Shown here: one piece after another, positions 1-64,000 of the stretch
Position numbering within the stretch: the stretch's first letter is position 1
Layout of the letters: each line of letters starts with the position of its first letter
NCBI GenBank assembly: GCA_030529225.1
Contig: JAUMXH010000008.1
Coordinates: forward strand, 1 to 64,000
Reading direction: 5' to 3'
DNA: 64,000 nt
From: Bacillota bacterium
GTDB taxonomy: Bacteria; Bacillota; Clostridia; Peptostreptococcales; Acidaminobacteraceae
Position numbers and translations under genes: made by a program
Notes under the pieces: generated by a model
Database searches by the model: none
Seen by the model: only the letters and a program-made list of their open reading frames with translations
Told to the model about the DNA's origin: nothing

Positions 1-27
1 CTTAGTTGTAAAATAGATTTCGTATGA

Positions 28-103
28 GGGGAATTAGCTCAGCTGGGAGAGCGCATGGCTGGCAGCCATGAGGCCAGGGGTTCGAGCCCCCTATTCTCCA
101 CCA
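28..103 (+). tRNA. tRNA-Ala (GGC)
   Basis: Full cloverleaf. The 7-bp acceptor stem pairs GGGGAAT with ATTCTCC, the anticodon loop CTGGCAG gives anticodon GGC, the T-loop is TTCGAGC, and the 3' CCA is encoded. It is followed directly by a terminator hairpin. Confidence 0.96.
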
Positions 104-113
104 ATATAGGCAG

Positions 114-142
114 CGGACTTTGGTAAAGGTCCGTTGTTTTTT
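114..142 (+). terminator. Rho-independent terminator after tRNA-Ala
   Basis: A stem of CGGAC-type sequence closes on AAAGGTCCG and is followed by TTGTTTTTT. It separates the tRNA from the pyrimidine operon. Confidence 0.8.
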
Positions 143-170
143 CTATCCTCCTCCCTGCAAAAAATAGGGC

Positions 171-199
171 TTGACTTTTCGTTCCCTTTGTGATAAATT
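171..199 (+). promoter_or_regulatory. Probable promoter of the pyr operon
   Basis: TTGACT at 171-176 and TAAATT at 194-199 are separated by 17 bp. The leader to pyrC is short, about 60 nt, and I see no PyrR-type antiterminator/terminator hairpin in it. Regulation by PyrR attenuation is therefore not evident here. Confidence 0.55.
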
Positions 200-264
200 T
201 AAAAAAATTTGTGAAAAATTGTTGTGAGTTAGCTTCGTGCGTTTTTTAAATGAAGGGGTGTAAC

Positions 265-1545
265 GTGAACATGAACTTAAAAAATTTGAATATATTTCAG
301 AACGGTAAGATCGAGAAGGGCAATCTCTCGATAGCAGGGTCTATTATTTCCGATATTGGTCCGAATCATTCCATGATAGAGAGTGATTCGGACATTTTTT
401 TTGCGGACAGCGCATATGCCTTCCCGGGCTTCATCGATGTCCACGTGCATCTGAGGGAGCCGGGCTACTCGTACAAGGAGACCATAGAGACCGGAACGAT
501 GGCGGCGGCGCACGGCGGATACACCGCGGTTTGCACGATGCCGAACCTGAATCCGGTTCCGGACAGCGTGGAGAATCTGAAGGTTCAGCTCGATATCATC
601 GAGAAGACGGCGCGCGTCGCGGTCTACCCCTTCGGGTCGATTTCAAAGGGGGAAAAGGGCGTCGAGCTTTCGGATATGGAGGAGCTCGCGGACTATGTTG
701 TGGGCTACTCGGATGACGGCATCTGCGTCCAATCTCACCACCTGATGGAAGAGGCGATGAAGAAGGCGAAGGCGCTGGGCAAAATCGTCGCGGCGCACTG
801 CGAGTGCAACAGCCTGGCGGACGGCGGCTACATCCACGACGGAAAATACGCGAAGAAGCACGGGCACAAGGGGCTCTCGAGTGAATCCGAGTACAAGGCA
901 ATCGAGCGGGACATCGAGCTCGCGAGAAAGACCGGCGCCCACTACCACGTCTGCCACCTCTCTTGCAAGGAGAGCGTGGAAATCGTCAGAAGAGCAAAGG
1001 CGGAAGGACTGAATGTGACCTGCGAGGTGGCCGCCCACCACGTCTGCCTGGACGACAGTATGCTAAAAGAGGACGGCATCTACAAGGTCTACCCGCCGAT
1101 TCGAAGCCTCGAAGACAGACTCGCGGTGATCGAGGGCATCGTCGACGGCACGGTCGATATGATTGCGAGCGACCACGCGCCGCACACCGAAGAGGAAAAA
1201 TCGAAGGGTTTAAAGGACAGCGCCAAGGGCATCGTGGGCTTGGAAACGACCTTCCGCGTCCTGCACAGCAAGCTCGTCAGGACCAAGCTCGTCAGCTTGG
1301 AACGACTCATAGACCTGGTTTACACGAATCCGCGCAAGATTTTTAAGGTCGGCGCTCCGTTCGAGAAGGGAGAAGAAGCGACCTTCACCATCTTTGACCT
1401 GGAGAGCGAGCACAAGGTTGAGGGCAAGGGGTTTTTCTCCAAGACCAAGTTCACTCCGTTTGAGGGAATGACCGTGTACGCAAGGTGTTTGATGACGGTT
1501 TACAAGGGCGAAATCGTGTATCTGGATGAGAGCCTGAAGAAGTAG
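265..1545 (+). CDS. pyrC: Dihydroorotase
   Basis: Zinc amidohydrolase that cyclises carbamoyl-aspartate to dihydroorotate, step 3 of UMP synthesis. The metal-binding motif DVHVHLREPG lies around residues 58-67, and the C-terminal active-site segment IASDHAPHT is present. Length of about 426 residues is normal for the type I enzyme. The start is a choice: AAGGGG at 253-258 sits 6 nt before GTG 265 and 12 nt before ATG 271; the upstream ATG 250 overlaps the Shine-Dalgarno and is unlikely. First gene of a tight seven-gene operon (pyrC-K-D-F-E-B-I). Placing pyrC first, without pyrR or carAB, is notable. Confidence 0.95.
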   Translation: MNMNLKNLNIFQNGKIEKGNLSIAGSIISDIGPNHSMIESDSDIFFADSAYAFPGFIDVHVHLREPGYSYKETIETGTMAAAHGGYTAVCTMPNLNPVPDSVENLKVQLDIIEKTARVAVYPFGSISKGEKGVELSDMEELADYVVGYSDDGICVQSHHLMEEAMKKAKALGKIVAAHCECNSLADGGYIHDGKYAKKHGHKGLSSESEYKAIERDIELARKTGAHYHVCHLSCKESVEIVRRAKAEGLNVTCEVAAHHVCLDDSMLKEDGIYKVYPPIRSLEDRLAVIEGIVDGTVDMIASDHAPHTEEEKSKGLKDSAKGIVGLETTFRVLHSKLVRTKLVSLERLIDLVYTNPRKIFKVGAPFEKGEEATFTIFDLESEHKVEGKGFFSKTKFTPFEGMTVYARCLMTVYKGEIVYLDESLKK

Positions 1546-1557
1546 GAAAGGTTGGAT

Positions 1558-2307
1558 ATGAGAGATCTGGAGTTCAAAATCGTTTCAAATCAAAGGATCG
1601 CGAGGGATGTCTATCAGATGGAGCTCTCGGGGGATGCGAGCGGCATCCGAAGACCCGGGCAGTTCGTCAATCTGAAACTGGGCGGACTCTTCTTGCGAAG
1701 GCCGATTTCAATCTGCGACCGGGGAGAGGGCTCGCTTCGATTGATTTACAAGGCGGTCGGCGAGGGAACGGAGCAACTGTCTTCGATGCGGGAGGGCGAG
1801 GCGCTCAGCCTCTTGATTCCGCTCGGAAACGGCTTCGATACGAGCCTTGCCGGTACAAGGCCCCTTCTGGCAGGAGGGGGCGTCGGGGTTCCGCCGCTCT
1901 ACCTGCTGGCAAAGACGCTCCTGGAGGAGGCGAGGGAGCTCGGCATCGAGAGAACGATCACGGTGCTGCTCGGCTTCCAATCCAAGGAGGACGTGTTTTA
2001 TTTGGAGGAGTTCAAGGCGCTCGGATGTGAGCTGCGCGTCACGACCCTGGACGGGTCGGCGGGAACGCGGGGGCTCGTCACCGATGTCTTGGAAGAGATC
2101 GATTACAGCTATGTCTACGCCTGCGGCCCGGAAGCCATGCTGAAGGCCCTCTGTGAGAAGACGCAAACGAGCGGACAGTACAGTTTTGAGGCGAGAATGG
2201 CCTGCGGATTCGGCGCCTGCATGGGGTGCACCAAAAGGACAAAGTCTTCCTATAAGAGAATCTGCAAGGAAGGCCCGGTATTTTTGAAGGAGGAGCTCCT
2301 TTGGTAG
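1558..2307 (+). CDS. pyrK: Dihydroorotate dehydrogenase B, electron-transfer subunit
   Basis: FAD/[2Fe-2S] subunit that passes electrons from PyrD to NAD+. An N-terminal FAD-binding barrel carries LRRPISICD, followed by an NAD-binding half with GGGVGVPPLY. The C-terminal cluster motif ACGFGACMGC and a later Cys near KRICKEG supply the iron-sulfur ligands. ATG 1558 is preferred because AGGAAAGG ends 6 nt upstream; the in-frame TTG at 1552 lies too close to that site. It overlaps pyrD by 7 nt, as expected for partners of one heterotetramer (PyrD2K2). Confidence 0.94.
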   Translation: MRDLEFKIVSNQRIARDVYQMELSGDASGIRRPGQFVNLKLGGLFLRRPISICDRGEGSLRLIYKAVGEGTEQLSSMREGEALSLLIPLGNGFDTSLAGTRPLLAGGGVGVPPLYLLAKTLLEEARELGIERTITVLLGFQSKEDVFYLEEFKALGCELRVTTLDGSAGTRGLVTDVLEEIDYSYVYACGPEAMLKALCEKTQTSGQYSFEARMACGFGACMGCTKRTKSSYKRICKEGPVFLKEELLW

Positions 2308-3230
2308 ATAAGAAGATACAATGTTGCGGACTGGACTTTAAGAATCCGGTGATTCCGGCGAGCGGAACCTTCGGGTTCGGCTATGAGTTTGCGGAACACT
2401 ACGATATCAATGTGCTCGGGGGCATCAGCCTGAAGGGCACGACCCTGGAGGAGCGCTACGGGAACGAGCTCCCGAGAATCGCGGAGACCAAGGCGGGCAT
2501 GTTGAACGCGGTGGGGCTCCAGAACGGGGGCGTCAAAAAGCTCGTGGACTATGAAGTGCCGACCCTGCGAAAGGTCTACGACGGCATCGCCATCGCCAAC
2601 ATCAGCGGCTTCTCGATTGAGGAGTATGTCAAGACGACGGCGGCTGCGAGCGAGAGCGAAGGAATCGATATGATAGAGCTGAACATCAGTTGCCCGAACG
2701 TGCACGGCGGAGGCATGAGCTTCGGAAGTGACAAGGAGATGGCCTTTGAGGTTTGCAGCGAGGTCAGGAAGGTCTGCAAAAAGCCCCTCTTTGTGAAACT
2801 CAGCCCGAATGTGACCGACATTGCGGAGATTGCGAGGGCCTGCGAGGCGGCCGGGGCGGATGGAATCAGTCTGATCAACACCCTGCTTGGGATGCGAATC
2901 GATGTGAAAAAGAGGAAGCCGATTCTGGCTAATACCACCGGCGGACTTTCGGGGGGAGCCATCTTTCCGGTCGCGCTGAGGATGGTCTGGCAGGTCTTTC
3001 AGGCCGTGAAGATTCCGGTGATGGGAATGGGCGGCATCGAAAGCGCAAGGGATGTGATTGAGATGATGATGGCGGGCGCGAGCCTGGTGCAGGTGGGAGC
3101 CGCGAACCTTGTGAATCCCTATGCCTGCAGAGACATCATAGCGGATTTGGATGCGGAATCTGAGAAGCTCGGAATCGGGAGCTTGAAAGAAATCATAGGC
3201 GCCGCCCACGCGGTAGAGATGGAGAGGTGA
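2301..3230 (+). CDS. pyrD: Dihydroorotate dehydrogenase B, catalytic subunit
   Basis: FMN enzyme oxidising dihydroorotate to orotate; the type 1B form works with PyrK and NAD+. Type 1B signatures are PASGTFGFG near the N-terminus, the catalytic-Cys loop NISCPNVHGGG, and the FMN-phosphate region GMGGIESARD. The start is TTG 2301, placed 6 nt after AAGGAGGA and inside the last codons of pyrK, so the two are translationally coupled. There is no in-frame ATG nearby. Confidence 0.94.
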   Translation: MVDKKIQCCGLDFKNPVIPASGTFGFGYEFAEHYDINVLGGISLKGTTLEERYGNELPRIAETKAGMLNAVGLQNGGVKKLVDYEVPTLRKVYDGIAIANISGFSIEEYVKTTAAASESEGIDMIELNISCPNVHGGGMSFGSDKEMAFEVCSEVRKVCKKPLFVKLSPNVTDIAEIARACEAAGADGISLINTLLGMRIDVKKRKPILANTTGGLSGGAIFPVALRMVWQVFQAVKIPVMGMGGIESARDVIEMMMAGASLVQVGAANLVNPYACRDIIADLDAESEKLGIGSLKEIIGAAHAVEMER

Positions 3231-3235
3231 GAGAG

Positions 3236-3928
3236 ATGAAAGATGTGATTATCGCTTGCGACTTTGCGAGCAGGGAAGAATTGAACAAGTTTTTGGAGGC
3301 CTTTGGCGAAGAAAGGCCCTATGTGAAGGTGGGCATGCAGCTCTTCTACGCCGAGGGCGCTCCGCTGATCAAGGAGCTCAAGGCGAGGGGGCACAAACTC
3401 TTTTTGGATTTGAAACTCTACGACATCCCGAACACCGTGGCGAGCGCAATCAAGGTGCTTGGCGGCTTGGGCGTGGATATGATCAACGTGCACGCAGCCG
3501 GCGGATCGGAGATGATGAAGGCGGCCAAGGAAGCGGTGCAGGGATTTGCACAGAAGCCCCTGTTAATCGCAGTGACCCAGCTTACATCGACCTCGGAAGA
3601 GTTAATGAAGCGGGAACTCTTAATTGAGAAGTCGCTCGATGAAGTGGTGCTCGCATACGCGAAAAATGCGAGAGATTGCGGGCTGGACGGCGTGGTCTGC
3701 TCGGCGATGGAGGCAAAGAAGATTCACGAACACATCGGAGAGGACTTCTGCACGGTGACGCCGGGAATCCGCTTTGCGGGCGGAACTGCGGACGACCAGG
3801 TCAGGGTGATGACGCCGGAGCAGGCGAAAAAAGAAGGCGCGGACTTTATTGTGGTCGGAAGGGCGATCACCGGAGCGGAGCATCCGTTGGAGGCCTACCA
3901 AAAGTGCCTGGCCGAATTTTTGGGTTAA
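3236..3928 (+). CDS. pyrF: Orotidine 5'-phosphate decarboxylase
   Basis: Decarboxylates OMP to UMP, the last step of the pathway. The family catalytic triad DxKxxD is visible in LDLKLYDIPNT, and the phosphate-binding end reads VGRAITGAEHP. Size of about 230 residues fits the short PyrF group (B. subtilis type). ATG 3236 is chosen because GGAGAGG at 3221-3227 lies 8 nt upstream; the GTG at 3227 sits inside that site. It begins 5 nt after pyrD ends. Confidence 0.94.
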   Translation: MKDVIIACDFASREELNKFLEAFGEERPYVKVGMQLFYAEGAPLIKELKARGHKLFLDLKLYDIPNTVASAIKVLGGLGVDMINVHAAGGSEMMKAAKEAVQGFAQKPLLIAVTQLTSTSEELMKRELLIEKSLDEVVLAYAKNARDCGLDGVVCSAMEAKKIHEHIGEDFCTVTPGIRFAGGTADDQVRVMTPEQAKKEGADFIVVGRAITGAEHPLEAYQKCLAEFLG

Positions 3929-3999
3929 GTCTGTAAGGCTTTGAGAGGGAAAAAACCGATGATTGGCTTTGTGAAAGAATAGAGCATAGGAGAAGAACC

Positions 4000-4638
4000 A
4001 TGAATGTGAGCGAACAAGTAGCAGGTCACCTGCTGAGAATCGGGGCCGTGTTCCTGCGTCCGAAGGACCCCTTCACTTGGGCGAGCGGAATCAAGAGTCC
4101 CGTATATTGTGACAATCGACTGATTTTATCGGATCCCGAGGCGCGCGACTTCATTGAACGTGCCCTCAGCGAGCTGGTCAAAGAGAAGTTTAGGGATGTG
4201 GATGTGATTGTGGGCACCGCGACCGCCGGAATCGCCCACGCGGCGATCATAGCCGACAAGCTGAGGCTCCCGATGGCCTATGTGAGGGCCGGAAACAAGG
4301 AGCACGGAAGGCAAAATTTAATTGAAGGAAAAATCGAAGCGGGGAACAGGGTCGTGGTCGTAGAAGATTTGATTTCAACCGCGGGAAGTTCCCTGAAAGT
4401 CTGCGACAACCTGGTGGAGGCCGGGGCGGAAGTCCTGGGGCTCGTCAGCATCTTTACTTACAGAATGAAGGCTGCGGAGGAGAACCTGGCAGCCAAGAAC
4501 ATGACGAGCTACAGTCTCTGTGACCTCGATACCATCGCCGAGCAGGCGATCAAAGAGGGGTACATCCGCCGGGAAGAGAAGGAAAAATTGTTGAAGTTTA
4601 GAGACAATCCGCAGGATGAGTCTTGGATACAGGCGTAA
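4000..4638 (+). CDS. pyrE: Orotate phosphoribosyltransferase
   Basis: Transfers phosphoribose from PRPP to orotate, giving OMP. The PRPP-binding signature VVVVEDLISTAGSS is around residues 112-126, and the orotate-side loop KDPFTWASGIKSP is near the N-terminus. AGGAGAAG precedes ATG 4000. A 71-nt gap separates it from pyrF; I find no terminator there, so the operon probably continues. Confidence 0.94.
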   Translation: MNVSEQVAGHLLRIGAVFLRPKDPFTWASGIKSPVYCDNRLILSDPEARDFIERALSELVKEKFRDVDVIVGTATAGIAHAAIIADKLRLPMAYVRAGNKEHGRQNLIEGKIEAGNRVVVVEDLISTAGSSLKVCDNLVEAGAEVLGLVSIFTYRMKAAEENLAAKNMTSYSLCDLDTIAEQAIKEGYIRREEKEKLLKFRDNPQDESWIQA

Positions 4639-4668
4639 TCGGATAGAGCCGAGGAACAGGAGGGCAAG

Positions 4669-5583
4669 ATGAAAAAAGATTTGATAGACATTTTGGATTT
4701 AACAAACGAAGAAATCGCTGAGATGATTGATGTGGCCTTTGACATCGTCAAACACCCGGAAACGTATTACGAAAAGTGCAAAAACAAGAAGATGGGCGTA
4801 CTTTTCTACGAGCCTTCGACGAGGACAAGATTGAGTTTTGAATCGGCAATGATAGAGCTGGGCGGGAATGTAATCGGGTTCTCGGAGGCAAATTCGAGTT
4901 CGGCGGCGAAGGGCGAGAGCGTGGCGGACACCGCGAAGACCCTCGAGTGTTTCTGCGACATCATCACGATGAGGCACCCGAAGGAGGGCGCACCTTATGT
5001 GGCCTCAAGGAATGTGGATATCCCGGTCATCAACGCGGGAGACGGCGGACACAACCACCCGACCCAGACTTTGACCGACCTCTTTACGATTATGCGCGAA
5101 AAGGGAAGATTGGATAACCTTACGGTCGCGTGCTGCGGGGACTTGAAGTTTGGTAGAACGGTTCACTCGCTGATTTCCGCGATGTCAAGGTACAAGAATG
5201 TGAAGTTTGTTCTGATTTCACCGGAGGAATTAAGGATTCCGGAGCACATCCGAAGTGAGATTTTGATTAAGAATAACATTGAATTTAAGGAAATTACCTC
5301 TTTGGATGAGGCGATGCCGGAGCTCGACATCCTGTATATGACAAGGGTGCAAAGGGAGCGCTTCTTCAACGAAGAGGACTACATCAGGCTCAAGGACAGT
5401 TATATTTTGACGCCGGACAAGTTGCTCAGCGCGAAAAAGGATCTCTCTATTCTTCACCCGCTGCCAAGGGTAAACGAGATTTCGGTACAGATTGACAAGG
5501 ATGAGAGGGCGGCGTACTTCAGACAGGTGAAGAACGGCAAGTTCATCCGTATGGCGCTGATTCTCAAGCTTTTGGGGTTCTAA
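4669..5583 (+). CDS. pyrB: Aspartate carbamoyltransferase, catalytic chain
   Basis: Condenses carbamoyl phosphate with aspartate, the committed step. The carbamoyl-phosphate motif [14 protein letters not shown] and the aspartate-side motif HPLPRVNEI are intact. Length of 304 residues is typical. It is followed by pyrI, so the holoenzyme should be the regulated PyrB-PyrI form rather than a lone PyrB trimer as in Bacillus. Its substrate, carbamoyl phosphate, must come from genes outside the window. Confidence 0.95.
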
Positions 5584-5659
5584 GGAGGCTTTCGCACAGG
5601 AACTTGGCTTGGTAATAAATGTAGGTATGTAAGTTAGATTTAAAATAAAGGAGGAAGCT

Positions 5660-6076
5660 ATGATCATCGGAACAATTAGACAGGGTTTGGTAATCGACCA
5701 TATTCCGGCAGGCAAGGGATTGGAGCTTTATAAATATTTGAATTTAGATGAACTTGAGTGCGAGGTGGCGCTCATTAAGAATGCAGTCAGTGAAAAGCAC
5801 GGCAAGAAGGACATTCTGAAGGTCAATGAGATCATCGACATCAACTACGAAATCCTGGCCTTCATCGACCCTAAGATCACGGTGAATGTGATTGAGAACG
5901 GCGAGAGGGTAAAGAAGGTTCATCCTGAGCTTCCGCACACCATCCACAATGTGATTAAGTGCAAGAATCCAAGGTGCATCACCTCAATCGAGCAGGAGTT
6001 GGAACAGGCGTTCAAGCTCAGCGACAGGGAAAATCGAATCTACAGATGCCTTTACTGCGAGACGTTGGCAGAGTAA
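5660..6076 (+). CDS. pyrI: Aspartate carbamoyltransferase, regulatory chain
   Basis: Nucleotide-binding regulatory subunit that joins PyrB through a zinc domain. The C-terminal half shows the four zinc ligands in the expected spacing: CKNPRC, then about 23 residues later CLYC. At 138 residues it is a little shorter than the E. coli chain. AAGGAGGAAGC lies just before ATG 5660. Last gene of the pyr operon, followed by a terminator. Confidence 0.94.
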   Translation: MIIGTIRQGLVIDHIPAGKGLELYKYLNLDELECEVALIKNAVSEKHGKKDILKVNEIIDINYEILAFIDPKITVNVIENGERVKKVHPELPHTIHNVIKCKNPRCITSIEQELEQAFKLSDRENRIYRCLYCETLAE

Positions 6077-6134
6077 GCCGTGCAGTATCGTATCGTTCTC
6101 CCATTTTGATAAAGTGACGGAGGAATAGAGATTC

Positions 6135-6184
6135 TAAAAAAGCTCACGCAATGGGATTGGCTCATTTGTAGTGGGCTTTTTTTT
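6135..6184 (+). terminator. Terminator of the pyr operon
   Basis: AAAAAGCTCAC pairs with GTGGGCTTTTT, with an inner AATG/CATT extension, and the hairpin ends in eight Ts. Confidence 0.85.
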
Positions 6185-6223
6185 GTGAGGCGCTTTTTTC
6201 AATTCTCAGAATCTTTTAGGGAC

Positions 6224-6241
6224 AGAAAGTTGGAACTTTCT
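6224..6241. repeat. Perfect hairpin/palindrome AGAAAGTT-GG-AACTTTCT
   Basis: An 8-bp inverted repeat with a 2-bp centre lies 23 bp upstream of the relBE -35 box. No T-tract follows, so it is not a normal terminator. A second operator is possible but unproven. Confidence 0.4.
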
Positions 6242-6264
6242 TGTTAGGAAGGGGGCCAAGAGGA

Positions 6265-6300
6265 TTGACAGGATGAAAATAATGTATTACAATGTAATAC
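6265..6300 (+). promoter_or_regulatory. relBE promoter with overlapping palindromic operator
   Basis: TTGACA (6265-6270), 17 bp, TACAAT (6288-6293) form a near-consensus promoter. GTATTAC-AAT-GTAATAC (6284-6300) is a perfect inverted repeat covering the -10 box. That is the expected position for autorepression by a RelB or RelB-RelE complex. Confidence 0.8.
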
Positions 6301-6318
6301 AAAAAGGAGGGATTGCTT

Positions 6319-6540
6319 ATGATGATTTCTTTAAGATTGAGTGATACGGATGCCGCACTGTTTAAAAAATATGCGGAACTTAATGGTATTTCAGTATCAG
6401 AGTTGATTCGGCAGTCAGTGATGGAGCGCATCGAGGACGAGTACGATTTGAAAGCTTACGAAAAAGCGATGGAAGAATATCAAAAGAACCCCATCACGTA
6501 TTCCCTCGATGAGGTGGGGAAAGAGCTGGGCTTGGAATGA
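6319..6540 (+). CDS. relB: RelB-family antitoxin
   Basis: Small acidic ribbon-helix-helix protein of about 73 residues. The N-terminal segment MMISLRLSDTDAALFKKYAE is the DNA-binding arm, and the C-terminal tail with YSLDEVGKELGL is the usual toxin-wrapping part. AAAGGAGG at 6303-6310 supports ATG 6319 (ATG 6322 is also possible). Its stop overlaps the next start (ATGA), a classic antitoxin-toxin coupling. RelB should neutralise RelE and repress the promoter upstream. Confidence 0.88.
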   Translation: MMISLRLSDTDAALFKKYAELNGISVSELIRQSVMERIEDEYDLKAYEKAMEEYQKNPITYSLDEVGKELGLE

Positions 6541-6803
6541 GTTTTCGTGTTGTGTTTACCGAAACGGCGAAAAAGCAACTCAAAAAAATGGATCGATACA
6601 CTGCTTCTCTCATCCTGGGATGGCTCAGAAAAAATATAGAAGGATGCGCGGATCCGCGCAGGCACGGCAAAGGCTTAAGCGCAAATCGAAGCGGGCAGTG
6701 GAGATACCGAGTGGGTGATTACAGAATTTTAGCAGAGATACAGGATGAAAAAGTCGTTGTATTGGTACTCGGAATCGGGCATAGAAAAGAGATTTACACC
6801 TAG
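6537..6803 (+). CDS. relE: RelE/ParE-family toxin
   Basis: 88-residue basic protein with the family pattern F-T-x-A-K-K-Q-L-K-K near the N-terminus and GQWRYRVGDYRILAEI in the middle, ending in LGIGHRKEIY. These fit the RelE-like mRNA interferase fold, which cleaves mRNA in the ribosome when freed from the antitoxin. It overlaps relB by 4 nt. The ORF is intact. The precise target (ribosome or gyrase) cannot be told from sequence alone. Confidence 0.88.
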   Translation: MSFRVVFTETAKKQLKKMDRYTASLILGWLRKNIEGCADPRRHGKGLSANRSGQWRYRVGDYRILAEIQDEKVVVLVLGIGHRKEIYT

Positions 6804-6821
6804 CTTTTTGCTTGGGGGCTA

Positions 6822-6846
6822 AAAATCAAAAGACCCGACTTGGTCC
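6822..6846. repeat. 25-bp direct repeat, copy 1
   Basis: An exact 25-bp match to 8981-9005. Read on the minus strand it ends in CTTTTGATTTT just after the fic stop, so it could act as part of fic's terminator. The two copies bracket the fic-abi block. Confidence 0.8.
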
Positions 6847-6860
6847 CGGAAAATAGGGTT

Positions 6861-7853
6861 CTATCGTTTCACATACCTCTGATTCTTGCTTTGAGGTTTC
6901 TCCGGGATGCTCATTCGTATTAGCTTCAAATCGATGGCAGGGCGTAGATAGTTTCTGCGGAATCCTTCTTTGGATTTCAGATTCAATCGTTCCATTAAGG
7001 CATTGCTCGAGTAAGGAACTCCGGCTTCCATCACAGCGAGCAGTTTTTTGACTAGTTCCGAAACAAGGGTTTCCTCTTCGTCGGTTTGAGCAGTCACGTC
7101 TTCCAAAACTTGCTTTATTTTGAGTAACATAAATTCAATGAACACCGTAGACTCGCCGTCTACATGACACTTTGCAATCGCATCGTAATACTCGTTTTGA
7201 AAGGTTTCGATTTGGCTTTCTAATGGAATAAACTCAAAAATCGGTTTCCATTTGGAAAGCAGGGCCGTGTGCCATAACCTTGCCATTCTGCCGTTCCCGT
7301 CAGAAAAAGGGTGGATAAAAACAAATTCATAATGAAATACGCTGCTTAAAATCAGAGGGTGCACATCATTTTTTTCTCGATTCATCCAGGTAAAAAGAGT
7401 TTCCATCAGTTGAGGCACGAGTCGAGCGGGCGGTGCCATAAAAATACACTTATCCCCTTGAAAAACGCCTTCCTCTCCTCGTCGAAAGGTTCCGGAATCC
7501 TCCAAAAGCCGATTCGTCATAACGGCATGTAATCGCATTAAATCTTTTATGTTGTAGGGGTCAATCTCGGAGCAGAGTTCATAGGCGGCATAGGCATTTT
7601 TCACTTCCAGGATTTCCCGCTGCTTTCCAAGAACCGTCTTTCCGTTGATGACATCCCTCACTTGCCCTAAAGAGAGAGAATTGGCTTCAATCTTTAAGGA
7701 AGAGTGGATGGATTTGATGCGGTTGTTTCTTCTCAAGTGAGGTTTTGCTTGCAAGCGATCGCCCGCTGTAAGGAGCCCCACCTTCTCGGAGATGGAAGAA
7801 ATCAAGGTTGCCATTCGATTTGTGATTGTAAAAGGTGGTTGATAAGTTTCCAT
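6861..7853 (-). CDS. Fic-domain protein (probable AMP transferase)
   Basis: Fic proteins move AMP (or other nucleotide moieties) onto hydroxyl side chains of target proteins. The catalytic motif HPFSDGNGRMAR is intact at residues 181-192. Near the N-terminus SSLKIEAN (51-58) resembles the inhibitory-helix motif (S/T)xxxE(G/N) of class II Fic proteins, though Ala follows the Glu; self-inhibition is likely but not certain. The C-terminal 80 residues look like a winged-helix segment. ATG 7853 is preferred over an upstream TTG at 7877 because AAGGGGAA lies 7 nt before it. No separate antitoxin gene is seen. It lies opposite relBE. Confidence 0.88.
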   Translation of the reverse strand: METYQPPFTITNRMATLISSISEKVGLLTAGDRLQAKPHLRRNNRIKSIHSSLKIEANSLSLGQVRDVINGKTVLGKQREILEVKNAYAAYELCSEIDPYNIKDLMRLHAVMTNRLLEDSGTFRRGEEGVFQGDKCIFMAPPARLVPQLMETLFTWMNREKNDVHPLILSSVFHYEFVFIHPFSDGNGRMARLWHTALLSKWKPIFEFIPLESQIETFQNEYYDAIAKCHVDGESTVFIEFMLLKIKQVLEDVTAQTDEEETLVSELVKKLLAVMEAGVPYSSNALMERLNLKSKEGFRRNYLRPAIDLKLIRMSIPEKPQSKNQRYVKR

Positions 7854-7904
7854 AAAATTCCCCTTGGCTTGTCTCAAGTCTAATGAGCGTGCTTTCGCTA
7901 CTTC

Positions 7905-7973
7905 TCAGGCACAATCTTCCGTATTTTCTTGCGTACCATCATACGTACTATCTTCCGTACTTTTTGATTCCAT
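7905..7973 (-). repeat. Tandem 12-bp repeats forming a 22-codon micro-ORF upstream of fic
   Basis: Four imperfect 12-bp units of the type AGTACGGAAGAT lie head to tail, and a fifth related piece is near 8016-8030. From ATG 7973 to TGA 7905 they read as a 22-residue peptide with a four-residue period (S/G/N-T-x-D/E). No Shine-Dalgarno is visible. This may be an operator array or a leader; translation is not supported. Confidence 0.55.
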
Positions 7974-8101
7974 TATACAATAAAAGTCAGGAAATGCAAG
8001 CGGTTTAAGATTTCTTCTTGCGTACTTTTAATTGATGGAGATTACACTCCGGAAAGAGTGTTGCCTGCAAAAAGGCTCAGTGAGTTTTTGTATCTAAATT
8101 T

Positions 8102-8968
8102 CTATTTCCAGGGTCTCAATTTTTTCCCCCAATCATCTATAAAACCCAGAGGTTTTAGATCTATTGAACTATATGTTTTCACTAATTCTGTGAGCCCTTT
8201 GTAAAATTTTCTGTAACTTATTTCATTAGAGATATCTTTGAGATACAAGATTGTGGCGAATATTGTGTTGTTAGAAACTTTGCCTAAATACTCTTCATAT
8301 AATTTTGGTGTTTTTGTCAATCTTGCTCCATATAATCTACCGTAATGCGCGCAGATATTTCTTACATAGGCAAGATTTTCAATCCAAGATTCTAAATAAA
8401 AGTATTTGGTGTGAAATTCTTTTGCAATCTCTTTTTTGTCCTCATTTTTCATGTTTTTATACATTTTGGAAAGGACGCCAAAACTTGTTACCTCTATAAC
8501 TGCATATAGAGGGATTTTTCCTCCCACGTAGTTATCTTGAAAGTTTTTAATAAATGGCGAACGATTGTTTCTTGTAATTTCTTTTTCCAGTTCTTGCAAT
8601 ACTTCCTCTTGTCTTTTTTGGTTTTTAAAGTTGGAAAGTGACTGATATCCAAAATTTCCATATTTCAAGGAAAAAAAATTGGTCATTGCTGCTCTCAAAT
8701 GGACCTCTACATCTTCGATGACAGAAAAAAGCAAATGTCGCAATTCTTTATCAAAAGTATATAAATTGACAATATCCTTTAATTCTATTCCTGTCAAATA
8801 TTTTTTATTCTTTTTTAAGGTAATACTGTAGGCCTTGATAATCCTGTAATAAGATATTCTTTTGAGAATTCTTTCAGCATCCGTTTTGTCCGGTATAATA
8901 AGTCCCAGATTGATTAGATTATTGATTTGTTCCTCGATGCTAGTTGGTTTTTGATGATTCTTTTTCAC
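8102..8968 (-). CDS. Abi_2 (AbiD/AbiF)-family abortive-infection protein
   Basis: 288-residue protein with the family's opening KPTSIEEQINNLINLGLII followed by the ILKRISYYRI segment and the later LAYVRNICAHYGRLYGARL (RNxxxH-type) motif typical of AbiF/Cas13-like HEPN folds. Such proteins act in phage abortive infection, probably as RNases. The gene is clearly more AT-rich than its metabolic neighbours, which suggests transfer. The start is GTG 8968 behind a promoter and a short leader containing a terminator-like hairpin, so expression may be attenuated. Confidence 0.85.
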   Translation of the reverse strand: MKKNHQKPTSIEEQINNLINLGLIIPDKTDAERILKRISYYRIIKAYSITLKKNKKYLTGIELKDIVNLYTFDKELRHLLFSVIEDVEVHLRAAMTNFFSLKYGNFGYQSLSNFKNQKRQEEVLQELEKEITRNNRSPFIKNFQDNYVGGKIPLYAVIEVTSFGVLSKMYKNMKNEDKKEIAKEFHTKYFYLESWIENLAYVRNICAHYGRLYGARLTKTPKLYEEYLGKVSNNTIFATILYLKDISNEISYRKFYKGLTELVKTYSSIDLKPLGFIDDWGKKLRPWK

Positions 8969-8980
8969 GTTTTTTACCCC

Positions 8981-9005
8981 AAAATCAAAAGACCCGACTT
9001 GGTCC
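8981..9005. repeat. 25-bp direct repeat, copy 2
   Basis: Exact copy of 6822-6846, 2,159 bp away. Here it forms the 3' arm and T-rich tail of the abi leader hairpin, when read on the minus strand. Confidence 0.8.
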
Positions 9006-9031
9006 GCATTTTACTAAGAGGCGTGTCGGGT
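8981..9031 (-). terminator. Attenuator-like hairpin in the abi leader
   Basis: On the minus strand ACCCGAC (9031-9025) pairs with GTCGGGT (8998-8992) and is followed by CTTTTGATTTT. It lies between the promoter and the GTG start of the Abi gene. An 11-codon ORF MRTKSGLLILG (9009-8974) runs through the 3' arm, so ribosome-controlled readthrough is conceivable. Confidence 0.6.
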
Positions 9032-9043
9032 ACTGTTGGGCTT

Positions 9044-9072
9044 ATACTATAAGATTTAATTCTATATGTCAA
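9044..9072 (-). promoter_or_regulatory. Promoter of the Abi gene
   Basis: Minus strand TTGACA (9072-9067), 17 bp, TAGTAT (9049-9044). Transcription would start near 9037 and run through the attenuator-like hairpin. Confidence 0.75.
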
Positions 9073-9137
9073 GACTTTTTTAGAATTTTTCGTTTTTCAT
9101 TTGGAAACGTTTCCATCGTTCAATTTTTTAGGTAAAA

Positions 9138-9656
9138 TCAATGCTCTGCTCTCTTTTTGCGTAAAAGCCAAATGTAGAAGGCGGGAGGGAAGGCAATGAA
9201 GAGAAGGTTCAGCAAGGCGGTATTTTGTTCCCCGGTAACATCGTTAAGTAGCGGCTTCAGCGCCCTGTATTTTAGAATAAAAAATCCTAAGAAGAAGAAT
9301 AGTTCCAGTATGCCGATCAGAATGATTGCGCCGCTAAAAAAGATTCTAAACAAAATGTAAATCAGAAAATCCAATATCGCTCCGATTGGCATATCAATCA
9401 GATAGAGGGTAATCAAACATTCCACTCCAAAACCGAGGAAAATGAACTGCTTAGCTGCAAGATTCCGATAATCTACGGCTATTTGATTCATGAGCAGGAC
9501 TCCGCCGAACAGGGGGGTGAAACCCATGTAGGAACCGGAATAGCGTTTGCAGGCGAAAGCCCGCAATAAAAAGTTTGCAAGGAATAAAAATCCTACAAGA
9601 ATTCCGACAACCTCAACTTGAGCGAGCAGGTGCAGCAGAAAAGTTAAAACAATCAT
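9138..9656 (-). CDS. Hypothetical multi-pass membrane protein
   Basis: 172 residues with about four strongly hydrophobic stretches (residues ~3-32, 50-75, 78-105 and 110-130, plus a last one near 150-165) and a short basic C-terminus RKKRAEH. I do not recognise a family. AAAGGA lies 8 nt before ATG 9656. It stands alone, with a hairpin and two palindromes upstream, so it may be regulated. Function is unknown. Confidence 0.6.
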   Translation of the reverse strand: MIVLTFLLHLLAQVEVVGILVGFLFLANFLLRAFACKRYSGSYMGFTPLFGGVLLMNQIAVDYRNLAAKQFIFLGFGVECLITLYLIDMPIGAILDFLIYILFRIFFSGAIILIGILELFFFLGFFILKYRALKPLLNDVTGEQNTALLNLLFIAFPPAFYIWLLRKKRAEH

Positions 9657-9721
9657 AGGAGGGTCCTTTCTAAGGGAACTGCGTTTTCATTGTTGGAGGC
9701 AAGAGCCTGATTTCTGATGGA

Positions 9722-9746
9722 AGAAACGGAGGGTAAGTCCGTTTCT
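9722..9746. repeat. Inverted repeat AGAAACGGA-N7-TCCGTTTCT
   Basis: A perfect 9-bp stem with a 7-nt loop lies in the upstream region of the membrane-protein gene. There is no T-tract on either strand. It could be a 5'-leader hairpin or an operator. Confidence 0.5.
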
Positions 9747-9820
9747 AATAGGTAATCTTAAGTATACATAAAAAATAACATAGAAAGGAGCCTCGTTCAA
9801 GTCTCCATTGCTCCAAAAAG

Positions 9821-9876
9821 TTTCAGTATACTGAAAAAAATGTCGAATATTCTAAAAATTTTCACTATGCTGAAAA
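9821..9876. promoter_or_regulatory. Two related operator-like palindromes
   Basis: TTTCAGTATACTGAAA (9821-9836) is a perfect 16-bp palindrome, and TTTTCACTATGCTGAAAA (9859-9876) is a one-mismatch variant centred 39 bp away. The pair looks like a dimer-binding regulator site. No regulator gene is adjacent; the nearest genes are the membrane protein and the Nudix hydrolase. Confidence 0.5.
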
Positions 9877-9898
9877 TTTAGACCGAGCACGGGGCGAC

Positions 9899-9925
9899 AA
9901 AAAAGAGCCCCTATGCCAAGGGCTC
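9899..9925 (-). terminator. Terminator of the Nudix gene
   Basis: On the minus strand GAGCCC...GGGCTC is followed by six Ts. The hairpin overlaps the last codons of the gene. Confidence 0.8.
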
Positions 9926-10489
9926 ACTCATCAAAAACTGTTCCATTGCCAGGGCCGCCTTCACGCAAACATCCTCGTGTTCCAGAATCTCTCGGATTCG
10001 CGCCCTGTCCGCAAGCTCCACCGTGATGTCCTCGGTACTTTCCAAATACGCGTTGGAAGGCTCTCCGCTGTAGGTTCCGTAGACCATGCTGCAGCGCTCG
10101 TCGGTCAGCCCCACCGTGGTGTACCTGGGCGGTGAAACGCGCTCAATCCGCAAGTCCATCCCTGTCTCTTCCTTAAATTCCCGGCGCGCCGTCTCCTCGA
10201 CCGTCTCTCCCTCATCAATCAAACCGGCGGGAAACTCGTACACATACTTTCCGGCCGTGACCCGAAACTGCTTGATTACGCACAGTTTTTCGCGCTTCTC
10301 GTCGCTGGCCACGATGACAGGGGCCGAGCTGAATCGCTCCCCGCCCTCGATTTGTCGCTTCACCTTATCCAGGTTGTTTCGCGTCACCAGCTCCCAAGTC
10401 TTGATATTTCCCTCTCTGTCCTCGTACTCAATCTCGATGCCTGTATTGAAGGTGAGGGCGTTCTTTTCTCTGATATTCAGTAATTTCAT
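9911..10489 (-). CDS. Nudix hydrolase, ADP-ribose pyrophosphatase-like
   Basis: The full Nudix box Gx5Ex7REUxEExGU is present at residues 89-111 (GLIDEGETVEETARREFKEE...), preceded by the ADPRase-like YEFPAG segment. The family hydrolyses nucleoside diphosphates linked to another moiety; ADP-ribose is the likely substrate but not proven. ATG 10489 with GGAG 6 nt upstream is preferred over GTG 10501, which overlaps that ribosome-binding site. Single-gene unit with its own terminator. Confidence 0.88.
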   Translation of the reverse strand: MKLLNIREKNALTFNTGIEIEYEDREGNIKTWELVTRNNLDKVKRQIEGGERFSSAPVIVASDEKREKLCVIKQFRVTAGKYVYEFPAGLIDEGETVEETARREFKEETGMDLRIERVSPPRYTTVGLTDERCSMVYGTYSGEPSNAYLESTEDITVELADRARIREILEHEDVCVKAALAMEQFLMSEPLA

Positions 10490-10711
10490 TATTTTCTCCA
10501 CATTCTGCTTCTCTATCGTAGCGTCGGAAAAAAGCTTCCGATCGGCAAGTCAGTTTTCATCCTTCCGCCCGGGCGCCATCCGCGAGGCGGGCAGGTGTGT
10601 TTGCTATCAATATATAGGGAGAAGCTCCAGAAGTCAAGCGGGAAGGGGACTTTCAGGGCGCAGGCAATAAAAAAATTCCGGATTCTGTTTAAAACGGGGG
10701 AGAATTGCGTA

Positions 10712-10733
10712 TATATTATAATATTCTAATATA
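10712..10733 (+). promoter_or_regulatory. Inverted repeat over the -10 of the arsR-type gene
   Basis: TATATTA (10712-10718) and TAATATA (10727-10733) flank an 8-bp spacer and overlap a consensus TATAAT (10717-10722). AT-rich dyads of this kind are typical ArsR-family operators, so autoregulation is likely. I see no good -35 box. Confidence 0.55.
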
Positions 10734-10771
10734 ACGATTAACTAATAAAATAAAAAAGTAAGGAGAAGGGG

Positions 10772-11056
10772 ATGGATCAAGCGTACAAGGAAAAAGTCAT
10801 GCACAAGTCCGAACTGTTGAAGGCGATCGCCAACCCGGTCAGACTCTGCATCTTGAACCAACTTTCCGAAAAGGGAGAAATGCGGGTGAGCGACATGCAG
10901 GAGTGCATCGAGGCTTCGCAGTCGGTCATTTCGCAGCATGTGAGGAAGTTAAAAGACCTGGGAATCCTGGGTCTGAGAAGGGACGGAACCAGTTCGTACT
11001 ACTCATTGGAAGATGAGGCGGTGAAGAAGATTGTCAAAACGACGATGGATTCGTAA
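10772..11056 (+). CDS. ArsR-family winged-helix regulator
   Basis: 94-residue HTH protein. LLKAIANPVRLCILNQLSEK is the ArsR opening, ASQSVISQHVRKLKDLGIL the recognition helix, and RRDGTSSYYSLEDEAV the wing. A Cys (near residue 26) and another at about 47 could serve a thiol/persulfide switch, as known for SqrR/BigR-type members; a metal site such as ELCVC is absent. It sits 52 nt upstream of a sulfur-handling fusion gene, which makes a sulfide or persulfide response plausible (inference). AAGGAGAAGGGG precedes the start. Confidence 0.85.
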   Translation: MDQAYKEKVMHKSELLKAIANPVRLCILNQLSEKGEMRVSDMQECIEASQSVISQHVRKLKDLGILGLRRDGTSSYYSLEDEAVKKIVKTTMDS

Positions 11057-11108
11057 GAAGGCGGAAACAGAGGCATAGGGAAGATACCGTTTTTAAGAGG
11101 AGAAGGAT

Positions 11109-13598
11109 ATGTCAAAGAAAATTGTCATCGTAGGCGGCGTCGCAGGAGGTGCGACCGCGGCGGCAAGACTCAGAAGATTGGACGAGTCTGCGGAAATCAT
11201 TATGTTTGAGAGGGGCGGCTACGTTTCGTTTGCAAACTGCGGCCTGCCCTACTATATCGGAGGCGTGATCGAAGAGCGCGATATGCTCCTCGTTTCAAGC
11301 AAGGAAGCGATTGAAGGAAAGTACAACGTGCAGGTCAGACTGCGCTCGGAAGTGCTTGCAATCGACAAGGAAAACAACAAGGTGCGCGTGAAGAATTTGG
11401 AAAGCGGCGAAGAGTACGAGGAAAGCTACGATTCTTTGATTCTGTCTACCGGTTCGAGCCCGATCGTGCCTCCGCTGGAGGGGATTGACAGCCCGAACAC
11501 CTTTACGCTTTGGAACATGCACGATACCGACAAGGTTTACGAGTTCATCGAGAAGAACGACCCGAAGACGGCGGTGGTCATCGGCGGCGGATTCATCGGC
11601 GTGGAGATGGCGGAAAACCTTGCGGATAGAGGCATCGAGGTCAGCATGGTCGAGATGGCGGACCAAATCATGGCGCCGTTCGACAAAGACATGGCTCTGA
11701 TTCTTGAGAATCACATGCGCCAGCACGGGGTCAACCTGTACTTGGGCGAGGGGCTCGAGAGCATTCAGCAGGGCGGCAAGATTGTAAAACTCAACACCGG
11801 AAGGGAAATCCGGGCGGACTTGATCATGCTTTCAATCGGCGTCAGACCGAATACGGCCCTCGCGAAGGAAGCGGGCTTGGAGCTCAACCAGCGCGGCGCT
11901 CTGATCGTCGATGAAACGATGAGAAGTTCTCACCACAACATCTACGGAGCGGGCGACATCTGCGAGGTCATCGACTTCAACACCAAGGGAAAAACCGTGG
12001 TTCCTCTTGCCGGCCCGGCGAACAAGCAGGGCAGACTCCTCTGCGCCAACCTCCTGGGTCAGAAGCAGGAGACTTACAGGGGAACGCAGGGAACCAGCAT
12101 TGCCAAGGTCTTCGACCTTCACGCGGGATCTACCGGTCTGAATGAAAAAATGCTGAACCGCGAGGGCAAAAAGTACCGAGAGGACTACCTGGTCGCCTTG
12201 ATTCAGTCAAAGTCGCACGCAGGCTACTACCCGGGTTCTCTGCAGATGACTTTGAAGCTGATTTTTGACCTAACGGGCAAGGTGCTGGGCGTGCAGGCGA
12301 TCGGCTACAAGGGCGTCGACAAGAGGGTCGATGTCATCGCGACCGCAATCAACTTCGGCGCGACCGTGTACGACTTGCAAAAATTAGAGCTTGCCTACGC
12401 ACCGCCGTTCTCATCGGCGAAGGATCCGGTGAACATGCTCGGCTACGTTGCGGCCAACATATTGGAAGGCTTGACCGAGCCGATCCTGATGAGGGAGTTC
12501 CAAGAGATGAAAGAGCAGCTCGGAGACAAGGTGCAGCTCCTTGATGTCAGGGAAGAGGACGAGCTTTTGACCTTCCGATTGCCGGATGCGAAAGAAATTC
12601 CGCTCACCCAAATCAGAAAGCGATTGGAGGAGCTTGATAAAGAAAAGACCTATGTCATCTCGTGTGCAGCCGGCCTCAGAGGCTACGTGGCGGAGCGCAT
12701 CCTGAAGCAAAAAGGCTTTACCGTGAAGAACCTCTTTGGCGGGGTGCAATCGTTCCGAGACGCTTCCGTGATAGAAACCGTGAAAACGCAGAAAAGCGCG
12801 GCAGACTGCGCGCAGGGCGCTTGTGATGCGGATGCAAAGGAAGTCAAGGTTGTGAACGCTTGCGGTTTGAGCTGTCCGGGTCCTATTGTTGCGGTTTCCA
12901 AGGCGATGGAAGAAGCGCAGCCGGGTGACTTGATCAAGGCGGTCGCTACCGATCCCGGCTTTACCAGGGACATCGAAGCGTGGGCCAACAACACCGGAAA
13001 CAGCCTGGTGGAAAAGTATACGGAAGGAGAAAAACACGTCGCCGTATTAAAAAAAGCTAATGCCCCTTGTGAGGGTGGGGGGCTTGTAAATTCACCTTCA
13101 AACGCATCTTGTGCGCAAGTTCCCAAGAGCAAGGAGAAGACCATGATCGTCTTCAGCGGGGACCTGGACAAGGCGATTGCCTCATTCATCATCGCGACCG
13201 GCGCGGCTGCGATGGGCAACAAGGTGCACATGTTCTTTACCTTCTGGGGCCTTAGCATCCTTCGCAAGAAGAATCCGCCTAGGGTGAAGAAGGACTTCAT
13301 GGGCAGGATGTTTGCGGCGATGCTTCCGAAGGGAAGCAGGAAGCTCGGCCTTTCCAAGATGAACTTTATGGGTATGGGCAGCAAGATGATTCGCATGGTC
13401 ATGAAAAAGCACAATGTGGATTCTTTGGAACAACTCATTCAGAACGCCCTGGATGCCGGCGTGCAGATCACTGCCTGCCAGATGTCGATGGACTTGATGG
13501 GCATTAAGAGAGAAGAGCTGATCGACCAAGTGGAAATCGGCGGTGTCGCGAAGATGCTCGATGACAACGACAAGTCGAATATGAACCTCTTTATTTAA
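11109..13598 (+). CDS. CoA-disulfide reductase / rhodanese / TusA / DsrE four-domain fusion
   Basis: 829 residues. Residues 1-~450 form an FAD/NAD(P)H pyridine-disulfide reductase of the CoADR type with single redox Cys44 in SFANCGLPYY. Residues ~460-560 form a rhodanese domain with active-site Cys519 in SCAAGLRG. Residues ~580-655 form a TusA domain with the CGLSCPGP motif (Cys585, Cys589). After a low-complexity linker, residues ~675-829 form a DsrE-like domain with Cys790 in TACQMS. Together these suggest reduction of CoA-persulfide/disulfide and hand-over of the sulfane sulfur from Cys to Cys. Cytosolic. Preceded by an ArsR regulator, followed by a terminator. Specific substrate unknown. 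Confidence 0.9.
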   Translation: MSKKIVIVGGVAGGATAAARLRRLDESAEIIMFERGGYVSFANCGLPYYIGGVIEERDMLLVSSKEAIEGKYNVQVRLRSEVLAIDKENNKVRVKNLESGEEYEESYDSLILSTGSSPIVPPLEGIDSPNTFTLWNMHDTDKVYEFIEKNDPKTAVVIGGGFIGVEMAENLADRGIEVSMVEMADQIMAPFDKDMALILENHMRQHGVNLYLGEGLESIQQGGKIVKLNTGREIRADLIMLSIGVRPNTALAKEAGLELNQRGALIVDETMRSSHHNIYGAGDICEVIDFNTKGKTVVPLAGPANKQGRLLCANLLGQKQETYRGTQGTSIAKVFDLHAGSTGLNEKMLNREGKKYREDYLVALIQSKSHAGYYPGSLQMTLKLIFDLTGKVLGVQAIGYKGVDKRVDVIATAINFGATVYDLQKLELAYAPPFSSAKDPVNMLGYVAANILEGLTEPILMREFQEMKEQLGDKVQLLDVREEDELLTFRLPDAKEIPLTQIRKRLEELDKEKTYVISCAAGLRGYVAERILKQKGFTVKNLFGGVQSFRDASVIETVKTQKSAADCAQGACDADAKEVKVVNACGLSCPGPIVAVSKAMEEAQPGDLIKAVATDPGFTRDIEAWANNTGNSLVEKYTEGEKHVAVLKKANAPCEGGGLVNSPSNASCAQVPKSKEKTMIVFSGDLDKAIASFIIATGAAAMGNKVHMFFTFWGLSILRKKNPPRVKKDFMGRMFAAMLPKGSRKLGLSKMNFMGMGSKMIRMVMKKHNVDSLEQLIQNALDAGVQITACQMSMDLMGIKREELIDQVEIGGVAKMLDDNDKSNMNLFI

Positions 13599-13659
13599 AG
13601 CATTACAGAGATTGCTTGATCTATAAATGAGAGCGTTCTTATAAAATAGAACTCGTCCG

Positions 13660-13693
13660 AGAGCGTGCTGTGTGAGCAGTGCGCTCTTTTTTT
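13660..13693 (+). terminator. Terminator after the CoADR fusion gene
   Basis: AGAGCG pairs with CGCTCT, with an inner GCT/AGC, and is followed by seven Ts. Confidence 0.85.
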
Positions 13694-13752
13694 GTGCGGA
13701 GAGGCGGCTTTTTTCGCATTTCCGTTTGCTGCACTCGCCCTTTGATTCCAAA

Positions 13753-13808
13753 CTCGGAAGATTCCGAGAAAAGGTGGTTTTTGGAAAGCAAAGATGATAT
13801 AATCATCT
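13753..13808 (+). promoter_or_regulatory. Control region of the class I aldolase gene
   Basis: CTCGGAA-GA-TTCCGAG (13753-13768) is a perfect hairpin. AGATGAT-ATA-ATCATCT (13792-13808) is a perfect 17-bp palindrome that contains a consensus TATAAT (13798-13803). The -35 is weak. A repressor covering the -10 box is a reasonable inference. Confidence 0.55.
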
Positions 13809-13876
13809 GAGTGAGAATTAAAACATGAAAATTCGGCTTTTTGCCTGATGAGGAAGATTTTTTAAAGGGGGAAACG

Positions 13877-14761
13877 ATGGACAATAAACAACTACAGCAG
13901 ATGCGCGAAAACAAGGGCTTCATTGCCGCCCTGGATCAGAGCGGCGGCTCGACTCCGAAGGCGCTTTTGAACTACGGCATTAAAGAGGATGCGTATTCGA
14001 ATGAGGAAGAGATGTTCAAGTTGGTTCACGAGATGAGAACCAGAATCATCAAAGCGCCGAAGTTCAACTCGGACAGAATTCTGGGAGCCATCCTGTTTGA
14101 AGTGACGATGAACAGCGACATCGACGGAAAGAAAACGCCTGATTTTCTGTTGGAAAAGGGCATTTTGCCGTTCCTCAAAATCGACAAGGGCTTGGCGGAG
14201 CTCAAAGACGGCGTGCAGCTGATGAAGGAGATCCCGAACCTCGAAGCACTCTGTAAGGACGCGGTCGGCAAGCACATCTTCGGAACCAAGATGCGTTCCG
14301 TCATCAAGGAGTACAACGAGGCTTCGATCAAGGCGGTCGTGGACCAGCAGTTCGATTTCGGTTTGAGAATCTTCGCGGAAGGCTTGGTTCCTATCATCGA
14401 GCCGGAAGTCGACATCAACTGCCCGGAAAAAGCGAAGTGTGAAGAGCTTCTCAAAAAGCTGATTTTAGAGAAACTCGACGGATTGGACGAGAGCGTGAGC
14501 GTCATCTTCAAACTGACCTTGCCGGAAGTCGACAACTTCTATCGAGAGGTGGTGGAGCATCCAAGAACCCTCAGATTTGTGGCGCTTTCAGGCGGATACT
14601 CAAGGGAGGAATCGAACGAGAGATTGGCGAGAAACCACGGCATCATCGCGTCGTTCTCAAGGGCACTCACAGAAGGTTTGAGCGCGCAGCAATCGGACGA
14701 GGAATTCAACAAGATGATCGGCGAGAGCATCGACTCGATCTATGAGGCGTCTATCAAGTAG
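13877..14761 (+). CDS. fda: Class I fructose-bisphosphate aldolase
   Basis: Splits fructose 1,6-bisphosphate into two triose phosphates through a Schiff base. Highly like the staphylococcal-type class I enzyme: [17 protein letters not shown] near the N-terminus, Schiff-base Lys212 in VIFKLTLPE, and [18 protein letters not shown] near the C-terminus. 294 residues is the usual length. AAAGGGGGA lies just before ATG 13877; an upstream TTG (13841) has no such site. Monocistronic, with terminator. Confidence 0.93.
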
Positions 14762-14789
14762 AAGCTTTTATTTAAAAGAACTCAGATGG

Positions 14790-14819
14790 GGGCGGAGAGC
14801 GGGACTCTTCGCCTTTTTT
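14790..14819 (+). terminator. Terminator after fda
   Basis: GGCG-GAG...CTC-CGCC hairpin followed by a run of six Ts. Confidence 0.85.
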
Positions 14820-14867
14820 ACGGGAACGGGGAGCGACCGATTGGCTGCGGAATCCTTGGAGGAAGCT

Positions 14868-15599
14868 ATGACAGGAAGAAAACGCCGGAAGCGCCGGCTT
14901 TGCTTGAGTTTGTTCCTCGTGCTCTCGCTCCTTTTTGTAGGGGTGGGGGTCCCGGAGGCAGAAGGGGAGGAACAACCTGAAATTGTTGAGGAGGCGTCGA
15001 AAACGCCGAAGGAGACGGATGTATCAAAGGGCATCCTGATGCTCTGCAACAAGGAGTACCGATTGCCGGAGGGCTTTGAACCCGCGGACTTGCGACGAAT
15101 CGGGGAGGAATATGTGGCGGCTCCGGGCTCCGAGCACTTTTTGCAAAGGGAGGCGGCGGAGGCCTTTGAGCGCATGTCGGACGCCGCGCGAAGCGAGGGA
15201 ATCTATTTGCTGATGCTCTCCGCTTACCGGGACAGCGAGGCGCAGGCGGTGATTTACAACAATTATTCCGAGCGATTGGGCGCGGACTTTGCGGACAGCT
15301 ATGCCGCAAGGCCCGGACACTCCGAACATGAAACGGGCTTGAGCTGCGATATTTATGAAATCAAGCCGAACTCGCCCGCCTACCTCTGGCTGCTGGAACA
15401 TGCCCACGAATTCGGCTATATTCTGCGCTACCCCGAGGGAAAAGAGGAGATTACCCGTTACAGTTTTGAGGCCTGGCACTGGCGCTATGTCGGTCCGTTT
15501 TTGGCGAAGTCCGTTCGTTTGAGCGGTCTGACCTATGAAGAATACTATCAGACTTACATCCAAAAATGGCCCGCTTTTGTATTTTTTTTCTTTAGGTGA
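14868..15599 (+). CDS. VanY-type D-alanyl-D-alanine carboxypeptidase, exported
   Basis: Peptidase family M15B, a zinc enzyme that trims the terminal D-Ala of peptidoglycan stems outside the membrane. An N-terminal basic patch plus hydrophobic segment (residues ~1-28) serves as signal or anchor. Motifs: SAYRDSEAQ, the zinc site HSEHETGLSCD (HxxGxxxD type), and EAWHWRYVG (ExWH). GGAGGAA is 5 nt before ATG 14868, which beats the longer ORF beginning inside fda. The C-terminus ends in an odd FVFFFFR tail. A paralogue lies at 17529-18335 on the other strand. Confidence 0.88.
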   Translation: MTGRKRRKRRLCLSLFLVLSLLFVGVGVPEAEGEEQPEIVEEASKTPKETDVSKGILMLCNKEYRLPEGFEPADLRRIGEEYVAAPGSEHFLQREAAEAFERMSDAARSEGIYLLMLSAYRDSEAQAVIYNNYSERLGADFADSYAARPGHSEHETGLSCDIYEIKPNSPAYLWLLEHAHEFGYILRYPEGKEEITRYSFEAWHWRYVGPFLAKSVRLSGLTYEEYYQTYIQKWPAFVFFFFR

Positions 15600-15683
15600 T
15601 GATTCTTGCAGGCGCTTTGTGGTATGATAGGGGCTGAAGAAAACAGTAGAAAACGATTCAAAATGTAGAAGTTAGGAGACGGA

Positions 15684-16628
15684 ATGGATTTATTTTTCAC
15701 AGCATTGGGAAGCATAGTGGTGCTTTTCTCATTGATATTGGTAGGTTTTATTTGCAGAAAAACCAATTTGGTCAGCGAGCGCGCGCAGAAGGATGTCACG
15801 AACATCGTCCTCTATGCGATGCTTCCGGCGACCATCGTAAAGACGATGACAAAACCCATAGACAAAGATGCGATAGAGATGCTTCTTACGATGATTGCGA
15901 TTACCGTCGTCTCGTACATTTTTATCACCATCCTCTCCATTTTGGTATCCAAACGATTCAACCTTCCGGACAAGCAGAGGGATGTGCTCTTTGGCGGGAT
16001 GAGTTTTGCCAACATCACCTTCATGGGCCTTCCGGTACAGGAGGCGGTTTTTGGGAGCGAAGCGGTCTTCTTTACCATCATGTCTCAGCTGGTCATCTTT
16101 GAGATCTACTGCTGGAGCATCGGACTGAGCATCCTGGAGAAGCACAAAAAGGGCGGAAAGTTCCACATTTCTATCAAAGAGGTCTTGAAAAAACCGGGCG
16201 TCTTTGCGAGCATCATCGGCTTGATTCTTCTATTTGCAAAGGTCGAGCTCCCGCCTATGGTGGATAACTTTGTGACCATGCTCGGCAAGGGAATCTCTCC
16301 GCTCGCGATGATTGCGGTCGGATTCATGCTCGCCAATTCCAACATTAAGGAAGCCGTGCGCAACAAGTACCTTTACATCAGCTCTTTTGTGAAACTTCTG
16401 GTGATTCCGCTTGTGATGATTGGGGTGCTTTACGCGCTGAACATCAGGGGCTTGGTCATGGCGATTCCGGTCATCGAGATGGCGATGCCGACCGCGGCCT
16501 ACCTGGCGATGCTCTCCGCGATTGCCGACAACGATACCACCCTGGCATCCGAGCAAATTTTTGTTTCCAGCCTGCTCTCCCTGATCACCATACCGGTGAT
16601 TGTCGGGATCTTAGGATTTACGATGTAG
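15684..16628 (+). CDS. AEC-family (auxin efflux carrier-like) transporter
   Basis: 314-residue polytopic protein of about ten helices in two halves, with the family's LVGFICRKTNLVS opening and a PFxxK-like turn. AEC permeases move carboxylates (malate, malonate) or other small anions; the substrate cannot be read here. AGGAGACGG precedes ATG 15684. An extended -10 (TGG-TATGAT, 15620-15628) lies upstream. Single-gene unit. Confidence 0.88.
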   Translation: MDLFFTALGSIVVLFSLILVGFICRKTNLVSERAQKDVTNIVLYAMLPATIVKTMTKPIDKDAIEMLLTMIAITVVSYIFITILSILVSKRFNLPDKQRDVLFGGMSFANITFMGLPVQEAVFGSEAVFFTIMSQLVIFEIYCWSIGLSILEKHKKGGKFHISIKEVLKKPGVFASIIGLILLFAKVELPPMVDNFVTMLGKGISPLAMIAVGFMLANSNIKEAVRNKYLYISSFVKLLVIPLVMIGVLYALNIRGLVMAIPVIEMAMPTAAYLAMLSAIADNDTTLASEQIFVSSLLSLITIPVIVGILGFTM

Positions 16629-16649
16629 CCCTTGTCACAAGGGCTTTTT
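16628..16649 (+). terminator. Terminator after the AEC gene
   Basis: CCCTTG-TCA-CAAGGG followed by CTTTTT, starting inside the stop codon. Confidence 0.85.
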
Positions 16650-16677
16650 AAAACTTTTGTGAACTCGTATTTTGCAC

Positions 16678-16706
16678 TTGTATTTTAGAAGCAAATTTGA
16701 TAAAAA
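16678..16706 (+). promoter_or_regulatory. Possible purC promoter
   Basis: TTGTAT (16678-16683), 17 bp, TAAAAA (16701-16706). There is no purine-riboswitch-like structure between it and purC. Confidence 0.4.
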
Positions 16707-16745
16707 ATACTTGTCGGGATTGCTTGATCGAAAGGAGCTAAATCT

Positions 16746-17429
16746 ATGAAAATGCTTTACAAAGGAAAGACCAAGGACGTGTATGAGCTGGAGAACGGCA
16801 ACTACCTGCTACAGTTCAAAGACGATGTTACCGGTGTAGACGGAGTCTTTGACCCCGGCGCGAACCAAGTCGGGCTGACCATAGAGGGGGTCGGCAGAGA
16901 GGGCTTGCGACTCAGCACCTTCTTTTTTAAAAAAATCAATGAAGCGGGCTTCAAAACCCACTTTGTAAATAGTGATATTGAGAAACAACAGATGGAAGTC
17001 ATCCCTTGTGAAGCGTTCGGAAAGGGTCTGGAGGTTATTTGCAGATTCAGAGCGGTCGGCAGCTTTATGAGACGCTACGGCGCGTATGCGACGGAGGGAG
17101 ACAAGCTCGATGCCTTTGTGGAAGTAACGATTAAAGATGACGACAGGAACGACCCGCCAATCAGCGAGGATGCGCTCGATATGCTCGGAATCCTGACGCA
17201 CGAGGAATACGCGATTCTGAAACAGAGAGTGAAGGATATCTCAAAGCTCATCGCCGAGGAAATCGCGAAGAAGGGGATGGAACTGTATGACATCAAGCTC
17301 GAGTTCGGCAGAAGAAAGTCGGACAAAGAGATTATCCTGATTGACGAGGTATCGGGCGGAAATATGAGGGTTTACAAGAACGGCGAGTACACTGAACCGA
17401 TGAAGTTGACGCACTTGATGTTGGATTAA
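16746..17429 (+). CDS. purC: Phosphoribosylaminoimidazole-succinocarboxamide synthase
   Basis: Joins aspartate to CAIR in purine synthesis (SAICAR synthetase). The N-terminal YKGKTKDVYEL, the FVNSDIEKQQMEVIPCE block and IDEVSGGNMRVYKNG near the C-terminus match the family. 227 residues is close to typical, slightly short. It stands alone; the other pur genes are not in this window, which is unusual for an operon pathway in Firmicutes. AAAGGAGC precedes the start. Confidence 0.92.
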   Translation: MKMLYKGKTKDVYELENGNYLLQFKDDVTGVDGVFDPGANQVGLTIEGVGREGLRLSTFFFKKINEAGFKTHFVNSDIEKQQMEVIPCEAFGKGLEVICRFRAVGSFMRRYGAYATEGDKLDAFVEVTIKDDDRNDPPISEDALDMLGILTHEEYAILKQRVKDISKLIAEEIAKKGMELYDIKLEFGRRKSDKEIILIDEVSGGNMRVYKNGEYTEPMKLTHLMLD

Positions 17430-17463
17430 CGGGCCCCGATTGTTAGAAAAAAGATAGAAGAAG

Positions 17464-17498
17464 AGCCGGCGTGCAATCTTGCGTGCCGGCTTTTTTTT
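17464..17498 (+). terminator. Terminator after purC (possibly bidirectional)
   Basis: AGCCGGC pairs with GCCGGCT, followed by eight Ts. The same hairpin lies beyond the 3' end of the convergent minus-strand carboxypeptidase gene. Confidence 0.85.
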
Positions 17499-17528
17499 GT
17501 ATTTTTAAGCGGATGTCGTCCGTTTTGT

Positions 17529-18335
17529 TTAGTTTTCGATGTATTGGTGATAGTATTCGTCGTAGGTCAGGCCGCTGTTCTTGACAGCGATTGCGGTCTC
17601 CTTGCCGACATACCTCCAGTGCCACGGCTCGTAGATGTAGCCGGTGATGCCTTCCTTGCCCTTCGGATACCGGAGGATGTAGCCGTACTCGGCTCCATTC
17701 TGTTGGAGCCATTGGAACGCTTGTGTGTATTCAAACGATGCGTTCACATCGTTGATGTCGCAGCAGAGACCGGTTTCATGTTCCGAGTGTCTCGGTCTCG
17801 CGGAATAGGTGTCCGCTTCCTGGACGCCGTTGTTTGCGGCATAGGTATTGTAAAGGCCTTCCTGATACACCTTGTCCCGGTATCCGGAAACGACTTTCAC
17901 TGTGACGCCTTCCGCACTCGCCGCATCCGACATCCTCATAAAGGCCTCGGCGGCCTCGCTCGCCGGTGCTTCTCCGGCCTTTTTGCTCGTTCCGTCCGCG
18001 CCCGTTTCCGCGCTCTCATCTTCTGCGTCCGCGCCGCCTTTTGTTCCTGCGCCGTCGCTCTCATCTTTCGCATCCGCGCGCTGTTTACCCACGCCTTCGG
18101 TCTCCTTGCCTGCCTCCGGCCCGGCGCCCGCCTGCTCGCCCTTCGCGCCCGCATCCTTCGCATCTTTGTTCCCTTTCGATGCATCCGTTTCGGAATCCGT
18201 GTTTTGCTCTACATCCTTTTTCCCTTGCTGACCGTCCTCTTTCGGCTTGCTCAGGAACGCGATTCCAATGTAAATCAGAAGCGCTGCTATAAATGCGATG
18301 GCAATCAAGAGAAGGGGTTTGTTTATCCTGTTCAT
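17529..18335 (-). CDS. Membrane-anchored VanY-type carboxypeptidase
   Basis: 268 residues: one N-terminal membrane helix (residues ~7-29), a ~90-residue charged Ala/Gly/Glu/Lys/Asp-rich linker, then an M15B domain with VSGYRDKVYQEG, the zinc motif HSEHETGLCCD and EPWHWRYVG. It should act on peptidoglycan outside the membrane, held by the anchor, the linker spanning the wall. Paralogue of 14868-15599, which has no such linker. AAAGGTG precedes ATG 18335; its promoter carries a palindrome. Confidence 0.88.
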   Translation of the reverse strand: MNRINKPLLLIAIAFIAALLIYIGIAFLSKPKEDGQQGKKDVEQNTDSETDASKGNKDAKDAGAKGEQAGAGPEAGKETEGVGKQRADAKDESDGAGTKGGADAEDESAETGADGTSKKAGEAPASEAAEAFMRMSDAASAEGVTVKVVSGYRDKVYQEGLYNTYAANNGVQEADTYSARPRHSEHETGLCCDINDVNASFEYTQAFQWLQQNGAEYGYILRYPKGKEGITGYIYEPWHWRYVGKETAIAVKNSGLTYDEYYHQYIEN

Positions 18336-18423
18336 TGTGTTTCACCTTTCTATCGTTACGGAACGGTTTCCCGCTCCCGTTTCGGCGCTGCAACAAGTTC
18401 AGCCGACGCTTTAAAACGATTCT

Positions 18424-18466
18424 ACTGTATCTCATACAGTGTAACACGAAATCGGAGGGGATACAA
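18424..18466 (-). promoter_or_regulatory. Promoter with operator-like palindrome for the anchored VanY gene
   Basis: Minus strand TTGTAT (18466-18461), 17 bp, TACACT (18443-18438). ACTGTAT-GAG-ATACAGT (18440-18424 on that strand) overlaps the end of the -10 box and the start point. A repressor site is likely, which would make this enzyme inducible (inference). Confidence 0.65.
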
Positions 18467-18589
18467 ATTTGGAAGCGAGCAAAAAAAACTGCAATTGTGT
18501 GAAACCTCCTAACAGGCGAAACATTAGAATGGAAAAAAGAATAAAAATATGTTACACTATTGTCGATAATCGCGTAATAGGAGGTTGTT

Positions 18590-19048
18590 ATGGCTAGAGT
18601 ATCTTGGAATGAATATTTTATGAGATTGGCTATAAATGTTGCGAGCAGAGGAACCTGCGACAGGGCTTATGTGGGTTGTGTGCTGGTCAACGAGGACAAC
18701 AGGATTGTTTCAACCGGGTACAACGGCTCGGTCTCAAAGAACAAGCAGTGTGATGAAATCGGCCACAAGCTCAGAGACGGTCATTGTATCGCGACCATCC
18801 ACGCGGAGATCAACGCGCTGATTTATTGTGCCAGAGAGGGAATTAAGGTAAAGGGAACCAGGTGCTATGTCACGCATTTTCCGTGCTTAAACTGCACAAA
18901 GGCGCTGATTCAGGCCGGCATCTCAAAGATTTACTACCTGGATGCTTACAAAATGGACGACTATGCGATCGAATTGTTAAAGACCAACGGCGTGGAAGCC
19001 ATCCAACACAAGTTGGGCGACGAGTCCGAGAACTGCTGGTTCGGATAA
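18590..19048 (+). CDS. Deoxycytidylate (dCMP) deaminase-type protein
   Basis: 152-residue zinc deaminase with HAE (His71-Glu73) and PCLNC (Cys99, Cys102) as metal ligands and proton shuttle. The N-terminal SWNEYFMRLAINVASRGTCDRAYVGCVLV and the GYNGSVSK segment match dCMP deaminases (ComEB group), which supply dUMP for dTMP synthesis. AGGAGG is 6 nt before ATG 18590. Single gene upstream of a tRNA cluster. Confidence 0.88.
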   Translation: MARVSWNEYFMRLAINVASRGTCDRAYVGCVLVNEDNRIVSTGYNGSVSKNKQCDEIGHKLRDGHCIATIHAEINALIYCAREGIKVKGTRCYVTHFPCLNCTKALIQAGISKIYYLDAYKMDDYAIELLKTNGVEAIQHKLGDESENCWFG

Positions 19049-19128
19049 GGGCAAGACTTATTTTCAAGGGGTTTCAGGTGCGCGCCGCAACAAAAAATCA
19101 AAAAAAGAAAAAAATATGAAAAAAGTTC

Positions 19129-19157
19129 TTGACAAAAGACGCGCTTTCCTATAAAAT
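19129..19157 (+). promoter_or_regulatory. Promoter of the tRNA cluster
   Basis: Consensus TTGACA (19129-19134), 17 bp, TAAAAT (19152-19157), about 55 bp upstream of tRNA-Val. Confidence 0.85.
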
Positions 19158-19213
19158 CATCCTTGTCGATTTGAGCAGTTGAAAGAAAACTTACAAGTAT
19201 GAATCAATTTGAT

Positions 19214-19289
19214 GGGAGCATAGCTCAGCTGGGAGAGCACCTGCCTTACAAGCAGGGGGTCACAGGTTCGATCCCTGTTGCTCCCACCA
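19214..19289 (+). tRNA. tRNA-Val (TAC)
   Basis: Acceptor GGGAGCA/TGCTCCC, anticodon loop CTTACAA giving TAC, T-loop TTCGATC, encoded CCA. First of three tandem tRNAs. Confidence 0.97.
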
Positions 19290-19321
19290 TTCTTATCTAC
19301 AGCTTAGTAGAGTCGACATAT

Positions 19322-19406
19322 GCGGGTATGGCGGAACTGGCAGACGCACTAGATTTAGGTTCTAGCGACGAGAGTCGTGGGGGTTCGACTCCCTTTACCC
19401 GCACCA
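19322..19406 (+). tRNA. tRNA-Leu (TAG)
   Basis: Class II tRNA with a long variable arm (CGACGAGAGTCG). Acceptor GCGGGTA/TACCCGC, anticodon loop TTTAGGT giving TAG, encoded CCA. Confidence 0.97.
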
Positions 19407-19412
19407 TTTTAT

Positions 19413-19487
19413 GCGGAAGTGGCTCAGTGGTAGAGCATCGCCTTGCCAAGGCGAGGGTCGCGGGTTCAAGTCCCGTCTTCCGCTCCA
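19413..19487 (+). tRNA. tRNA-Gly (GCC)
   Basis: Acceptor GCGGAAG/CTTCCGC, anticodon loop TTGCCAA giving GCC, encoded CCA. Last of the cluster. Confidence 0.97.
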
Positions 19488-19494
19488 TTATAGA

Positions 19495-19535
19495 AAAATG
19501 CCTATGCTTGAGTCTAACTCGCATGGGCGTTTTTT
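19495..19535 (+). terminator. Terminator of the tRNA cluster
   Basis: ATGCCTATGC pairs with GCATGGGCGT (one mismatch), followed by six Ts. Confidence 0.8.
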
Positions 19536-19589
19536 ATGATTAGAGATTGGTCGACATCGGTGCCGGTTGAGAAAAAAGAGGTGCATCCT

Positions 19590-20516
19590 ATGAAACAGGA
19601 AAAAAAGATTGTCATCGCATTGGGCGGAAACGCTCTGGGCAACAACCCTAAGGAACAGGTCGCGGCAGTCAAACTGACCGCCAAATCGATTGTAGATTTG
19701 ATTGAACTCGGAAACACGGTCATCATCACGCACGGAAACGGTCCGCAGGTCGGGATGATCAACCTCGCGTTCGCTTCGCAGGGAACGGTGGACATGCCCT
19801 TTCCGGAATGCGGCGCAATGAGCCAGGGTTACATTGGCTATCACTTGCAGAACGCGATCAGGGAAGAACTTCTGAAGCGCGGAATCCAAAAAGAAGTGGC
19901 GACGGTGATTACCCAGGTCGTCGTGGACAAGGACGACGAGGCCTTTCAGAATCCGCGCAAGCCGATCGGTCTTTTTTACAGTAAGGAAGAGGCGGAGAAG
20001 ATTGCGGCGGAGACGGGCTATACGATGAAGGAAGATGCCGGAAGGGGCTACAGGCGCGTGGTTGCCTCGCCGATTCCAAAGGACGTCGCCGAAATCGGCA
20101 CGATTCAGACCCTGGTTGATGCCGGCGTCTGTGTGATTGCGACCGGTGGCGGCGGAATCCCGGTGATTCGTGAGGGCAACGCCCTGGTCGGTGTGGCGGC
20201 GGTCATCGACAAGGACTACGCGAGTGCCAAGCTGGCGGAGCTGATCGATGCGGATGAACTTCTGATTTTGACCGCGGTGGAAAAGGTTTCCCTGCACTTC
20301 GGAAAGGAGAACCGGGTCGACTTGGACCGCATGAGCGTAGAAGAGTGCAAACAGTACATCTCTGAAAAGCATTTCTCGGAAGGCTCTATGCTTCCTAAGG
20401 TGGGAGCGGCGCTGAACTTCTGCGAAAGTAAGGCCGGAAGAAAGGTCATCATCACGTCTTTGGAGAAGGCGGAGGAGGCCCTGCTCGGCAAGAACGGAAC
20501 GCTGATTGTCTCATAA
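19590..20516 (+). CDS. arcC: Carbamate kinase
   Basis: Reversible ATP + carbamate / ADP + carbamoyl phosphate; in fermenters usually run to make ATP from carbamoyl phosphate. Family landmarks: IVIALGGNALG, THGNGPQVG, TGGGGIPV and ISEKHFSEGSMLPKV. 308 residues is standard. ATG 19590 has AGAGGTG 6 nt upstream. It stands alone, without arginine deiminase or ornithine carbamoyltransferase genes beside it, so the source of carbamoyl phosphate is not shown. Confidence 0.93.
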   Translation: MKQEKKIVIALGGNALGNNPKEQVAAVKLTAKSIVDLIELGNTVIITHGNGPQVGMINLAFASQGTVDMPFPECGAMSQGYIGYHLQNAIREELLKRGIQKEVATVITQVVVDKDDEAFQNPRKPIGLFYSKEEAEKIAAETGYTMKEDAGRGYRRVVASPIPKDVAEIGTIQTLVDAGVCVIATGGGGIPVIREGNALVGVAAVIDKDYASAKLAELIDADELLILTAVEKVSLHFGKENRVDLDRMSVEECKQYISEKHFSEGSMLPKVGAALNFCESKAGRKVIITSLEKAEEALLGKNGTLIVS

Positions 20517-20546
20517 AGGTGGCGGAACAAAGAGGTGCAAAAGGAC

Positions 20547-20575
20547 TTGCACTCATTCAGCCCTTATGTTACAAT
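20547..20575 (+). promoter_or_regulatory. secG promoter
   Basis: TTGCAC (20547-20552), 17 bp, TACAAT (20570-20575), placed about 30 bp before the secG start. Confidence 0.8.
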
Positions 20576-20611
20576 ACTCTAGCGGAAGAAACAATTAAAG
20601 GGAGGATCAAA

Positions 20612-20842
20612 TTGGTTATTGTAAAAGTGGTGCTTTTAATCGTCGGTTTGACGCTGATTTTCTCAGTTCTTATGCAGTCAGGTAAGAACGCGGGTCTATC
20701 AGGATCAATCGGAGGCGGTGCGGAGCAATTATTCGGAAAACAAAAAGCGGAAGGTTTTGACAGTTTATTTGATAAAGTAACAAAAGTATCTGCAGCTTTG
20801 TTTATTATTTTATCTCTTTTGCTTGCGATTTTAGACAAATAG
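20612..20842 (+). CDS. secG: Protein-export membrane protein SecG
   Basis: 76-residue subunit of the SecYEG translocon with two membrane helices (residues ~2-20 and ~52-74) joined by the conserved MQSGKNAGLSGSIGGG loop. The start is TTG 20612: AAGGGAGGA lies 6 nt before it and a promoter just upstream excludes longer versions. It is followed 24 nt later by hppA. Confidence 0.92.
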   Translation: MVIVKVVLLIVGLTLIFSVLMQSGKNAGLSGSIGGGAEQLFGKQKAEGFDSLFDKVTKVSAALFIILSLLLAILDK

Positions 20843-20866
20843 TACACTTTTTGAAAGGAGTAAGTT

Positions 20867-22855
20867 ATGGTGCAATATCTGGCCCCGGCAGCCGGTGTTC
20901 TTGCGCTACTTTTTGCTATGCTTTTAGCAGGCAAAGTGAGCAAGGCCCAGCCCGGAAATGATAGAATGAAAGAAATTTCGGGTTACATTCAAGACGGTTC
21001 TATGGCGTTCTTGAGCAGACAGTACAAGACCCTGGTTGTCTTTGTTGTCATCTTGGCCGTAGTAATCGGAGTGGGAATCGATTATCAGACAGCGATCAGC
21101 TTCGTGGTAGGTTCTACCTTCTCCGCCCTTGCGGGATATATCGGAATGAAGGTTGCTACCAAGGCGAACGTCAGAACGGCGAACATGGCGAAGGAAGGCG
21201 GCATGAACAAGGCGCTTTCAATCGCATTCTCAGGCGGTGCCGTAATGGGTATGGCCGTAGTCGGTCTCGGCCTATTGGGAATCGGCGGTCTCTACCTCGT
21301 TTTTGTTGACGGAAACATCAATTCGGAGAGCGTCGCTCACATCACAGGCTTCAGCTTGGGAGCTTCTTCTATCGCCCTCTTCGGTAGGGTTGGCGGCGGA
21401 ATCTACACCAAGGCTGCGGACGTAGGTGCGGACCTCGTCGGTAAAGTCGAAGCAGGAATCCCTGAAGACGACCCTAGAAACCCTGCGGTTATCGCCGATA
21501 ACGTGGGCGACAACGTGGGTGACGTTGCAGGTATGGGTGCCGACTTGTTTGAATCGTATGTCGGATCGATCGTCGCTGCCATCACCTTGGGATTGACTGT
21601 GAAGTCAAACGTTCCTCTTTATGTAATGTTCCCTCTATTGTTATCTGCTATCGGTATCGTATCTTCTATCGTGTCTACCTTCTTCGTAAGAGGCGGAGAG
21701 AAGTCGGATCCTCATAAAGCTTTGAAGATGGCTACTTATGTGAGCTCATTCTTAGTTGTTATTTCTGCATATTTATTGGCAAGCAAGTTCTTGGGCGATT
21801 TGGGTCCTTTCTATGCCATCGTTGCAGGTCTTGCGGTCGGTTTGGTCATCGCTGTGTTTACAGAGATCTTCACTTCAGCCGACTACAGATTCGTAAAAGG
21901 AATCGCGGACCAATCTAAGACAGGTCCTGCCACTACCATCATCAGCGGACTTTCAGTCGGTATGATTTCAACGGTTGCTCCAATCATTTTGATTGTTGCC
22001 GCAACTTTGATCGCGTACCACTTTGCGGGACTATACGGAATCGCGCTTGCGGCGGTCGGTATGCTTTCAACAGCGGGCATCACCATCGCGGTTGACGCTT
22101 ACGGTCCGATTGCGGACAACGCGGGCGGTATCGCGGAAATGTGCGAACTTCCTCCTGAAGTTAGAGAAATTACGGACAAATTGGACTCTGTAGGTAACAC
22201 TACAGCGGCGATCGGCAAAGGTTTTGCAATCGGTTCGGCTGCACTTACAGCCCTAGCCCTCTTCGTTTCTTATTCTGAGGCGGTAGGCTTGAGCAAAATC
22301 GGTATCAACATCTTGGATCCTAAGGTTGTAGGCGGATTGTTCATCGGCGGTATGCTTCCGTTCGTGTTCTCTGCGATGACAATGGAATCGGTCGGTAAGG
22401 CTGCATTTGAAATGATTGAAGAAGTAAGACGCCAGTTCAGAGAAATGCCGGGCATCATGAAGGGCGAGCAAAAGCCTGACTATGCAAGATGCGTAGACAT
22501 TTCAACAAAGGCGGCTCTAAAAGAGATGTTGGTTCCGGGCATCATGGCGGTTGTCTGCCCGCTCATCGTAGGTTACTTGTTGGGCGCGGCTGCACTCGGC
22601 GGAATGCTTGCGGGAGCCTTGGTCACAGGCGTTTTGATGGCGATCTTTATGGCCAATGCCGGCGGAGCTTGGGACAACGCGAAGAAGTACATCGAGCTTG
22701 GTAACAACGGCGGTAAGGGTTCTGAGGCCCACAAGGCTGCGGTTGTAGGGGACACTGTAGGTGACCCGTTCAAGGATACTTCAGGTCCGTCAATCAACAT
22801 CCTAATCAAGTTGATGACCATCGTTGCCTTGGTATTTGCATCCCTATTCGTATAA
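20867..22855 (+). CDS. hppA: Membrane-bound ion-pumping pyrophosphatase
   Basis: 662-residue polytopic enzyme that couples PPi hydrolysis to outward pumping of H+ and/or Na+. The PPi/Mg site [20 protein letters not shown] and the later [16 protein letters not shown] and [15 protein letters not shown] motifs are intact. The segment [10 protein letters not shown] has Ala and Gly where K+-independent enzymes carry Lys and Thr, so the K+-stimulated class is expected. Whether it moves Na+ or H+ I cannot decide. AAAGGAGTAAG precedes ATG 20867. Confidence 0.94.
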
Positions 22856-22900
22856 CACAATGTCCTGAACGAACATTTTTATATCAATAATTAGTGGAAT

Positions 22901-22928
22901 AAAAAATCGGACTTCGTGCCGATTTTTT
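22901..22928 (+). terminator. Terminator after hppA
   Basis: AAAAAATCGG pairs with CCGATTTTTT around an 8-nt loop; symmetric, so it could work on both strands. Confidence 0.88.
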
Positions 22929-22988
22929 ATTGTGGGAAAAGATGGGCCCTCTGCGGCCCTGCAGATTTGAAAGGAGTTAAGGTTTTAC

Positions 22989-23522
22989 ATGCAGAGTTAC
23001 ATTTTCTTTATTGTTTTGATTTTCTTTGGCGTCAGACTGGTCTTTCTGAAAACGTCAAAGGACAACGAGAAGGCCATTTTGGAAGCCGGAGGCTGCGAGT
23101 ACGGAGCCGAGAACAGCAAGCGTTTAACCATCCTGCACATCCTCTTTTACTTGGGTTGCACGGTGGAGTCGATTATAAAGGGCGTCAATGCCGACCGGAT
23201 CAGCATGGCTGGAATCGGGCTCATGGTCTTTTCTCTGATTATGCTCTATGTTGTGAGCAACTTGCTCAAGGGCATCTGGACCGTCAAGCTGATGGTCGCG
23301 AAGAATCACAAGTTCAACGACCACTGGTTGTTTCGGACTGTCAAGCACCCGAATTACTTTTTGAACATTCTGCCGGAACTGACCGGGCTGACCCTGCTCT
23401 GTCACGCCTATGTGACTGCGGCGATTTTGAGTATCCCTTATCTGCTTGTGTTGGGAATTCGAATCAAGGAAGAGAACAGGGTTTTGAAGGAAATCGTTAT
23501 TCCGAACACCGTATCAAAGTAA
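22989..23522 (+). CDS. Isoprenylcysteine carboxyl methyltransferase-family membrane protein
   Basis: 177 residues with four or five hydrophobic helices and the family C-terminal block TVKHPNYFLNILPELTGL followed by RIKEENRVLKE, which forms the SAM-binding end in ICMT/PEMT-like enzymes. Bacterial members methylate unknown substrates; prenylated proteins are not expected. AAAGGAG precedes ATG 22989. Stands alone behind the hppA terminator. Confidence 0.75.
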   Translation: MQSYIFFIVLIFFGVRLVFLKTSKDNEKAILEAGGCEYGAENSKRLTILHILFYLGCTVESIIKGVNADRISMAGIGLMVFSLIMLYVVSNLLKGIWTVKLMVAKNHKFNDHWLFRTVKHPNYFLNILPELTGLTLLCHAYVTAAILSIPYLLVLGIRIKEENRVLKEIVIPNTVSK

Positions 23523-23551
23523 AGGCGAGCACCGGCTTCTCTTTCTTTTTG

Positions 23552-23581
23552 TTGTCAGAGGATTCTTATTTATGCTATACT
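23552..23581 (+). promoter_or_regulatory. Promoter upstream of the small membrane gene and decarboxylase
   Basis: TTGTCA (23552-23557), 18 bp, TATACT (23576-23581). Confidence 0.65.
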
Positions 23582-23629
23582 TGATTACATAAAAGTTTTT
23601 GTAAAACAAATTAAAGACAGGTGTTTACT

Positions 23630-23755
23630 TTGAAGATTCATTTAATCGTTGCCGGAATATTGGCGCTCTTCTTTCTGGGAATTTTGCTGACTTTGGGAGT
23701 CGATTTGTTCAGAAGTCTCAGAAAAAAGAACAACGAAATCAGACGGGTGAAATAG
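23630..23755 (+). CDS. Small single-helix membrane protein (41 aa)
   Basis: A hydrophobic helix (residues ~5-25, IVAGILALFFLGILLTLGV) is followed by a basic tail FRSLRKKNNEIRRVK, giving a cytosolic C-terminus by the positive-inside rule. TTG 23630 lies 6 nt after AGGTG; an in-frame GTG at 23621 overlaps that site. It begins about 50 bp after a promoter and ends 12 nt before the decarboxylase gene, so it is likely the operon's first gene. No family recognised. Confidence 0.6.
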   Translation: MKIHLIVAGILALFFLGILLTLGVDLFRSLRKKNNEIRRVK

Positions 23756-23767
23756 GGGAGAGCGTGA

Positions 23768-25135
23768 ATGTCGCTGAAGAACGAGATTCAAGAAGTGATT
23801 TCAGGGATTCGGTGCTCTTTTCATATGCCCGGACACAAATACAAGGGCGTGCTGAACTATCAAATTTCGGAGACCGACACAACGGAGCTCCCCGGAACGG
23901 ATAACCTGCACGCCGCTTTTTCGTGCATCAAAAACGCGGAGGACTATATTTCAGGCCTCTACGGGTCGAAGCGCTCCCGCATCATGGTTTCGGGCTCGAG
24001 CATGGGGCTGATCGCCGCAATTTACGCCCTCAGTGAGCGGGGGGACAGGGTTTTGATCGGCAGGGATTCGCACAAGTCAATCTTTCACGCGTGCAGGATA
24101 GCGGGTTTGCGCTACGCGTGCGCGATGCCGCGCCTCTCGGGGTGCGCGCTCCCGCTCGACTACGAGAACCTGCATGAGACCCTGATGCGGCACCCCGAGA
24201 TTCGCCTTGCCGTGCTCACGAGCCCGACCTACTACGGCCATCTCAGGGACCTATCCCGGGTGGCTCGCGAACTCGGCAAGCGCGGCGGCTACCTGATCGT
24301 GGACGAGGCCCATGGCGCCCACCTCGCATTTACGCCGCTGGCGCGGCACAGCGCGCTCGCGCAAGGTGCGCACATCGTCGTGCAGAGTGCGCACAAGAGC
24401 CTGCCCGCGATGACCATGGCGGCCATGCTCCACTACGGCCGGGAGATCGACGAGGCCGCGATTGCGCGCGTCGATGAAGCCCTGCGCATGTTTCAGTCCT
24501 CGAGCCCGTCCTACCCCATTATGATCTCGGTGGAGGAGGCCTGTCGGTATATGGACGCGAACAGAGAGACGGTCTCGGCTCGCTACTCGCAGTTTAAGGA
24601 CTTTGAAGCGTCCTCGCCCTTTTTGGAGCCGGCTCCCTGTGATGTCCCGAAGGACCCGTTCAAACTCTTTTTGAACAGCGCGAAGATCGGCTACACGGGC
24701 TTTGAAGTCGCGGAGCTCTTGCGGAGCCGGGGCATCTACCCCGAATTTGCCCAATATAGCGGTGTCCTGCTCTACTTGAGTGCCTTAAATACACCGGAGG
24801 AACTTTCAGAGCTCGCGGAGCTTGTCGGTACGCTTCAAGCCCGTCCGCCGTTTGCGTTTTCAGCACCCGTCTTCCCGGCCCTGTCCGCGTTTTCAAATAG
24901 TGCTGGAAATTGGCAGGCAAACTGTGAGATAATAGATGTTAAAGAGTCGCTCGGGAGGGTGATGGCGGAAGACATCATTCCGTACCCGCCGGGCATACCC
25001 CTCGCTTTAAAGGGGGAGAAAATAGAAGAGGAGCTCTTTCAAGCCCTGATGGAGGCGACCAAGCTTCCCGCCCTGATGATAGAGGGCAGGGAAGAGGGAT
25101 TGCGGAGCCTCAAGGTGGAAGTGCGCGAAGTCTGA
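23768..25135 (+). CDS. Orn/Lys/Arg decarboxylase-family PLP enzyme
   Basis: 455-residue fold-type I PLP enzyme. CSFHMPGHKYKG and GTDNLHAA mark the family opening, and DEAHGAHL plus QSAHKSLPAM carry the PLP aspartate and Schiff-base lysine. This is the short form seen next to holB in Firmicutes (YaaO-like), without the N-terminal wing of the enterobacterial inducible enzymes. The substrate (Arg, Lys or Orn) cannot be set. Usually tmk follows in this neighbourhood; it is missing here, and holB comes directly. Confidence 0.88.
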   Translation: MSLKNEIQEVISGIRCSFHMPGHKYKGVLNYQISETDTTELPGTDNLHAAFSCIKNAEDYISGLYGSKRSRIMVSGSSMGLIAAIYALSERGDRVLIGRDSHKSIFHACRIAGLRYACAMPRLSGCALPLDYENLHETLMRHPEIRLAVLTSPTYYGHLRDLSRVARELGKRGGYLIVDEAHGAHLAFTPLARHSALAQGAHIVVQSAHKSLPAMTMAAMLHYGREIDEAAIARVDEALRMFQSSSPSYPIMISVEEACRYMDANRETVSARYSQFKDFEASSPFLEPAPCDVPKDPFKLFLNSAKIGYTGFEVAELLRSRGIYPEFAQYSGVLLYLSALNTPEELSELAELVGTLQARPPFAFSAPVFPALSAFSNSAGNWQANCEIIDVKESLGRVMAEDIIPYPPGIPLALKGEKIEEELFQALMEATKLPALMIEGREEGLRSLKVEVREV

Positions 25136-25144
25136 GAGGAAACA

Positions 25145-26047
25145 TTGATAGAACGAATCGTTGGACATACAAAACAGCTCGCCTATTTTGAACGGATGAT
25201 CGCGGAGGGAAACCTCCTGCACGCCTATCTGTTTGAAGGTGAGAGCGGCGTCGGCAAAAAAAAGGCAGCAATCGAGCTCAGCAAGCGGATTCTTTGCAGG
25301 AGCGAGGAAGATCTCAGATACTTTGCGTCCGGATACTTTCCCGATTTCTACCTGCTCAGCACAAGCGAAAACGAACTGAAAACCGAAGAGGTCAGATTGA
25401 TTCAGGACTTCCTTCTCTCCGCGCCGGCACGGGCGGAAAAGAAGGTCGTGATTGTGGATGACGCGGAAAAGATGAACCCGCAAGCCCAGAACAAGATGCT
25501 GAAACTGATTGAAGAACCGCCTTCTTATGCCGTTTTCTTCTTTATCACCTCGAATCGCGACGCCCTGCTTCCGACCCTGCTGAGTCGCCTGATTCGGATT
25601 TCCTTCCGGAACTTGAGCGCCGAGGACTTGCGCGCGGCCCTGGAAGAGAGGGGGCTTGCCTATGAGGAGCGCCTCGCCGTGCTCTCGAACGGCTCGCTCG
25701 CCAAGTATTTGGAGCTCCTGGAGGCGGAGGATAACGGGGTCTATGACTTTGTCTTCGGTCTGCGGGACGCCTTAAAGAAGGGGGATTCCCTTGCGCTCTA
25801 TGACTATGCCAAGGGGATGGAGCAGTACAAGGACACGCCGCACGAGCTCCTGGACGCCCTCGAATTTTTTGCGAGCGACTTGTTGGTATGGAGAAGCGAA
25901 GGTGCAGGCGAACCCGAACTTTCCGCTTCCCGGGTTGCCGGCTACCTGGAGGCCGTGGGAGAAGCGCGGTATCGACTTTCCAGAAATCAAAATAAAGAAC
26001 TGATATTGAGCAACTTAATCTTGAAGTTGCAGGGAGTATTTTCATGA
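25145..26047 (+). CDS. holB: DNA polymerase III delta' subunit
   Basis: Clamp-loader subunit. The P-loop GESGVGKK is around residues 33-40, and ANKMLKLIEEPPSYAVFFFITSN-type sequence (with NPQAQNKMLKLIEEPP) and TLLSRLIRI match the DnaX/HolB family sensor region. The start is TTG 25145 behind AGAGGAAAC; no closer ATG fits. Overlaps ricT by 4 nt. Confidence 0.9.
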   Translation: MIERIVGHTKQLAYFERMIAEGNLLHAYLFEGESGVGKKKAAIELSKRILCRSEEDLRYFASGYFPDFYLLSTSENELKTEEVRLIQDFLLSAPARAEKKVVIVDDAEKMNPQAQNKMLKLIEEPPSYAVFFFITSNRDALLPTLLSRLIRISFRNLSAEDLRAALEERGLAYEERLAVLSNGSLAKYLELLEAEDNGVYDFVFGLRDALKKGDSLALYDYAKGMEQYKDTPHELLDALEFFASDLLVWRSEGAGEPELSASRVAGYLEAVGEARYRLSRNQNKELILSNLILKLQGVFS

Positions 26048-26874
26048 TAGATGTGGTAGCAGTAAGATTTAAGAAGGCGGGCAAGCTATACTACTTTGAC
26101 CCCGCCGGAATCGAGATCAAGGAGCAGGATGCGGTCATCGTGGAGACCTCGAGGGGGGTCGAATTCGGGACTGTAATCAGCCAAAAGCGGGTAGAGGCGG
26201 AGGATTTGCACAGCGATTTGAAGCAGGTGCTCCGGGTCGCGACCGAGGAAGACCGGCAGGTGGAACGCCAAAATAAGGTCGACGCGGACTACGCGAGGGA
26301 GGAGTGCAAGCAGATCATCGCCAAGCACGGCCTCGAGATGGACTTGGTCGATGCGGAGTACACCTTCGATAAGAGCAAGATCATCTTTTACTTTACCGCC
26401 GAGGGCAGGATCGACTTCCGGGAGCTGGTAAAGGAACTGGCGTCGGTCTTTCGCACCCGAATCGAGCTCAGGCAGATCGGGGTCAGGGACGAGGCGAAAC
26501 TCCTCGATTCTCTGGGGCACTGCGGGAAGAAGACCTGCTGCTCGTCGTGGGTCGGCGAGTTCATGCCGGTTTCCATCAAGATGGCCAAGGAACAGAACCT
26601 CTCGCTGAATCCGAGCAAGATTTCGGGCGTCTGCGGAAGGCTCCTCTGCTGTCTGAAATACGAGTACGATCACTACCTGGAGACCAACAAGAAGCTCCCT
26701 TCCATCAACGAGGTCGTCAAGGTCTCGGGTGCCGATGCGGTCACGGTTTCGACCAATCCGGTGAAGGAGGAAGTCACGGTCAGACGGATTGCAAAGGTCG
26801 CGGAGGACGGCAGCTTTGAGCTCTCGAACGACTACGAAAAGTACAGGCTCAGTGAGATTAAGAGAAAAAGGTAA
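26044..26874 (+). CDS. ricT: PSP1-domain protein RicT (YaaT)
   Basis: 276 residues. In B. subtilis RicT works with RicA and RicF as a Y-complex that binds [4Fe-4S] clusters and directs RNase Y processing. The PSP1 domain shows the GVEFGTVI opening, a Cys cluster GHCGKKTCCSSW around residues 159-170 and GVCGRLLCCLKYEYD about 40 residues later. These cysteines are the family's cluster ligands. Position between holB and the tRNA methyltransferase is conserved in Firmicutes. Confidence 0.92.
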   Translation: MIDVVAVRFKKAGKLYYFDPAGIEIKEQDAVIVETSRGVEFGTVISQKRVEAEDLHSDLKQVLRVATEEDRQVERQNKVDADYAREECKQIIAKHGLEMDLVDAEYTFDKSKIIFYFTAEGRIDFRELVKELASVFRTRIELRQIGVRDEAKLLDSLGHCGKKTCCSSWVGEFMPVSIKMAKEQNLSLNPSKISGVCGRLLCCLKYEYDHYLETNKKLPSINEVVKVSGADAVTVSTNPVKEEVTVRRIAKVAEDGSFELSNDYEKYRLSEIKRKR

Positions 26875-26877
26875 GCG

Positions 26878-27642
26878 ATGGAACAGGCGGACTTTCTGAA
26901 AGAGGGCGAGCACATAGACGATTTGCAGCGGGACGGGCTTCGCATCATCCAACGCAGGGGCGGCTTTTCCTTCGGGGTCGATTCGGTCCTGATTGCAAAC
27001 TTCAGCGAGGTCAGGCCCGGCGAACGGGTCCTTGACATCGGCAGCGGAACCGGTATCATCCCGATTTTATTGAGTGCCAAAACCGAGGCGGCCTGCATCA
27101 CCGGGGTCGAGATTCAGCCGGAAATGGCGGACATGGCGCAGCGCTCGGTCAGGATGAACGGGCTGGAAGACAGGATTGAGATCCTGCAGCAGGACATCAA
27201 GGACTACGCCCTTTCCCATCGATCCAAGTTTCATGTGGCGGTCTCCAATCCGCCCTATTTTAAGGCGGGAGGCGCCCTGATCAGTGAGAATGACTCCAAG
27301 ATGATTTCTCGGCACGAACTCAAGCTCAATGTCTTTGAACTCTTTGAGGCCGCGAGCAGGGTGCTGCTTCCCAAGGGCAGGTTCTACCTGATTCACAGGC
27401 CCGATCGCCTGGTCGACATCTGTTGCGCCGCAAGGGCGAGCAAACTCGAAATCAAGCGCGCCAAGATGGTCTATTCCGTGCAGGGAGAGGCACCCAAGCT
27501 GATCATTCTGGAGTGCATCAAGGGGGCCGGAAGCGAAATTAAGTGGCGGAAACCGCTCGTCATTTATGAGGCGGACGGGAACTACAGCCAAGACATATAC
27601 GCCATCTATCAAAACGCGAGGATTACCAGTTTCGAGGCCTGA
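26878..27642 (+). CDS. tRNA1(Val) A37 N6-methyltransferase-like (YabB/TrmN6)
   Basis: 254-residue SAM-dependent methyltransferase. The SAM loop LDIGSGTGIIPILLS and the N6-adenine catalytic motif SNPPYF (NPPY) are plain, with an RDGLRIIQRRGGFSFGVDSVLI opening typical of the YabB/YfiC group. Starts 4 nt after ricT, so translation is probably coupled. Confidence 0.88.
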   Translation: MEQADFLKEGEHIDDLQRDGLRIIQRRGGFSFGVDSVLIANFSEVRPGERVLDIGSGTGIIPILLSAKTEAACITGVEIQPEMADMAQRSVRMNGLEDRIEILQQDIKDYALSHRSKFHVAVSNPPYFKAGGALISENDSKMISRHELKLNVFELFEAASRVLLPKGRFYLIHRPDRLVDICCAARASKLEIKRAKMVYSVQGEAPKLIILECIKGAGSEIKWRKPLVIYEADGNYSQDIYAIYQNARITSFEA

Positions 27643-27699
27643 TGATTAAAAAAAGGCCAACTTGGGTATGGGTTTAAAAGGTGAAGCGAAGGAGGAACT

Positions 27700-29964
27700 A
27701 TGCAAGATAAGAAATTAGAAAGCATTGAACTTGGCGTTTCCGGAATGACCTGTGCCGCATGTTCGTCTTCGATTGAGAGGGTCGTCAGCAAGATGCCCGG
27801 GGTCATGGACGTTTCCGTCAACCTGATGGCGGAGAAGACCAGCCTGACTTACGATGCGGAAGTGGTTTCCCTGGAGGAAATCAGAGCCAAAATCAAAAAA
27901 ATCGGGTTTGATACCGGAGAAGTGAGGGAGCAGGCCTACCTTGACAGCTCGGAAGAGATCAGGAAAAGATGGCGCAATTTCAGCGTTGCGGCCCTGTTTT
28001 CAGCCTTGATTATGATCGTGTCTATGGGACACATGGTCGGGATGCCCCTGCCTGAACTCATAGATCCGCACCATAATGCCTTTCACTTTGCGCTGTTTCA
28101 GATGATTTTAACCATTCCCGTCCTATGGATCGGCAGGGAATTTTTCATAAACGGCTTCAAACTGCTATTTCGATCGCCGAACATGGACTCGCTGATTGCG
28201 GTGGGCGCCGGCGCGGCCTTTGTATTCAGCTTGTACTCGACTTTTGCGATTCCGGCGGATCCGGCCAACGGCATGGTTTACGCGATGGAACTCTACTACG
28301 AGGGTGCGGCGATGATACTCACGTTGGTTATGCTCGGAAAAAATCTGGAGTTCAGATCCAAGGAAAATACCAAGGAGGCAATCAGGCGCCTGGTAAATCT
28401 GCGTCCGAGCACCGCCTTTTTGGTGAATGAGGATGGAACTGAGAGCGAGGTCAGCGTTTCCAGGCTGAAGGTCGGGGACGTGATTCGCGTCAGACCGGGC
28501 GAAAACATCAGCGTAGACGGCATCATCGTCCGCGGAGCGAGCGGGATCGATGAGAGCATGATCAGCGGGGAGAGCCTTCCGGTCGACAAGGCGGAAGGGG
28601 ACAAGGTCATTTGCGGAACCATGAATATGAGTTCCATGATAGATGTAAAAATGGACACGCCGAACGCATCGAGCGTGCTAAGCAAGATTATCAAACTCGT
28701 CGAGAGCGCCCAGGATAAGAAGGCGCCGATCGCGAGGATAGCCGACAAGGTCGCGGCCTACTTTGTGCCGGCGGTCATGGCCATCGCCACGGTGAGCGGC
28801 CTGCTCTGGTACTTTGTCGGAGGAAATACGGAAATTGCGATTCGCGTCTTCGTCTCGGTCATGGTCATCGCCTGCCCGTGTGCACTCGGACTTGCGACCC
28901 CGACGGCCATCATGGTGGCGAGCGGAAAGGCGGCGGACTTCGGGATCTTTATCAAGAGTGCCGAAGCCCTTGAAAACGCGAACAAAACTAAGAATTTGCT
29001 CCTGGATAAGACGGGGACCATCACCGAGGGCAGACCTCGCGTGGAATCGGTCTTCATCGAAACGGGCATAGATGAAACGAGCTTTGGGAATTTGGTCTAT
29101 ACGGCGGAATCCGTATCCAAGCATCCGCTCTCGGTCGCGATTATCGACTACCTTACCGAAAGGAGCGGCCAAGCCAAGTTTAGCGCCCTTGACCTAAAGG
29201 AGTCGCAGGAAATCAGCGGGCGCGGAATTAAGGCCGAAAGCTCGGACGGGCACGTCATCCTCTGCGGTAATGAGAACCTCCTGGAGGAGCAGGGCGTGAA
29301 GAGACCCGAGTCGGCGGACTTTCAAAGTCGCTTGGAAGAGGCCGGAAAAGGTGCTTCCAGCTTGGTTCACATCGCGATAGACGGAAGCTATGCGGGCTTC
29401 TTTGAACTGCGGGACAAGATAAAAGAGTCGAGCGTCAGAGCGATTCGGGAACTCAAAGAGATGGGGGTTCGGGTTCTGATGCTGACCGGGGATAACGAGT
29501 CGAGCGCAAGGCACATCGCCGAGCTCGCGGGAATCGAAGAATACAGGGCTCACTGCCTGCCGAAGGATAAGGTGGATGAGATCCGAAACGCGAAGGAAAC
29601 CGGACTCACCGCGATGGTGGGCGACGGAATCAACGACGCTCCGGCGCTTGCGACCGCCGATATCGGCTTTGCGATCGGGGCGGGAACGGATGTTGCGATA
29701 GAGAGTGCGGACATCGTTCTGATGAAGGACAATTTGGAAGACATCGTGACGGCGATCAGGCTGAGCGGAGCGACCATTAAGAATATCAAGCAAAACCTCT
29801 TTTGGGCGTTCTTCTACAACGTGCTCGGCATTCCGATTGCGGCGGGGCTCCTGTACGCCTTTGGCGGGCTGCTCTTAAATCCGATGATTGCAGCGGCGGC
29901 GATGAGCTTATCGAGCGTGTCTGTCGTTACGAATGCCTTGCGGCTTAGAAGCTTTGGAAAGTGA
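27700..29964 (+). CDS. copA: Copper-exporting P-type ATPase
   Basis: 754-residue P1B-1 ATPase. One N-terminal HMA domain with GMTCAAC (Cys18, Cys21) is followed by eight membrane helices. The Cu+ transport motif CPC is at residues 392-394, the phosphorylated Asp436 is in DKTGT, then SKHPLSVAI (HP motif) and GDGINDAPAL. The helix-8 YN and MxxSS elements (YNVLGIP, AMSLSSVSVV) support Cu+ rather than Zn2+/Cd2+. AAGGAGGAAC precedes ATG 27700. No CopY/CsoR gene is nearby. Downstream come two tiny membrane proteins and a selenocysteine HMA protein, probably one operon. Confidence 0.94.
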   Translation: MQDKKLESIELGVSGMTCAACSSSIERVVSKMPGVMDVSVNLMAEKTSLTYDAEVVSLEEIRAKIKKIGFDTGEVREQAYLDSSEEIRKRWRNFSVAALFSALIMIVSMGHMVGMPLPELIDPHHNAFHFALFQMILTIPVLWIGREFFINGFKLLFRSPNMDSLIAVGAGAAFVFSLYSTFAIPADPANGMVYAMELYYEGAAMILTLVMLGKNLEFRSKENTKEAIRRLVNLRPSTAFLVNEDGTESEVSVSRLKVGDVIRVRPGENISVDGIIVRGASGIDESMISGESLPVDKAEGDKVICGTMNMSSMIDVKMDTPNASSVLSKIIKLVESAQDKKAPIARIADKVAAYFVPAVMAIATVSGLLWYFVGGNTEIAIRVFVSVMVIACPCALGLATPTAIMVASGKAADFGIFIKSAEALENANKTKNLLLDKTGTITEGRPRVESVFIETGIDETSFGNLVYTAESVSKHPLSVAIIDYLTERSGQAKFSALDLKESQEISGRGIKAESSDGHVILCGNENLLEEQGVKRPESADFQSRLEEAGKGASSLVHIAIDGSYAGFFELRDKIKESSVRAIRELKEMGVRVLMLTGDNESSARHIAELAGIEEYRAHCLPKDKVDEIRNAKETGLTAMVGDGINDAPALATADIGFAIGAGTDVAIESADIVLMKDNLEDIVTAIRLSGATIKNIKQNLFWAFFYNVLGIPIAAGLLYAFGGLLLNPMIAAAAMSLSSVSVVTNALRLRSFGK

Positions 29965-29972
29965 GGTAGGAT

Positions 29973-30077
29973 ATGAGATTTATTCTTAGAGTGATAAAAA
30001 ACTTTATTATCGCGACCCTTCTGCTCACGGGTGCGATTGTAGGAGGCGTGCTCGTTCTTGTAAAAAGGAGGCACTAA
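29973..30077 (+). CDS. Small membrane protein 1 of the copA cluster (34 aa)
   Basis: A single hydrophobic helix (residues ~11-30, FIIATLLLTGAIVGGVLVLV) is flanked by Arg/Lys at both ends and a KRRH tail. It starts 8 nt after copA; GAGGTAGG overlaps the gap at a good distance from ATG 29973. It ends only 4 nt before the next small gene. No family recognised; a regulator or small subunit of CopA is a guess from position only. Confidence 0.6.
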   Translation: MRFILRVIKNFIIATLLLTGAIVGGVLVLVKRRH

Positions 30078-30081
30078 GATT

Positions 30082-30180
30082 ATGTTTTTAAACTTTGCGC
30101 TGTTTATCGGCCTCGGTGTGGTGGCGGTCTTGGTCGTCATGGTCGTGGCGGCATTGCTTACCGGCAAGGGAAAAAAGTAG
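30082..30180 (+). CDS. Small membrane protein 2 of the copA cluster (32 aa)
   Basis: One helix covering residues ~4-26 (FALFIGLGVVAVLVVMVVAA) and a basic end TGKGKK. AAGGAGG lies about 11 nt before ATG 30082, inside the previous gene's end. Unlike the first small protein it has no basic N-terminus. Tight spacing with the first argues that both are really translated. Function unknown. Confidence 0.6.
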   Translation: MFLNFALFIGLGVVAVLVVMVVAALLTGKGKK

Positions 30181-30257
30181 GGCGTGTGAAGGGTCCGGAA
30201 ACGGACGAATGTAATCAGCGGCGGCAGCCTCTGCCGACCGGAAAAGGAGAAGATGCT

Positions 30258-30467
30258 ATGGAAACAACACTAAAAATCGGCGGAATGCATTGAGGCTCTT
30301 GCAAGAGAAGGCTGGAAGGGTTTTTCGGCATGGTTGAGGGCATCAAGGAGGCCAAGGTAGATGTGAAAGCGGGAATCGCAACGATCGTGAGTGAAGCGGA
30401 GCTCGATTTGAACTACCTGAAAGAAGAAATCGAGGACATGGGATTCGACTTCCTCGGCAAAGAATAA
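30258..30467 (+). CDS. Selenocysteine-containing HMA (CopZ-like) metal-binding protein
   Basis: 69 residues if the in-frame UGA at 30291-30293 is read as selenocysteine. The product then begins METTLKIGGMH-U-GSCK: the HMA ligand motif GMxCxxC with Sec12 replacing the first Cys and Cys15 kept. The rest (VEGIKEAKVDVKAGIAT, then LKEEIEDMGFDF) is an ordinary HMA fold to its stop, which shows the frame is used on both sides of the UGA. A SECIS-like hairpin lies 17 nt after the UGA, and tRNA-Sec is at 58382. GGAGA precedes ATG 30258. Likely partner: CopA, three genes upstream, as a copper (or other soft-metal) chaperone. The alternative is a nonsense mutation. Confidence 0.82.
30311..30329 (+). promoter_or_regulatory. 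Bacterial SECIS-like element
   Basis: GCTGGAA (30311-30317) pairs with TTTCGGC (30323-30329), including G-U pairs, around a 5-nt loop GGGTT. The loop begins with G, and its first base is 25 nt from the end of the UGA codon. This fits the known bacterial pattern of a small hairpin inside the coding region with an apical G some 16-37 nt downstream. Confidence 0.65.
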
Positions 30468-30488
30468 GCTTTGAATAAGAACTTGCAA

Positions 30489-30518
30489 GCGGACCTGTCG
30501 CGAACAGGTTCGCTTTTT
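30489..30518 (+). terminator. Terminator of the copA-Sec-HMA operon
   Basis: GCGGACCTGT pairs with ACAGGTTCGC (one G-U), followed by five Ts. Confidence 0.88.
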
Positions 30519-30592
30519 GACGGTTATAGCGGAACGGAGAAGCCGAATAAAAATAGAATTATCGCATAAGAATTCGGCAGTAAGGAGATCTA

Positions 30593-33229
30593 ATGAGTAA
30601 AAAATCAAAGGTATTGGCATTGGTGTTGACATCGGCACTCGGGCTGGCTTCTTGGCAGGGCCTGCATGCCGACGACACCCAAGGGCACTGGGCGCAGAAA
30701 ATCATCGAGGAGATGAAGGGTAAGGGCATCATCAGCGGCTATGAGGACGGCACATTCAAGCCGGACGGAGCCTTGACCCGGGCGGAATTTGTAAAAATCA
30801 TCAACCGCGCCTTCGGATTCACGGGAGAGTCGGATCAGACCTTTACGGACGTCAGCCCGGAGGACTGGTTCGCAAAAGAGGTCGCGATCGCCTTTGCGAA
30901 CGGTTATTTAAAAGGCTTCCCGGACGGCAGTTTTCAGCCGCATGCACAGATTAGCCGCGCGGAAGTGGCGGTAATCATGGCGAGAATCCTCAAAGTGGAC
31001 GAGGATCCCGCTTCTGCCGATCAATTCACCGATGCCGACAGCATTCCGAGCTGGGCGAAGGGAAGCATAGGTGCCTTGACTAAGGCGGGCTACCTGAAGG
31101 GTTACGAGGACGGAAGCTTCGGCGCGACGAAGAAGATGACCCGCTCGGAGTCTTTGGCGGCGATCAAAGATGCTCCTCGTGATTATGCCGAGAAGCAAGA
31201 AGAAAACACAAAAAAGGAAGACAAAAAGAAATCAAACGAGAAGAAACCGAAAGACCAAGCAAAAAAGCAGGACGGTTCAAGAAGTTCCGGCGGTTCGAGC
31301 GGCGGCTCGAGCTCCGGACAATCGGAAGCTCCGGCAGATAAAATGATTGAGTCTATTTCTTTAAGTTCCGACCAAGCTTCCGGCTTTGATCTTTCTGTGG
31401 AGGCAGCAGAAGTAACTGTTCATCCGGTCTACCGGCCGAGTGACTCTAAGATGCAAGATAGAGGCGTAGAATGGAACTTGACACAAGCCGGAGACACGGT
31501 AACGATTTTAAGACAGGATGATCAATCGATTACGCTAAAGGCACTCGATAACGGCAAGTATGAATTGCGTGCGGCTTTAAAATCGAACCCGTCGATCACG
31601 AGCATGGCTTCCGGAACCGTCAGCAATCAGCTTGTAGGCCTGGAAGGTGATATCGGAACGGCAGGGAATCGGGAGATTACCGGTCTTGATTCCGGAAAGG
31701 CTTATGTGCTGAAAACGGATGAGCAATATTGGTCGGTAGATGCGAACGGAAAAATCGGCGCATCGTTTGATGGCGAAGAAAAGGCGAAGCTTTTTTCAAG
31801 CAACTTAAATGGGGGCGTGAATAAAATTCGGGGTTTGAGCAATGCCAAGACATATCGGGTTATCGATGCGAGCGCGGCAAGTTCCGACATAAAAGCGAAA
31901 GTGGAAGCTTATGTGAGCCTCGATCTTGAAATTTTGACTTTAAAGAATTTTGAAGCGTTTGATTCACTGGGGCAGTCATTGTATGTGGCATTAACGCAAG
32001 AGATTCAGCGTTTGGAACAGAAAAAAGCCGGGTTGGATCAGATAGACCCGCAAACCGATCCGCAATTGGCAGAGAAAAAAGCTGCCTTGGAAGCAAAAAT
32101 TGTCGATTTGAAAAACGTAAACGAAACAAAGTTTACCCCGAAAAAAGTATCGTTTGACCAAAAAATAGCAAGATTGCGAGCGGAACTTGCCGAAAAGAAA
32201 CAGGAAATCGAGCGGGAACTGGCAAAAATTACCGGAAAAGTAGAACCTGCCGGCGCGATTGAAATCGTGAACGTCATTCAAAGCAACAAAGATGCCATTT
32301 CTGAAGAAGATTGGAACAAAATTGCGAATACAAAGAAGTTTACCGAACTGATTTTTGACTTGGCAAAGGATGCCGAGCATCAGAACAAAGTGCTTCGTTT
32401 TTCCGACAAAGGGGAACTCAGCCTGAGTGCATCAGCGGATCAGGTTACCTGGAATCTGTTGAAAGAAAAATCGGGCACATATGAATCTGTCGTGAGCGGA
32501 AACAGTCCGGCAAATGCGATTCCCGCTCAGATTCATACGATGAGAAACCGGGGTGTCGGAACTTACAAGGTGACGGTTTCCGTGTCGTATCAACATTTGA
32601 AGGACAGAGTCTTTGAATCGGTGAGCAAGGAAGTGAAGTTGTTGCAGAACAATTTGGGTTCCTTGTCTCTGGATCGCGACTTTCAAGTCATACCTCAGCC
32701 GAGTTCGGAGAAGATTCGCTTTGATTGGAACAACGGCATTTTGGAGTGGGATGCGATCGAACATGCGACTTCTTATGATATCAAGGCGGAGGTGGCCGGG
32801 CTATCACAGGAAGGAACGATCGGCGGCGAGTTTTTAGAGCCGAAAGATTTAAAGCAGCCTTATGACAATGCGGAAAACGAGTTTTCAAAGAGCCTGCTTC
32901 CAAGACCGAATAACAGATGGTATGATTTGAACGACAAGGATTCTTCAAGGGTTTTTGTAGCAGTCGGTCTGAGCGAAAATAAAATCAGCCTGGATCGATT
33001 TGTTCCATATATCGGAAATTTTTTTAATCCTGAAGAGAATTATAACGCACAAGAATACAGAAGCGCTTTTAAATTGTGGATTATTCCGAGAAATGAAAAC
33101 AGTCTTTATATCAACAATCAGTCCAAATTTGTCGGAAACGGCGGTTACAATCAAGAACAGTCGAACGTGTTTATTGAAGGTTTTAAATTCTCCGATTTAA
33201 TGCACAAATTCGGGGTCATTCAGCCATAA
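30593..33229 (+). CDS. SLH-domain cell-surface protein
   Basis: 878 residues, exported: signal peptide 1-~26 ending GLHA. Three S-layer-homology domains (about residues 28-80, 85-140 and 148-190) with the repeated pattern GYEDGTFKP/RAEF, GFPDGSFQP/RAEV and GYEDGSFG/RSES. These anchor proteins to pyruvylated wall polymers. Then a Lys/Glu-rich stretch (~197-222), a Gly/Ser linker, Ig-like beta-rich parts, and a charged coiled coil (about 465-545). The C-terminal 250 residues are unlike anything I recognise. An adhesin or S-layer-associated role is an inference. Confidence 0.85.
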   Translation: MSKKSKVLALVLTSALGLASWQGLHADDTQGHWAQKIIEEMKGKGIISGYEDGTFKPDGALTRAEFVKIINRAFGFTGESDQTFTDVSPEDWFAKEVAIAFANGYLKGFPDGSFQPHAQISRAEVAVIMARILKVDEDPASADQFTDADSIPSWAKGSIGALTKAGYLKGYEDGSFGATKKMTRSESLAAIKDAPRDYAEKQEENTKKEDKKKSNEKKPKDQAKKQDGSRSSGGSSGGSSSGQSEAPADKMIESISLSSDQASGFDLSVEAAEVTVHPVYRPSDSKMQDRGVEWNLTQAGDTVTILRQDDQSITLKALDNGKYELRAALKSNPSITSMASGTVSNQLVGLEGDIGTAGNREITGLDSGKAYVLKTDEQYWSVDANGKIGASFDGEEKAKLFSSNLNGGVNKIRGLSNAKTYRVIDASAASSDIKAKVEAYVSLDLEILTLKNFEAFDSLGQSLYVALTQEIQRLEQKKAGLDQIDPQTDPQLAEKKAALEAKIVDLKNVNETKFTPKKVSFDQKIARLRAELAEKKQEIERELAKITGKVEPAGAIEIVNVIQSNKDAISEEDWNKIANTKKFTELIFDLAKDAEHQNKVLRFSDKGELSLSASADQVTWNLLKEKSGTYESVVSGNSPANAIPAQIHTMRNRGVGTYKVTVSVSYQHLKDRVFESVSKEVKLLQNNLGSLSLDRDFQVIPQPSSEKIRFDWNNGILEWDAIEHATSYDIKAEVAGLSQEGTIGGEFLEPKDLKQPYDNAENEFSKSLLPRPNNRWYDLNDKDSSRVFVAVGLSENKISLDRFVPYIGNFFNPEENYNAQEYRSAFKLWIIPRNENSLYINNQSKFVGNGGYNQEQSNVFIEGFKFSDLMHKFGVIQP

Positions 33230-33241
33230 TTTGAGCTTATG

Positions 33242-33275
33242 AAATATGCAGGGAAGCTCCCCTGCATATTTTTTA
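33242..33275 (+). terminator. Terminator after the SLH gene
   Basis: AAATATGCAGGG pairs perfectly with CCCTGCATATTT around AAGCT, followed by Ts. Confidence 0.92.
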
Positions 33276-33367
33276 AGGAAAAGGTTACCGATGAATACTT
33301 AAAAAACCGGGGAACAGTCGCTCTCAAATGCCCCGGAAGCGGAAACAGAATTAAATCAAAAAAATGC

Positions 33368-33396
33368 TTGTTTTTTCTCCCTTTTTGTAGTACAAT
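33368..33396 (+). promoter_or_regulatory. Promoter of infC-rpmI-rplT
   Basis: TTGTTT (33368-33373), 17 bp, TACAAT (33391-33396). It gives a leader of about 220 nt ahead of infC. Confidence 0.75.
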
Positions 33397-33402
33397 ACTG
33401 AG

Positions 33403-33624
33403 GCGTGAGAGAAAAACGTCCTGTTTTCCTTTCCAAAAATACATGTGTTGTGGCACATGTCATACTAAGTAGAATGTCAATTTCTCACCTGGATGTGCAA
33501 GTTAAGCGCATGGGTTATCATCTGACCGGCAGAGTCCATTCTAAAAGGGTGTTTGCCAGTTTTTTGTATAATCTTGGGTGCCGTTGACACCCGTTTTTTA
33601 TTTTATAAGCATAGGAGGTGCATT
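33403..33624 (+). ncRNA. infC leader RNA with attenuator (L20-leader-like)
   Basis: The leader holds a hairpin ACATGTG-N6-CACATGT (33441-33460), a middle part able to fold further, and a terminator (33575-33600) ending in six Ts just 12 nt before the infC ribosome-binding site. Firmicute infC operons are known to be controlled by L20 binding in such leaders. That this one binds L20 is inferred from position, not from a matched consensus. Confidence 0.6.
33575..33600 (+). terminator. Premature terminator in the infC leader
   Basis: GGGTG-CCGTTGA-CACCC followed by GTTTTTT. It lies upstream of the gene, so it must be bypassed for expression. Confidence 0.75.
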
Positions 33625-34170
33625 ATTAACAAAAAGTTTGATCGTAGGCCGCCATCAAAAAAAGATGAAACGCAGCTCAACGAAGATATCAAAGATCCCA
33701 AGGTTAGACTGATAGGGAGCGATAACTCACAGATCGGTATTGTGACTTCGGAAGAGGCTTTGAGAATCGCGATGAGCGAGAATCTTGACCTGGTTAAGAT
33801 TGTCGAAGAAGCGGATCCTCCGGTTTGCAAGGTAATGGACTACGGCAAGTTCCGTTACGAAAAGCAAAAGAAGGAGAAGGAACGAAGGAAGAATCAAAAG
33901 ATCATTTCTGTAAAAGAAGTGAGACTGTCTGTGAACATTGAGCAACATGATTTTGACACGAAGGCTCGAAGTGCGATTAAGTTTTTAAATGCAGGCGACA
34001 AGGTGAAGATAAGCCTCAGAATGTGGGGAAGACAGCTCGGCGCGCCGGAACAGGGCGTGCAAGTTGTTGAGGAGTTTATAGATTATCTTGCCAGGGAAAT
34101 GAGTATAGATGTGCAAAGCAAAGCAAAACTGGAGGGCAGAAACATCAACGCAATCATACAGAAAGCGTAG
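33625..34170 (+). CDS. infC: Translation initiation factor IF-3
   Basis: Binds the 30S subunit and checks the start codon. LNEDIKDPKVRLIGSDNSQIGI, the DLVKIVEEADPPVCKVMDYGKFRYE junction and the C-terminal KVRLSVNIEQHDFDTK-like region are all present. The start is unusual: no ATG/GTG/TTG fits, while AGGAGG at 33613-33618 lies 6 nt before ATT 33625 (a second ATT is at 33622). A TTG at 33553 would have to be translated through the leader terminator. IF-3 genes are known for AUU starts, which let the factor repress its own translation. Confidence 0.93.
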   Translation: MNKKFDRRPPSKKDETQLNEDIKDPKVRLIGSDNSQIGIVTSEEALRIAMSENLDLVKIVEEADPPVCKVMDYGKFRYEKQKKEKERRKNQKIISVKEVRLSVNIEQHDFDTKARSAIKFLNAGDKVKISLRMWGRQLGAPEQGVQVVEEFIDYLAREMSIDVQSKAKLEGRNINAIIQKA

Positions 34171-34236
34171 AGCGATTCGGTTTTGCAATCCTATGCGACA
34201 GATTTGAAAATCGATTCAAGATAAGAGGAGGACGAG

Positions 34237-34434
34237 ATGCCAAAAATGAAAACGCACAGAGGTGCGGCGAAAAGGGTAAGAAAAACTGCTTCAGGCAAGC
34301 TGAAGAGAGGAAAAGCGTATACAGCGCACAACTTCTGGGCCAAGACTCAGAAACAGAAGCGTCATCTAAGAAAATCGGGATTGGTATCTGATGGCGATAT
34401 GAAAAGAATTAAGACTCTTCTACCATACTTATAG
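34237..34434 (+). CDS. rpmI: Ribosomal protein bL35
   Basis: 65-residue basic protein, [24 protein letters not shown], part of the 50S subunit. AGAGGAGGACG precedes ATG 34237. Middle gene of the conserved infC-rpmI-rplT operon. Confidence 0.96.
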
Positions 34435-34443
34435 GAGGCGAAA

Positions 34444-34797
34444 ATGGCTAGAATTAAAGGTGCGGTAAACGCGAAAAAGAAACATAAAAGAATATTGAAG
34501 ATGGCGAAGGGTTACTACGGTCAGAAATCTTTGGTTTTCAGAGCGGCGAACCCTCAGGTAAATAGAGCTCTCGCTTCAGCGTTCACAGGAAGAAAGTTGA
34601 AAAAGAGAGAATTCAGAAAAATGTGGATTGCAAGGATTAACGCGGCTGTCAGACAACACGACTTGTCATACTCTAAGTTTATGCACGGCCTGAAGTTGGC
34701 GGGCGTAGACATCAACAGAAAAATGCTTTCTGAGATCGCAATCTACGACGCGGACGGATTCAAGAACTTGGTAGAGATTGCAAAGGCGAACCTCTAA
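34444..34797 (+). CDS. rplT: Ribosomal protein bL20
   Basis: 117 residues, [28 protein letters not shown] opening and [17 protein letters not shown] end, as in all L20. An early 50S assembly protein and, in other Firmicutes, the repressor of its own operon through the leader. Starts 9 nt after rpmI with AGGAGGCG. Confidence 0.96.
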
Positions 34798-34823
34798 TCC
34801 GAGTGCTCCGATTGCTATTTGGG

Positions 34824-34860
34824 AATGTCCTATTCTTTGGAGTAGGGCATTTATTTTTAT
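34824..34860 (+). terminator. Terminator of the infC operon
   Basis: AATGTCCTATTC pairs with GAGTAGGGCATT (two wobble/mismatch), loop TTTG, then a T-rich tail. Confidence 0.8.
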
Positions 34861-34874
34861 AAAGGGGAAACAAC

Positions 34875-36398
34875 ATGAAACAAAGCAGAAAAAGGGGGAT
34901 CTTCCTCGCGTTTTGCGCCTTGCTTCTCGTCTTCTCGCTAACAGCTTGCGGAGAGGAGAAGAAGGAGGCGGAAGAGCCGCCTGTTTACCACATCGCGAAC
35001 TCAGAGGCGGGGGCGGAGGTTCGCTATCAGGAAGGGAGCTTTCTTGACTACGAGGCGCACGAGAAAGAAATCGGGATCACCGGTGCCTTTGATGAAGAAG
35101 AGGGTGTCTTTTCGTACTTCGTAGACGGGCAGAAGAGGTTGGCAAATGTGGATGGCGGGAAGGTCGTAGACGCTGAAACGGGTTTGGACGCCGCTATCCG
35201 ATTCGAAAACGGAAGGGCGATGGTGGAGCCCGAGACGTTTTTGACGCATTTTGGGTTTACGATTCGCAAAGAGGATGCCGAGACCGGCAAGGCCAAGGAT
35301 ACCGAGAAAGAGAAAGATCCGGAAGCCGAGAAGGACAAGGGGAGTGAGGATGTTTCTGAAGCCCCTACAGAGCCTTCCGAACGGGAAGGAGACGGAGATT
35401 TGAAGGATATTGAGCGGTCAAAACAATCGAATAAAATCGTCATGGCTTGGGACAGCTATGTGAACGATTCGGAGCAGACCTTTGCAGGCAGCCTGGATGT
35501 CGTGATCGCCAAGGCTTTTGCCCTAAAGAGCGAGCAGGGCGAGGCGGATCTCTTGCTGAGGGATTCCTATGTCAGGAACGCCAAGAGGCAGGGAAAGGAA
35601 GTCTGGATTATGGCGACCAACTCCTTTAATCCTGATCTCACAAAAAGCTTTTTGCATAGTTACGCATCACGGCAGGCCTATATTCAGAGCATTGTGAACT
35701 ACTGTGTGGAGAACCGCATCGAGGGCGTGAGCCTGGATTTTGAGAACATGTACCTGGACGATAGCGACCTCTTCGTGCAGTTTGTCGCGGAACTCTATTA
35801 CGAGCTGAACGAACATCAAAAGTACCTTGGGGTCTGCGTGACGGTTCCCGGCGGGAGCGATATGTGGTCCAAGGTCTATGACAGGGAACGGCTCGGAAAC
35901 AACGCGGACTACCTGATGCTGATGGCTTACGACCAGCACTGGGCGGCTTCTCAGGTGGCGGGACCCGTGGCGTCTTACACTTGGGTCAAGCAGAACATCG
36001 AGAAGATGAGCGAGTTTGTGGATAAGGAAAAGCTCATCCTGGGCGTGCCGTTCTACACCAGAGTTTGGTACGAGTCGTACTCAAACGAGGTGGCAAACAA
36101 GGTTGTAGTCCGTTCCAAGGACTTCTACATGGTCGGTCCGAGCAATCTTTTAAACGCGCTCGAGGAAGGGCAGTACAAGCGGATTTGGGACGATGAGGCC
36201 TCGCAGTTCTTCTTCGTCTACCACGATGATGCTGCCGATGAGGTGGTCAAGTTTTGGTTCGACGATGCCGATTCCGTGGCGAGGAAGGCGAATTTGGCAA
36301 ACGAGATGGGCTTGCCGGGCATCGCCTGCTGGGCGCTCGGCTTTGAAACCCCCGAAACCTGGGAGAAACTGGACAAGGTAAAGCGCGGGGAATATTAA
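34875..36398 (+). CDS. GH18-like glycosyl hydrolase lipoprotein
   Basis: 507 residues. Lipoprotein signal with lipobox LTAC (Cys25). Residues ~30-130 look like a small beta-rich domain (copper-amine-oxidase-N-like), then a charged Glu/Lys/Asp linker (~135-175), then a glycoside hydrolase family 18 barrel: IEGVSLDFENM carries the D-x-x-E catalytic end, with YLMLMAYDQHW and the final PGIACWALGFETPETW. This layout matches YaaH-type enzymes that act on peptidoglycan or spore-coat glycans. Outer face of the membrane. Substrate inferred from family. Confidence 0.87.
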   Translation: MKQSRKRGIFLAFCALLLVFSLTACGEEKKEAEEPPVYHIANSEAGAEVRYQEGSFLDYEAHEKEIGITGAFDEEEGVFSYFVDGQKRLANVDGGKVVDAETGLDAAIRFENGRAMVEPETFLTHFGFTIRKEDAETGKAKDTEKEKDPEAEKDKGSEDVSEAPTEPSEREGDGDLKDIERSKQSNKIVMAWDSYVNDSEQTFAGSLDVVIAKAFALKSEQGEADLLLRDSYVRNAKRQGKEVWIMATNSFNPDLTKSFLHSYASRQAYIQSIVNYCVENRIEGVSLDFENMYLDDSDLFVQFVAELYYELNEHQKYLGVCVTVPGGSDMWSKVYDRERLGNNADYLMLMAYDQHWAASQVAGPVASYTWVKQNIEKMSEFVDKEKLILGVPFYTRVWYESYSNEVANKVVVRSKDFYMVGPSNLLNALEEGQYKRIWDDEASQFFFVYHDDAADEVVKFWFDDADSVARKANLANEMGLPGIACWALGFETPETWEKLDKVKRGEY

Positions 36399-36423
36399 GC
36401 GTTTCCGCCGAATCGCCTAAGCA

Positions 36424-36460
36424 TAAAAAAATCGCCTGAAAGCGAGTTAGTATCAGGTGA
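36424..36460 (-). terminator. Terminator of the EF-G paralogue (minus strand)
   Basis: On the minus strand TCACCTGA pairs with TCAGGCGA, followed by seven Ts. Confidence 0.75.
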
Positions 36461-36471
36461 AGGAACAAGAA

Positions 36472-36503
36472 AGAGCGGGAACATCACTTCCCGCTCTGTT
36501 TTT
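36472..36503 (+). terminator. Terminator after the GH18 gene
   Basis: AGAGCGGGAA pairs perfectly with TTCCCGCTCT, then GTTTTT. Confidence 0.88.
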
Positions 36504-36553
36504 ATGTTCTTATTCTATTTGCTTGTCAAAGCCTGCCTGTGGGTCAGCGCAGC

Positions 36554-38632
36554 CTATTCTCCGCCGCCGTATTGCGCAATGATTTTTTCCGCGAGCTCGT
36601 GAGGCAACTCCTCGTAACGGTCAAACTTCAACGAGAACGAACCTCTCGCCTGGGTCATCGACCTGAGGTCTGTCGCGTAGCTGAAGAGTTCTGATTGCGG
36701 AGCTTCCGCCATAACGATCTGCTTGCCGTTTGCGCCCTGTTCCATCCCCAAAATCTTACCTCTTCTTCGGTTCATATCGCCCATGATATCGCCCATGTAG
36801 CTGTCAGGGATGACGATTTCTATCCTCATAATCGGCTCCAAGAGAACCGGCTTCGCTTCCTTCATTCCTTTTTTAAACGCGAGGCTCGCTGCCATCTTAA
36901 ACGCGTTCTCGTTCGAGTCAACATCGTGGTAAGAACCGTCATACAGAATCGCCTTGATTTTCACAACCGGGAATCCCGCCAGAACCCCGTGTTCCAAACA
37001 CTCTCTGAGTCCCTTTTCGACCGCAGGAATGTACTGTTTCGGAACCGAGCCGCCGAAGATTTCCTCGTCGAACTCAAAGTCCTGAGTCGAAGGTGAGAAT
37101 CGGATGTGAACGTCTCCGTACTGGCCGGAACCGCCGGATTGTTTCTTGTGTTTTCCCTGTACATCCGAAGAACCCTTGATGGTCTCCCTGTAGGCAATCT
37201 TTTGGTCCACCAGCTCAACCGATACACCGTAGAGGTTCTTGAGCTTGGAAGTGATGATTTGAAGCTGGATGGTGCCCATGCCGCCAATCAACATCTGTCT
37301 GGTCTCGGCATTTCTGCTGACGGTAAAGGTCGGATCTTCCTCGGTCAACTTCTGGAGGGCAGGGCCAATTTTATCCTCGTCTTTTTTATCCTTCGGTTCG
37401 ACCGCCATATAGAGGCAAGGTTCCGGGAACTTGATGCCGTCATAGATGACAGGCTTTGCCTTGGTCGCCAAGGTATCTCCGGTAGAGACCGATGTCAGCT
37501 TGGAAGTTGCAACGATGTCGCCGACGCCCGCCGATTCGAGCGGAAGCTGCTCTTTTCCGCGCAGGAAAAAGATGTTTTGCAGTTTCTCCACTTTGTCCTT
37601 GCTCACGTTCAGGATTTCCATATCCTTTTTCAGCGTTCCCGAATTGATTTTCATGATGGAAATTTTGCCCACGAACTGGTCGACGATGGTTTTAAACACA
37701 ATCGCAGAGAAGGCCTCGTCCTTGTCGACCTTGAACTCCACATCCTCGCCTGTGCCAGGGTGTTTTCCTACATTCACGCCGTTCTTTGAGTTATCATACG
37801 GAGTCGGCAGGTATTTTGCCGCGAGCTTTAGGATCGCCATGCTTCCCTGTGAGTGAAGGGCCGAACCTGTGATGACGGGAACCGTATCGCCCGCGATGAC
37901 ACCCTTTCTGAGCCCGATTCGAATTTCTTCTTCGGTAAACGGCTCGCCTTCAAAGAACTTGTCCAGAAGCGCTTCATCCGTCTCCGCAACCGACTCCACC
38001 AGCATGTTATAGAGCGGGTCTATCATTTCTTCGTATTCTTTTGGAAGGTCTACATCCTTCATGCTGCCGCTCTCGTCAAAGACTCTGGCAGACCTGTCTA
38101 CGACACTGACGAACCCGACGAACTTGTCTCCTTGGTACATAGGAATTTCAAACGGTGCAATCTTCTTTCCGAACTTTTCTTTGAGCTCCTCGACGACCTT
38201 CAAGTAGTCGATGTTCTCCTTGTCCATCTTGTTCAGGAAGATAATCTTAGGGATATTGAGCTCTTCGGTCATTTCCCAAGCCTTTTCCGTTCCCACTTCC
38301 ACTCCGCTCGATGCGTCGACTACGATGACCGCTCCGCCGGCTACGCGTAGCGCCGATTCCACCTCGCCGTAAAAGTCGAAGTAGCCCGGTGTATCCAAAA
38401 TATTGAATTTATCATCCTTGTACTCGAGTGGTATGACAGAGGTTGAAATGGAATATTTTCTTTCTATCTCTTCCTTGTCATAGTCTGAGACAGTGTTTCC
38501 GTTGTCAACAACCCCCTGACGCTTTGTCACTCCAAGCGTGTAAAGCAGCGACTCCACAAGGGTCGTTTTTCCGGAACTGCCGTGCCCTAAAAGCGCTATG
38601 TTCCTAATGTTTTCAACAGGATAATGCTTCAT
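36554..38632 (-). CDS. Elongation factor G-like GTPase (EF-G paralogue)
   Basis: 692 residues with the five-domain EF-G plan. GTPase motifs: GHGSSGKT (residues 16-23), DTPGYFDF and NKMD. The P-loop and lack of a rpsL-rpsG-tuf neighbourhood mark it as the divergent second EF-G group found in many Clostridia rather than the main translocase. The role may be translocation under stress, ribosome recycling or antibiotic protection; I cannot choose. The last residues QYGGGE are typical of this group. GGGAGGAA precedes ATG 38632. Confidence 0.87.
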   Translation of the reverse strand: MKHYPVENIRNIALLGHGSSGKTTLVESLLYTLGVTKRQGVVDNGNTVSDYDKEEIERKYSISTSVIPLEYKDDKFNILDTPGYFDFYGEVESALRVAGGAVIVVDASSGVEVGTEKAWEMTEELNIPKIIFLNKMDKENIDYLKVVEELKEKFGKKIAPFEIPMYQGDKFVGFVSVVDRSARVFDESGSMKDVDLPKEYEEMIDPLYNMLVESVAETDEALLDKFFEGEPFTEEEIRIGLRKGVIAGDTVPVITGSALHSQGSMAILKLAAKYLPTPYDNSKNGVNVGKHPGTGEDVEFKVDKDEAFSAIVFKTIVDQFVGKISIMKINSGTLKKDMEILNVSKDKVEKLQNIFFLRGKEQLPLESAGVGDIVATSKLTSVSTGDTLATKAKPVIYDGIKFPEPCLYMAVEPKDKKDEDKIGPALQKLTEEDPTFTVSRNAETRQMLIGGMGTIQLQIITSKLKNLYGVSVELVDQKIAYRETIKGSSDVQGKHKKQSGGSGQYGDVHIRFSPSTQDFEFDEEIFGGSVPKQYIPAVEKGLRECLEHGVLAGFPVVKIKAILYDGSYHDVDSNENAFKMAASLAFKKGMKEAKPVLLEPIMRIEIVIPDSYMGDIMGDMNRRRGKILGMEQGANGKQIVMAEAPQSELFSYATDLRSMTQARGSFSLKFDRYEELPHELAEKIIAQYGGGE

Positions 38633-38661
38633 AGTATTCCTCCCTCTTTCCTATTTTTATG

Positions 38662-38700
38662 AATACCGTTGGTATTGATTCATCATATTAACAGTTAATA
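38662..38700. promoter_or_regulatory. Two palindromes upstream of the EF-G paralogue
   Basis: AATACC-GTT-GGTATT (38662-38676) and TATTAAC-A-GTTAATA (38686-38700) lie between the PP2C stop and the EF-G paralogue start. Positions fit operators. No T-tract follows either. Confidence 0.45.
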
Positions 38701-38703
38701 CGA

Positions 38704-39531
38704 TTATGCGTTGAGGCTGTAGGCCTCGTTATATAAAAAGCAAGCGCTGATGTCATCGCCACTTCCTTTTATACTCGTTTCATCGAGCCATTCGGCAAAG
38801 TTCTTTTTGATGGTCGAAGCCCCGCTGCTCTTCCAAATGCGGTGCATGTCCTCGATCACCTGCTTGAAGTCCTCGGCGCTCTCAAAGGAATTTTTGTAGC
38901 CGTCGGTCGCGATCATAAAGCAGTCCAACAGTTTGGAATCGTACTCAAAAAATCTCGCCTTTGTAATCGATTCGATTTGGCAGATCGAGTGGGTCGCATC
39001 TCCCACGGCCTCCCTGTCGCTATCCAGGAGCTCGACCTTGTTCTTGAGTTTGAACAGGGCGTCCCCGTCGCCCAAGCAGAAGCCGAAGACATTCTTGCGG
39101 TTCAGGACCGCGAGGCTCAGCGTCGAGCCGTAGGCCAGCAGGGCGTTGGTTGAGAGAAACTTCTGTTGTCTTTGCGTCAGACTATCAATCTCAGTGGCTT
39201 GAAAGGGATTGCTCCTGAGATGTTTCATTGCCAGGCGTGCCCAGTGGGCACTAATGGCCTGTAAGACGTTTCGCAAGGAGAGCTCTCTTCCCTCCCTGCT
39301 CTTGATTTCGGCGATGTTTCGGGCCTGGTGCTGAATGATTTCGATTGCGGAGAGGACCGCCAAACTCGCCCCCACATCACTTCGAAAGCAAAGGTTTGAG
39401 CCGTGTCCGTCGGCGATGGCAACATAGAGAAAGTCCCGATCGAGCATGCTCATTACCGCATCCTGGAGCGGCATCCCCTTCCTCTTGTGGCTGGCGCCGA
39501 GTACCGACTCGGAAATGATATTCCAAGGCAT
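38704..39531 (-). CDS. PP2C-type protein phosphatase
   Basis: 275 residues. The metal-binding motif ADGHGSN (Asp41-Gly42) and the later MIATDGYKNSF and SGDDISACF blocks match PP2C Ser/Thr phosphatases. It opens with ASHKRKGMPLQDA, as in PP2Cs paired with kinases. Last gene of a three-gene unit: kinase, vWA protein, phosphatase, all minus strand. It should reverse phosphorylation by the neighbouring kinase (inference from arrangement). Confidence 0.85.
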   Translation of the reverse strand: MPWNIISESVLGASHKRKGMPLQDAVMSMLDRDFLYVAIADGHGSNLCFRSDVGASLAVLSAIEIIQHQARNIAEIKSREGRELSLRNVLQAISAHWARLAMKHLRSNPFQATEIDSLTQRQQKFLSTNALLAYGSTLSLAVLNRKNVFGFCLGDGDALFKLKNKVELLDSDREAVGDATHSICQIESITKARFFEYDSKLLDCFMIATDGYKNSFESAEDFKQVIEDMHRIWKSSGASTIKKNFAEWLDETSIKGSGDDISACFLYNEAYSLNA

Positions 39532-39547
39532 AAATCCTCCCCCTTAC

Positions 39548-40255
39548 TTACCAGACATCGTCCACACTGATCGGGTAGTCCTTCCAAAAATCGTTGGGAA
39601 TCGCAGGGAGCAGGACATTGGTTTGAATGCTGCCTTCGCTCTGGCTCGATGGAGAAGACGCGGCGTTCAGAACCACGGTCGATGCCCACTTGATGTACTC
39701 AATCAGGTGGTGAGAATGTTCCGCCTTCAAGACCTCGATCGCCTCGGAGTTGATGAAGGACTTCAGGACCTTCTCGTTGGCCCCTCTGCCGATGGCAATC
39801 GCGAGTTTCACCGCCTTGGTTCCCCAAGGAAGCTCCAAGAAGCGCTGTAGGGGCGCCTTGTACTCATCGGTCGGCTGGCCGTCCGAGACCAGAACCAGGA
39901 CCGGTGGCAGGGCTCGTTCCGCCATGTTCCTCACATCCACGGCATCCGCCAGGAGCTCAAAGGCCTTGCCCATATCCGTGACGCCGCCCGCCTCCAAGTC
40001 GTGCCATACAAAGCTCTCTATCGGGGTCGCTTCCTCGATGTGCCACTCCGCTCCGCTCGAAAACTTCAGCACCCTGACCTTGATCGAGGCGTTCGGATTT
40101 TCCTCCGCAACCCTCTGCATGTGCGGGATCGCGTTTCGTATCGCCTCGTTCAGGGCGTCCATCTTCCCCATTTGCTTCATCGATGTGGAGCAGTCCACCA
40201 CGAAGATGAAGTCCAGGGTCCTGTTTGCGAGTTTTCCTCCCGGTCTAAGACTCAT
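39548..40255 (-). CDS. vWA-domain protein, TerY-like
   Basis: 235 residues made up mainly of one von Willebrand A domain. The metal-ion site DCSTS is at residues 21-25, with the later Thr in GGVTDMGKA and the Asp in LVSDGQPTDEY. TerY-like vWA proteins are thought to bridge other proteins through a divalent metal. It starts about 90 nt after the kinase gene and ends 16 nt before the phosphatase gene. Confidence 0.87.
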   Translation of the reverse strand: MSLRPGGKLANRTLDFIFVVDCSTSMKQMGKMDALNEAIRNAIPHMQRVAEENPNASIKVRVLKFSSGAEWHIEEATPIESFVWHDLEAGGVTDMGKAFELLADAVDVRNMAERALPPVLVLVSDGQPTDEYKAPLQRFLELPWGTKAVKLAIAIGRGANEKVLKSFINSEAIEVLKAEHSHHLIEYIKWASTVVLNAASSPSSQSEGSIQTNVLLPAIPNDFWKDYPISVDDVW

Positions 40256-40344
40256 GTTAACCTTCTTTCTTTCTACCTGTTCCGTTTTCTTTTCTTTGTG
40301 CGGCTCGGCCGTTCCGGTTCAGAACGCGCCTGATTGCCCGGTCC

Positions 40345-41649
40345 CTAGCCGAGCACCTTGGCGGTTCGGCCGCCGAAGTCCAGGGTCAGGCCGTCCTCGA
40401 TCGCAATCGAGTAGCCCGATGCGACGATTCGGGATTCCCCGCTCCTGTTCTTGGTCTGCCAAACCGTGTTTCCTGTATTTTTTAAACCCCAAATGCCCTG
40501 TTTGACGGGGTGGGGGTTGACCTTTGCCAATACATTGTTAAAATCTATTCTAACATTTTTATTCACATGATGCGAATATATTTTTGTGTTTCGATTCAGA
40601 ACGATGATCTTGTTGTCCATCACCAGCCGAAACGGTTTTGCCAGCGGCGCGCCGCAGTTCCAGCACGCCTTCTGCTCGACGCTGTAGGGGTTCTCAAAAC
40701 TCAGAAAGCTCTCGCACCCGCACTTGCAGTAGACGAGGTGGTCCATCAAGGTCTGAAAGGTCTCCTTCCACTCCGCCTCGCTCGGCCTCTTGCTTTTGTC
40801 CGGAATGCCTTCGGTGAAGAGGCGGGTAAAGGCCTGCTTGAAGAAATCGGGATAGAGCTTCCAAAAAATGATCGCGTTGTCGTGCCTTCCCGGAATCGGC
40901 CTGTTGGAAGCGTTGCTCGGATGGTAGATGAAGACCGGGCGCTCGCCGTAGAGCCTTCTCATGGCGGGCAGGTCAAAGCACTTGATCTTGTCCTCCATCT
41001 TGCCTTCAAACGGGTGGTGGATCATAAACATATAGAACAGCAAAATACCGAGTGAAAAGCGGTCCGAATCGATGTTGGGATAGGAGATGCCGCGCACGAT
41101 TTCCGGCGCCATAAAGCGCGGGGTGCCCAGAATGTTCTTGAGCACGTCGCTCTCGTAAGTGATGTTGTCGTTGTCGCAGATCAGGATGTTGCCGGAATGG
41201 GGCTCGATAAAGATATTGCCGAAGGAGATGTCCCGGTAGCAGAGGTTTTTGTTGTGCAGGCGCTCAAAGGCGTCGGTCAGCAGCATCGCCGATTTGATCA
41301 GGCTTCGGAAACTCGGCTCGATCTTGCGCTTCATCATGTCCACCAGAGGGTAGAACTCCTCGCGCCGAATCGGCATGATGTAGCCGAAGCTGTTGGAATC
41401 CTTGCTCTCTATGACCTCGAGGGGCCAGAGAAAGGAGCGGTTGGGAGGGCCGATTTTCACCAGGTATTCGATCGCCTTCTTTTGTTCGGCGTTCGCGCTG
41501 TTTTGGAAATACCACTTGATGGCATATTTTTTTCCATCTTTAAAAGCTTCGTAGACTTCGCCCTGTCCGCCCGAACCCAAAAAATTTCCGATTTTATAGA
41601 AGTCGTTTTTGCCCTTTACCAACATTCCCTGACTAAGCCTGGTCTTCAT
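40345..41649 (-). CDS. Ser/Thr protein kinase with zinc ribbon and C-terminal FHA-like domain
   Basis: 434 residues. Kinase domain 20-~300: glycine loop GSGGQGEV, Lys45 in AIKW, YRD (Asp140) with Asn145 in place of the usual HRD, and DND (159-161) in place of DFG; GTPRFMAPE is the activation segment. These are variant but likely active. Then CKCGC/CWNC (Cys308-332) forms a zinc ribbon, and the last ~95 residues are beta-rich with an FHA-like end GLTLDFGGRTAKVLG. No membrane helix, so cytosolic. First gene of the kinase-vWA-PP2C unit, with its own promoter. Confidence 0.87.
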   Translation of the reverse strand: MKTRLSQGMLVKGKNDFYKIGNFLGSGGQGEVYEAFKDGKKYAIKWYFQNSANAEQKKAIEYLVKIGPPNRSFLWPLEVIESKDSNSFGYIMPIRREEFYPLVDMMKRKIEPSFRSLIKSAMLLTDAFERLHNKNLCYRDISFGNIFIEPHSGNILICDNDNITYESDVLKNILGTPRFMAPEIVRGISYPNIDSDRFSLGILLFYMFMIHHPFEGKMEDKIKCFDLPAMRRLYGERPVFIYHPSNASNRPIPGRHDNAIIFWKLYPDFFKQAFTRLFTEGIPDKSKRPSEAEWKETFQTLMDHLVYCKCGCESFLSFENPYSVEQKACWNCGAPLAKPFRLVMDNKIIVLNRNTKIYSHHVNKNVRIDFNNVLAKVNPHPVKQGIWGLKNTGNTVWQTKNRSGESRIVASGYSIAIEDGLTLDFGGRTAKVLG

Positions 41650-41711
41650 CTACGATTTAACTCCAATTTTGTTCCGTTTTGATTGAAACTTTCCTACTTA
41701 TACATGTTCAC

Positions 41712-41740
41712 ATTATACTATTTATGCGTTTTTTTCGCAA
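41712..41740 (-). promoter_or_regulatory. Promoter of the kinase-vWA-PP2C unit
   Basis: Minus strand TTGCGA (41740-41735), 17 bp, TATAAT (41717-41712). Confidence 0.75.
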
Positions 41741-41742
41741 TA

Positions 41743-41768
41743 GAAAAATGGACTCCGCGGGAGTCCAT
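41743..41768 (-). terminator. Terminator of the secreted stalk-type protein gene
   Basis: On the minus strand ATGGACTCC pairs with GGAGTCCAT, followed by TTTTTC. Confidence 0.88.
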
Positions 41769-41796
41769 ACGTTCTAAAAGTAAGGCGTTTGACGCG

Positions 41797-42804
41797 CTAT
41801 TGCTTTTTATTTTGCTGATCCTGTTCCCAAAGTCTATCCGCTTCGTGTGACGGAGCGTGGCTCGGCGTCTCGGGAGAATACTGCATCTCGCTCAAAGCTG
41901 CATTTCCGGTCTCCAAATCGCAAGTCACAATATAGATTTCCTTCAGCTGCTCTTTGGTAAATTGATTAGCTTTGCTCTCTTCGTAAGTGCTTTTTAAAGC
42001 GGTTTTCCAAGCTGAGTATGACTCCGAGTCCCCGTATTCCTGCTGATACTGTCCGGCGATTTCCATCATTTTGTCTTTTCCCACCGCGTCTTCTATTGTA
42101 GGAAGAATCTTGGCATCAAAGTTCTTTTCTTTTTTCAGAGCCCGTGTAAATGTGTCATAGATTTTTTTTTGCTGCTCCCGGCTCAAAGCGGCAGGTTTCT
42201 GAGGCTTTTTTGCCTCCACTTTTTTCTCGCTCGGAACGGGCTTGTCCTCCTGCATACAGATGTCAATGAGATAAGGCTGAATCTTTTCTTTGAACTCTTC
42301 TACGGAAACGTACATCAGCCTATTATGCGGCATGTAATCCAAATCGAAGAATTGTTTTTTACCGGTATCTACCACAAATCCCTTTCCTGTAAAATAGTAC
42401 TGATATCCTTCGCCTTCCCTATATTTCATAAAAATTCCGGTGATATCCACGCCCAAGACTCTCTTCTTTGTTCCGTCATAGGTAGGAATTTCTTTCGTGT
42501 ATAGGAAACTTGGATTGATGATATTGATCCCTGCAGGAAAAGTACCGCCCGGGATTGGCATTTGTTGGTGATTGGGATCGACCCATTCGACCGTCATGCC
42601 CATCTTCTCACAGAGTTCCCGCAGGCCGACATAGCTCTTGTTATTATGTACGAGGGCATCTGCAAGTCCAATCGGGTTTCCGTTTACATGAATCGCAAAG
42701 GGGAAGGCGGAAGCGTTCTGTTCCGGATTCCTGTCCGCAAATTCCGATGATAGGCCAAAAAAGATTGCAAGTGCAATCAAAAGGGGAATCAGTTTTCGTT
42801 CCAT
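41797..42804 (-). CDS. Secreted protein with copper-amine-oxidase-N-like domain
   Basis: 335 residues. Signal peptide 1-~21. Residues ~30-190: a stalk-type domain with PFAIHVNGNPIGLADAL and SYVGLRELCEKMGMTVEWVD, the form used in many Firmicute surface proteins. A Pro/Lys linker (about 196-212) leads to a helical, charged C-terminal domain of ~120 residues that I do not recognise. A paralogue at 56522-57088 matches up to residue ~190 and then stops, lacking the C-terminal domain. AGCGAGGT precedes ATG 42804. Confidence 0.78.
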   Translation of the reverse strand: MERKLIPLLIALAIFFGLSSEFADRNPEQNASAFPFAIHVNGNPIGLADALVHNNKSYVGLRELCEKMGMTVEWVDPNHQQMPIPGGTFPAGINIINPSFLYTKEIPTYDGTKKRVLGVDITGIFMKYREGEGYQYYFTGKGFVVDTGKKQFFDLDYMPHNRLMYVSVEEFKEKIQPYLIDICMQEDKPVPSEKKVEAKKPQKPAALSREQQKKIYDTFTRALKKEKNFDAKILPTIEDAVGKDKMMEIAGQYQQEYGDSESYSAWKTALKSTYEESKANQFTKEQLKEIYIVTCDLETGNAALSEMQYSPETPSHAPSHEADRLWEQDQQNKKQ

Positions 42805-42900
42805 AGGGAGACCTCGCTTTCTTACGGCTGCACAAAATGTGCGTTTGCTTTAAGAACAAAACCCATTCTCAGAGGATTCGTCCTTTTCTCCTGTAAGTTC

Positions 42901-42929
42901 AGTCTAGCACACGAATGGCGCAGTGGCAA
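42901..42929 (-). promoter_or_regulatory. Promoter of the secreted stalk-type gene
   Basis: Minus strand TTGCCA (42929-42924), 17 bp, TAGACT (42906-42901). Confidence 0.6.
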
Positions 42930-42966
42930 ACGATAGGAATTTTGTAACAAAAAAGTAAAAAAATAG

Positions 42967-43003
42967 AAAAAAGGGAGACATTTTGCCGGGCAAATCCTCT
43001 CCC
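42967..43003 (-). terminator. Terminator of nrdDG
   Basis: On the minus strand GGGAGA...TCTCCC with an inner TTTGCC/GGCAAA, followed by TTTTTTC. Confidence 0.85.
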
Positions 43004-43545
43004 TAGATGCTCGCATCGTCATAGTAAAAGATGGGGGAACCCTGCTCCAGCGATTGTTTCACATCCAGGATGCGCTGGTTGGAACTACCCCGGAACTTGA
43101 GCTTTAAGTTGAGGAGCGATTCCTCAAAGAGCCCGTCAATCAGCACGTCGCAGAGCTCCAGCAGGGCCAATTTTTTAGGGTCCTCCAAGATCTCCTCGAA
43201 GGTGTAACCCGAGTAAATCCAGATGTCCTTTTTATCAAACTCTCTGTCTTCCAGCCCCGCGTTGTACTCGTCTACAAAGGCTCGGATCGGTCTGATAAAT
43301 TCGACCAACTGAACGTTTTGAAAGGGCTCCCCTCCAATGAGGGTAAGCCCTTTGTATTGTGATTGCCGAAGCAGGGACAGGATGGTTTCGGTGACTTCCA
43401 TGCTCATTTCCTGACCATAGTTGAAGTCTTGGTACGCTTCGTTGAAGCAACCCTTGCAATTGTGGGTGCAACCCGAAACGAAGAGCGAAACCCGGATTCC
43501 CGGCCCGTTGGCGATATCCATGGTTCTCAGTTGTGCATATTTCAT
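43003..43545 (-). CDS. nrdG: Anaerobic ribonucleotide reductase activase
   Basis: Radical-SAM enzyme that creates the glycyl radical on NrdD. The [4Fe-4S] motif CTHNCKGC (Cys26, Cys30, Cys33) follows MDIANGPGIRVSLFVSG, and GGEPFQ is the SAM-binding turn. 180 residues. ATG 43545 gives the conserved NrdG N-terminus; the ORF runs farther upstream into nrdD without a believable start. Its ribosome-binding site is weak, 41 nt after nrdD, so coupling to nrdD translation is likely. Confidence 0.92.
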   Translation of the reverse strand: MKYAQLRTMDIANGPGIRVSLFVSGCTHNCKGCFNEAYQDFNYGQEMSMEVTETILSLLRQSQYKGLTLIGGEPFQNVQLVEFIRPIRAFVDEYNAGLEDREFDKKDIWIYSGYTFEEILEDPKKLALLELCDVLIDGLFEESLLNLKLKFRGSSNQRILDVKQSLEQGSPIFYYDDASI

Positions 43546-43586
43546 ACTAAAAACTTTACTTGTCGTCGTTTCCAAATCTATCGATT

Positions 43587-45740
43587 CTAAATGTGCAGCA
43601 CTCTGGATGCGATGTCCTTGGTCCTTCCCTCGTTCCAGAAGTTTTCTCCCAAGTATCCGCAAGTTCTTCTGATGACGGTCAGCTTGCTTCTATCGTCGTT
43701 CTTGCAGTTCGGACACTGCCAGTGAGCGCTCTCGGCATCCACGCTGATCTCTCCGTCGTAGCCGCACTTGTGGCAGAAATCGAGCTTGGTGTTGAACTCC
43801 CCGTACATCACGTGGTCGTAGATGTATTGGATGATGCTGAGAATCGCGTCGGTGTTCTTGACCATGTTCGGAATTTCCACATAAGAAATCATCCCGCCGG
43901 TCGACTTTTCCTGAAACTGCTGTTCAAAGTCGAACTTGCTGAACACGTCAATCTTTTCTCTGACATCCACATGGTAGCTGTTGGTGTAGTAGCCCTTGTC
44001 CGTCACATCCTTGATGTCGCCGAAGCGCTTCCTGTCGAGGCTCGCAAAGCGGTGCGTCAAGCTCTCCGCAGGCGTTCCGTAGACCGCGAACTGAATTTGT
44101 GTCTCATTGGTCCATTCCGCTTTTTTCTCATTCAGTCTGTCCATCACCTTGAGGGCAAACTTGTTGCCTTCCTTACCGGTGTGCGACTCGCCCTTGACCA
44201 GGATAGAGGTCTCGTAGAGGCCGATGTAGCCGATGGTCAGCGTCGAGTAGCCGTTGTAGAGGTATTTGTCGATGGTCTCGCCCGGTTTGAGTCGGGTGAG
44301 GGCGCCGAACTGCCAGTGCACCGGTGACACGTCGCTGGTGATTCCCTTGAGTCTGTTGTGCCTTACCATCAGCGCCTTCTTCACGATTTCGAGTCTCTTA
44401 TCCAGGAGTTCGAAGAAGAGCTCTTCATCACCCTCGGCCAGGATGCCGATTTGCGGCAGGTTGATGGTCACGACACCCTGGTTGAATCGTCCGTCGAATT
44501 TATAGTCGCCCTTCTCGTCTTTGAACGGGGTCAGGAAGGCCCTGCAACCCATCGGCGAGAAGACGTTTCCGGCATACATCCGGCGCATCTTCTTCGCACT
44601 GATGTAGTCGGGGTACATTCTCTTTGCGGTACATTCGGCCGCAAGCTGCGTGAGGTACCAGTATTCCGTACCCTCTCTGATGTTGTGTTCATCGAGCACG
44701 TAAATCAGCTTCGGGAAGGCGGGGGTCACATACACGCCGGACTCGTTTTTGATGCCCTGTATCCTCTGCTCCATAATTTCTTCATCGATCATCGCCGCTT
44801 CTTTTGCGTACTCGTAAGACGGGTCAAAGTGCATAAAAAGAGTTACGAACGGAGATTGGCCGTTGGTGGTCATCAGGGTATTGATTTGGTATTGTATGGT
44901 CTGGACGCCGTCCTTGACTTCTTTTCGGGTCCTTCTCCAGGCGATTTCCTCGACCTTGCTCATGTCCGGCTTCATATCGTAGATTTCGACCTGCTCTTCA
45001 ATGATCTGTTCCTTGTACTTCTCAAAGGATTTTCGGACATAAGGCGCCAGGATTCTGTCCACGCCGTTGATCGATTGCCCGCCGTACTGGGCGCTCGCCA
45101 CCTGCGCGATGATCTGCGTGGTCACCGTACAGGCAACCTGGAAGGACTTCGGCGAGTCAATCTTCTTGCCGTTGATGACGGTGCCGTTTCCGAGCATGTC
45201 TTCCAAGTTGATTAGGCAGCAGTTGAACATCGGCTGAATCAAATAGTCCAAATCGTGCATGTGGATGGCCCCGGTCTCGTGCGCTTCCAAGACATCCGAA
45301 GGCATCAGCTTTCGCTTTGAAATATCCTTGGATACCTCGCCGGCGATCAAATCCCTTTGCGTCGAAACGATCGAAGCGTTCTTGTTCGAGTTCTCGTCCA
45401 TCGCCTCTTTGTTGGATTGCTGAATCAAGCCGAGGATGTCGGTGTCGGTGGTGTTGATTTTACGCTTGAAAGCCTGGACCGACTTGTAGCTCTCGTAAGC
45501 CTTTGCGGTCTGAGGGTTGTCGAACTCGATCAGCGCATAGTAAACGTCATCCTCTATCTTGTAGATGGAGACGACGTCCTTTTGGGACTCCAGGACGGAC
45601 GCTTCGATTTTATCGGCAATCTGCAGCGCCTGGCCCGGCACATACTTGCCCTGCAGCGAGTGCATCGCCTTCTCGATTGCGACCACGATCTTTTCTTTTT
45701 CAAACTGTACTATCCTGCCGTCACGCTTACGAACTTGCAT
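43587..45740 (-). CDS. nrdD: Anaerobic (class III) ribonucleoside-triphosphate reductase
   Basis: Makes dNTPs from NTPs without oxygen. An N-terminal ATP-cone (residues ~1-90, VRKRDGRIVQFEKEKI) handles allosteric control. The C-terminus has the zinc site CHKCG...CPNC and the glycyl-radical site RRTCGYLG (Gly695). 717 residues is normal. Its presence, with no aerobic enzyme in the window, supports an anaerobic life. The upstream region has an NrdR-box-like pair. Confidence 0.95.
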   Translation of the reverse strand: MQVRKRDGRIVQFEKEKIVVAIEKAMHSLQGKYVPGQALQIADKIEASVLESQKDVVSIYKIEDDVYYALIEFDNPQTAKAYESYKSVQAFKRKINTTDTDILGLIQQSNKEAMDENSNKNASIVSTQRDLIAGEVSKDISKRKLMPSDVLEAHETGAIHMHDLDYLIQPMFNCCLINLEDMLGNGTVINGKKIDSPKSFQVACTVTTQIIAQVASAQYGGQSINGVDRILAPYVRKSFEKYKEQIIEEQVEIYDMKPDMSKVEEIAWRRTRKEVKDGVQTIQYQINTLMTTNGQSPFVTLFMHFDPSYEYAKEAAMIDEEIMEQRIQGIKNESGVYVTPAFPKLIYVLDEHNIREGTEYWYLTQLAAECTAKRMYPDYISAKKMRRMYAGNVFSPMGCRAFLTPFKDEKGDYKFDGRFNQGVVTINLPQIGILAEGDEELFFELLDKRLEIVKKALMVRHNRLKGITSDVSPVHWQFGALTRLKPGETIDKYLYNGYSTLTIGYIGLYETSILVKGESHTGKEGNKFALKVMDRLNEKKAEWTNETQIQFAVYGTPAESLTHRFASLDRKRFGDIKDVTDKGYYTNSYHVDVREKIDVFSKFDFEQQFQEKSTGGMISYVEIPNMVKNTDAILSIIQYIYDHVMYGEFNTKLDFCHKCGYDGEISVDAESAHWQCPNCKNDDRSKLTVIRRTCGYLGENFWNEGRTKDIASRVLHI

Positions 45741-45826
45741 GGTTCCCCCTCATTCTTCATATTCTCCCGTTTCTCGGGTATATCCTAATTTTTATCTATT
45801 TTTGCAAACTTGCGTTTTTCTTGAAA

Positions 45827-45875
45827 TTTCAATATCTAGTAGTTTTGATGCGGAACTGACCCCTATATCTTGTGG
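45827..45875 (-). promoter_or_regulatory. Possible NrdR operator pair upstream of nrdD
   Basis: Minus strand CCACAAGATATAGGGG (45875-45860) resembles the NrdR box. A weaker relative sharing AGATAT lies at 45842-45827, 33 bp away centre to centre, close to the three-helical-turn spacing known for NrdR pairs. Matches are imperfect. Confidence 0.45.
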
Positions 45876-46113
45876 TCCGGATACATTATGACACAAAAGG
45901 ACAAGGAAGACAAGGCTTTTTCGGAAATAAAAAAAGCCCAAAATAAGGGGAAGGAAATCCGTGTTTTTAGGGGAAAAGCGGGCCTTCATTTATGAAAAAA
46001 CAGACAAAAATGAAGAAAATTTAGCATTTTCGGAAGGGCGCTGCGACCACAAGATGTATCCGCCCCCCGCCATCTCACAAGGGCTTGCTTTTCCGTCAAC
46101 ATAATATCACAAG

Positions 46114-46142
46114 TTGATTTAAACGCCGAGCTGCTATATAAT
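46114..46142 (+). promoter_or_regulatory. Promoter of yybS-gdpP-rplI-dnaB
   Basis: TTGATT (46114-46119), 17 bp, TATAAT (46137-46142). Confidence 0.8.
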
Positions 46143-46198
46143 AATATATTCAGAATAGAAGCGAAAAAGAGCGTAACTGAGTAAGGAAAGGAAGCGAA

Positions 46199-47173
46199 AT
46201 GAAGGAAAAAGGAGCGAATCTGAAATTTCTGCCCGTCATAGCGGCATATTTGGGATTGGCTTATTTTGTCAGCGAGGAGACCGGCCTGTACTTCACGGCC
46301 TATAGCCTGTTGCCGCCGTCTCTCGTGTATCTTTTCTATAAAAATGAACAGAGGAACCTGAAGCTGTTTTCAGCGGGGTTTTTGCTCGTGCTGTTTTTGT
46401 TTGTCCGCTTTGACGCCAAGTTGGCCCTGTTTTTCTATGCCGTGATGGCCTTTGCCGCGGCTTTGATCATCGATAAGTCTCAGGACGGCATGTTCAAAAA
46501 GTTGATCACGCTGATTCTGGTGATGATTCTCTTCTCGCTCGGACTCTTTGTTGTCCTGGAGCAACTGAGAGGCGGGCCGAGCTTTTTTGAGGCCTTGAAT
46601 CAGAGTCTTAGCGACCCGGCGGTCATCGAGCAGGTCAACCAAATCCTGAAGGACAACATGGGAGAGCAGGCGATCGATTTCAGCAGCATCGACAAGACGA
46701 GTCTGAAGATTGGAATCAGCAGTTTTATTTCGATCATCGTCCTGGACCTGGTGGGCTTTGTCAGCACGCTCAACTTTTGGATCATCGCCCACATCATGCG
46801 GGCAAAAAATCCGGCCATCGACAGGCTCAAGCCGATTTGGGAGATGTACCTGCCCAAAAAGTTCACCCTGATCCTCTTCTTTTTGTTGATCGTCAGCTAT
46901 TTTTTGATCTCGGTGATGGGCAACTTCGCCTTCGGAATCGTCGTCACCCTGGTGATTCTGCTCTTCCAACTTTACAATTTGCAAGGAATTTTCGTTCTTT
47001 CGTTCTTTCTGAATAAGACAAGGATGCCGATAAAGTTTCATATCCCTGCGTTGATCGCAATCGTAATCGCGATTTCCCTAACCAAGATAGGCGCCTTTTT
47101 GCTCTTCAACGTGGGTGTCATCGACGCGGTGTTCAATTTGAGAAAGATTTCAAGGGGGTCCCATGAAGGATAA
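46199..47173 (+). CDS. YybS-like (DUF2232) membrane protein
   Basis: 324 residues, about eight hydrophobic helices, no catalytic motif that I can name. Its place directly upstream of gdpP-rplI-dnaB is the conserved YybS position in Firmicutes. The family resembles ECF-transporter S components in fold, but its role is unsettled. AAAGGAAG precedes ATG 46199; the 3' end overlaps gdpP by 11 nt. Confidence 0.8.
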   Translation: MKEKGANLKFLPVIAAYLGLAYFVSEETGLYFTAYSLLPPSLVYLFYKNEQRNLKLFSAGFLLVLFLFVRFDAKLALFFYAVMAFAAALIIDKSQDGMFKKLITLILVMILFSLGLFVVLEQLRGGPSFFEALNQSLSDPAVIEQVNQILKDNMGEQAIDFSSIDKTSLKIGISSFISIIVLDLVGFVSTLNFWIIAHIMRAKNPAIDRLKPIWEMYLPKKFTLILFFLLIVSYFLISVMGNFAFGIVVTLVILLFQLYNLQGIFVLSFFLNKTRMPIKFHIPALIAIVIAISLTKIGAFLLFNVGVIDAVFNLRKISRGSHEG

Positions 47174-49268
47174 TAAGGAGATAAAACCAAAGTCCGGAAG
47201 CTCCGGGCAGGGGAAGGTGAACGTATTCCGAAATTCGTTTTTGCTGATCCTGCTCGTGGTGTTGTTGATTGATCTTGTGACGATTCTTTTCTTTCGGAAT
47301 TTGGTGGTTCCCGTATTTTTAATCAGTATTGCATTTTTATTATATTACGGAATCGTTCAGAGCAGGCTCGAACGAAGCGTAAAACATAGATTGAAGGAGA
47401 GCTTGAGCGCGCTGAGCGAGGATGCCGGCACGATCAACGAGAATATCAGCCTGCCGATGGTCACCTGCAACGAAGCGGGCAGCATCGTCTGGTGCAACAG
47501 CAGGTTCCGTGAGATTTTCGGCGCCATCGATTTGAACAAGATGAAGGTGGAGGAACTCTTCCCGACCTTCGACTTTGAGGAGCTCAAGGACTATTACGCG
47601 GACGGCGCGGCTCCGGCGGTGAGTCCCGAGGAGCATGCCGCGGAATCCGAGGACAGAGACCAAGAGGACGCGGAGCCGGAAACCGGAAACGCGATGACGG
47701 TCAGCTCGGGCGCTAAGTTTTTTGATGTGATTCACTCCCGCGCCAGAAACGGAAAGGTCGGGCAGTACCAGTACATGCTCTACTTTTACGAGATTACGCC
47801 GTACAAAGAAATCAAAGAGAAGTACGAAGAGGAGCGCGCGGTGCTCGCCATCCTGGAGCTCGACAACTTTGAGGACCTGATGAACGAGCTCAAAGAGGAC
47901 GCGAGGCCGAAGGTGCAGGCGGAAATCGAGGAAGTCATCTACAGCTGGGCGAAGCGAATGAATGCGATGATTCGAAAGTTTGACCGTTCGAAGTACCTGA
48001 TGCTGATGGGCAACCGTTACTTTCAGAACGTGCTGGCCAAGCGCTTCGACATCCTGGATCGAATCCGTGAAATCGAGGTGGAATCAAACTTCCCGCCGAC
48101 TATGAGTATCGGCATCTGCACGGATGACAGAACCTACATTGAGATGGAGCGCGGCGCCTTTTCCGCCCTTGAGATTGCGCTCGGACGGGGCGGAGACCAG
48201 GCGGCGGTAAAGAGCATGGGGGACTACTCGTTCTATGGCGGAAAGGCCAAGGCGATCGAGAAGCGAAACCGCGTCAAGGCAAGGCTGATTGCGCACGCGT
48301 TCCGACCTATCATCGATTCTTCCAACGCCGTTTACATCATGGGCCACCAGTATCCGGATATGGACGCGCTGGGCGCGGCGGTCGGAATCTACAAGGCGGC
48401 GAGCGACCGGGGCATCCCTGCCAGGATTGTGCTCGAGGAGCCGAACGAAACGATTATCTCGGTCTACAACACCTTTAAAGACAGGGCGGACGAGATGTTT
48501 ATCAAGCCGGACGATGCCTTGCAGAGGCTCAATCCTGCGACCGACCTGGTGGTCGTGGTGGATACGCACAGGCCGTCTTACACCGAGTGCCCGGAACTCC
48601 TGAAAATAGCGCAGAGAAAGGTCGTTATCGACCACCACAGGCGAAGTTTGGAGATGATAGAGGATACCCTCTTAACCTACTTGGAGCCTTACGCGTCATC
48701 GGCCTGTGAGCTGGTGACCGAGGTTCTGCAATATATGGAGAACAAGCCGATTCTGAACAAGAACGAGGCGAACGCGCTGCTCGCCGGCATGGTGCTCGAT
48801 ACCAAGAACTTCAGCGTGAAGAGCGGGGTCAGAACCTTTGAAACGGCGGCGCTGCTCAGACGATTCGGGGCGGATCCGGTGGTCGTCAAGGAATTCATGC
48901 AGGACGATTTGGAGTCCATTGTAAATAGAAGCAAACTGGTGAGTAACGCCAGAAAATATACGGATGACATAGCGATTTCGGTCAGTGACAAGTCGATTGA
49001 CAATCCGCGGCTGATTGCGGCTCAGGCTGCCGACCAGATGCTCACAATCCGGGGCATCAATACTTCTTTTGTCATCGTGAAGGAGAAGGAGAAGGTTTGC
49101 GTGAGCGCCAGAAGTTTGAAGGATTTCAACGTGCAGGTGATCATGGAGCGGCTCGGCGGAGGCGGTCACAGGACCAGTGCGGCAACTCAAATTGAGGAAA
49201 AGAGCGTATTTGAAGTCGAGGCGATGCTCATTCGGGAAATCGAACGATACTTAAAGGAGGGCGAATAA
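47163..49268 (+). CDS. gdpP: Cyclic-di-AMP phosphodiesterase
   Basis: 701 residues. Two N-terminal membrane helices (about 20-60), a degenerate PAS domain (~85-215, interrupted by an acidic Glu/Asp insert near 150-175), a degenerate GGDEF domain (~220-350), then DHH (MGHQYPDMDALG near 392, VVVVDTHRP, VVIDHHRRS) and DHHA1 (GGGGHRTSAATQ). It cuts c-di-AMP and so affects potassium, wall and stress balance. Good AAGGGGG site before ATG 47163. Confidence 0.93.
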   Translation: MKDNKEIKPKSGSSGQGKVNVFRNSFLLILLVVLLIDLVTILFFRNLVVPVFLISIAFLLYYGIVQSRLERSVKHRLKESLSALSEDAGTINENISLPMVTCNEAGSIVWCNSRFREIFGAIDLNKMKVEELFPTFDFEELKDYYADGAAPAVSPEEHAAESEDRDQEDAEPETGNAMTVSSGAKFFDVIHSRARNGKVGQYQYMLYFYEITPYKEIKEKYEEERAVLAILELDNFEDLMNELKEDARPKVQAEIEEVIYSWAKRMNAMIRKFDRSKYLMLMGNRYFQNVLAKRFDILDRIREIEVESNFPPTMSIGICTDDRTYIEMERGAFSALEIALGRGGDQAAVKSMGDYSFYGGKAKAIEKRNRVKARLIAHAFRPIIDSSNAVYIMGHQYPDMDALGAAVGIYKAASDRGIPARIVLEEPNETIISVYNTFKDRADEMFIKPDDALQRLNPATDLVVVVDTHRPSYTECPELLKIAQRKVVIDHHRRSLEMIEDTLLTYLEPYASSACELVTEVLQYMENKPILNKNEANALLAGMVLDTKNFSVKSGVRTFETAALLRRFGADPVVVKEFMQDDLESIVNRSKLVSNARKYTDDIAISVSDKSIDNPRLIAAQAADQMLTIRGINTSFVIVKEKEKVCVSARSLKDFNVQVIMERLGGGGHRTSAATQIEEKSVFEVEAMLIREIERYLKEGE

Positions 49269-49712
49269 ATGAAGGTTATATTTTTGAAAGATGTAAAAGG
49301 CTCGGGAAAAAAGGGAGAAGTGAAGGAGGTCTCTACCGGACACGCGAGGAACTATTTGATTCCAAAGGGGTTGGTTTTGGAGGCGACCGATACCAATATG
49401 AAGAACCTGCAGAATCAGCAGAAGATTGAGGCCCAAAAGGTTGCCGAGGACACCGCTCACGCGAAGGAACTCAAAAAAATCATAGAGGCAAAGCCTTTGA
49501 GCATCACCGCAAACGCGGGGGATTCGGGAAAACTCTTCGGCGCGATCACCAACCAGGAGGTCGCCGAGCTGATTCAGAAAGAGTACGGCTTTGAAATTGA
49601 TAAGAAAAAAATTCAGTTGACCGGCGGCATCAAGACCACAGGCTCGTACGATATCACCATCAAGCTATACAGAGAAATCAGCGCGATTTTGAAGCTCGAA
49701 ATAAAGGCATAA
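49269..49712 (+). CDS. rplI: Ribosomal protein bL9
   Basis: 147 residues: [35 protein letters not shown]-like N-terminal domain, long connecting helix, and the RNA-binding C-terminal domain. It follows gdpP by no gap, with AAAGGAGGGCG overlapping the gdpP end. Confidence 0.96.
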
Positions 49713-49715
49713 GCC

Positions 49716-51071
49716 ATGCAAGTGAGGGATTTGCCAAGTAACGTAGAGGCGGAGAAGAAGGTCCTGGGGGTCATGCTCCTGGATGAGGACAAGATGTACT
49801 ACGCCATAGAGAAGCTCGATGCCGAGGATTTTTTTGACAAGGCGAATGCGATTATTTTTGCCGCGATTAAGGAACTGGCCGAAAAGTCGCTCAGCCCCGA
49901 CTCGCTGACGGTCTGTGACCTCCTGGAGAGCAAGGGAAAGGCGAGCCTGGTGGGTGGCGGGAGCTACCTGGATGAGCTGGAAAAACTTGTAATCGGCGGG
50001 GTGAAGTTCGACGAGTATGTCGGCATCATCGCGCAGAAATCTCTGCTCAGAAAGTTGATTAAGGCCGCAAAGAACATCGAGGAGCAGGCGTACAGTTCCT
50101 CGGATGCGGGGCAAGTTCTGGAGTTTGCGGAAAAGGCGGTCTTTGATATCTCGGTGAACCGCAGGCAACAGGATATGGTTCCCCTGCACACGGTGCTCAA
50201 AGATGTTTTGGAAGAAATTCGGGAGCGTCCGGTGAACACGAGCGGGCTAACCGGGGTGAGTGCCGGGTTCAAGGATCTGAACTACAAGTTATCCGGCTTC
50301 CAAAAGAGCGACTTGATTATCCTCGCGGCGAGGCCGTCCATGGGTAAGACTGCGCTCGGACTCAACTTTGCGATGAATGCGGCGACCGATCCAAGCAATC
50401 CGGTGCCGGTCTGCATTTTCAGCCTGGAGATGTCGAATGTGCAGCTCGCTCAGCGTATGCTCGCCGCCAAGTCGACCGTGGAACTCAACCGAATCAAGAC
50501 GGGTGATCTTGACGAACGGGATTTTGAGGACATCAACCTCGCGATGCGCTCCTATAAGAATGCTAAAATTTTTATTTGCGAGTGTTCGGGCGCGACCATC
50601 CTGGAAATTCGGAGCCAGTGCCGTAAGCTCAAGGCGAAGCACGGTCTGGGGCTGGTGGTCATCGACTACCTGCAGCTGATGAGCGGACCCGGAGAGAGTC
50701 AGCAGATTATGGTATCGAACATTTCGAGGGGCTTAAAGGCGCTCGCAATGGAGATGAACTGCCCGATTATCGCGCTCTCGCAGCTCTCGCGTAAGTCGCA
50801 GGAGCGAAAGGATCACAGGCCGATTTTGTCCGACCTTCGGGACTCGGGTGCGATCGAGCAGGACGCGGACATCGTCATGTTCCTGCACAGGGAGGAATAT
50901 TACGAGCGTGACAACGAAGAGCTCAAGTCGCTCGCGGAGCTGATTATTTCGAAGCACAGGAACGGAGAAACCGGAACCGTCAACCTGAACTGGATTCCGG
51001 AGTGGCAGCTCTTTGAAAATTCTGCGAGCGAGCAGGAGTATCCGGACTACAATGAGTACGATGTGTTCTAA
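49716..51071 (+). CDS. dnaB: Replicative DNA helicase
   Basis: 451-residue hexameric helicase (called DnaC in Bacillus). N-terminal domain PSNVEAEKKVLGVML, Walker A ARPSMGKTALGLN near residue 208, Walker B VIDYLQLM, and the RDSGAIEQDADIV helicase motif. Starts 3 nt after rplI. Confidence 0.95.
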   Translation: MQVRDLPSNVEAEKKVLGVMLLDEDKMYYAIEKLDAEDFFDKANAIIFAAIKELAEKSLSPDSLTVCDLLESKGKASLVGGGSYLDELEKLVIGGVKFDEYVGIIAQKSLLRKLIKAAKNIEEQAYSSSDAGQVLEFAEKAVFDISVNRRQQDMVPLHTVLKDVLEEIRERPVNTSGLTGVSAGFKDLNYKLSGFQKSDLIILAARPSMGKTALGLNFAMNAATDPSNPVPVCIFSLEMSNVQLAQRMLAAKSTVELNRIKTGDLDERDFEDINLAMRSYKNAKIFICECSGATILEIRSQCRKLKAKHGLGLVVIDYLQLMSGPGESQQIMVSNISRGLKALAMEMNCPIIALSQLSRKSQERKDHRPILSDLRDSGAIEQDADIVMFLHREEYYERDNEELKSLAELIISKHRNGETGTVNLNWIPEWQLFENSASEQEYPDYNEYDVF

Positions 51072-51648
51072 GAAGCGGGAAATCGTGCTCGAGGAGTTCG
51101 AGAAGAAGGATGTGCTCAAGCTGAAAAACTGGGGCGTGCACGAGGACCTTCGCTACATTCAATACGGGTTTGATTTATTTTATGATGACGGCAATTTTGA
51201 TACCTGGTATGAGATTAAGACTGCGCCCAGAAAGAAGCTCTTTGCCATCAAAGAGGGGAGCGAAATCAGGGGTTACATCAGCTTGAGGGACATTTCTTCG
51301 ATTCTGCGCTCGGCGGTGCTCGGGATTTCCATCGACCCGAATTATCTGTCGGAGGGAATCGGAAAGTGCGCGATGGAGCAGTTTCTGGAACTGTATTTTA
51401 CCGAAATGCAGATGAGAACCCTGCACCTGAAAGTTTCGCTGTTCAACCGGCGGGCAATCAGGCTCTACGAGTCGCTCGGTTTTGTCTTTAAAAAGACGCG
51501 CCTCGAGCGTTTCGAAAACCAAATGCACAACTTTAAACTGCTATTGCATTACGAGGAGTTTCTGCAGTTCGGAGATGCCATCTATACCGAAGTCAGTTCT
51601 TATGCGATGAACAGGGAAGACTACGAGAGGAGCGGAAAACAGGCCTAA
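51061..51648 (+). CDS. GNAT-family N-acetyltransferase
   Basis: About 195 residues. The acetyl-CoA site is seen in LGISIDPNYLSEGIGKCAMEQFL and the family end RRAIRLYESLGFVF. Substrate unknown; the similarity is to RimI/RimJ-like small-molecule or protein acetyltransferases. The start is uncertain: ATG 51061 overlaps the dnaB end by 11 nt, and ATG 51052 is also in frame. Translation is probably coupled to dnaB. Confidence 0.82.
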   Translation: MCSKKREIVLEEFEKKDVLKLKNWGVHEDLRYIQYGFDLFYDDGNFDTWYEIKTAPRKKLFAIKEGSEIRGYISLRDISSILRSAVLGISIDPNYLSEGIGKCAMEQFLELYFTEMQMRTLHLKVSLFNRRAIRLYESLGFVFKKTRLERFENQMHNFKLLLHYEEFLQFGDAIYTEVSSYAMNREDYERSGKQA

Positions 51649-51650
51649 GA

Positions 51651-51685
51651 ACCTGCGCTTGCAGACTCTGCGTGGTCTTTTTTTT
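51651..51685 (+). terminator. Terminator after the dnaB-GNAT unit
   Basis: ACCTGCGC pairs with GCGTGGT around an 11-nt loop, then eight Ts. The stem is imperfect. Confidence 0.6.
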
Positions 51686-51728
51686 AAGGGCGGTAAAGTG
51701 CCAAGCTTTTTAAGGGGCGGAGGTGAAT

Positions 51729-52448
51729 GTGAAAGAGCCGAAGCAAACGAGCCGGTCTCTTGCAATTGCGATATGTGACGATGAGCCGATTCTATTGGAA
51801 GAAATCGCAAGTCGGATCAAAGCGGAATTTGAGAAGCGGGGAATCGAAGCAAAGTGTTCTCTTTTCGAAAAGGGGGAGAATCTTCTCTGCGAAGAAGTGA
51901 GTCTTTTTGATGTTGTTTTTTTAGATATCGAACTGAAAACGACAAACGGTCTGGAGCTTGCCAAGAAGCTGAGAGAATCATCTTATTCTAATAAAATCGT
52001 TTTTATCACTTCCTTTATCGATTATGTTTTAGACGGCTATCAGGCGGACGCCTTCCGATTTCTCTTGAAGAATAACTTGGAACAACAGCTTTCGGAATGT
52101 ATAGAGGCGATCGCGGAACAAGTAAATGCGAAGGCATCCCAAACGGGTTTCGATTTTCCGACTTTCAGAGATGTTCTGTATGTGATGAGTGAGAATCGAA
52201 CCGTTACCCTCTTTTTTAAAAACGGGGAGAGCAGAACGGAATATATGAAACTCGATGAGTTTGAAGAAAAAGTGAACTCGAAACAGTTCTGTAGAGTGCA
52301 TCAAAGTTACCTGGTCAACATAGACTATGTTGAATTTGTCCGGCGGTATGAAGTCAGACTCGTGAACGATCTTCGAATCCCAATCTCAAAGTCGAGGTAC
52401 AAAGAGGCGAATCGGCAAATAAAACTGAGGAGAACGCTATGGGCATAA
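51729..52448 (+). CDS. agrA: LytTR response regulator (AgrA-like)
   Basis: 239 residues. Receiver domain 10-~130 with acidic pocket CDDEP and phospho-acceptor Asp66 in VVFLDIELKTTNG. LytTR DNA-binding domain ~140-239 with RVHQSYLVNIDYV and the end RIPISKSRYKEA. It should bind paired 9-bp repeats; three such promoters lie downstream. GTG 51729 is preferred: GGAGG ends 5 nt upstream, while GTG 51723 overlaps it. Overlaps agrC by 10 nt. The symbol is by homology of layout. Confidence 0.88.
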   Translation: MKEPKQTSRSLAIAICDDEPILLEEIASRIKAEFEKRGIEAKCSLFEKGENLLCEEVSLFDVVFLDIELKTTNGLELAKKLRESSYSNKIVFITSFIDYVLDGYQADAFRFLLKNNLEQQLSECIEAIAEQVNAKASQTGFDFPTFRDVLYVMSENRTVTLFFKNGESRTEYMKLDEFEEKVNSKQFCRVHQSYLVNIDYVEFVRRYEVRLVNDLRIPISKSRYKEANRQIKLRRTLWA

Positions 52449-53753
52449 ACCCGGAGCATATCAGAAACATCAGCATTTCTATGCTTGAAATTTGTGTTTT
52501 CTATATAGCCTGCTGCAACCTGTTTACGCAGAATGATAAAATGAATCAGCTGCTGAAATATTTTTTGAGCGCCCTGATTGGCATCGTAACGCTCGGCGTT
52601 TCGCTCAAGTGGAACGGTCATTTTGTGAAATACCTGTTGATTCCGTTTTTTCTGTCTGTGATGATGAACCTTCTTTTTTATCACAAAAAAAAGAAAAAAT
52701 TGCATTCTTTGATATCGATATCTCTAGTGATTATAGTCGTTTACGGTTTTATGTTTTTAAGTGACTATATCATTTTGTTGGGAATAAAACTGGTGGATAA
52801 CGGTAGCATATATGAGCTCATAATGGGGGATAAAGAGAGCGTTTTTCTTTTGATTGTAATCAGTAAGACGATTGTTTTGTTTGCCATTCTTTTCTTTACG
52901 CGTGATAAAAGGAACAGTCTGCAGTTTACGAGTAAACAGTCTTTTCAGTTCATTCTGCTCAGTATGCTCACCATTGTAGGCATTTTTTCCTCTTTCATCC
53001 CCGAGGAACATATGGTGTTCTCGCCCAAGTTGATTGTGCCGGGGATTTTTATTTCCAATGCTTTGTTTATGTACTACATGTTATATGATTTTATAAACTT
53101 GAGCGAGGACTTGCGAATAAAGAGCATAAGGGAAGTGAAATCGGCGAACGAAATAAAGTTATGGAAGGAAATCAGTGACAGAGATTTGGTTCAGAGAAAA
53201 ATGTTGCACGATTACTCGGAAACCCTGCTCTGCATCAGAACATACCTGGAGAATGATAGGTTGGAGGAACTGAAAAATTTTGTTGCGAGACTTTCCGCCG
53301 ATTATAAGTTAAGTGCGAGTGTGATTAGAACAGGGAATATGCTATTTGATGTATTGGTGAACACAAAATATGAAATGGCGCTCAGTCAAAATATAAATCT
53401 GGTACTAAAACTGGACAATCTGGAAGAAATCGGTCCGGAAGATGAAGATTTTATCTTTTTAATGAGCAATTTGATTGACAATGCGATGGGAACATACCGC
53501 TGCCCTGAAAACGGTGAAAAAAGAGATTTTTTTAACGGTTACGAATGTCAGAAAATATAATAAATTGGAAATCGTAATCAGAAATCCGATTGAAACGGAG
53601 ATTACAGTAGAGGACTACCGGATTCCAACGAGTAAAAAAGGGGGGAATCATGGGCTTGGGCTCCTGACAATCAGAGATATCATCGAAAAATATAACGGCG
53701 AGAGCGAAATATATGTGGATGACGGCTACTTTACCTATATCATAACGATATGA
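52439..53753 (+). pseudogene. agrC: AgrC-like sensor histidine kinase, frameshifted
   Basis: The N-terminal ~230 residues hold six or seven membrane helices, followed by the HPK10 dimerisation His in KMLHDYSETLLCIRTYL. The frame breaks at GGG 53488-53490, within the N-box: frame 1 reads LIDNAMGTYRC and soon stops at 53558-53560. Removing one G gives LIDNAMEHTAALKTVKKEIFL, and the next frame continues to the G-box NHGLGLLTIRDI and ends at 53753. As it stands the ATP-binding half is lost, so the sensor is inactive unless this is a sequencing error or a programmed shift. ATG 52439 overlaps agrA. Confidence 0.88.
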
Positions 53754-53780
53754 TTAAAGTGATTCCTGAGAGCAAAGTGT

Positions 53781-53811
53781 GAGCGGATGCCTATCGGGTT
53801 TCCGCTCTTTT
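53781..53811 (+). terminator. Terminator after agrC
   Basis: GAGCGGA pairs with TCCGCTC, with an inner CC/GG, then TTTT. Confidence 0.75.
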
Positions 53812-53863
53812 ATTAAAATAATTTAGAAAACGATAACATAAATACCTTGATGTAAATTCCTAA

Positions 53864-53926
53864 TTTCAACATAAAATTGCCCATTTTCAACATGTCTATT
53901 GAAAAATAAAAAATTAGGAGTATGAT
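53864..53926 (+). promoter_or_regulatory. LytTR-type promoter P1 (agrD)
   Basis: Two direct repeats TTTCAACAT (53864-53872 and 53885-53893) are 12 bp apart, the AgrA/LytTR site layout. Five bp later comes TTGAAA (53899-53904), 16 bp, TATGAT (53921-53926). An activator on the repeats would touch RNA polymerase at the -35. Confidence 0.82.
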
Positions 53927-53989
53927 TTGCGTAAGAGCTAAAGAAACTGGTTTGTAATAGAAAATGCTTATCAAGACAGGAGGTCGATT

Positions 53990-54142
53990 ATGAGAAATCT
54001 TGAGTTAAGCACTTTAAAAATGTTGAAGTCGGTTTTAGACAGGGATATCACTGCTGATAAACAGACATCTTCAAAATGCCTTGCCCTTTTATACCAGCCA
54101 AAAAGGTCGGTAAGCAAGGAAACGGACAAGATTAAGAAGTAG
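53990..54142 (+). CDS. agrD: AgrD-type cyclic autoinducer precursor peptide
   Basis: 50 residues: amphipathic N-terminal leader (MRNLELSTLKMLKSVLDRDI), then the core with a single Cys30 in KCLALLYQPK, then a charged tail. C-x4-YQPK is the mark of Clostridial cyclic-lactone/thiolactone peptide precursors, where AgrB cuts before the QPK part and closes a ring on Cys. Ring size is not certain. AGGAGG lies 6 nt before ATG 53990, about 60 nt after P1. Confidence 0.85.
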   Translation: MRNLELSTLKMLKSVLDRDITADKQTSSKCLALLYQPKRSVSKETDKIKK

Positions 54143-54155
54143 GAGGACTGATTTT

Positions 54156-54212
54156 ATGCTACGCCTGTATCCGAGTCGGTATAAGAATGGGGATTTATTA
54201 TATATTATGTGA
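54156..54212 (+). CDS. Micro-ORF after agrD, copy 1 (18 aa)
   Basis: Reads MLRLYPSRYKNGDLLYIM, with AGGAGG some 9 nt upstream of ATG 54156. The first 13 codons and the ribosome-binding site recur in copy 2 (MLHLYPSRYKNGDI). The Arg/His codon change leaves the frame intact. Too short to classify. Confidence 0.45.
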   Translation: MLRLYPSRYKNGDLLYIM

Positions 54213-54268
54213 TTGCAATATTGATAATGGCGATAGTCCTGCTAGATTGTAAAAAAAGGAGAACCATT

Positions 54269-55315
54269 ATGAGAAAGATGATAAGATTTATATATGTCTT
54301 TGCTTTATTGCTTGTTTCAATACAAGTAGTGATTGCGGATTCCGGAATGCCGGATGAATCAACTTTAATAGTCCTGGAAAAAGAAATACCGGAAATAGAG
54401 CACAACGGAGGAAAGCAGGATTTATTTATTCAGTATAAAAATAGAGAAGAAGCTCTGAATTATATGCTTAATAAGCATTCTAAATTGTTTGACTTTATCA
54501 AAAGTGAATATACTTTAGAAGCAATTTCTATGTACAACTGGTCAAGATATTATGAAATTCTGCATTTGTTGGATCAAACAGAAAATACAATGACTCAGAG
54601 ATATCCAAATGAAATAGCGGAGTTAAATAAGTTCTTTGATGTATTTGAAAATACAGATAAAAATGCAGAAATTTTACAACTGGTAAATGGTAATGGTGAA
54701 GGTGCCGAAAATAACAACCAACAGTTACAACTCTTGTTGCCTTACACAGCAAGTTCCGATATTCAACCTAAAACGACGATTGCCATTGATTTGGAGGATG
54801 CTGTTGCTTATGCTGAAACTTATGCCAATTCACCAAATTATAGCGATTACACTTATTTTTCGGGGGCTGATTGCACAAATTTTGTTTCTCAAATACTAAG
54901 TGCCGGCGGTGTAAGTCAAAATGTTTATGATAGTGAATTCAGTGGGTGGTGGCACAAAAAGGTCTATTATCAATTTGGAAATGTATACCATAAACATTCT
55001 ATATCTTGGATAAGAGCTTCTACTTTTGCTGACTACATGGGAGTTTCTTATACCACAAGAAGCCATTACCGTTTTTCACGGGAACTGACAAAAGGTGATG
55101 TCATAGGCTATGATGTAGCCGGCGATGGAGACTTTGAACATATGGCGTTTGTAACCGACAAAGATAGTTATGCTTCAAATTATTCCGGTAAAACTTATTA
55201 TGATTACAAAGTTGCACAACACACAAATAATTATCTAAGATGGACCAGTTCTTCCCTGAATAAATGGGAAACATTGGAAGATGAGGGATACACTTATGGC
55301 ATTATCAGAAGGTAA
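54269..55315 (+). CDS. Secreted putative amidase (Amidase_6 / CHAP-like)
   Basis: 348 residues. Signal peptide 1-~23 (MRKMIRFIYVFALLLVSIQVVIA). Residues ~180-345: a cysteine-peptidase-like domain, AVAYAETYANSPNY, GADCTNFVSQ with Cys202, GDVIGYD and FEHMAFVTD with His291, as in the putative amidase domain of Firmicute exported proteins. It may cut peptidoglycan or another amide outside the cell. AAAGGAGAACC precedes ATG 54269. It lies downstream of agrD and P1, so it may be quorum-controlled. Confidence 0.78.
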   Translation: MRKMIRFIYVFALLLVSIQVVIADSGMPDESTLIVLEKEIPEIEHNGGKQDLFIQYKNREEALNYMLNKHSKLFDFIKSEYTLEAISMYNWSRYYEILHLLDQTENTMTQRYPNEIAELNKFFDVFENTDKNAEILQLVNGNGEGAENNNQQLQLLLPYTASSDIQPKTTIAIDLEDAVAYAETYANSPNYSDYTYFSGADCTNFVSQILSAGGVSQNVYDSEFSGWWHKKVYYQFGNVYHKHSISWIRASTFADYMGVSYTTRSHYRFSRELTKGDVIGYDVAGDGDFEHMAFVTDKDSYASNYSGKTYYDYKVAQHTNNYLRWTSSSLNKWETLEDEGYTYGIIRR

Positions 55316-55844
55316 AATAAAAATGATAAGGGCATCGCTCGTGCTGTTGTATCTTATCCTTATCGCTATGATGCTGTCCGAACATCAGAATTTCAAAGGG
55401 TATAATTTTTTGAGCGCTTTTTCTTTTGTTGAAAAAATTAGTGAACTCATTGGAAAAGGTGATACTACAATTTGGTTTATATTCTGTTCCCAGATTCAAT
55501 ATGATTACACCTTGTATATATTCCTATATCTTTTTGCTACGGGGAATTCTTTATTTGCGTATAAAGTAACAAAAGATAAAATGTTGCTGCTTAGTTTTAT
55601 GATGTGGTTTTTTTTGTTTTTTGTATCATTTCTTTGTTATTTTGTTTTGGTAAACTTTCAAGGATACTGCTTGCTGCCGATGCCCTACTATTTGATTTTT
55701 ATCACATTGCAATTTCTGCATTCAAGCAATTTGGCAATCAAAATAGGAATGATTGGTTTTCATGTTTTGTTTCTGATTGCGCATTTTGTGACTTGCTTTA
55801 AAGTTTTTAATCCGAATTTTCTAACAAAACGAAGGAGCAGATAA
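55296..55844 (+). CDS. Hypothetical membrane protein in the agr region
   Basis: About 182 residues, four hydrophobic helices (near residues 13-30, 60-80, 90-120 and 125-165), basic C-terminus KRRSR. No family recognised. The start is uncertain among ATG 55281, 55296 and 55323; 55296 has a weak GAGGG site and overlaps the amidase end by 20 nt. Coupled expression with the amidase is likely. An immunity or partner role would be a guess. Confidence 0.5.
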   Translation: MALSEGKIKMIRASLVLLYLILIAMMLSEHQNFKGYNFLSAFSFVEKISELIGKGDTTIWFIFCSQIQYDYTLYIFLYLFATGNSLFAYKVTKDKMLLLSFMMWFFLFFVSFLCYFVLVNFQGYCLLPMPYYLIFITLQFLHSSNLAIKIGMIGFHVLFLIAHFVTCFKVFNPNFLTKRRSR

Positions 55845-55962
55845 CGTTTTCATCTGAATGATTCCTGAGAGCAAAGTGTAAGCCGATGCCTATTGGGTTT
55901 CCGCTATTTTATTATAATAATTTAGGTGACAAGAACATAAATAGCCTCATGTAAATTTCCAA

Positions 55963-56025
55963 TTTCAACATAAAATTGCCTATTTTCAACATGTCTATTG
56001 AAAAATAAAAAAATAAGAGTATGAT
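55963..56025 (+). promoter_or_regulatory. LytTR-type promoter P2
   Basis: TTTCAACAT at 55963-55971 and 55984-55992 (12-bp spacer), TTGAAA (55998-56003), 16 bp, TATGAT (56020-56025). Same geometry as P1. Confidence 0.82.
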
Positions 56026-56052
56026 TTGCGTAAGAGCCAAAGAGATGGGCTC

Positions 56053-56115
56053 CTTGCCCTTTTATATCAACCAAAAAGATCGGTAAGCAAGGAAACGGAC
56101 AAGAGTAAGAAATAG
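56053..56115 (+). pseudogene. Decayed second agrD
   Basis: Only the 3' part survives: LALLYQPKRSVSKETDKSKK then TAG, matching AgrD residues 31-50 with one change. The leader half and the ring Cys are gone, and no start codon precedes it in frame after the promoter. Confidence 0.85.
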
Positions 56116-56128
56116 GAGAGGTGATTTT

Positions 56129-56173
56129 ATGCTACACCTGTATCCGAGTCGGTATAAGAATGGGGATATATGA
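56129..56173 (+). CDS. Micro-ORF after agrD remnant, copy 2 (14 aa)
   Basis: MLHLYPSRYKNGDI, preceded by AGGAGAGGTG. See copy 1 at 54156. It is kept although the agrD ahead of it is broken. Confidence 0.45.
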   Translation: MLHLYPSRYKNGDI

Positions 56174-56254
56174 TTTATGTATTTTATTAAATGTAAGCAT
56201 AGGTATGTTAAAGTTAGAAAATAGAATTCCAGATATTAGTAAATATATAATAAA

Positions 56255-56434
56255 ATGAAAAAATTAGTAAGTGTACTATTAACATTATTTTTTTTCTTGT
56301 TATTTTGCTTTATAATCAAGAAAATAGGATTACCGCCCGGACCTGTTCCTAATGTGTTAGGAATGATTTTAGTCTTCATTTCTTTTATTATATCTTTCAT
56401 AGTAGCGGAAACATTAGTGAACAGGATGAAATAA
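56255..56434 (+). CDS. Small two-helix membrane protein (59 aa)
   Basis: MKKLVSVLLTLFFFLLFCFII forms helix 1, then KKIGLPPGPVPN as a turn, then LGMILVFISFIISFIVA as helix 2. Stop codons close the frame upstream, so ATG 56255 is the only start, but no clear Shine-Dalgarno is seen. AT-rich like its surroundings. No family recognised. Confidence 0.4.
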   Translation: MKKLVSVLLTLFFFLLFCFIIKKIGLPPGPVPNVLGMILVFISFIISFIVAETLVNRMK

Positions 56435-56521
56435 AATTTTCAAGGCTCATTGTAAAATGGTATTTGGAATGCGGAAACAGTATCGATTTATATGAACGAA
56501 TGAAGAAAGTAGAGGTAATGT

Positions 56522-57088
56522 ATGGAACGAAAACTATTTTCAATTTTGATTGCCGTCGCAATCTGTTTAGGATTATCAACAGAATTTGCGGACAGGAACT
56601 CGGAACAGAACACATCCGCCCTTCCCTTCCCGATTCATGTAAACGGAAAACCGATTGGACTTGAAGATGCTTTCGTGAAAGATAACAAGAGTTATGTCAG
56701 TCTGAGAGAGTTGTGCGAAAAAATGGGCTTGACGGTCAAGTGGGTCGATCCGGACCCGTTATTGCATCGCCTCCCCTACCCCGGAGGAAATTTTCCGGTG
56801 GGGATTAACATAGTCAATCCCACTTTTATATACACAAAACAAGTGCCCAAGTTTGACGGAACAGAAAAGATCGTTAAGGGAGTGGATATCACCGGAATTT
56901 TTATGAAATATAGGGAAGGAGAGGGATATCAGTACTATTTTACAAGAAAGGGTTTTGTGGTAGATACCGGTAAAAAACAAATCTTTGAATTGGACTATAT
57001 CCCAAGCTATGAGCTTATGTATGTATCCGTAGAGGAGTTCAAAGAAAAGATTCAGCCTTATCTCATTGATATTTGTATGCAGAATTAA
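56522..57088 (+). CDS. Secreted stalk-type protein, short paralogue
   Basis: 188 residues with signal peptide. Closely parallels residues 1-190 of the protein at 41797-42804 (shared HVNGxPIGL, SYVxLRELCEKMG, VDITGIFMKYREGEGYQYYF, VSVEEFKEKIQPYLIDICMQ) and then ends right after the shared block, without the linker and helical domain. Either a natural short form or a truncated duplicate. AGAGGTA precedes ATG 56522. It sits between P2 and P3, inside the agr region. Confidence 0.75.
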   Translation: MERKLFSILIAVAICLGLSTEFADRNSEQNTSALPFPIHVNGKPIGLEDAFVKDNKSYVSLRELCEKMGLTVKWVDPDPLLHRLPYPGGNFPVGINIVNPTFIYTKQVPKFDGTEKIVKGVDITGIFMKYREGEGYQYYFTRKGFVVDTGKKQIFELDYIPSYELMYVSVEEFKEKIQPYLIDICMQN

Positions 57089-57173
57089 ACATAATAGATT
57101 GGGATCAGAACTTTATAAGCAGCTTATTTGTAGCAAAGGAGAAAGCTCCGGCAAGAAGCTATGTTTTCTAAGA

Positions 57174-57202
57174 GCGGATACCTTTTAGGTATCTGCTTTT
57201 TT
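57174..57202 (+). terminator. Terminator after the short stalk-type gene
   Basis: GCGGATACC pairs with GGTATCTGC (one mismatch) around TTTTA, then six Ts. It takes the place of the terminators in repeat copies 1 and 2. Confidence 0.85.
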
Positions 57203-57254
57203 ATTAAAATAATTTAGGTGACAAGAACATACCTAGTCTTATGCAAATTCCCAA

Positions 57255-57318
57255 TTTCAACATAAAATTTCCTATTTTCAACATGTCTATTGCAGAGTGA
57301 GAAATCAAAGAATAAGAT
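57255..57318 (+). promoter_or_regulatory. LytTR-type promoter P3 (agrB)
   Basis: TTTCAACAT at 57255-57263 and 57276-57284 (12-bp spacer), TTGCAG (57290-57295), 17 bp, TAAGAT (57313-57318). It drives agrB directly. Confidence 0.8.
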
Positions 57319-57363
57319 GGAGCTAAGAGTAGTAACAGAATAATAGTAAAGGGGATAGCGAGC

Positions 57364-57942
57364 TTGAACAAAATCATTTTTAAAATAGTTCACCGTTTGA
57401 TAAATTCCGGTCTGATAGAAAAAAGTGATGAAGCCGTGTATTCATACCGGGTCGAAGTGTTGCTTTTGAAACTGGTCGGAATCCTGCTAATTGGAACAAT
57501 AGGAGTGTTATCAAAAAAATATTTGGAAACATTTGTTTTTTATCTTGCTTTTTCCCGGTTGAGGGCTTACACAAATGGTTATCATTCAAAAAACTATGCT
57601 CTCTGTCTGTTGCAATCAGCCTTCGCTTACATATTGATATGCGAGGTGTTTTTTGAATGTTTTATAAAAATATTGCCCTTATCTCATTTGATCACCTTTA
57701 TTTCTATGGCAGTGATATATGCCTTGGCTCCGGTAAATTCGGATGCAATCAATTTAAGTAAAAAAGAAATCGTGAAGCACAGGAAAATGATTAAAAAGAT
57801 TCTTATTATTTATTCTGTTTTTTTGCCGGCTCTGATTCATTTTAAAGCAGGATTGGGCCTCGTTGTCTACTTTGAAATGGCAATCATGTTTGATATGTTG
57901 TTGGTTGTTGTCGGAAAAGTGGTCTATAAAGATTGTCAATAG
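57364..57942 (+). CDS. agrB: AgrB-type peptide-processing membrane protease
   Basis: 192 residues, about five or six membrane helices. It cuts AgrD, helps form the ring and exports it. The catalytic pair His74 and Cys81 has the family's seven-residue spacing in RAYTNGYHSKNYALCLLQ, and the APVNSD loop matches AgrB's APxE region. The start is TTG 57364 with AAGGGGA about 8 nt upstream. It is separated from agrD by 3.2 kb, whereas agrBD are normally adjacent. Confidence 0.88.
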   Translation: MNKIIFKIVHRLINSGLIEKSDEAVYSYRVEVLLLKLVGILLIGTIGVLSKKYLETFVFYLAFSRLRAYTNGYHSKNYALCLLQSAFAYILICEVFFECFIKILPLSHLITFISMAVIYALAPVNSDAINLSKKEIVKHRKMIKKILIIYSVFLPALIHFKAGLGLVVYFEMAIMFDMLLVVVGKVVYKDCQ

Positions 57943-58381
57943 AAAAATCAATCGTGCAAAAAAAGTCGAACTTCGGGATGTCGTAACTTATCCTTCTCTT
58001 TTTTACAAAAAAGAAACTTTCTCAATGAAACATAGAACGGATCGTGTATCTGTTTTATAATAATCATAAGACTATGAGTCGGAAAAAATAATCGGTCTCA
58101 AGTGATGTATGCGATACCGAGAGAGGATTCCAAAAAACAGAGCCATGTCCCGGCATTAAAAGAACTGAGTTTTAAGAAATCTTTACCGGAGCTTTCTTCG
58201 GTATCGGTGATAGTGCGGAAGATAGGGAATACAGGATTGAGTATGAACATATTTTTTTATCTTGAGGATAAGTTTCGATAACTACAGGGAACGGGAATCA
58301 ATAGAAAAGAGATTATCTTTCTACATGATATGAAATAAAAAGCGAAAAAGAAATGCCAAAAAGCGAACCGCTCTCTCAGAT
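57943..58381. other. 439-bp region with no supported gene
   Basis: AT-rich, between agrB and tRNA-Sec. The only open frame of note (58105-58281, 58 codons) has no ribosome-binding site and resembles nothing I know. A short AGCG/CGCT hairpin with a T-tract on the minus strand (58356-58376) may end the tRNA-Sec transcript. Confidence 0.5.
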
Positions 58382-58478
58382 TGGCGGGAATAGGTGGGAA
58401 TCGAACCCACCCAAGCCGCTCTTAACGACTCATACCGGTTTTGAAGACCGGAGGGCACACCAGAACCCATCTACTCCC
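58382..58478 (-). tRNA. selC: tRNA-Sec (TCA)
   Basis: 97-nt class II tRNA. Its 8-bp acceptor stem pairs GGGAGTAG with CTATTCCC, its anticodon loop CTTCAAA gives UCA, the variable arm is long (AGTCG/CGGCT stem), T-loop TTCGATT, discriminator G and encoded CCA. The 8-bp acceptor with UCA anticodon is diagnostic. It shows that the organism decodes UGA as selenocysteine. Confidence 0.96.
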
Positions 58479-58484
58479 ACAAGT

Positions 58485-58513
58485 ATTGTAATGGAAGGCG
58501 CCCTAAAAGTCAA
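58485..58513 (-). promoter_or_regulatory. Promoter of tRNA-Sec
   Basis: Minus strand TTGACT (58513-58508), 17 bp, TACAAT (58490-58485), about 7 bp ahead of the mature 5' end. Confidence 0.88.
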
Positions 58514-58537
58514 GACGGCACAATGAGTCGTTTTTTA

Positions 58538-58566
58538 TTTACAAGAACTTATAAAAAGTGTAAAAT
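58538..58566 (+). promoter_or_regulatory. Promoter of pyruvate carboxylase
   Basis: TTTACA (58538-58543), 17 bp, TAAAAT (58561-58566). It diverges from the tRNA-Sec promoter. Confidence 0.75.
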
Positions 58567-58642
58567 GGAGTTTATCGAAATGATTTCGGAGTCAGGAAGA
58601 AGTTCAGACTCTTTTTTAGTAGTGAAAATGTAGGGGAAAGCC

Positions 58643-61600
58643 ATGAAAAAGATCAAAAAATTATTGGTTGCCAACAGGGGCGAAATCGCCATTCGAATCT
58701 TCCGGGCGGCCAGTGAGCTCGGGATAAGAACCATTGCGATTTACTCAAGAGAAGACACCGACTCGCTTTTTAGACTTAAGGCGGATGAGAGTTACTTAAT
58801 CGGAAAGAACAAGGGGCCGATCGAGGCCTATTTGAACATACAGGAGATCATCGCGCTCGCGAAGCGTAACGCGGTCGATGCGATCCACCCGGGCTACGGG
58901 TTTTTATCGGAAAATGCGGATTTTGCCAAGCAGTGTGAGGAGAACGGCATCATTTTCATCGGTCCGGACCACGAGATGATGCAAAAGCTCGGAGACAAGG
59001 TTACTTCCAAGATCTTGGCGAAGAGCATTGGGATTCCGGTCATCGACGGAATCGACGGGGTCATCGGCTCCGAGGCGGAACTCATGGAGTTTGCCGAAAC
59101 CGCGAAATTTCCAATCATGTTGAAGGCATCCGCCGGCGGCGGCGGAAGGGGCATGCGTATCGTCCGAAACAAAGAGGATGTTTTGAGGGCCTACACCGAT
59201 GCCAAGAACGAGGCGCTCAAGGCGTTCGGAAACGACGCCATCTTTGCGGAGAGCTACCTGGAAGATCCGAAGCACATTGAGGTGCAGATTCTGGGCGACA
59301 ACTACGGAAACATCGTCCACCTTTACGAGAGGGACTGCTCGATTCAGAGAAGGCACCAAAAAGTGATTGAGTTTACGCCGGCTCTGACCCTGAGTCCGGA
59401 AAAAAAGCAGGCGCTCTACAACGATGCCCTAAAAATTGCAAGAAGCGTAAACTACAGAAATGCCGGAACGGTTGAGTTTCTGGTGGACAAGCATGGCAAC
59501 CACTATTTTATAGAAGTGAACCCGAGGATTCAGGTGGAACATACGATTACCGAGATGGTGACCGGCGTGGACATCGTGCAATCTCAGATTCTGATTGCGA
59601 TGGGATACGAGCTCGCTTCGGATAAAATCAATATCAAATCGCAAGAGGATGTGCATTGCAACGGGCACGCGATTCAGTGCCGGGTGACCACCGAGGACCC
59701 TGCGAACAACCTCTTCCCGGATGCCGGAAAGATCACCAACTACCGCTCGGGCTCGGGCGCGGGCGTCAGACTCGACGCTGGCAACGCTTACGCGGGTGCC
59801 GAAGTCAGCCCGTACTACGACAGTTTGCTGCTCAAGGTTTCGGCTTGGTCAAGGAGCATGGAAGATGCGAAGAACAAGGCGATTCGAGCGATCAAGGAAA
59901 TCAGCGTCGAGGGCGTGAAGACCAACATCGGGTTTTTGATCAACATTCTCCACCACGACGAATTTGTGAAGGGCATTTGTGACACCAACTTTATTGCCAA
60001 GAACACCGACCTGTACGAAATCTCAAATACGGAAAACATGGAAAGCAGATTGATGGAATACATCGGCGATGTTGTGGTAAATGTGAGCAAGGGCAACAAA
60101 GAAAATTACGACGTGCCGGTGGTTCCCGACTACGATTCCAAGAAGTTTGTCTACGGAAGTAAGCAGATCTTCGATGAGCGTGGAGCGGCGGGCTTGGTCG
60201 ACTGGATCAAGTCGCAGGATCAGCTCCTCTACACGGATACCACTTTCCGGGATGCCCACCAGTCGCTGATGGCGACCCGCATCCGAACCAGGGATATGCT
60301 GCGCATCGCGCCTGCGGTCAACTTCAACGCGAGCGAGCTCTTCTCTTTGGAGATGTGGGGCGGCGCGACCTTCGATGTGGCGATGCGCTTTTTGGGCGAG
60401 GACCCGTGGGACCGGCTCAGACAGATTCGACAGGCGGCGCCGAACATCCTGATGCAGATGCTGCTCAGGGGCTCGAACGCGGTCGGCTACAAAAACTATC
60501 CGGACAACGTGATTCGCAAGTTCATCGAGCAGGCATCGAAGAACGGAATCGATCTGTTCCGAATCTTCGACAGCTTGAACTGGCTCGAGGGGATGAAGGT
60601 ATCGATAGATGAAGTCTTAAAACAGGGCAAGATTGCCGAGGTCTGCATGTGCTACACCGGCGACGTGCTGGACAAGTCGAAGACCAAGTACAACCTGGAA
60701 TATTACATCAATATGGCCAAGGAGATTGAAAAGACCGGCGCGCACATTTTGGGAATCAAGGACATGAGCGCCCTCTTAAAGCCGTATGCGGCATTTGAAC
60801 TGATTACGGAGCTGAAAAAAGAAATCAAGATTCCGATTCACCTGCACACCCACGATACGACAGGAAACGGTGTGGCGACCCTGTTGATGGCGGCGCAGGC
60901 CGGCGTGGACATCGTGGACGTGGCGTTCAACTCGATGGCCTCGCTGACTTCTCAGCCCGCCTTGGGCTCGGTGGTCGCGGCGCTCAAGAACACCAAGCTC
61001 GAGTCGAAGCTCGATCTCAGAAAGCTCGAAGAGATTTCGGATTATTGGGATCGCGTCAGAAATGTATATAAGAAGTTTGAGTCGGAGCTCAAGAGTACGG
61101 CTTCGGAAATCTACGAGTACGAGATTCCGGGCGGTCAGTACTCGAACCTCAAGTCGCAGGTCGACAGCTTCAACCTCCTGCACAAGTTTAAGGAGATTAA
61201 AGAAACCTACCGCGATGTGAACGAGCTCTTCGGAGACATTATAAAGGTAACCCCTTCTTCCAAGGCGGTCGGCGACATGGCGATCTTCATGGTGCAGAAC
61301 GGGCTGACCAAAGACAACATCTTTGAAAAGGGCAAGGATATGGACTATCCGGACAGCGTCGAGGCCTTCTTCAGCGGGATGATGGGACAGCCGGAGGGCG
61401 GGTTCCCGGAAAAACTGCAAAAGATTGTGCTGAAGGACAAGGAGCCGATTACCGGAAGGGCCGGGGAGCTCCTGGAGCCCGAAGACTTCGATGCGATCAA
61501 GAAGATGCTCCGAGAGGAACTCGAACTGGAGGGAACGGACGAAGAGGCGGTCAGCTATGCCCTCTATCCGAAGGTCTTTGTGGACTTTATCAAGACCAGG

Positions 61601-62071
61601 CGCGAAAAGGGCGACTTCTCGAACTTGGGAAGCGACGTCTTCTTCCACGGTCTGCGCGAAAACGAGACCGCCAGCGTTGAAATTTCAAAGGGGAACCTGT
61701 ATACGGTCAAGCTCGTGGAAATCGGTAAGGTAAACGCCGAGGGCAAGCGCCGCCTGCTCTTTGACATCAACGGCAACCGCAGAGAGGTTTTAATTGAAGA
61801 TAAGACCATCAGCAAGGGGCTCAAAAAAGAGAGCGTCAAGAAGGCCAGAAAGGACGAACCGAGGGATGTCTGCTCGTACATTCCGGGGCAGATTTCAAAA
61901 ATCCTGGTCAAAGAGGGCGATAAAGTGGAGCTGAATCAGTCCTTGCTTGTGGTTGAGGCGATGAAGATGGAGACTGAGATTAAGGCGAACATGGCCGGCA
62001 CGGTTGCGGAAATCCTTTTGAAAGAGGGCGACGGTATCGAGGCGTATCAGTTGATTATGACGTTGGAATAA
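58643..62071 (+). CDS. pyc: Pyruvate carboxylase
   Basis: 1142 residues in one chain; makes oxaloacetate from pyruvate, bicarbonate and ATP. Biotin carboxylase domain 1-~450 (KASAGGGGRGMRIV ATP loop, FIEVNPRIQVEHT), carboxyltransferase ~530-800 (LYTDTTFRDAHQSLMATR and HTHDTTGN), allosteric/linker region, and biotin carrier with EAMKM (biotin-Lys1108). Cytosolic tetramer in known members. GGGGAAAGCC precedes ATG 58643. Single-gene unit. Confidence 0.96.
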   Translation: MKKIKKLLVANRGEIAIRIFRAASELGIRTIAIYSREDTDSLFRLKADESYLIGKNKGPIEAYLNIQEIIALAKRNAVDAIHPGYGFLSENADFAKQCEENGIIFIGPDHEMMQKLGDKVTSKILAKSIGIPVIDGIDGVIGSEAELMEFAETAKFPIMLKASAGGGGRGMRIVRNKEDVLRAYTDAKNEALKAFGNDAIFAESYLEDPKHIEVQILGDNYGNIVHLYERDCSIQRRHQKVIEFTPALTLSPEKKQALYNDALKIARSVNYRNAGTVEFLVDKHGNHYFIEVNPRIQVEHTITEMVTGVDIVQSQILIAMGYELASDKINIKSQEDVHCNGHAIQCRVTTEDPANNLFPDAGKITNYRSGSGAGVRLDAGNAYAGAEVSPYYDSLLLKVSAWSRSMEDAKNKAIRAIKEISVEGVKTNIGFLINILHHDEFVKGICDTNFIAKNTDLYEISNTENMESRLMEYIGDVVVNVSKGNKENYDVPVVPDYDSKKFVYGSKQIFDERGAAGLVDWIKSQDQLLYTDTTFRDAHQSLMATRIRTRDMLRIAPAVNFNASELFSLEMWGGATFDVAMRFLGEDPWDRLRQIRQAAPNILMQMLLRGSNAVGYKNYPDNVIRKFIEQASKNGIDLFRIFDSLNWLEGMKVSIDEVLKQGKIAEVCMCYTGDVLDKSKTKYNLEYYINMAKEIEKTGAHILGIKDMSALLKPYAAFELITELKKEIKIPIHLHTHDTTGNGVATLLMAAQAGVDIVDVAFNSMASLTSQPALGSVVAALKNTKLESKLDLRKLEEISDYWDRVRNVYKKFESELKSTASEIYEYEIPGGQYSNLKSQVDSFNLLHKFKEIKETYRDVNELFGDIIKVTPSSKAVGDMAIFMVQNGLTKDNIFEKGKDMDYPDSVEAFFSGMMGQPEGGFPEKLQKIVLKDKEPITGRAGELLEPEDFDAIKKMLREELELEGTDEEAVSYALYPKVFVDFIKTRREKGDFSNLGSDVFFHGLRENETASVEISKGNLYTVKLVEIGKVNAEGKRRLLFDINGNRREVLIEDKTISKGLKKESVKKARKDEPRDVCSYIPGQISKILVKEGDKVELNQSLLVVEAMKMETEIKANMAGTVAEILLKEGDGIEAYQLIMTLE

Positions 62072-62238
62072 GGAGGGAGCCTTTAATGTTTGAGAAGGGG
62101 ACTCTCTTCCCTTTCGGGAATCGGAATCGGGGGTGTAAAAAAAGGTGCTGATCCCGGAGAAAATCTGAATATTGTTGCAAGGTGCTATTTTCGACGGCTA
62201 AAATTAGCCAAGAATCCGTTAATAAAAATAGAACTCAA

Positions 62239-62289
62239 GATAATATATTCATTTTATTGATTTATTATTACCGTTGTGATAATATATTC
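62239..62289 (+). promoter_or_regulatory. oppA promoter within a 12-bp direct repeat
   Basis: GATAATATATTC occurs at 62239-62250 and 62278-62289. The second copy includes TAATAT (62280-62285), set 17 bp after TTGATT (62257-62262). The upstream copy could be a regulator site or a leftover second promoter. Confidence 0.6.
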
Positions 62290-62346
62290 GGACAGGCAAG
62301 TCCAAACGAACTTTGGGCTGATCGCAAATTTAAGGGAGGTTTAAAA

Positions 62347-64000
62347 ATGAAGATGAAAAAAAACTTGCAAATTCTCTTTGCATTGGTGTTTAGTTTCGCC
62401 ATGATCTTCTCATTGACAGCCTGCGGCGGAGACAAGCCGGCTGACGGTGAAAAGGGCGATGCAAAAACTGCCGAAGGGTCAAGAACCGTGGCCATGCCTA
62501 CGGACAAGATCATTCGTACCAACAACTCGAGTGAACCGGGCGCGCTCGATCCGGGCCTTGCACAAGGAACACACGATTCTTGGGTGCTTAACCACACATT
62601 TGAAGGGTTGATGAAAATCTCTAAAGAAGGGAAAGCAATCCCGGGCATCGCTGAGAGCATGGACGTTTCTGAAGACGGTCTAAAATATGTCTTCAAGTTG
62701 AGACAGGATGCAAAATGGTCGAATGGAGATCCGGTGACCGCTCACGATTTTGAATTCGCTTGGAAGAGAGCTTTGAATCCTGAGTTTGCAGCTGACTATG
62801 CCTTCCAACTATACTATCTTAAAGGCGGAGAAGCGTACAATACCGTTCAAAAGCCGGGTATTTACTACGTGAAGGACAAAGACGGCAACGATACCAAAGA
62901 AGTTGACCATGAAGTAAAATATGAAGAGTCTGACTTGGCCGGTTTGGACGTGGCCGGAAAGAGCGATGAAGAACTTGCTCAGATGGTTTACGAGAAGTGG
63001 CTCGCTGAGAAGAGAGAGCAGGTTCAAGTAAAGGCGACGGATGATTACACGTTGGAAGTGGAGCTTGAAAAGCCGACTCCATACTTCGACCAGATCACTG
63101 CGTTCTACACTTTGTATCCTGTCAATAAAAAAGTGGTAGAAGAAAATCCGGATTGGGCGAAAAACGCGGAAACTCACGTTTCTAACGGACCGTTCAAGTT
63201 GACAAAATGGAATCACAACGCGAAGATTGAAATCCGTAAGAACGAGAACTACTACAACAAAGACGCGATTAAAATTGAAGGAATTGACTTTGACATCATC
63301 GAGAGTGAAGATACAACTTGGCAGAAGTATGCCGGCGGTGAGTACGACATTCTGCTTCCGCTTCCTCAGAGCGTAGTTCCGATGTTGAGAGAAGAAGGAA
63401 CGGATGAGCTTCAAATCGGCGGAGAAGTCGGTATCTACTACTACAACATCAACGGATTACAAAAAGGATTCGACAACGTGAACATCAGAAAAGCTCTTTC
63501 TTATGCACTTGACAGAAAGACCATCTGTGACAAGATCGCACAGGGCGGACAGCTTCCTGCATTCGGTTTGATTCCTCCGGGATTGCTTGACGATCAAGGA
63601 AAAGACTTCCGAGAAGAGCAGGGCGAATTGTTTGAATTTAACGTTGAAAAAGCGAATGAATACTTTGAAAAAGGATTGGAAGAAACCGGACTTACAAAAG
63701 AAGACTTTAACGGCAAGGTAATCCTATACAATACACAAGAAGGTCACAAAAAGATCGCTCAAGTGGCGCAAAGTATGTGGAAAGAAAACCTCGGTATCGA
63801 GTTTGCACTTGAAAACACTGAGTTCCAAACAAAACTTGACAGAGAGAAAGCACATGACTTCGATGTGTCAAGAGCAGGTTGGGTAGGCGACTATGCGGAT
63901 CCTATGACAATTATGGATTTATGGGTAACAGGCGGGTCATTCAACGACGCTGCTTACTCTAACCCTAAGTATGATGAATTGATTGAAAAAGCGAAGAGCT
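62347..64000 (+). CDS. oppA: Oligopeptide-binding lipoprotein OppA (5' part; runs off window)
   Basis: At least 551 codons with no stop before the window end. Lipoprotein signal with lipobox LTAC (Cys26). EPGALDPGLAQGTHDSW and the GLMKISKEGKAIPGIAES / WSNGDPVTAHDFEFAWKRALNP blocks mark the family-5 solute-binding proteins of peptide ABC importers. It should sit on the outer face of the membrane and feed an OppBCDF permease, not seen here. AGGGAGG precedes ATG 62347. Confidence 0.92.
   Translation, partial: MKMKKNLQILFALVFSFAMIFSLTACGGDKPADGEKGDAKTAEGSRTVAMPTDKIIRTNNSSEPGALDPGLAQGTHDSWVLNHTFEGLMKISKEGKAIPGIAESMDVSEDGLKYVFKLRQDAKWSNGDPVTAHDFEFAWKRALNPEFAADYAFQLYYLKGGEAYNTVQKPGIYYVKDKDGNDTKEVDHEVKYEESDLAGLDVAGKSDEELAQMVYEKWLAEKREQVQVKATDDYTLEVELEKPTPYFDQITAFYTLYPVNKKVVEENPDWAKNAETHVSNGPFKLTKWNHNAKIEIRKNENYYNKDAIKIEGIDFDIIESEDTTWQKYAGGEYDILLPLPQSVVPMLREEGTDELQIGGEVGIYYYNINGLQKGFDNVNIRKALSYALDRKTICDKIAQGGQLPAFGLIPPGLLDDQGKDFREEQGELFEFNVEKANEYFEKGLEETGLTKEDFNGKVILYNTQEGHKKIAQVAQSMWKENLGIEFALENTEFQTKLDREKAHDFDVSRAGWVGDYADPMTIMDLWVTGGSFNDAAYSNPKYDELIEKAKS

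Follow-up and report, generated by a model that had tools for sequence, protein, structure and literature searches.

Selenocysteine (Sec) is already known in HMA-containing ATPases, where it forms a UxxC motif (COG2217/TIGR01525; for example ABB15669.1; PMC9312934, PMC13188914), and Sec CopA-type ATPases from 25 organisms were tallied in 2016 (PMC5029168). The first-pass annotation of the gene described here, copZ-U, noted that Sec in HMA domains had been predicted earlier in bacteria, which is correct, and a Sec-HMA domain is accordingly not new in itself (PMC5029168). As in copZ-U, the first ligand Cys of CxxC is Sec in these pumps and their hosts have Sec machinery; however, their Sec domain lies inside the pump, whereas copZ-U encodes a free-standing protein of 69 aa and its neighbouring pump has Cys only. 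A Sec MerP has also been reported from marine metagenomes (PMC2398784). Two further families invite comparison: the ‘UxxU metal-binding (seleno)protein’ NF041115, which appears together with a ‘putative mercuric reductase’, and the ‘MerT/CopZ fusion-like heavy metal transport selenoprotein’ NF045683. The first resembles copZ-U as a small HMA-type protein with Sec at a ligand position, but has two Sec (UxxU) where copZ-U has one (UxxC), and copZ-U scores 26.6 bits against its cut-off of 95. The second similarly has a CopZ-type domain in a selenoprotein, but joins it to a MerT part in a fusion 235 positions long, and is matched, weakly (33.7 versus 375 bits), only by the Peptococcaceae homologue described below and not by copZ-U.

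CopZ itself (Bacillus subtilis type NF033795; 2qif, 6ff2, 1cpz) shares with copZ-U the fold, the length, the GMxCxxC loop and, in relatives, a gene directly behind copA; the difference lies in the loop, which is CxHC, with His, in CopZ and UGSC, with Sec as the first ligand and Ser in place of His, in copZ-U. In contrast, the selenoproteins named ‘(2Fe-2S)-binding protein, copper chaperone CopZ family’ (cd10141) have a BFD-like Fe–S domain and no HMA domain, and have the name alone in common with copZ-U. Laboratory Sec variants of human CCS, in which selenium was detected spectroscopically as a Cu(I) ligand according to work cited in PMC6235853, differ from copZ-U in being engineered rather than natural and in their domain context. 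No entry for a free-standing UxxC CopZ was found in the selenoprotein reviews consulted, and the protein may already be catalogued elsewhere.

In the window (the whole 64,000-nt stretch of DNA analysed), copZ-U occupies 30258–30467 on the forward strand, from its start at 30258 to a TAA stop at 30465–30467, with a Shine–Dalgarno sequence (AGGAG, 30245–30249, forward strand) 8 nt 5′ of the ATG. It had been noticed as a CopZ-like ORF broken solely by an in-frame UGA at the first ligand Cys, and the ORF, the Pfam HMA match and the alignment agree on this point. Specifically, the UGA (codon 12, 30291–30293, forward strand) is the sole defect in an otherwise intact reading frame, and by sequence and alignment it takes the place of the first metal ligand in GMxCxxC, where the aligned column is otherwise invariantly the ligand Cys. 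Read through, the product is METTLKIGGMHUGSCKRRLEGFFGMVEGIKEAKVDVKAGIATIVSEAELDLNYLKEEIEDMGFDFLGKE, a 69-aa HMA copper-chaperone-type protein with a single HMA domain (Pfam HMA, E=1.1e-12, residues 4–64). The AlphaFold2 model (mean pLDDT 91.3) shows the order beta-alpha-beta-beta-alpha-beta, finds its best solved matches in copper-binding HMA domains and chaperones (6a71, 2qif and 6ff2 among them), and compares with CopZ 6ff2 at TM 0.86/0.89. The ligand loop, GMHUGSC, keeps the second Cys (Cys15) and has Sec as its first ligand if the UGA is decoded. We call the protein CopZ-type rather than a member of the NF033795 subgroup, because it scores 46.2 bits against that model, below the cut-off of 91; NF033795 is an ‘exception’ model that covers a named CopZ subgroup.

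Standard annotation would cut copZ-U to 11 residues or substitute an antisense ORF for it. The latter, a 122-aa frame that overlaps copZ-U on the reverse strand (30270–30638 of the window), is one that gene finders could call instead. A leader peptide followed by reinitiation at the ATG at 30330 was considered and rejected, as that ATG has no ribosome-binding site and the metal loop would be lost.

The gene lies downstream of, and is thus genetically associated with, copA (27700–29964, forward strand), which was identified by Pfam, TIGRFAM and motifs as a P1B-type heavy-metal ATPase that has a single HMA domain, at its N-terminus (Pfam E1-E2_ATPase 8e-52, HMA 2.7e-17). The HMA motif of this pump is GMTCAAC, with both Cys present; the protein is above the cut-off for both TIGR01525 and TIGR01511 (Cu), and it carries the motifs CPC, YN and MSLSS, which we take to indicate Cu(I) specificity. 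Between copA and copZ-U are two single-span mini membrane ORFs predicted from sequence on the forward strand, one of 34 aa (29973–30077) and one of 32 aa (30082–30180), neither of which has a Pfam match or a convincing homologue in the relative loci that were fetched. This setting of copA plus two mini membrane ORFs had been described in the first-pass annotation, and its copA part carries more weight than was claimed for it, a Cys copZ straight after copA being the usual arrangement in relatives. There, Cys CopZs of 64–71 aa begin 9–176 nt after copA; the closest of these proteins, from G009, is 42% identical to copZ-U and has the loop GMSCGHC, and its gene begins 22 nt after the copA of that genome. 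Searching the entire source genome with Pfam HMA found no more than two HMA domains, that of copZ-U itself and the Cys domain at the N-terminus of CopA, and copZ-U is the only CopZ of the genome. In an HMA tree it groups with free-standing CopZs and not with the Sec domains of CopA, the tree having few columns and copZ-U a long branch. By comparison of these loci, copZ-U has probably replaced the syntenic Cys CopZ of its relatives. Directly 3′ of the gene is a terminator-like hairpin (GCGAACAGGTTCGC followed by T5; 30500–30518, forward strand), which is suggestive only, because the region contains six such sites where 3.4 are expected.

A protein search within the same family returned free-standing homologues of copZ-U that all have Cys, so that pattern scans for UGA were required. 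Three genome sets, 394 from the order, 391 from the class and 398 from the phylum, were searched with the DNA pattern GMxU[AG]xC, and GTDB contigs with a narrower one; matches were translated and then filtered by HMM, which left 46 Sec-HMA domains, 42 of them in CopA-type ATPases and four free-standing, all with UxxC. A reversed-pattern control gave about six times fewer hits than the real pattern in the order scan, and the pattern was found in none of the viral contigs searched. The 42 pump domains are most simply taken to be of the same kind as the known Sec CopA ATPases. The free-standing proteins are copZ-U, L211, L196 and L197, the last three from Bacillota unrelated to the source organism. 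L211 is encoded by a monocistronic gene in a Defluviitaleaceae MAG whose genome has selB, and its loop, GMHUGSCKR, is identical to that of copZ-U; L196 and L197 come from two Peptococcaceae-type MAGs and have the loop GMTUGSCK in a gene order of fur, secCopZ, trxB, selA and selB. At L227:641-5150 (G951) and L228 (G999) the free-standing Sec-HMA gene leads an apparent operon that continues with trxB, selA and selB, and fur lies upstream; a Sec protein is here encoded alongside the Sec machinery. A search for homologues with UGA or Cys at codon 12 had been suggested at the outset, and homologues of both kinds align at that codon. HMA domains with UGA at this codon occur in 44 genomes, which, set against the reversed-pattern control, is beyond chance, and selB is above the cut-off in each of the 44 sampled genomes with Sec-HMA versus 31 of the 36 comparison genomes; the five selB-less genomes tested contained no Sec-HMA domain.

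The source genome (an assembly of 1.74 Mb in 37 contigs, 95% complete) has the corresponding machinery. A tRNA-Sec gene with anticodon TCA, the presence of which had been asserted for the window, is found at 58382–58478 on the reverse strand (ARAGORN; Rfam RF01852, 71.4 bits), and selA, selB and selD, which had been proposed as a check, are all present outside the window and above curated cut-offs: selA (571 bits) adjoins selB (373.5 bits) on contig C17, and selD (393 bits) is on contig C23 (G000:C23:3886-4809, L160). UGA decoding is in use elsewhere in the genome, because selD carries an in-frame UGA of its own in the classical place (AAGUAAK). A scan by eye of the rest of the window for further UGA-interrupted genes found none like a known selenoprotein among the candidates listed; genes under longer ORFs escape such a scan, as copZ-U itself did.

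A hairpin with an apical G had been placed 17–36 nt after the UGA, and this position is close to that of the candidate bSECIS hairpin GCUGGAAG-GGU-UUUUCGGC (30311–30329, forward strand), which has eight pairs, three of them G–U, and a 3-nt apical loop, GGU, whose first base is G and which begins 26 nt after the UGA. It agrees with the published bSECIS model in the form given by PMC13188914, namely a stem of 4–16 bp and a loop of 3–9 nt with G in the first two positions, 16–37 nt after the UGA. A lone hairpin carries little weight, and this one is not decisive, because its P against shuffles is 0.03 (mononucleotide) to 0.10 (approximate dinucleotide shuffle); judged from this gene, a function as bSECIS is suggested. 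The hairpin of L196/L197 in the two MAGs was no better than shuffles. For the Sec HMA genes as a group, the enrichment is strong: uninterrupted stems of at least six pairs in the proper position after the UGA occur in 83% of 46 Sec versus 22% of 90 Cys HMA domains, and in 72% of 18 Sec versus 24% of 54 Cys domains when each 65%-identity cluster is counted as one row (p=9e-5). Folding energies of Sec and Cys HMA genes differ in the same direction (p=8e-6, without clustering).

We consider it probable that copZ-U is a Sec copper chaperone (UxxC), the only CopZ of its genome, which replaced a Cys CopZ and serves the adjacent CopA. The product is very probably made with Sec for one of the two copper-ligand Cys. 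SelA, SelB, SelD and tRNA-Sec would insert Sec at the UGA (30291–30293), with the hairpin just downstream acting as bSECIS; Cu(I) would be held by the selenium of residue 12 and the sulfur of Cys15, that is, by one selenolate and one thiolate, and would then pass from copZ-U to the HMA domain at the N-terminus of CopA, the product of the gene just upstream. We infer Sec incorporation, Cu(I) binding, transfer to CopA and a benefit of selenium over sulfur alike, and the shift in Cu(I) affinity and redox behaviour that is predicted from Sec is chemically reasonable.

A Cu(I) chaperone feeding CopA is the most likely role of copZ-U, and its main rival is a thiol/selenol redox role, in which the U-x-x-C would act as a selenol/thiol switch, with thioredoxin reductase as its reductant, and copper handling would be secondary. 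UxxC is common to many Sec oxidoreductases (table in PMC13188914), and the CxHC of CopZ becomes UGSC in the Sec forms. Moreover, the Peptococcaceae-type free-standing gene lies 54 nt before trxB, which is followed by selA and selB, and has fur upstream; Sec-HMA proteins are thus not always in a copper setting, because this homologue sits with trxB, selA and selB and not with copA. However, copZ-U preserves the HMA fold wholly, as it does the GMxCxxC loop apart from the UGA at the first ligand, and occupies, as sole CopZ, the place of copZ behind copA, and the majority of Sec-HMA domains belong to CopA-type pumps, so that we regard a mainly redox function as rather unlikely. Less likely again is a selenoprotein that serves a soft metal other than Cu (Hg, Ag or Cd). 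A selenolate is very soft, and the related Sec-HMA families NF041115 and NF045683 carry annotations for mercuric or heavy-metal transport (PMC13188914), but the adjoining ATPase has YN/MSLSS and obtains its best scores with copper-translocating models (TIGR01511, 577 bits), ZntA/Cd models scoring less, and no mer genes were seen beside copA and copZ-U; we give this reading a small chance. A nonsense mutation, an assembly or sequencing error or a decaying pseudogene, in keeping with a genus represented by a single genome and with nearest family members that carry Cys, is rejected as highly improbable, because the UGA stands exactly at the ligand codon, recurs there in L211, L196, L197 and 42 CopA domains, in all cases as UxxC and in selB-positive genomes of the sample, and interrupts an ORF that is otherwise intact and has a good ribosome-binding site.

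The Sec copper chaperones that we favour differ from CopZ by more than one residue. The free-standing Cys CopZs of the data set have CxHC in 31 of 35 cases, CxNC in the other four and CxSC in none, and all four free-standing Sec-HMA proteins have UGSC, the pattern that found three of these four having excluded His at that position. A scan with GMxUxHC, run over the 394 genomes of the order only and with UxNC outside its pattern, gave 21 hits and no HMA domain among them, and because of this the Sec forms are not merely CopZ with Cys changed to Sec. It is plausible that the low pKa of a selenolate makes an adjacent His unnecessary; we found no relevant open literature on the pKa of CopZ His15/Cys13, so the His-to-Ser argument is one that we infer.

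More tentatively, the free-standing chaperones may have exchanged CxHC for UGSC on more than one occasion, selenolate taking over from a His-tuned Cys, and copper efflux may have become selenium-dependent, a combination that we hold to be possible yet doubtful. Dependence of copper efflux on the selenium supply, if true, would arise because only an 11-residue stub is made without Sec and there is no other CopZ; it would tie copper homeostasis directly to that of selenium at the genetic level. The ligands of metallochaperones are regarded as a fixed pair of thiolates. A natural selenolate–thiolate CopZ, together with the Cys CopZ that relatives encode at this locus, would offer a clean pair for the effects of selenium on affinity, transfer rate, pKa, and oxidation and repair in metal trafficking, and selenium would be a spectroscopic handle for copper transfer to CopA.

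The HMA tree needs about 11 Cys/Sec changes, of which the starred branches force only two. In G014, a genome of the same family as the source genome, CopA ends in a C-terminal Sec-HMA domain (GMSUGSC), which the tree places as sister to the free-standing Cys CopZ encoded next to this pump (GMSCSHC; support 100/100); there have therefore been several Cys/Sec switches in the copper system. The G014 pair itself (L074:2516 region) looks like a recent duplication with one Sec and one Cys copy. In the tree, copZ-U and L211 pair as two long branches over 69 columns, a grouping that may be false. Two further loci stand out among the Sec-HMA domains. On the contig of L194 (G1144:C193), a GMTUASC domain is accompanied by a second HMA-like frame (GVDUPEC), possibly another Sec-HMA ATPase, and at L101:3539-3780 (G164) a CopA carries two nearly identical tandem Sec-HMA domains, with GMNUGSC twice and thus two UGA codons in one gene.
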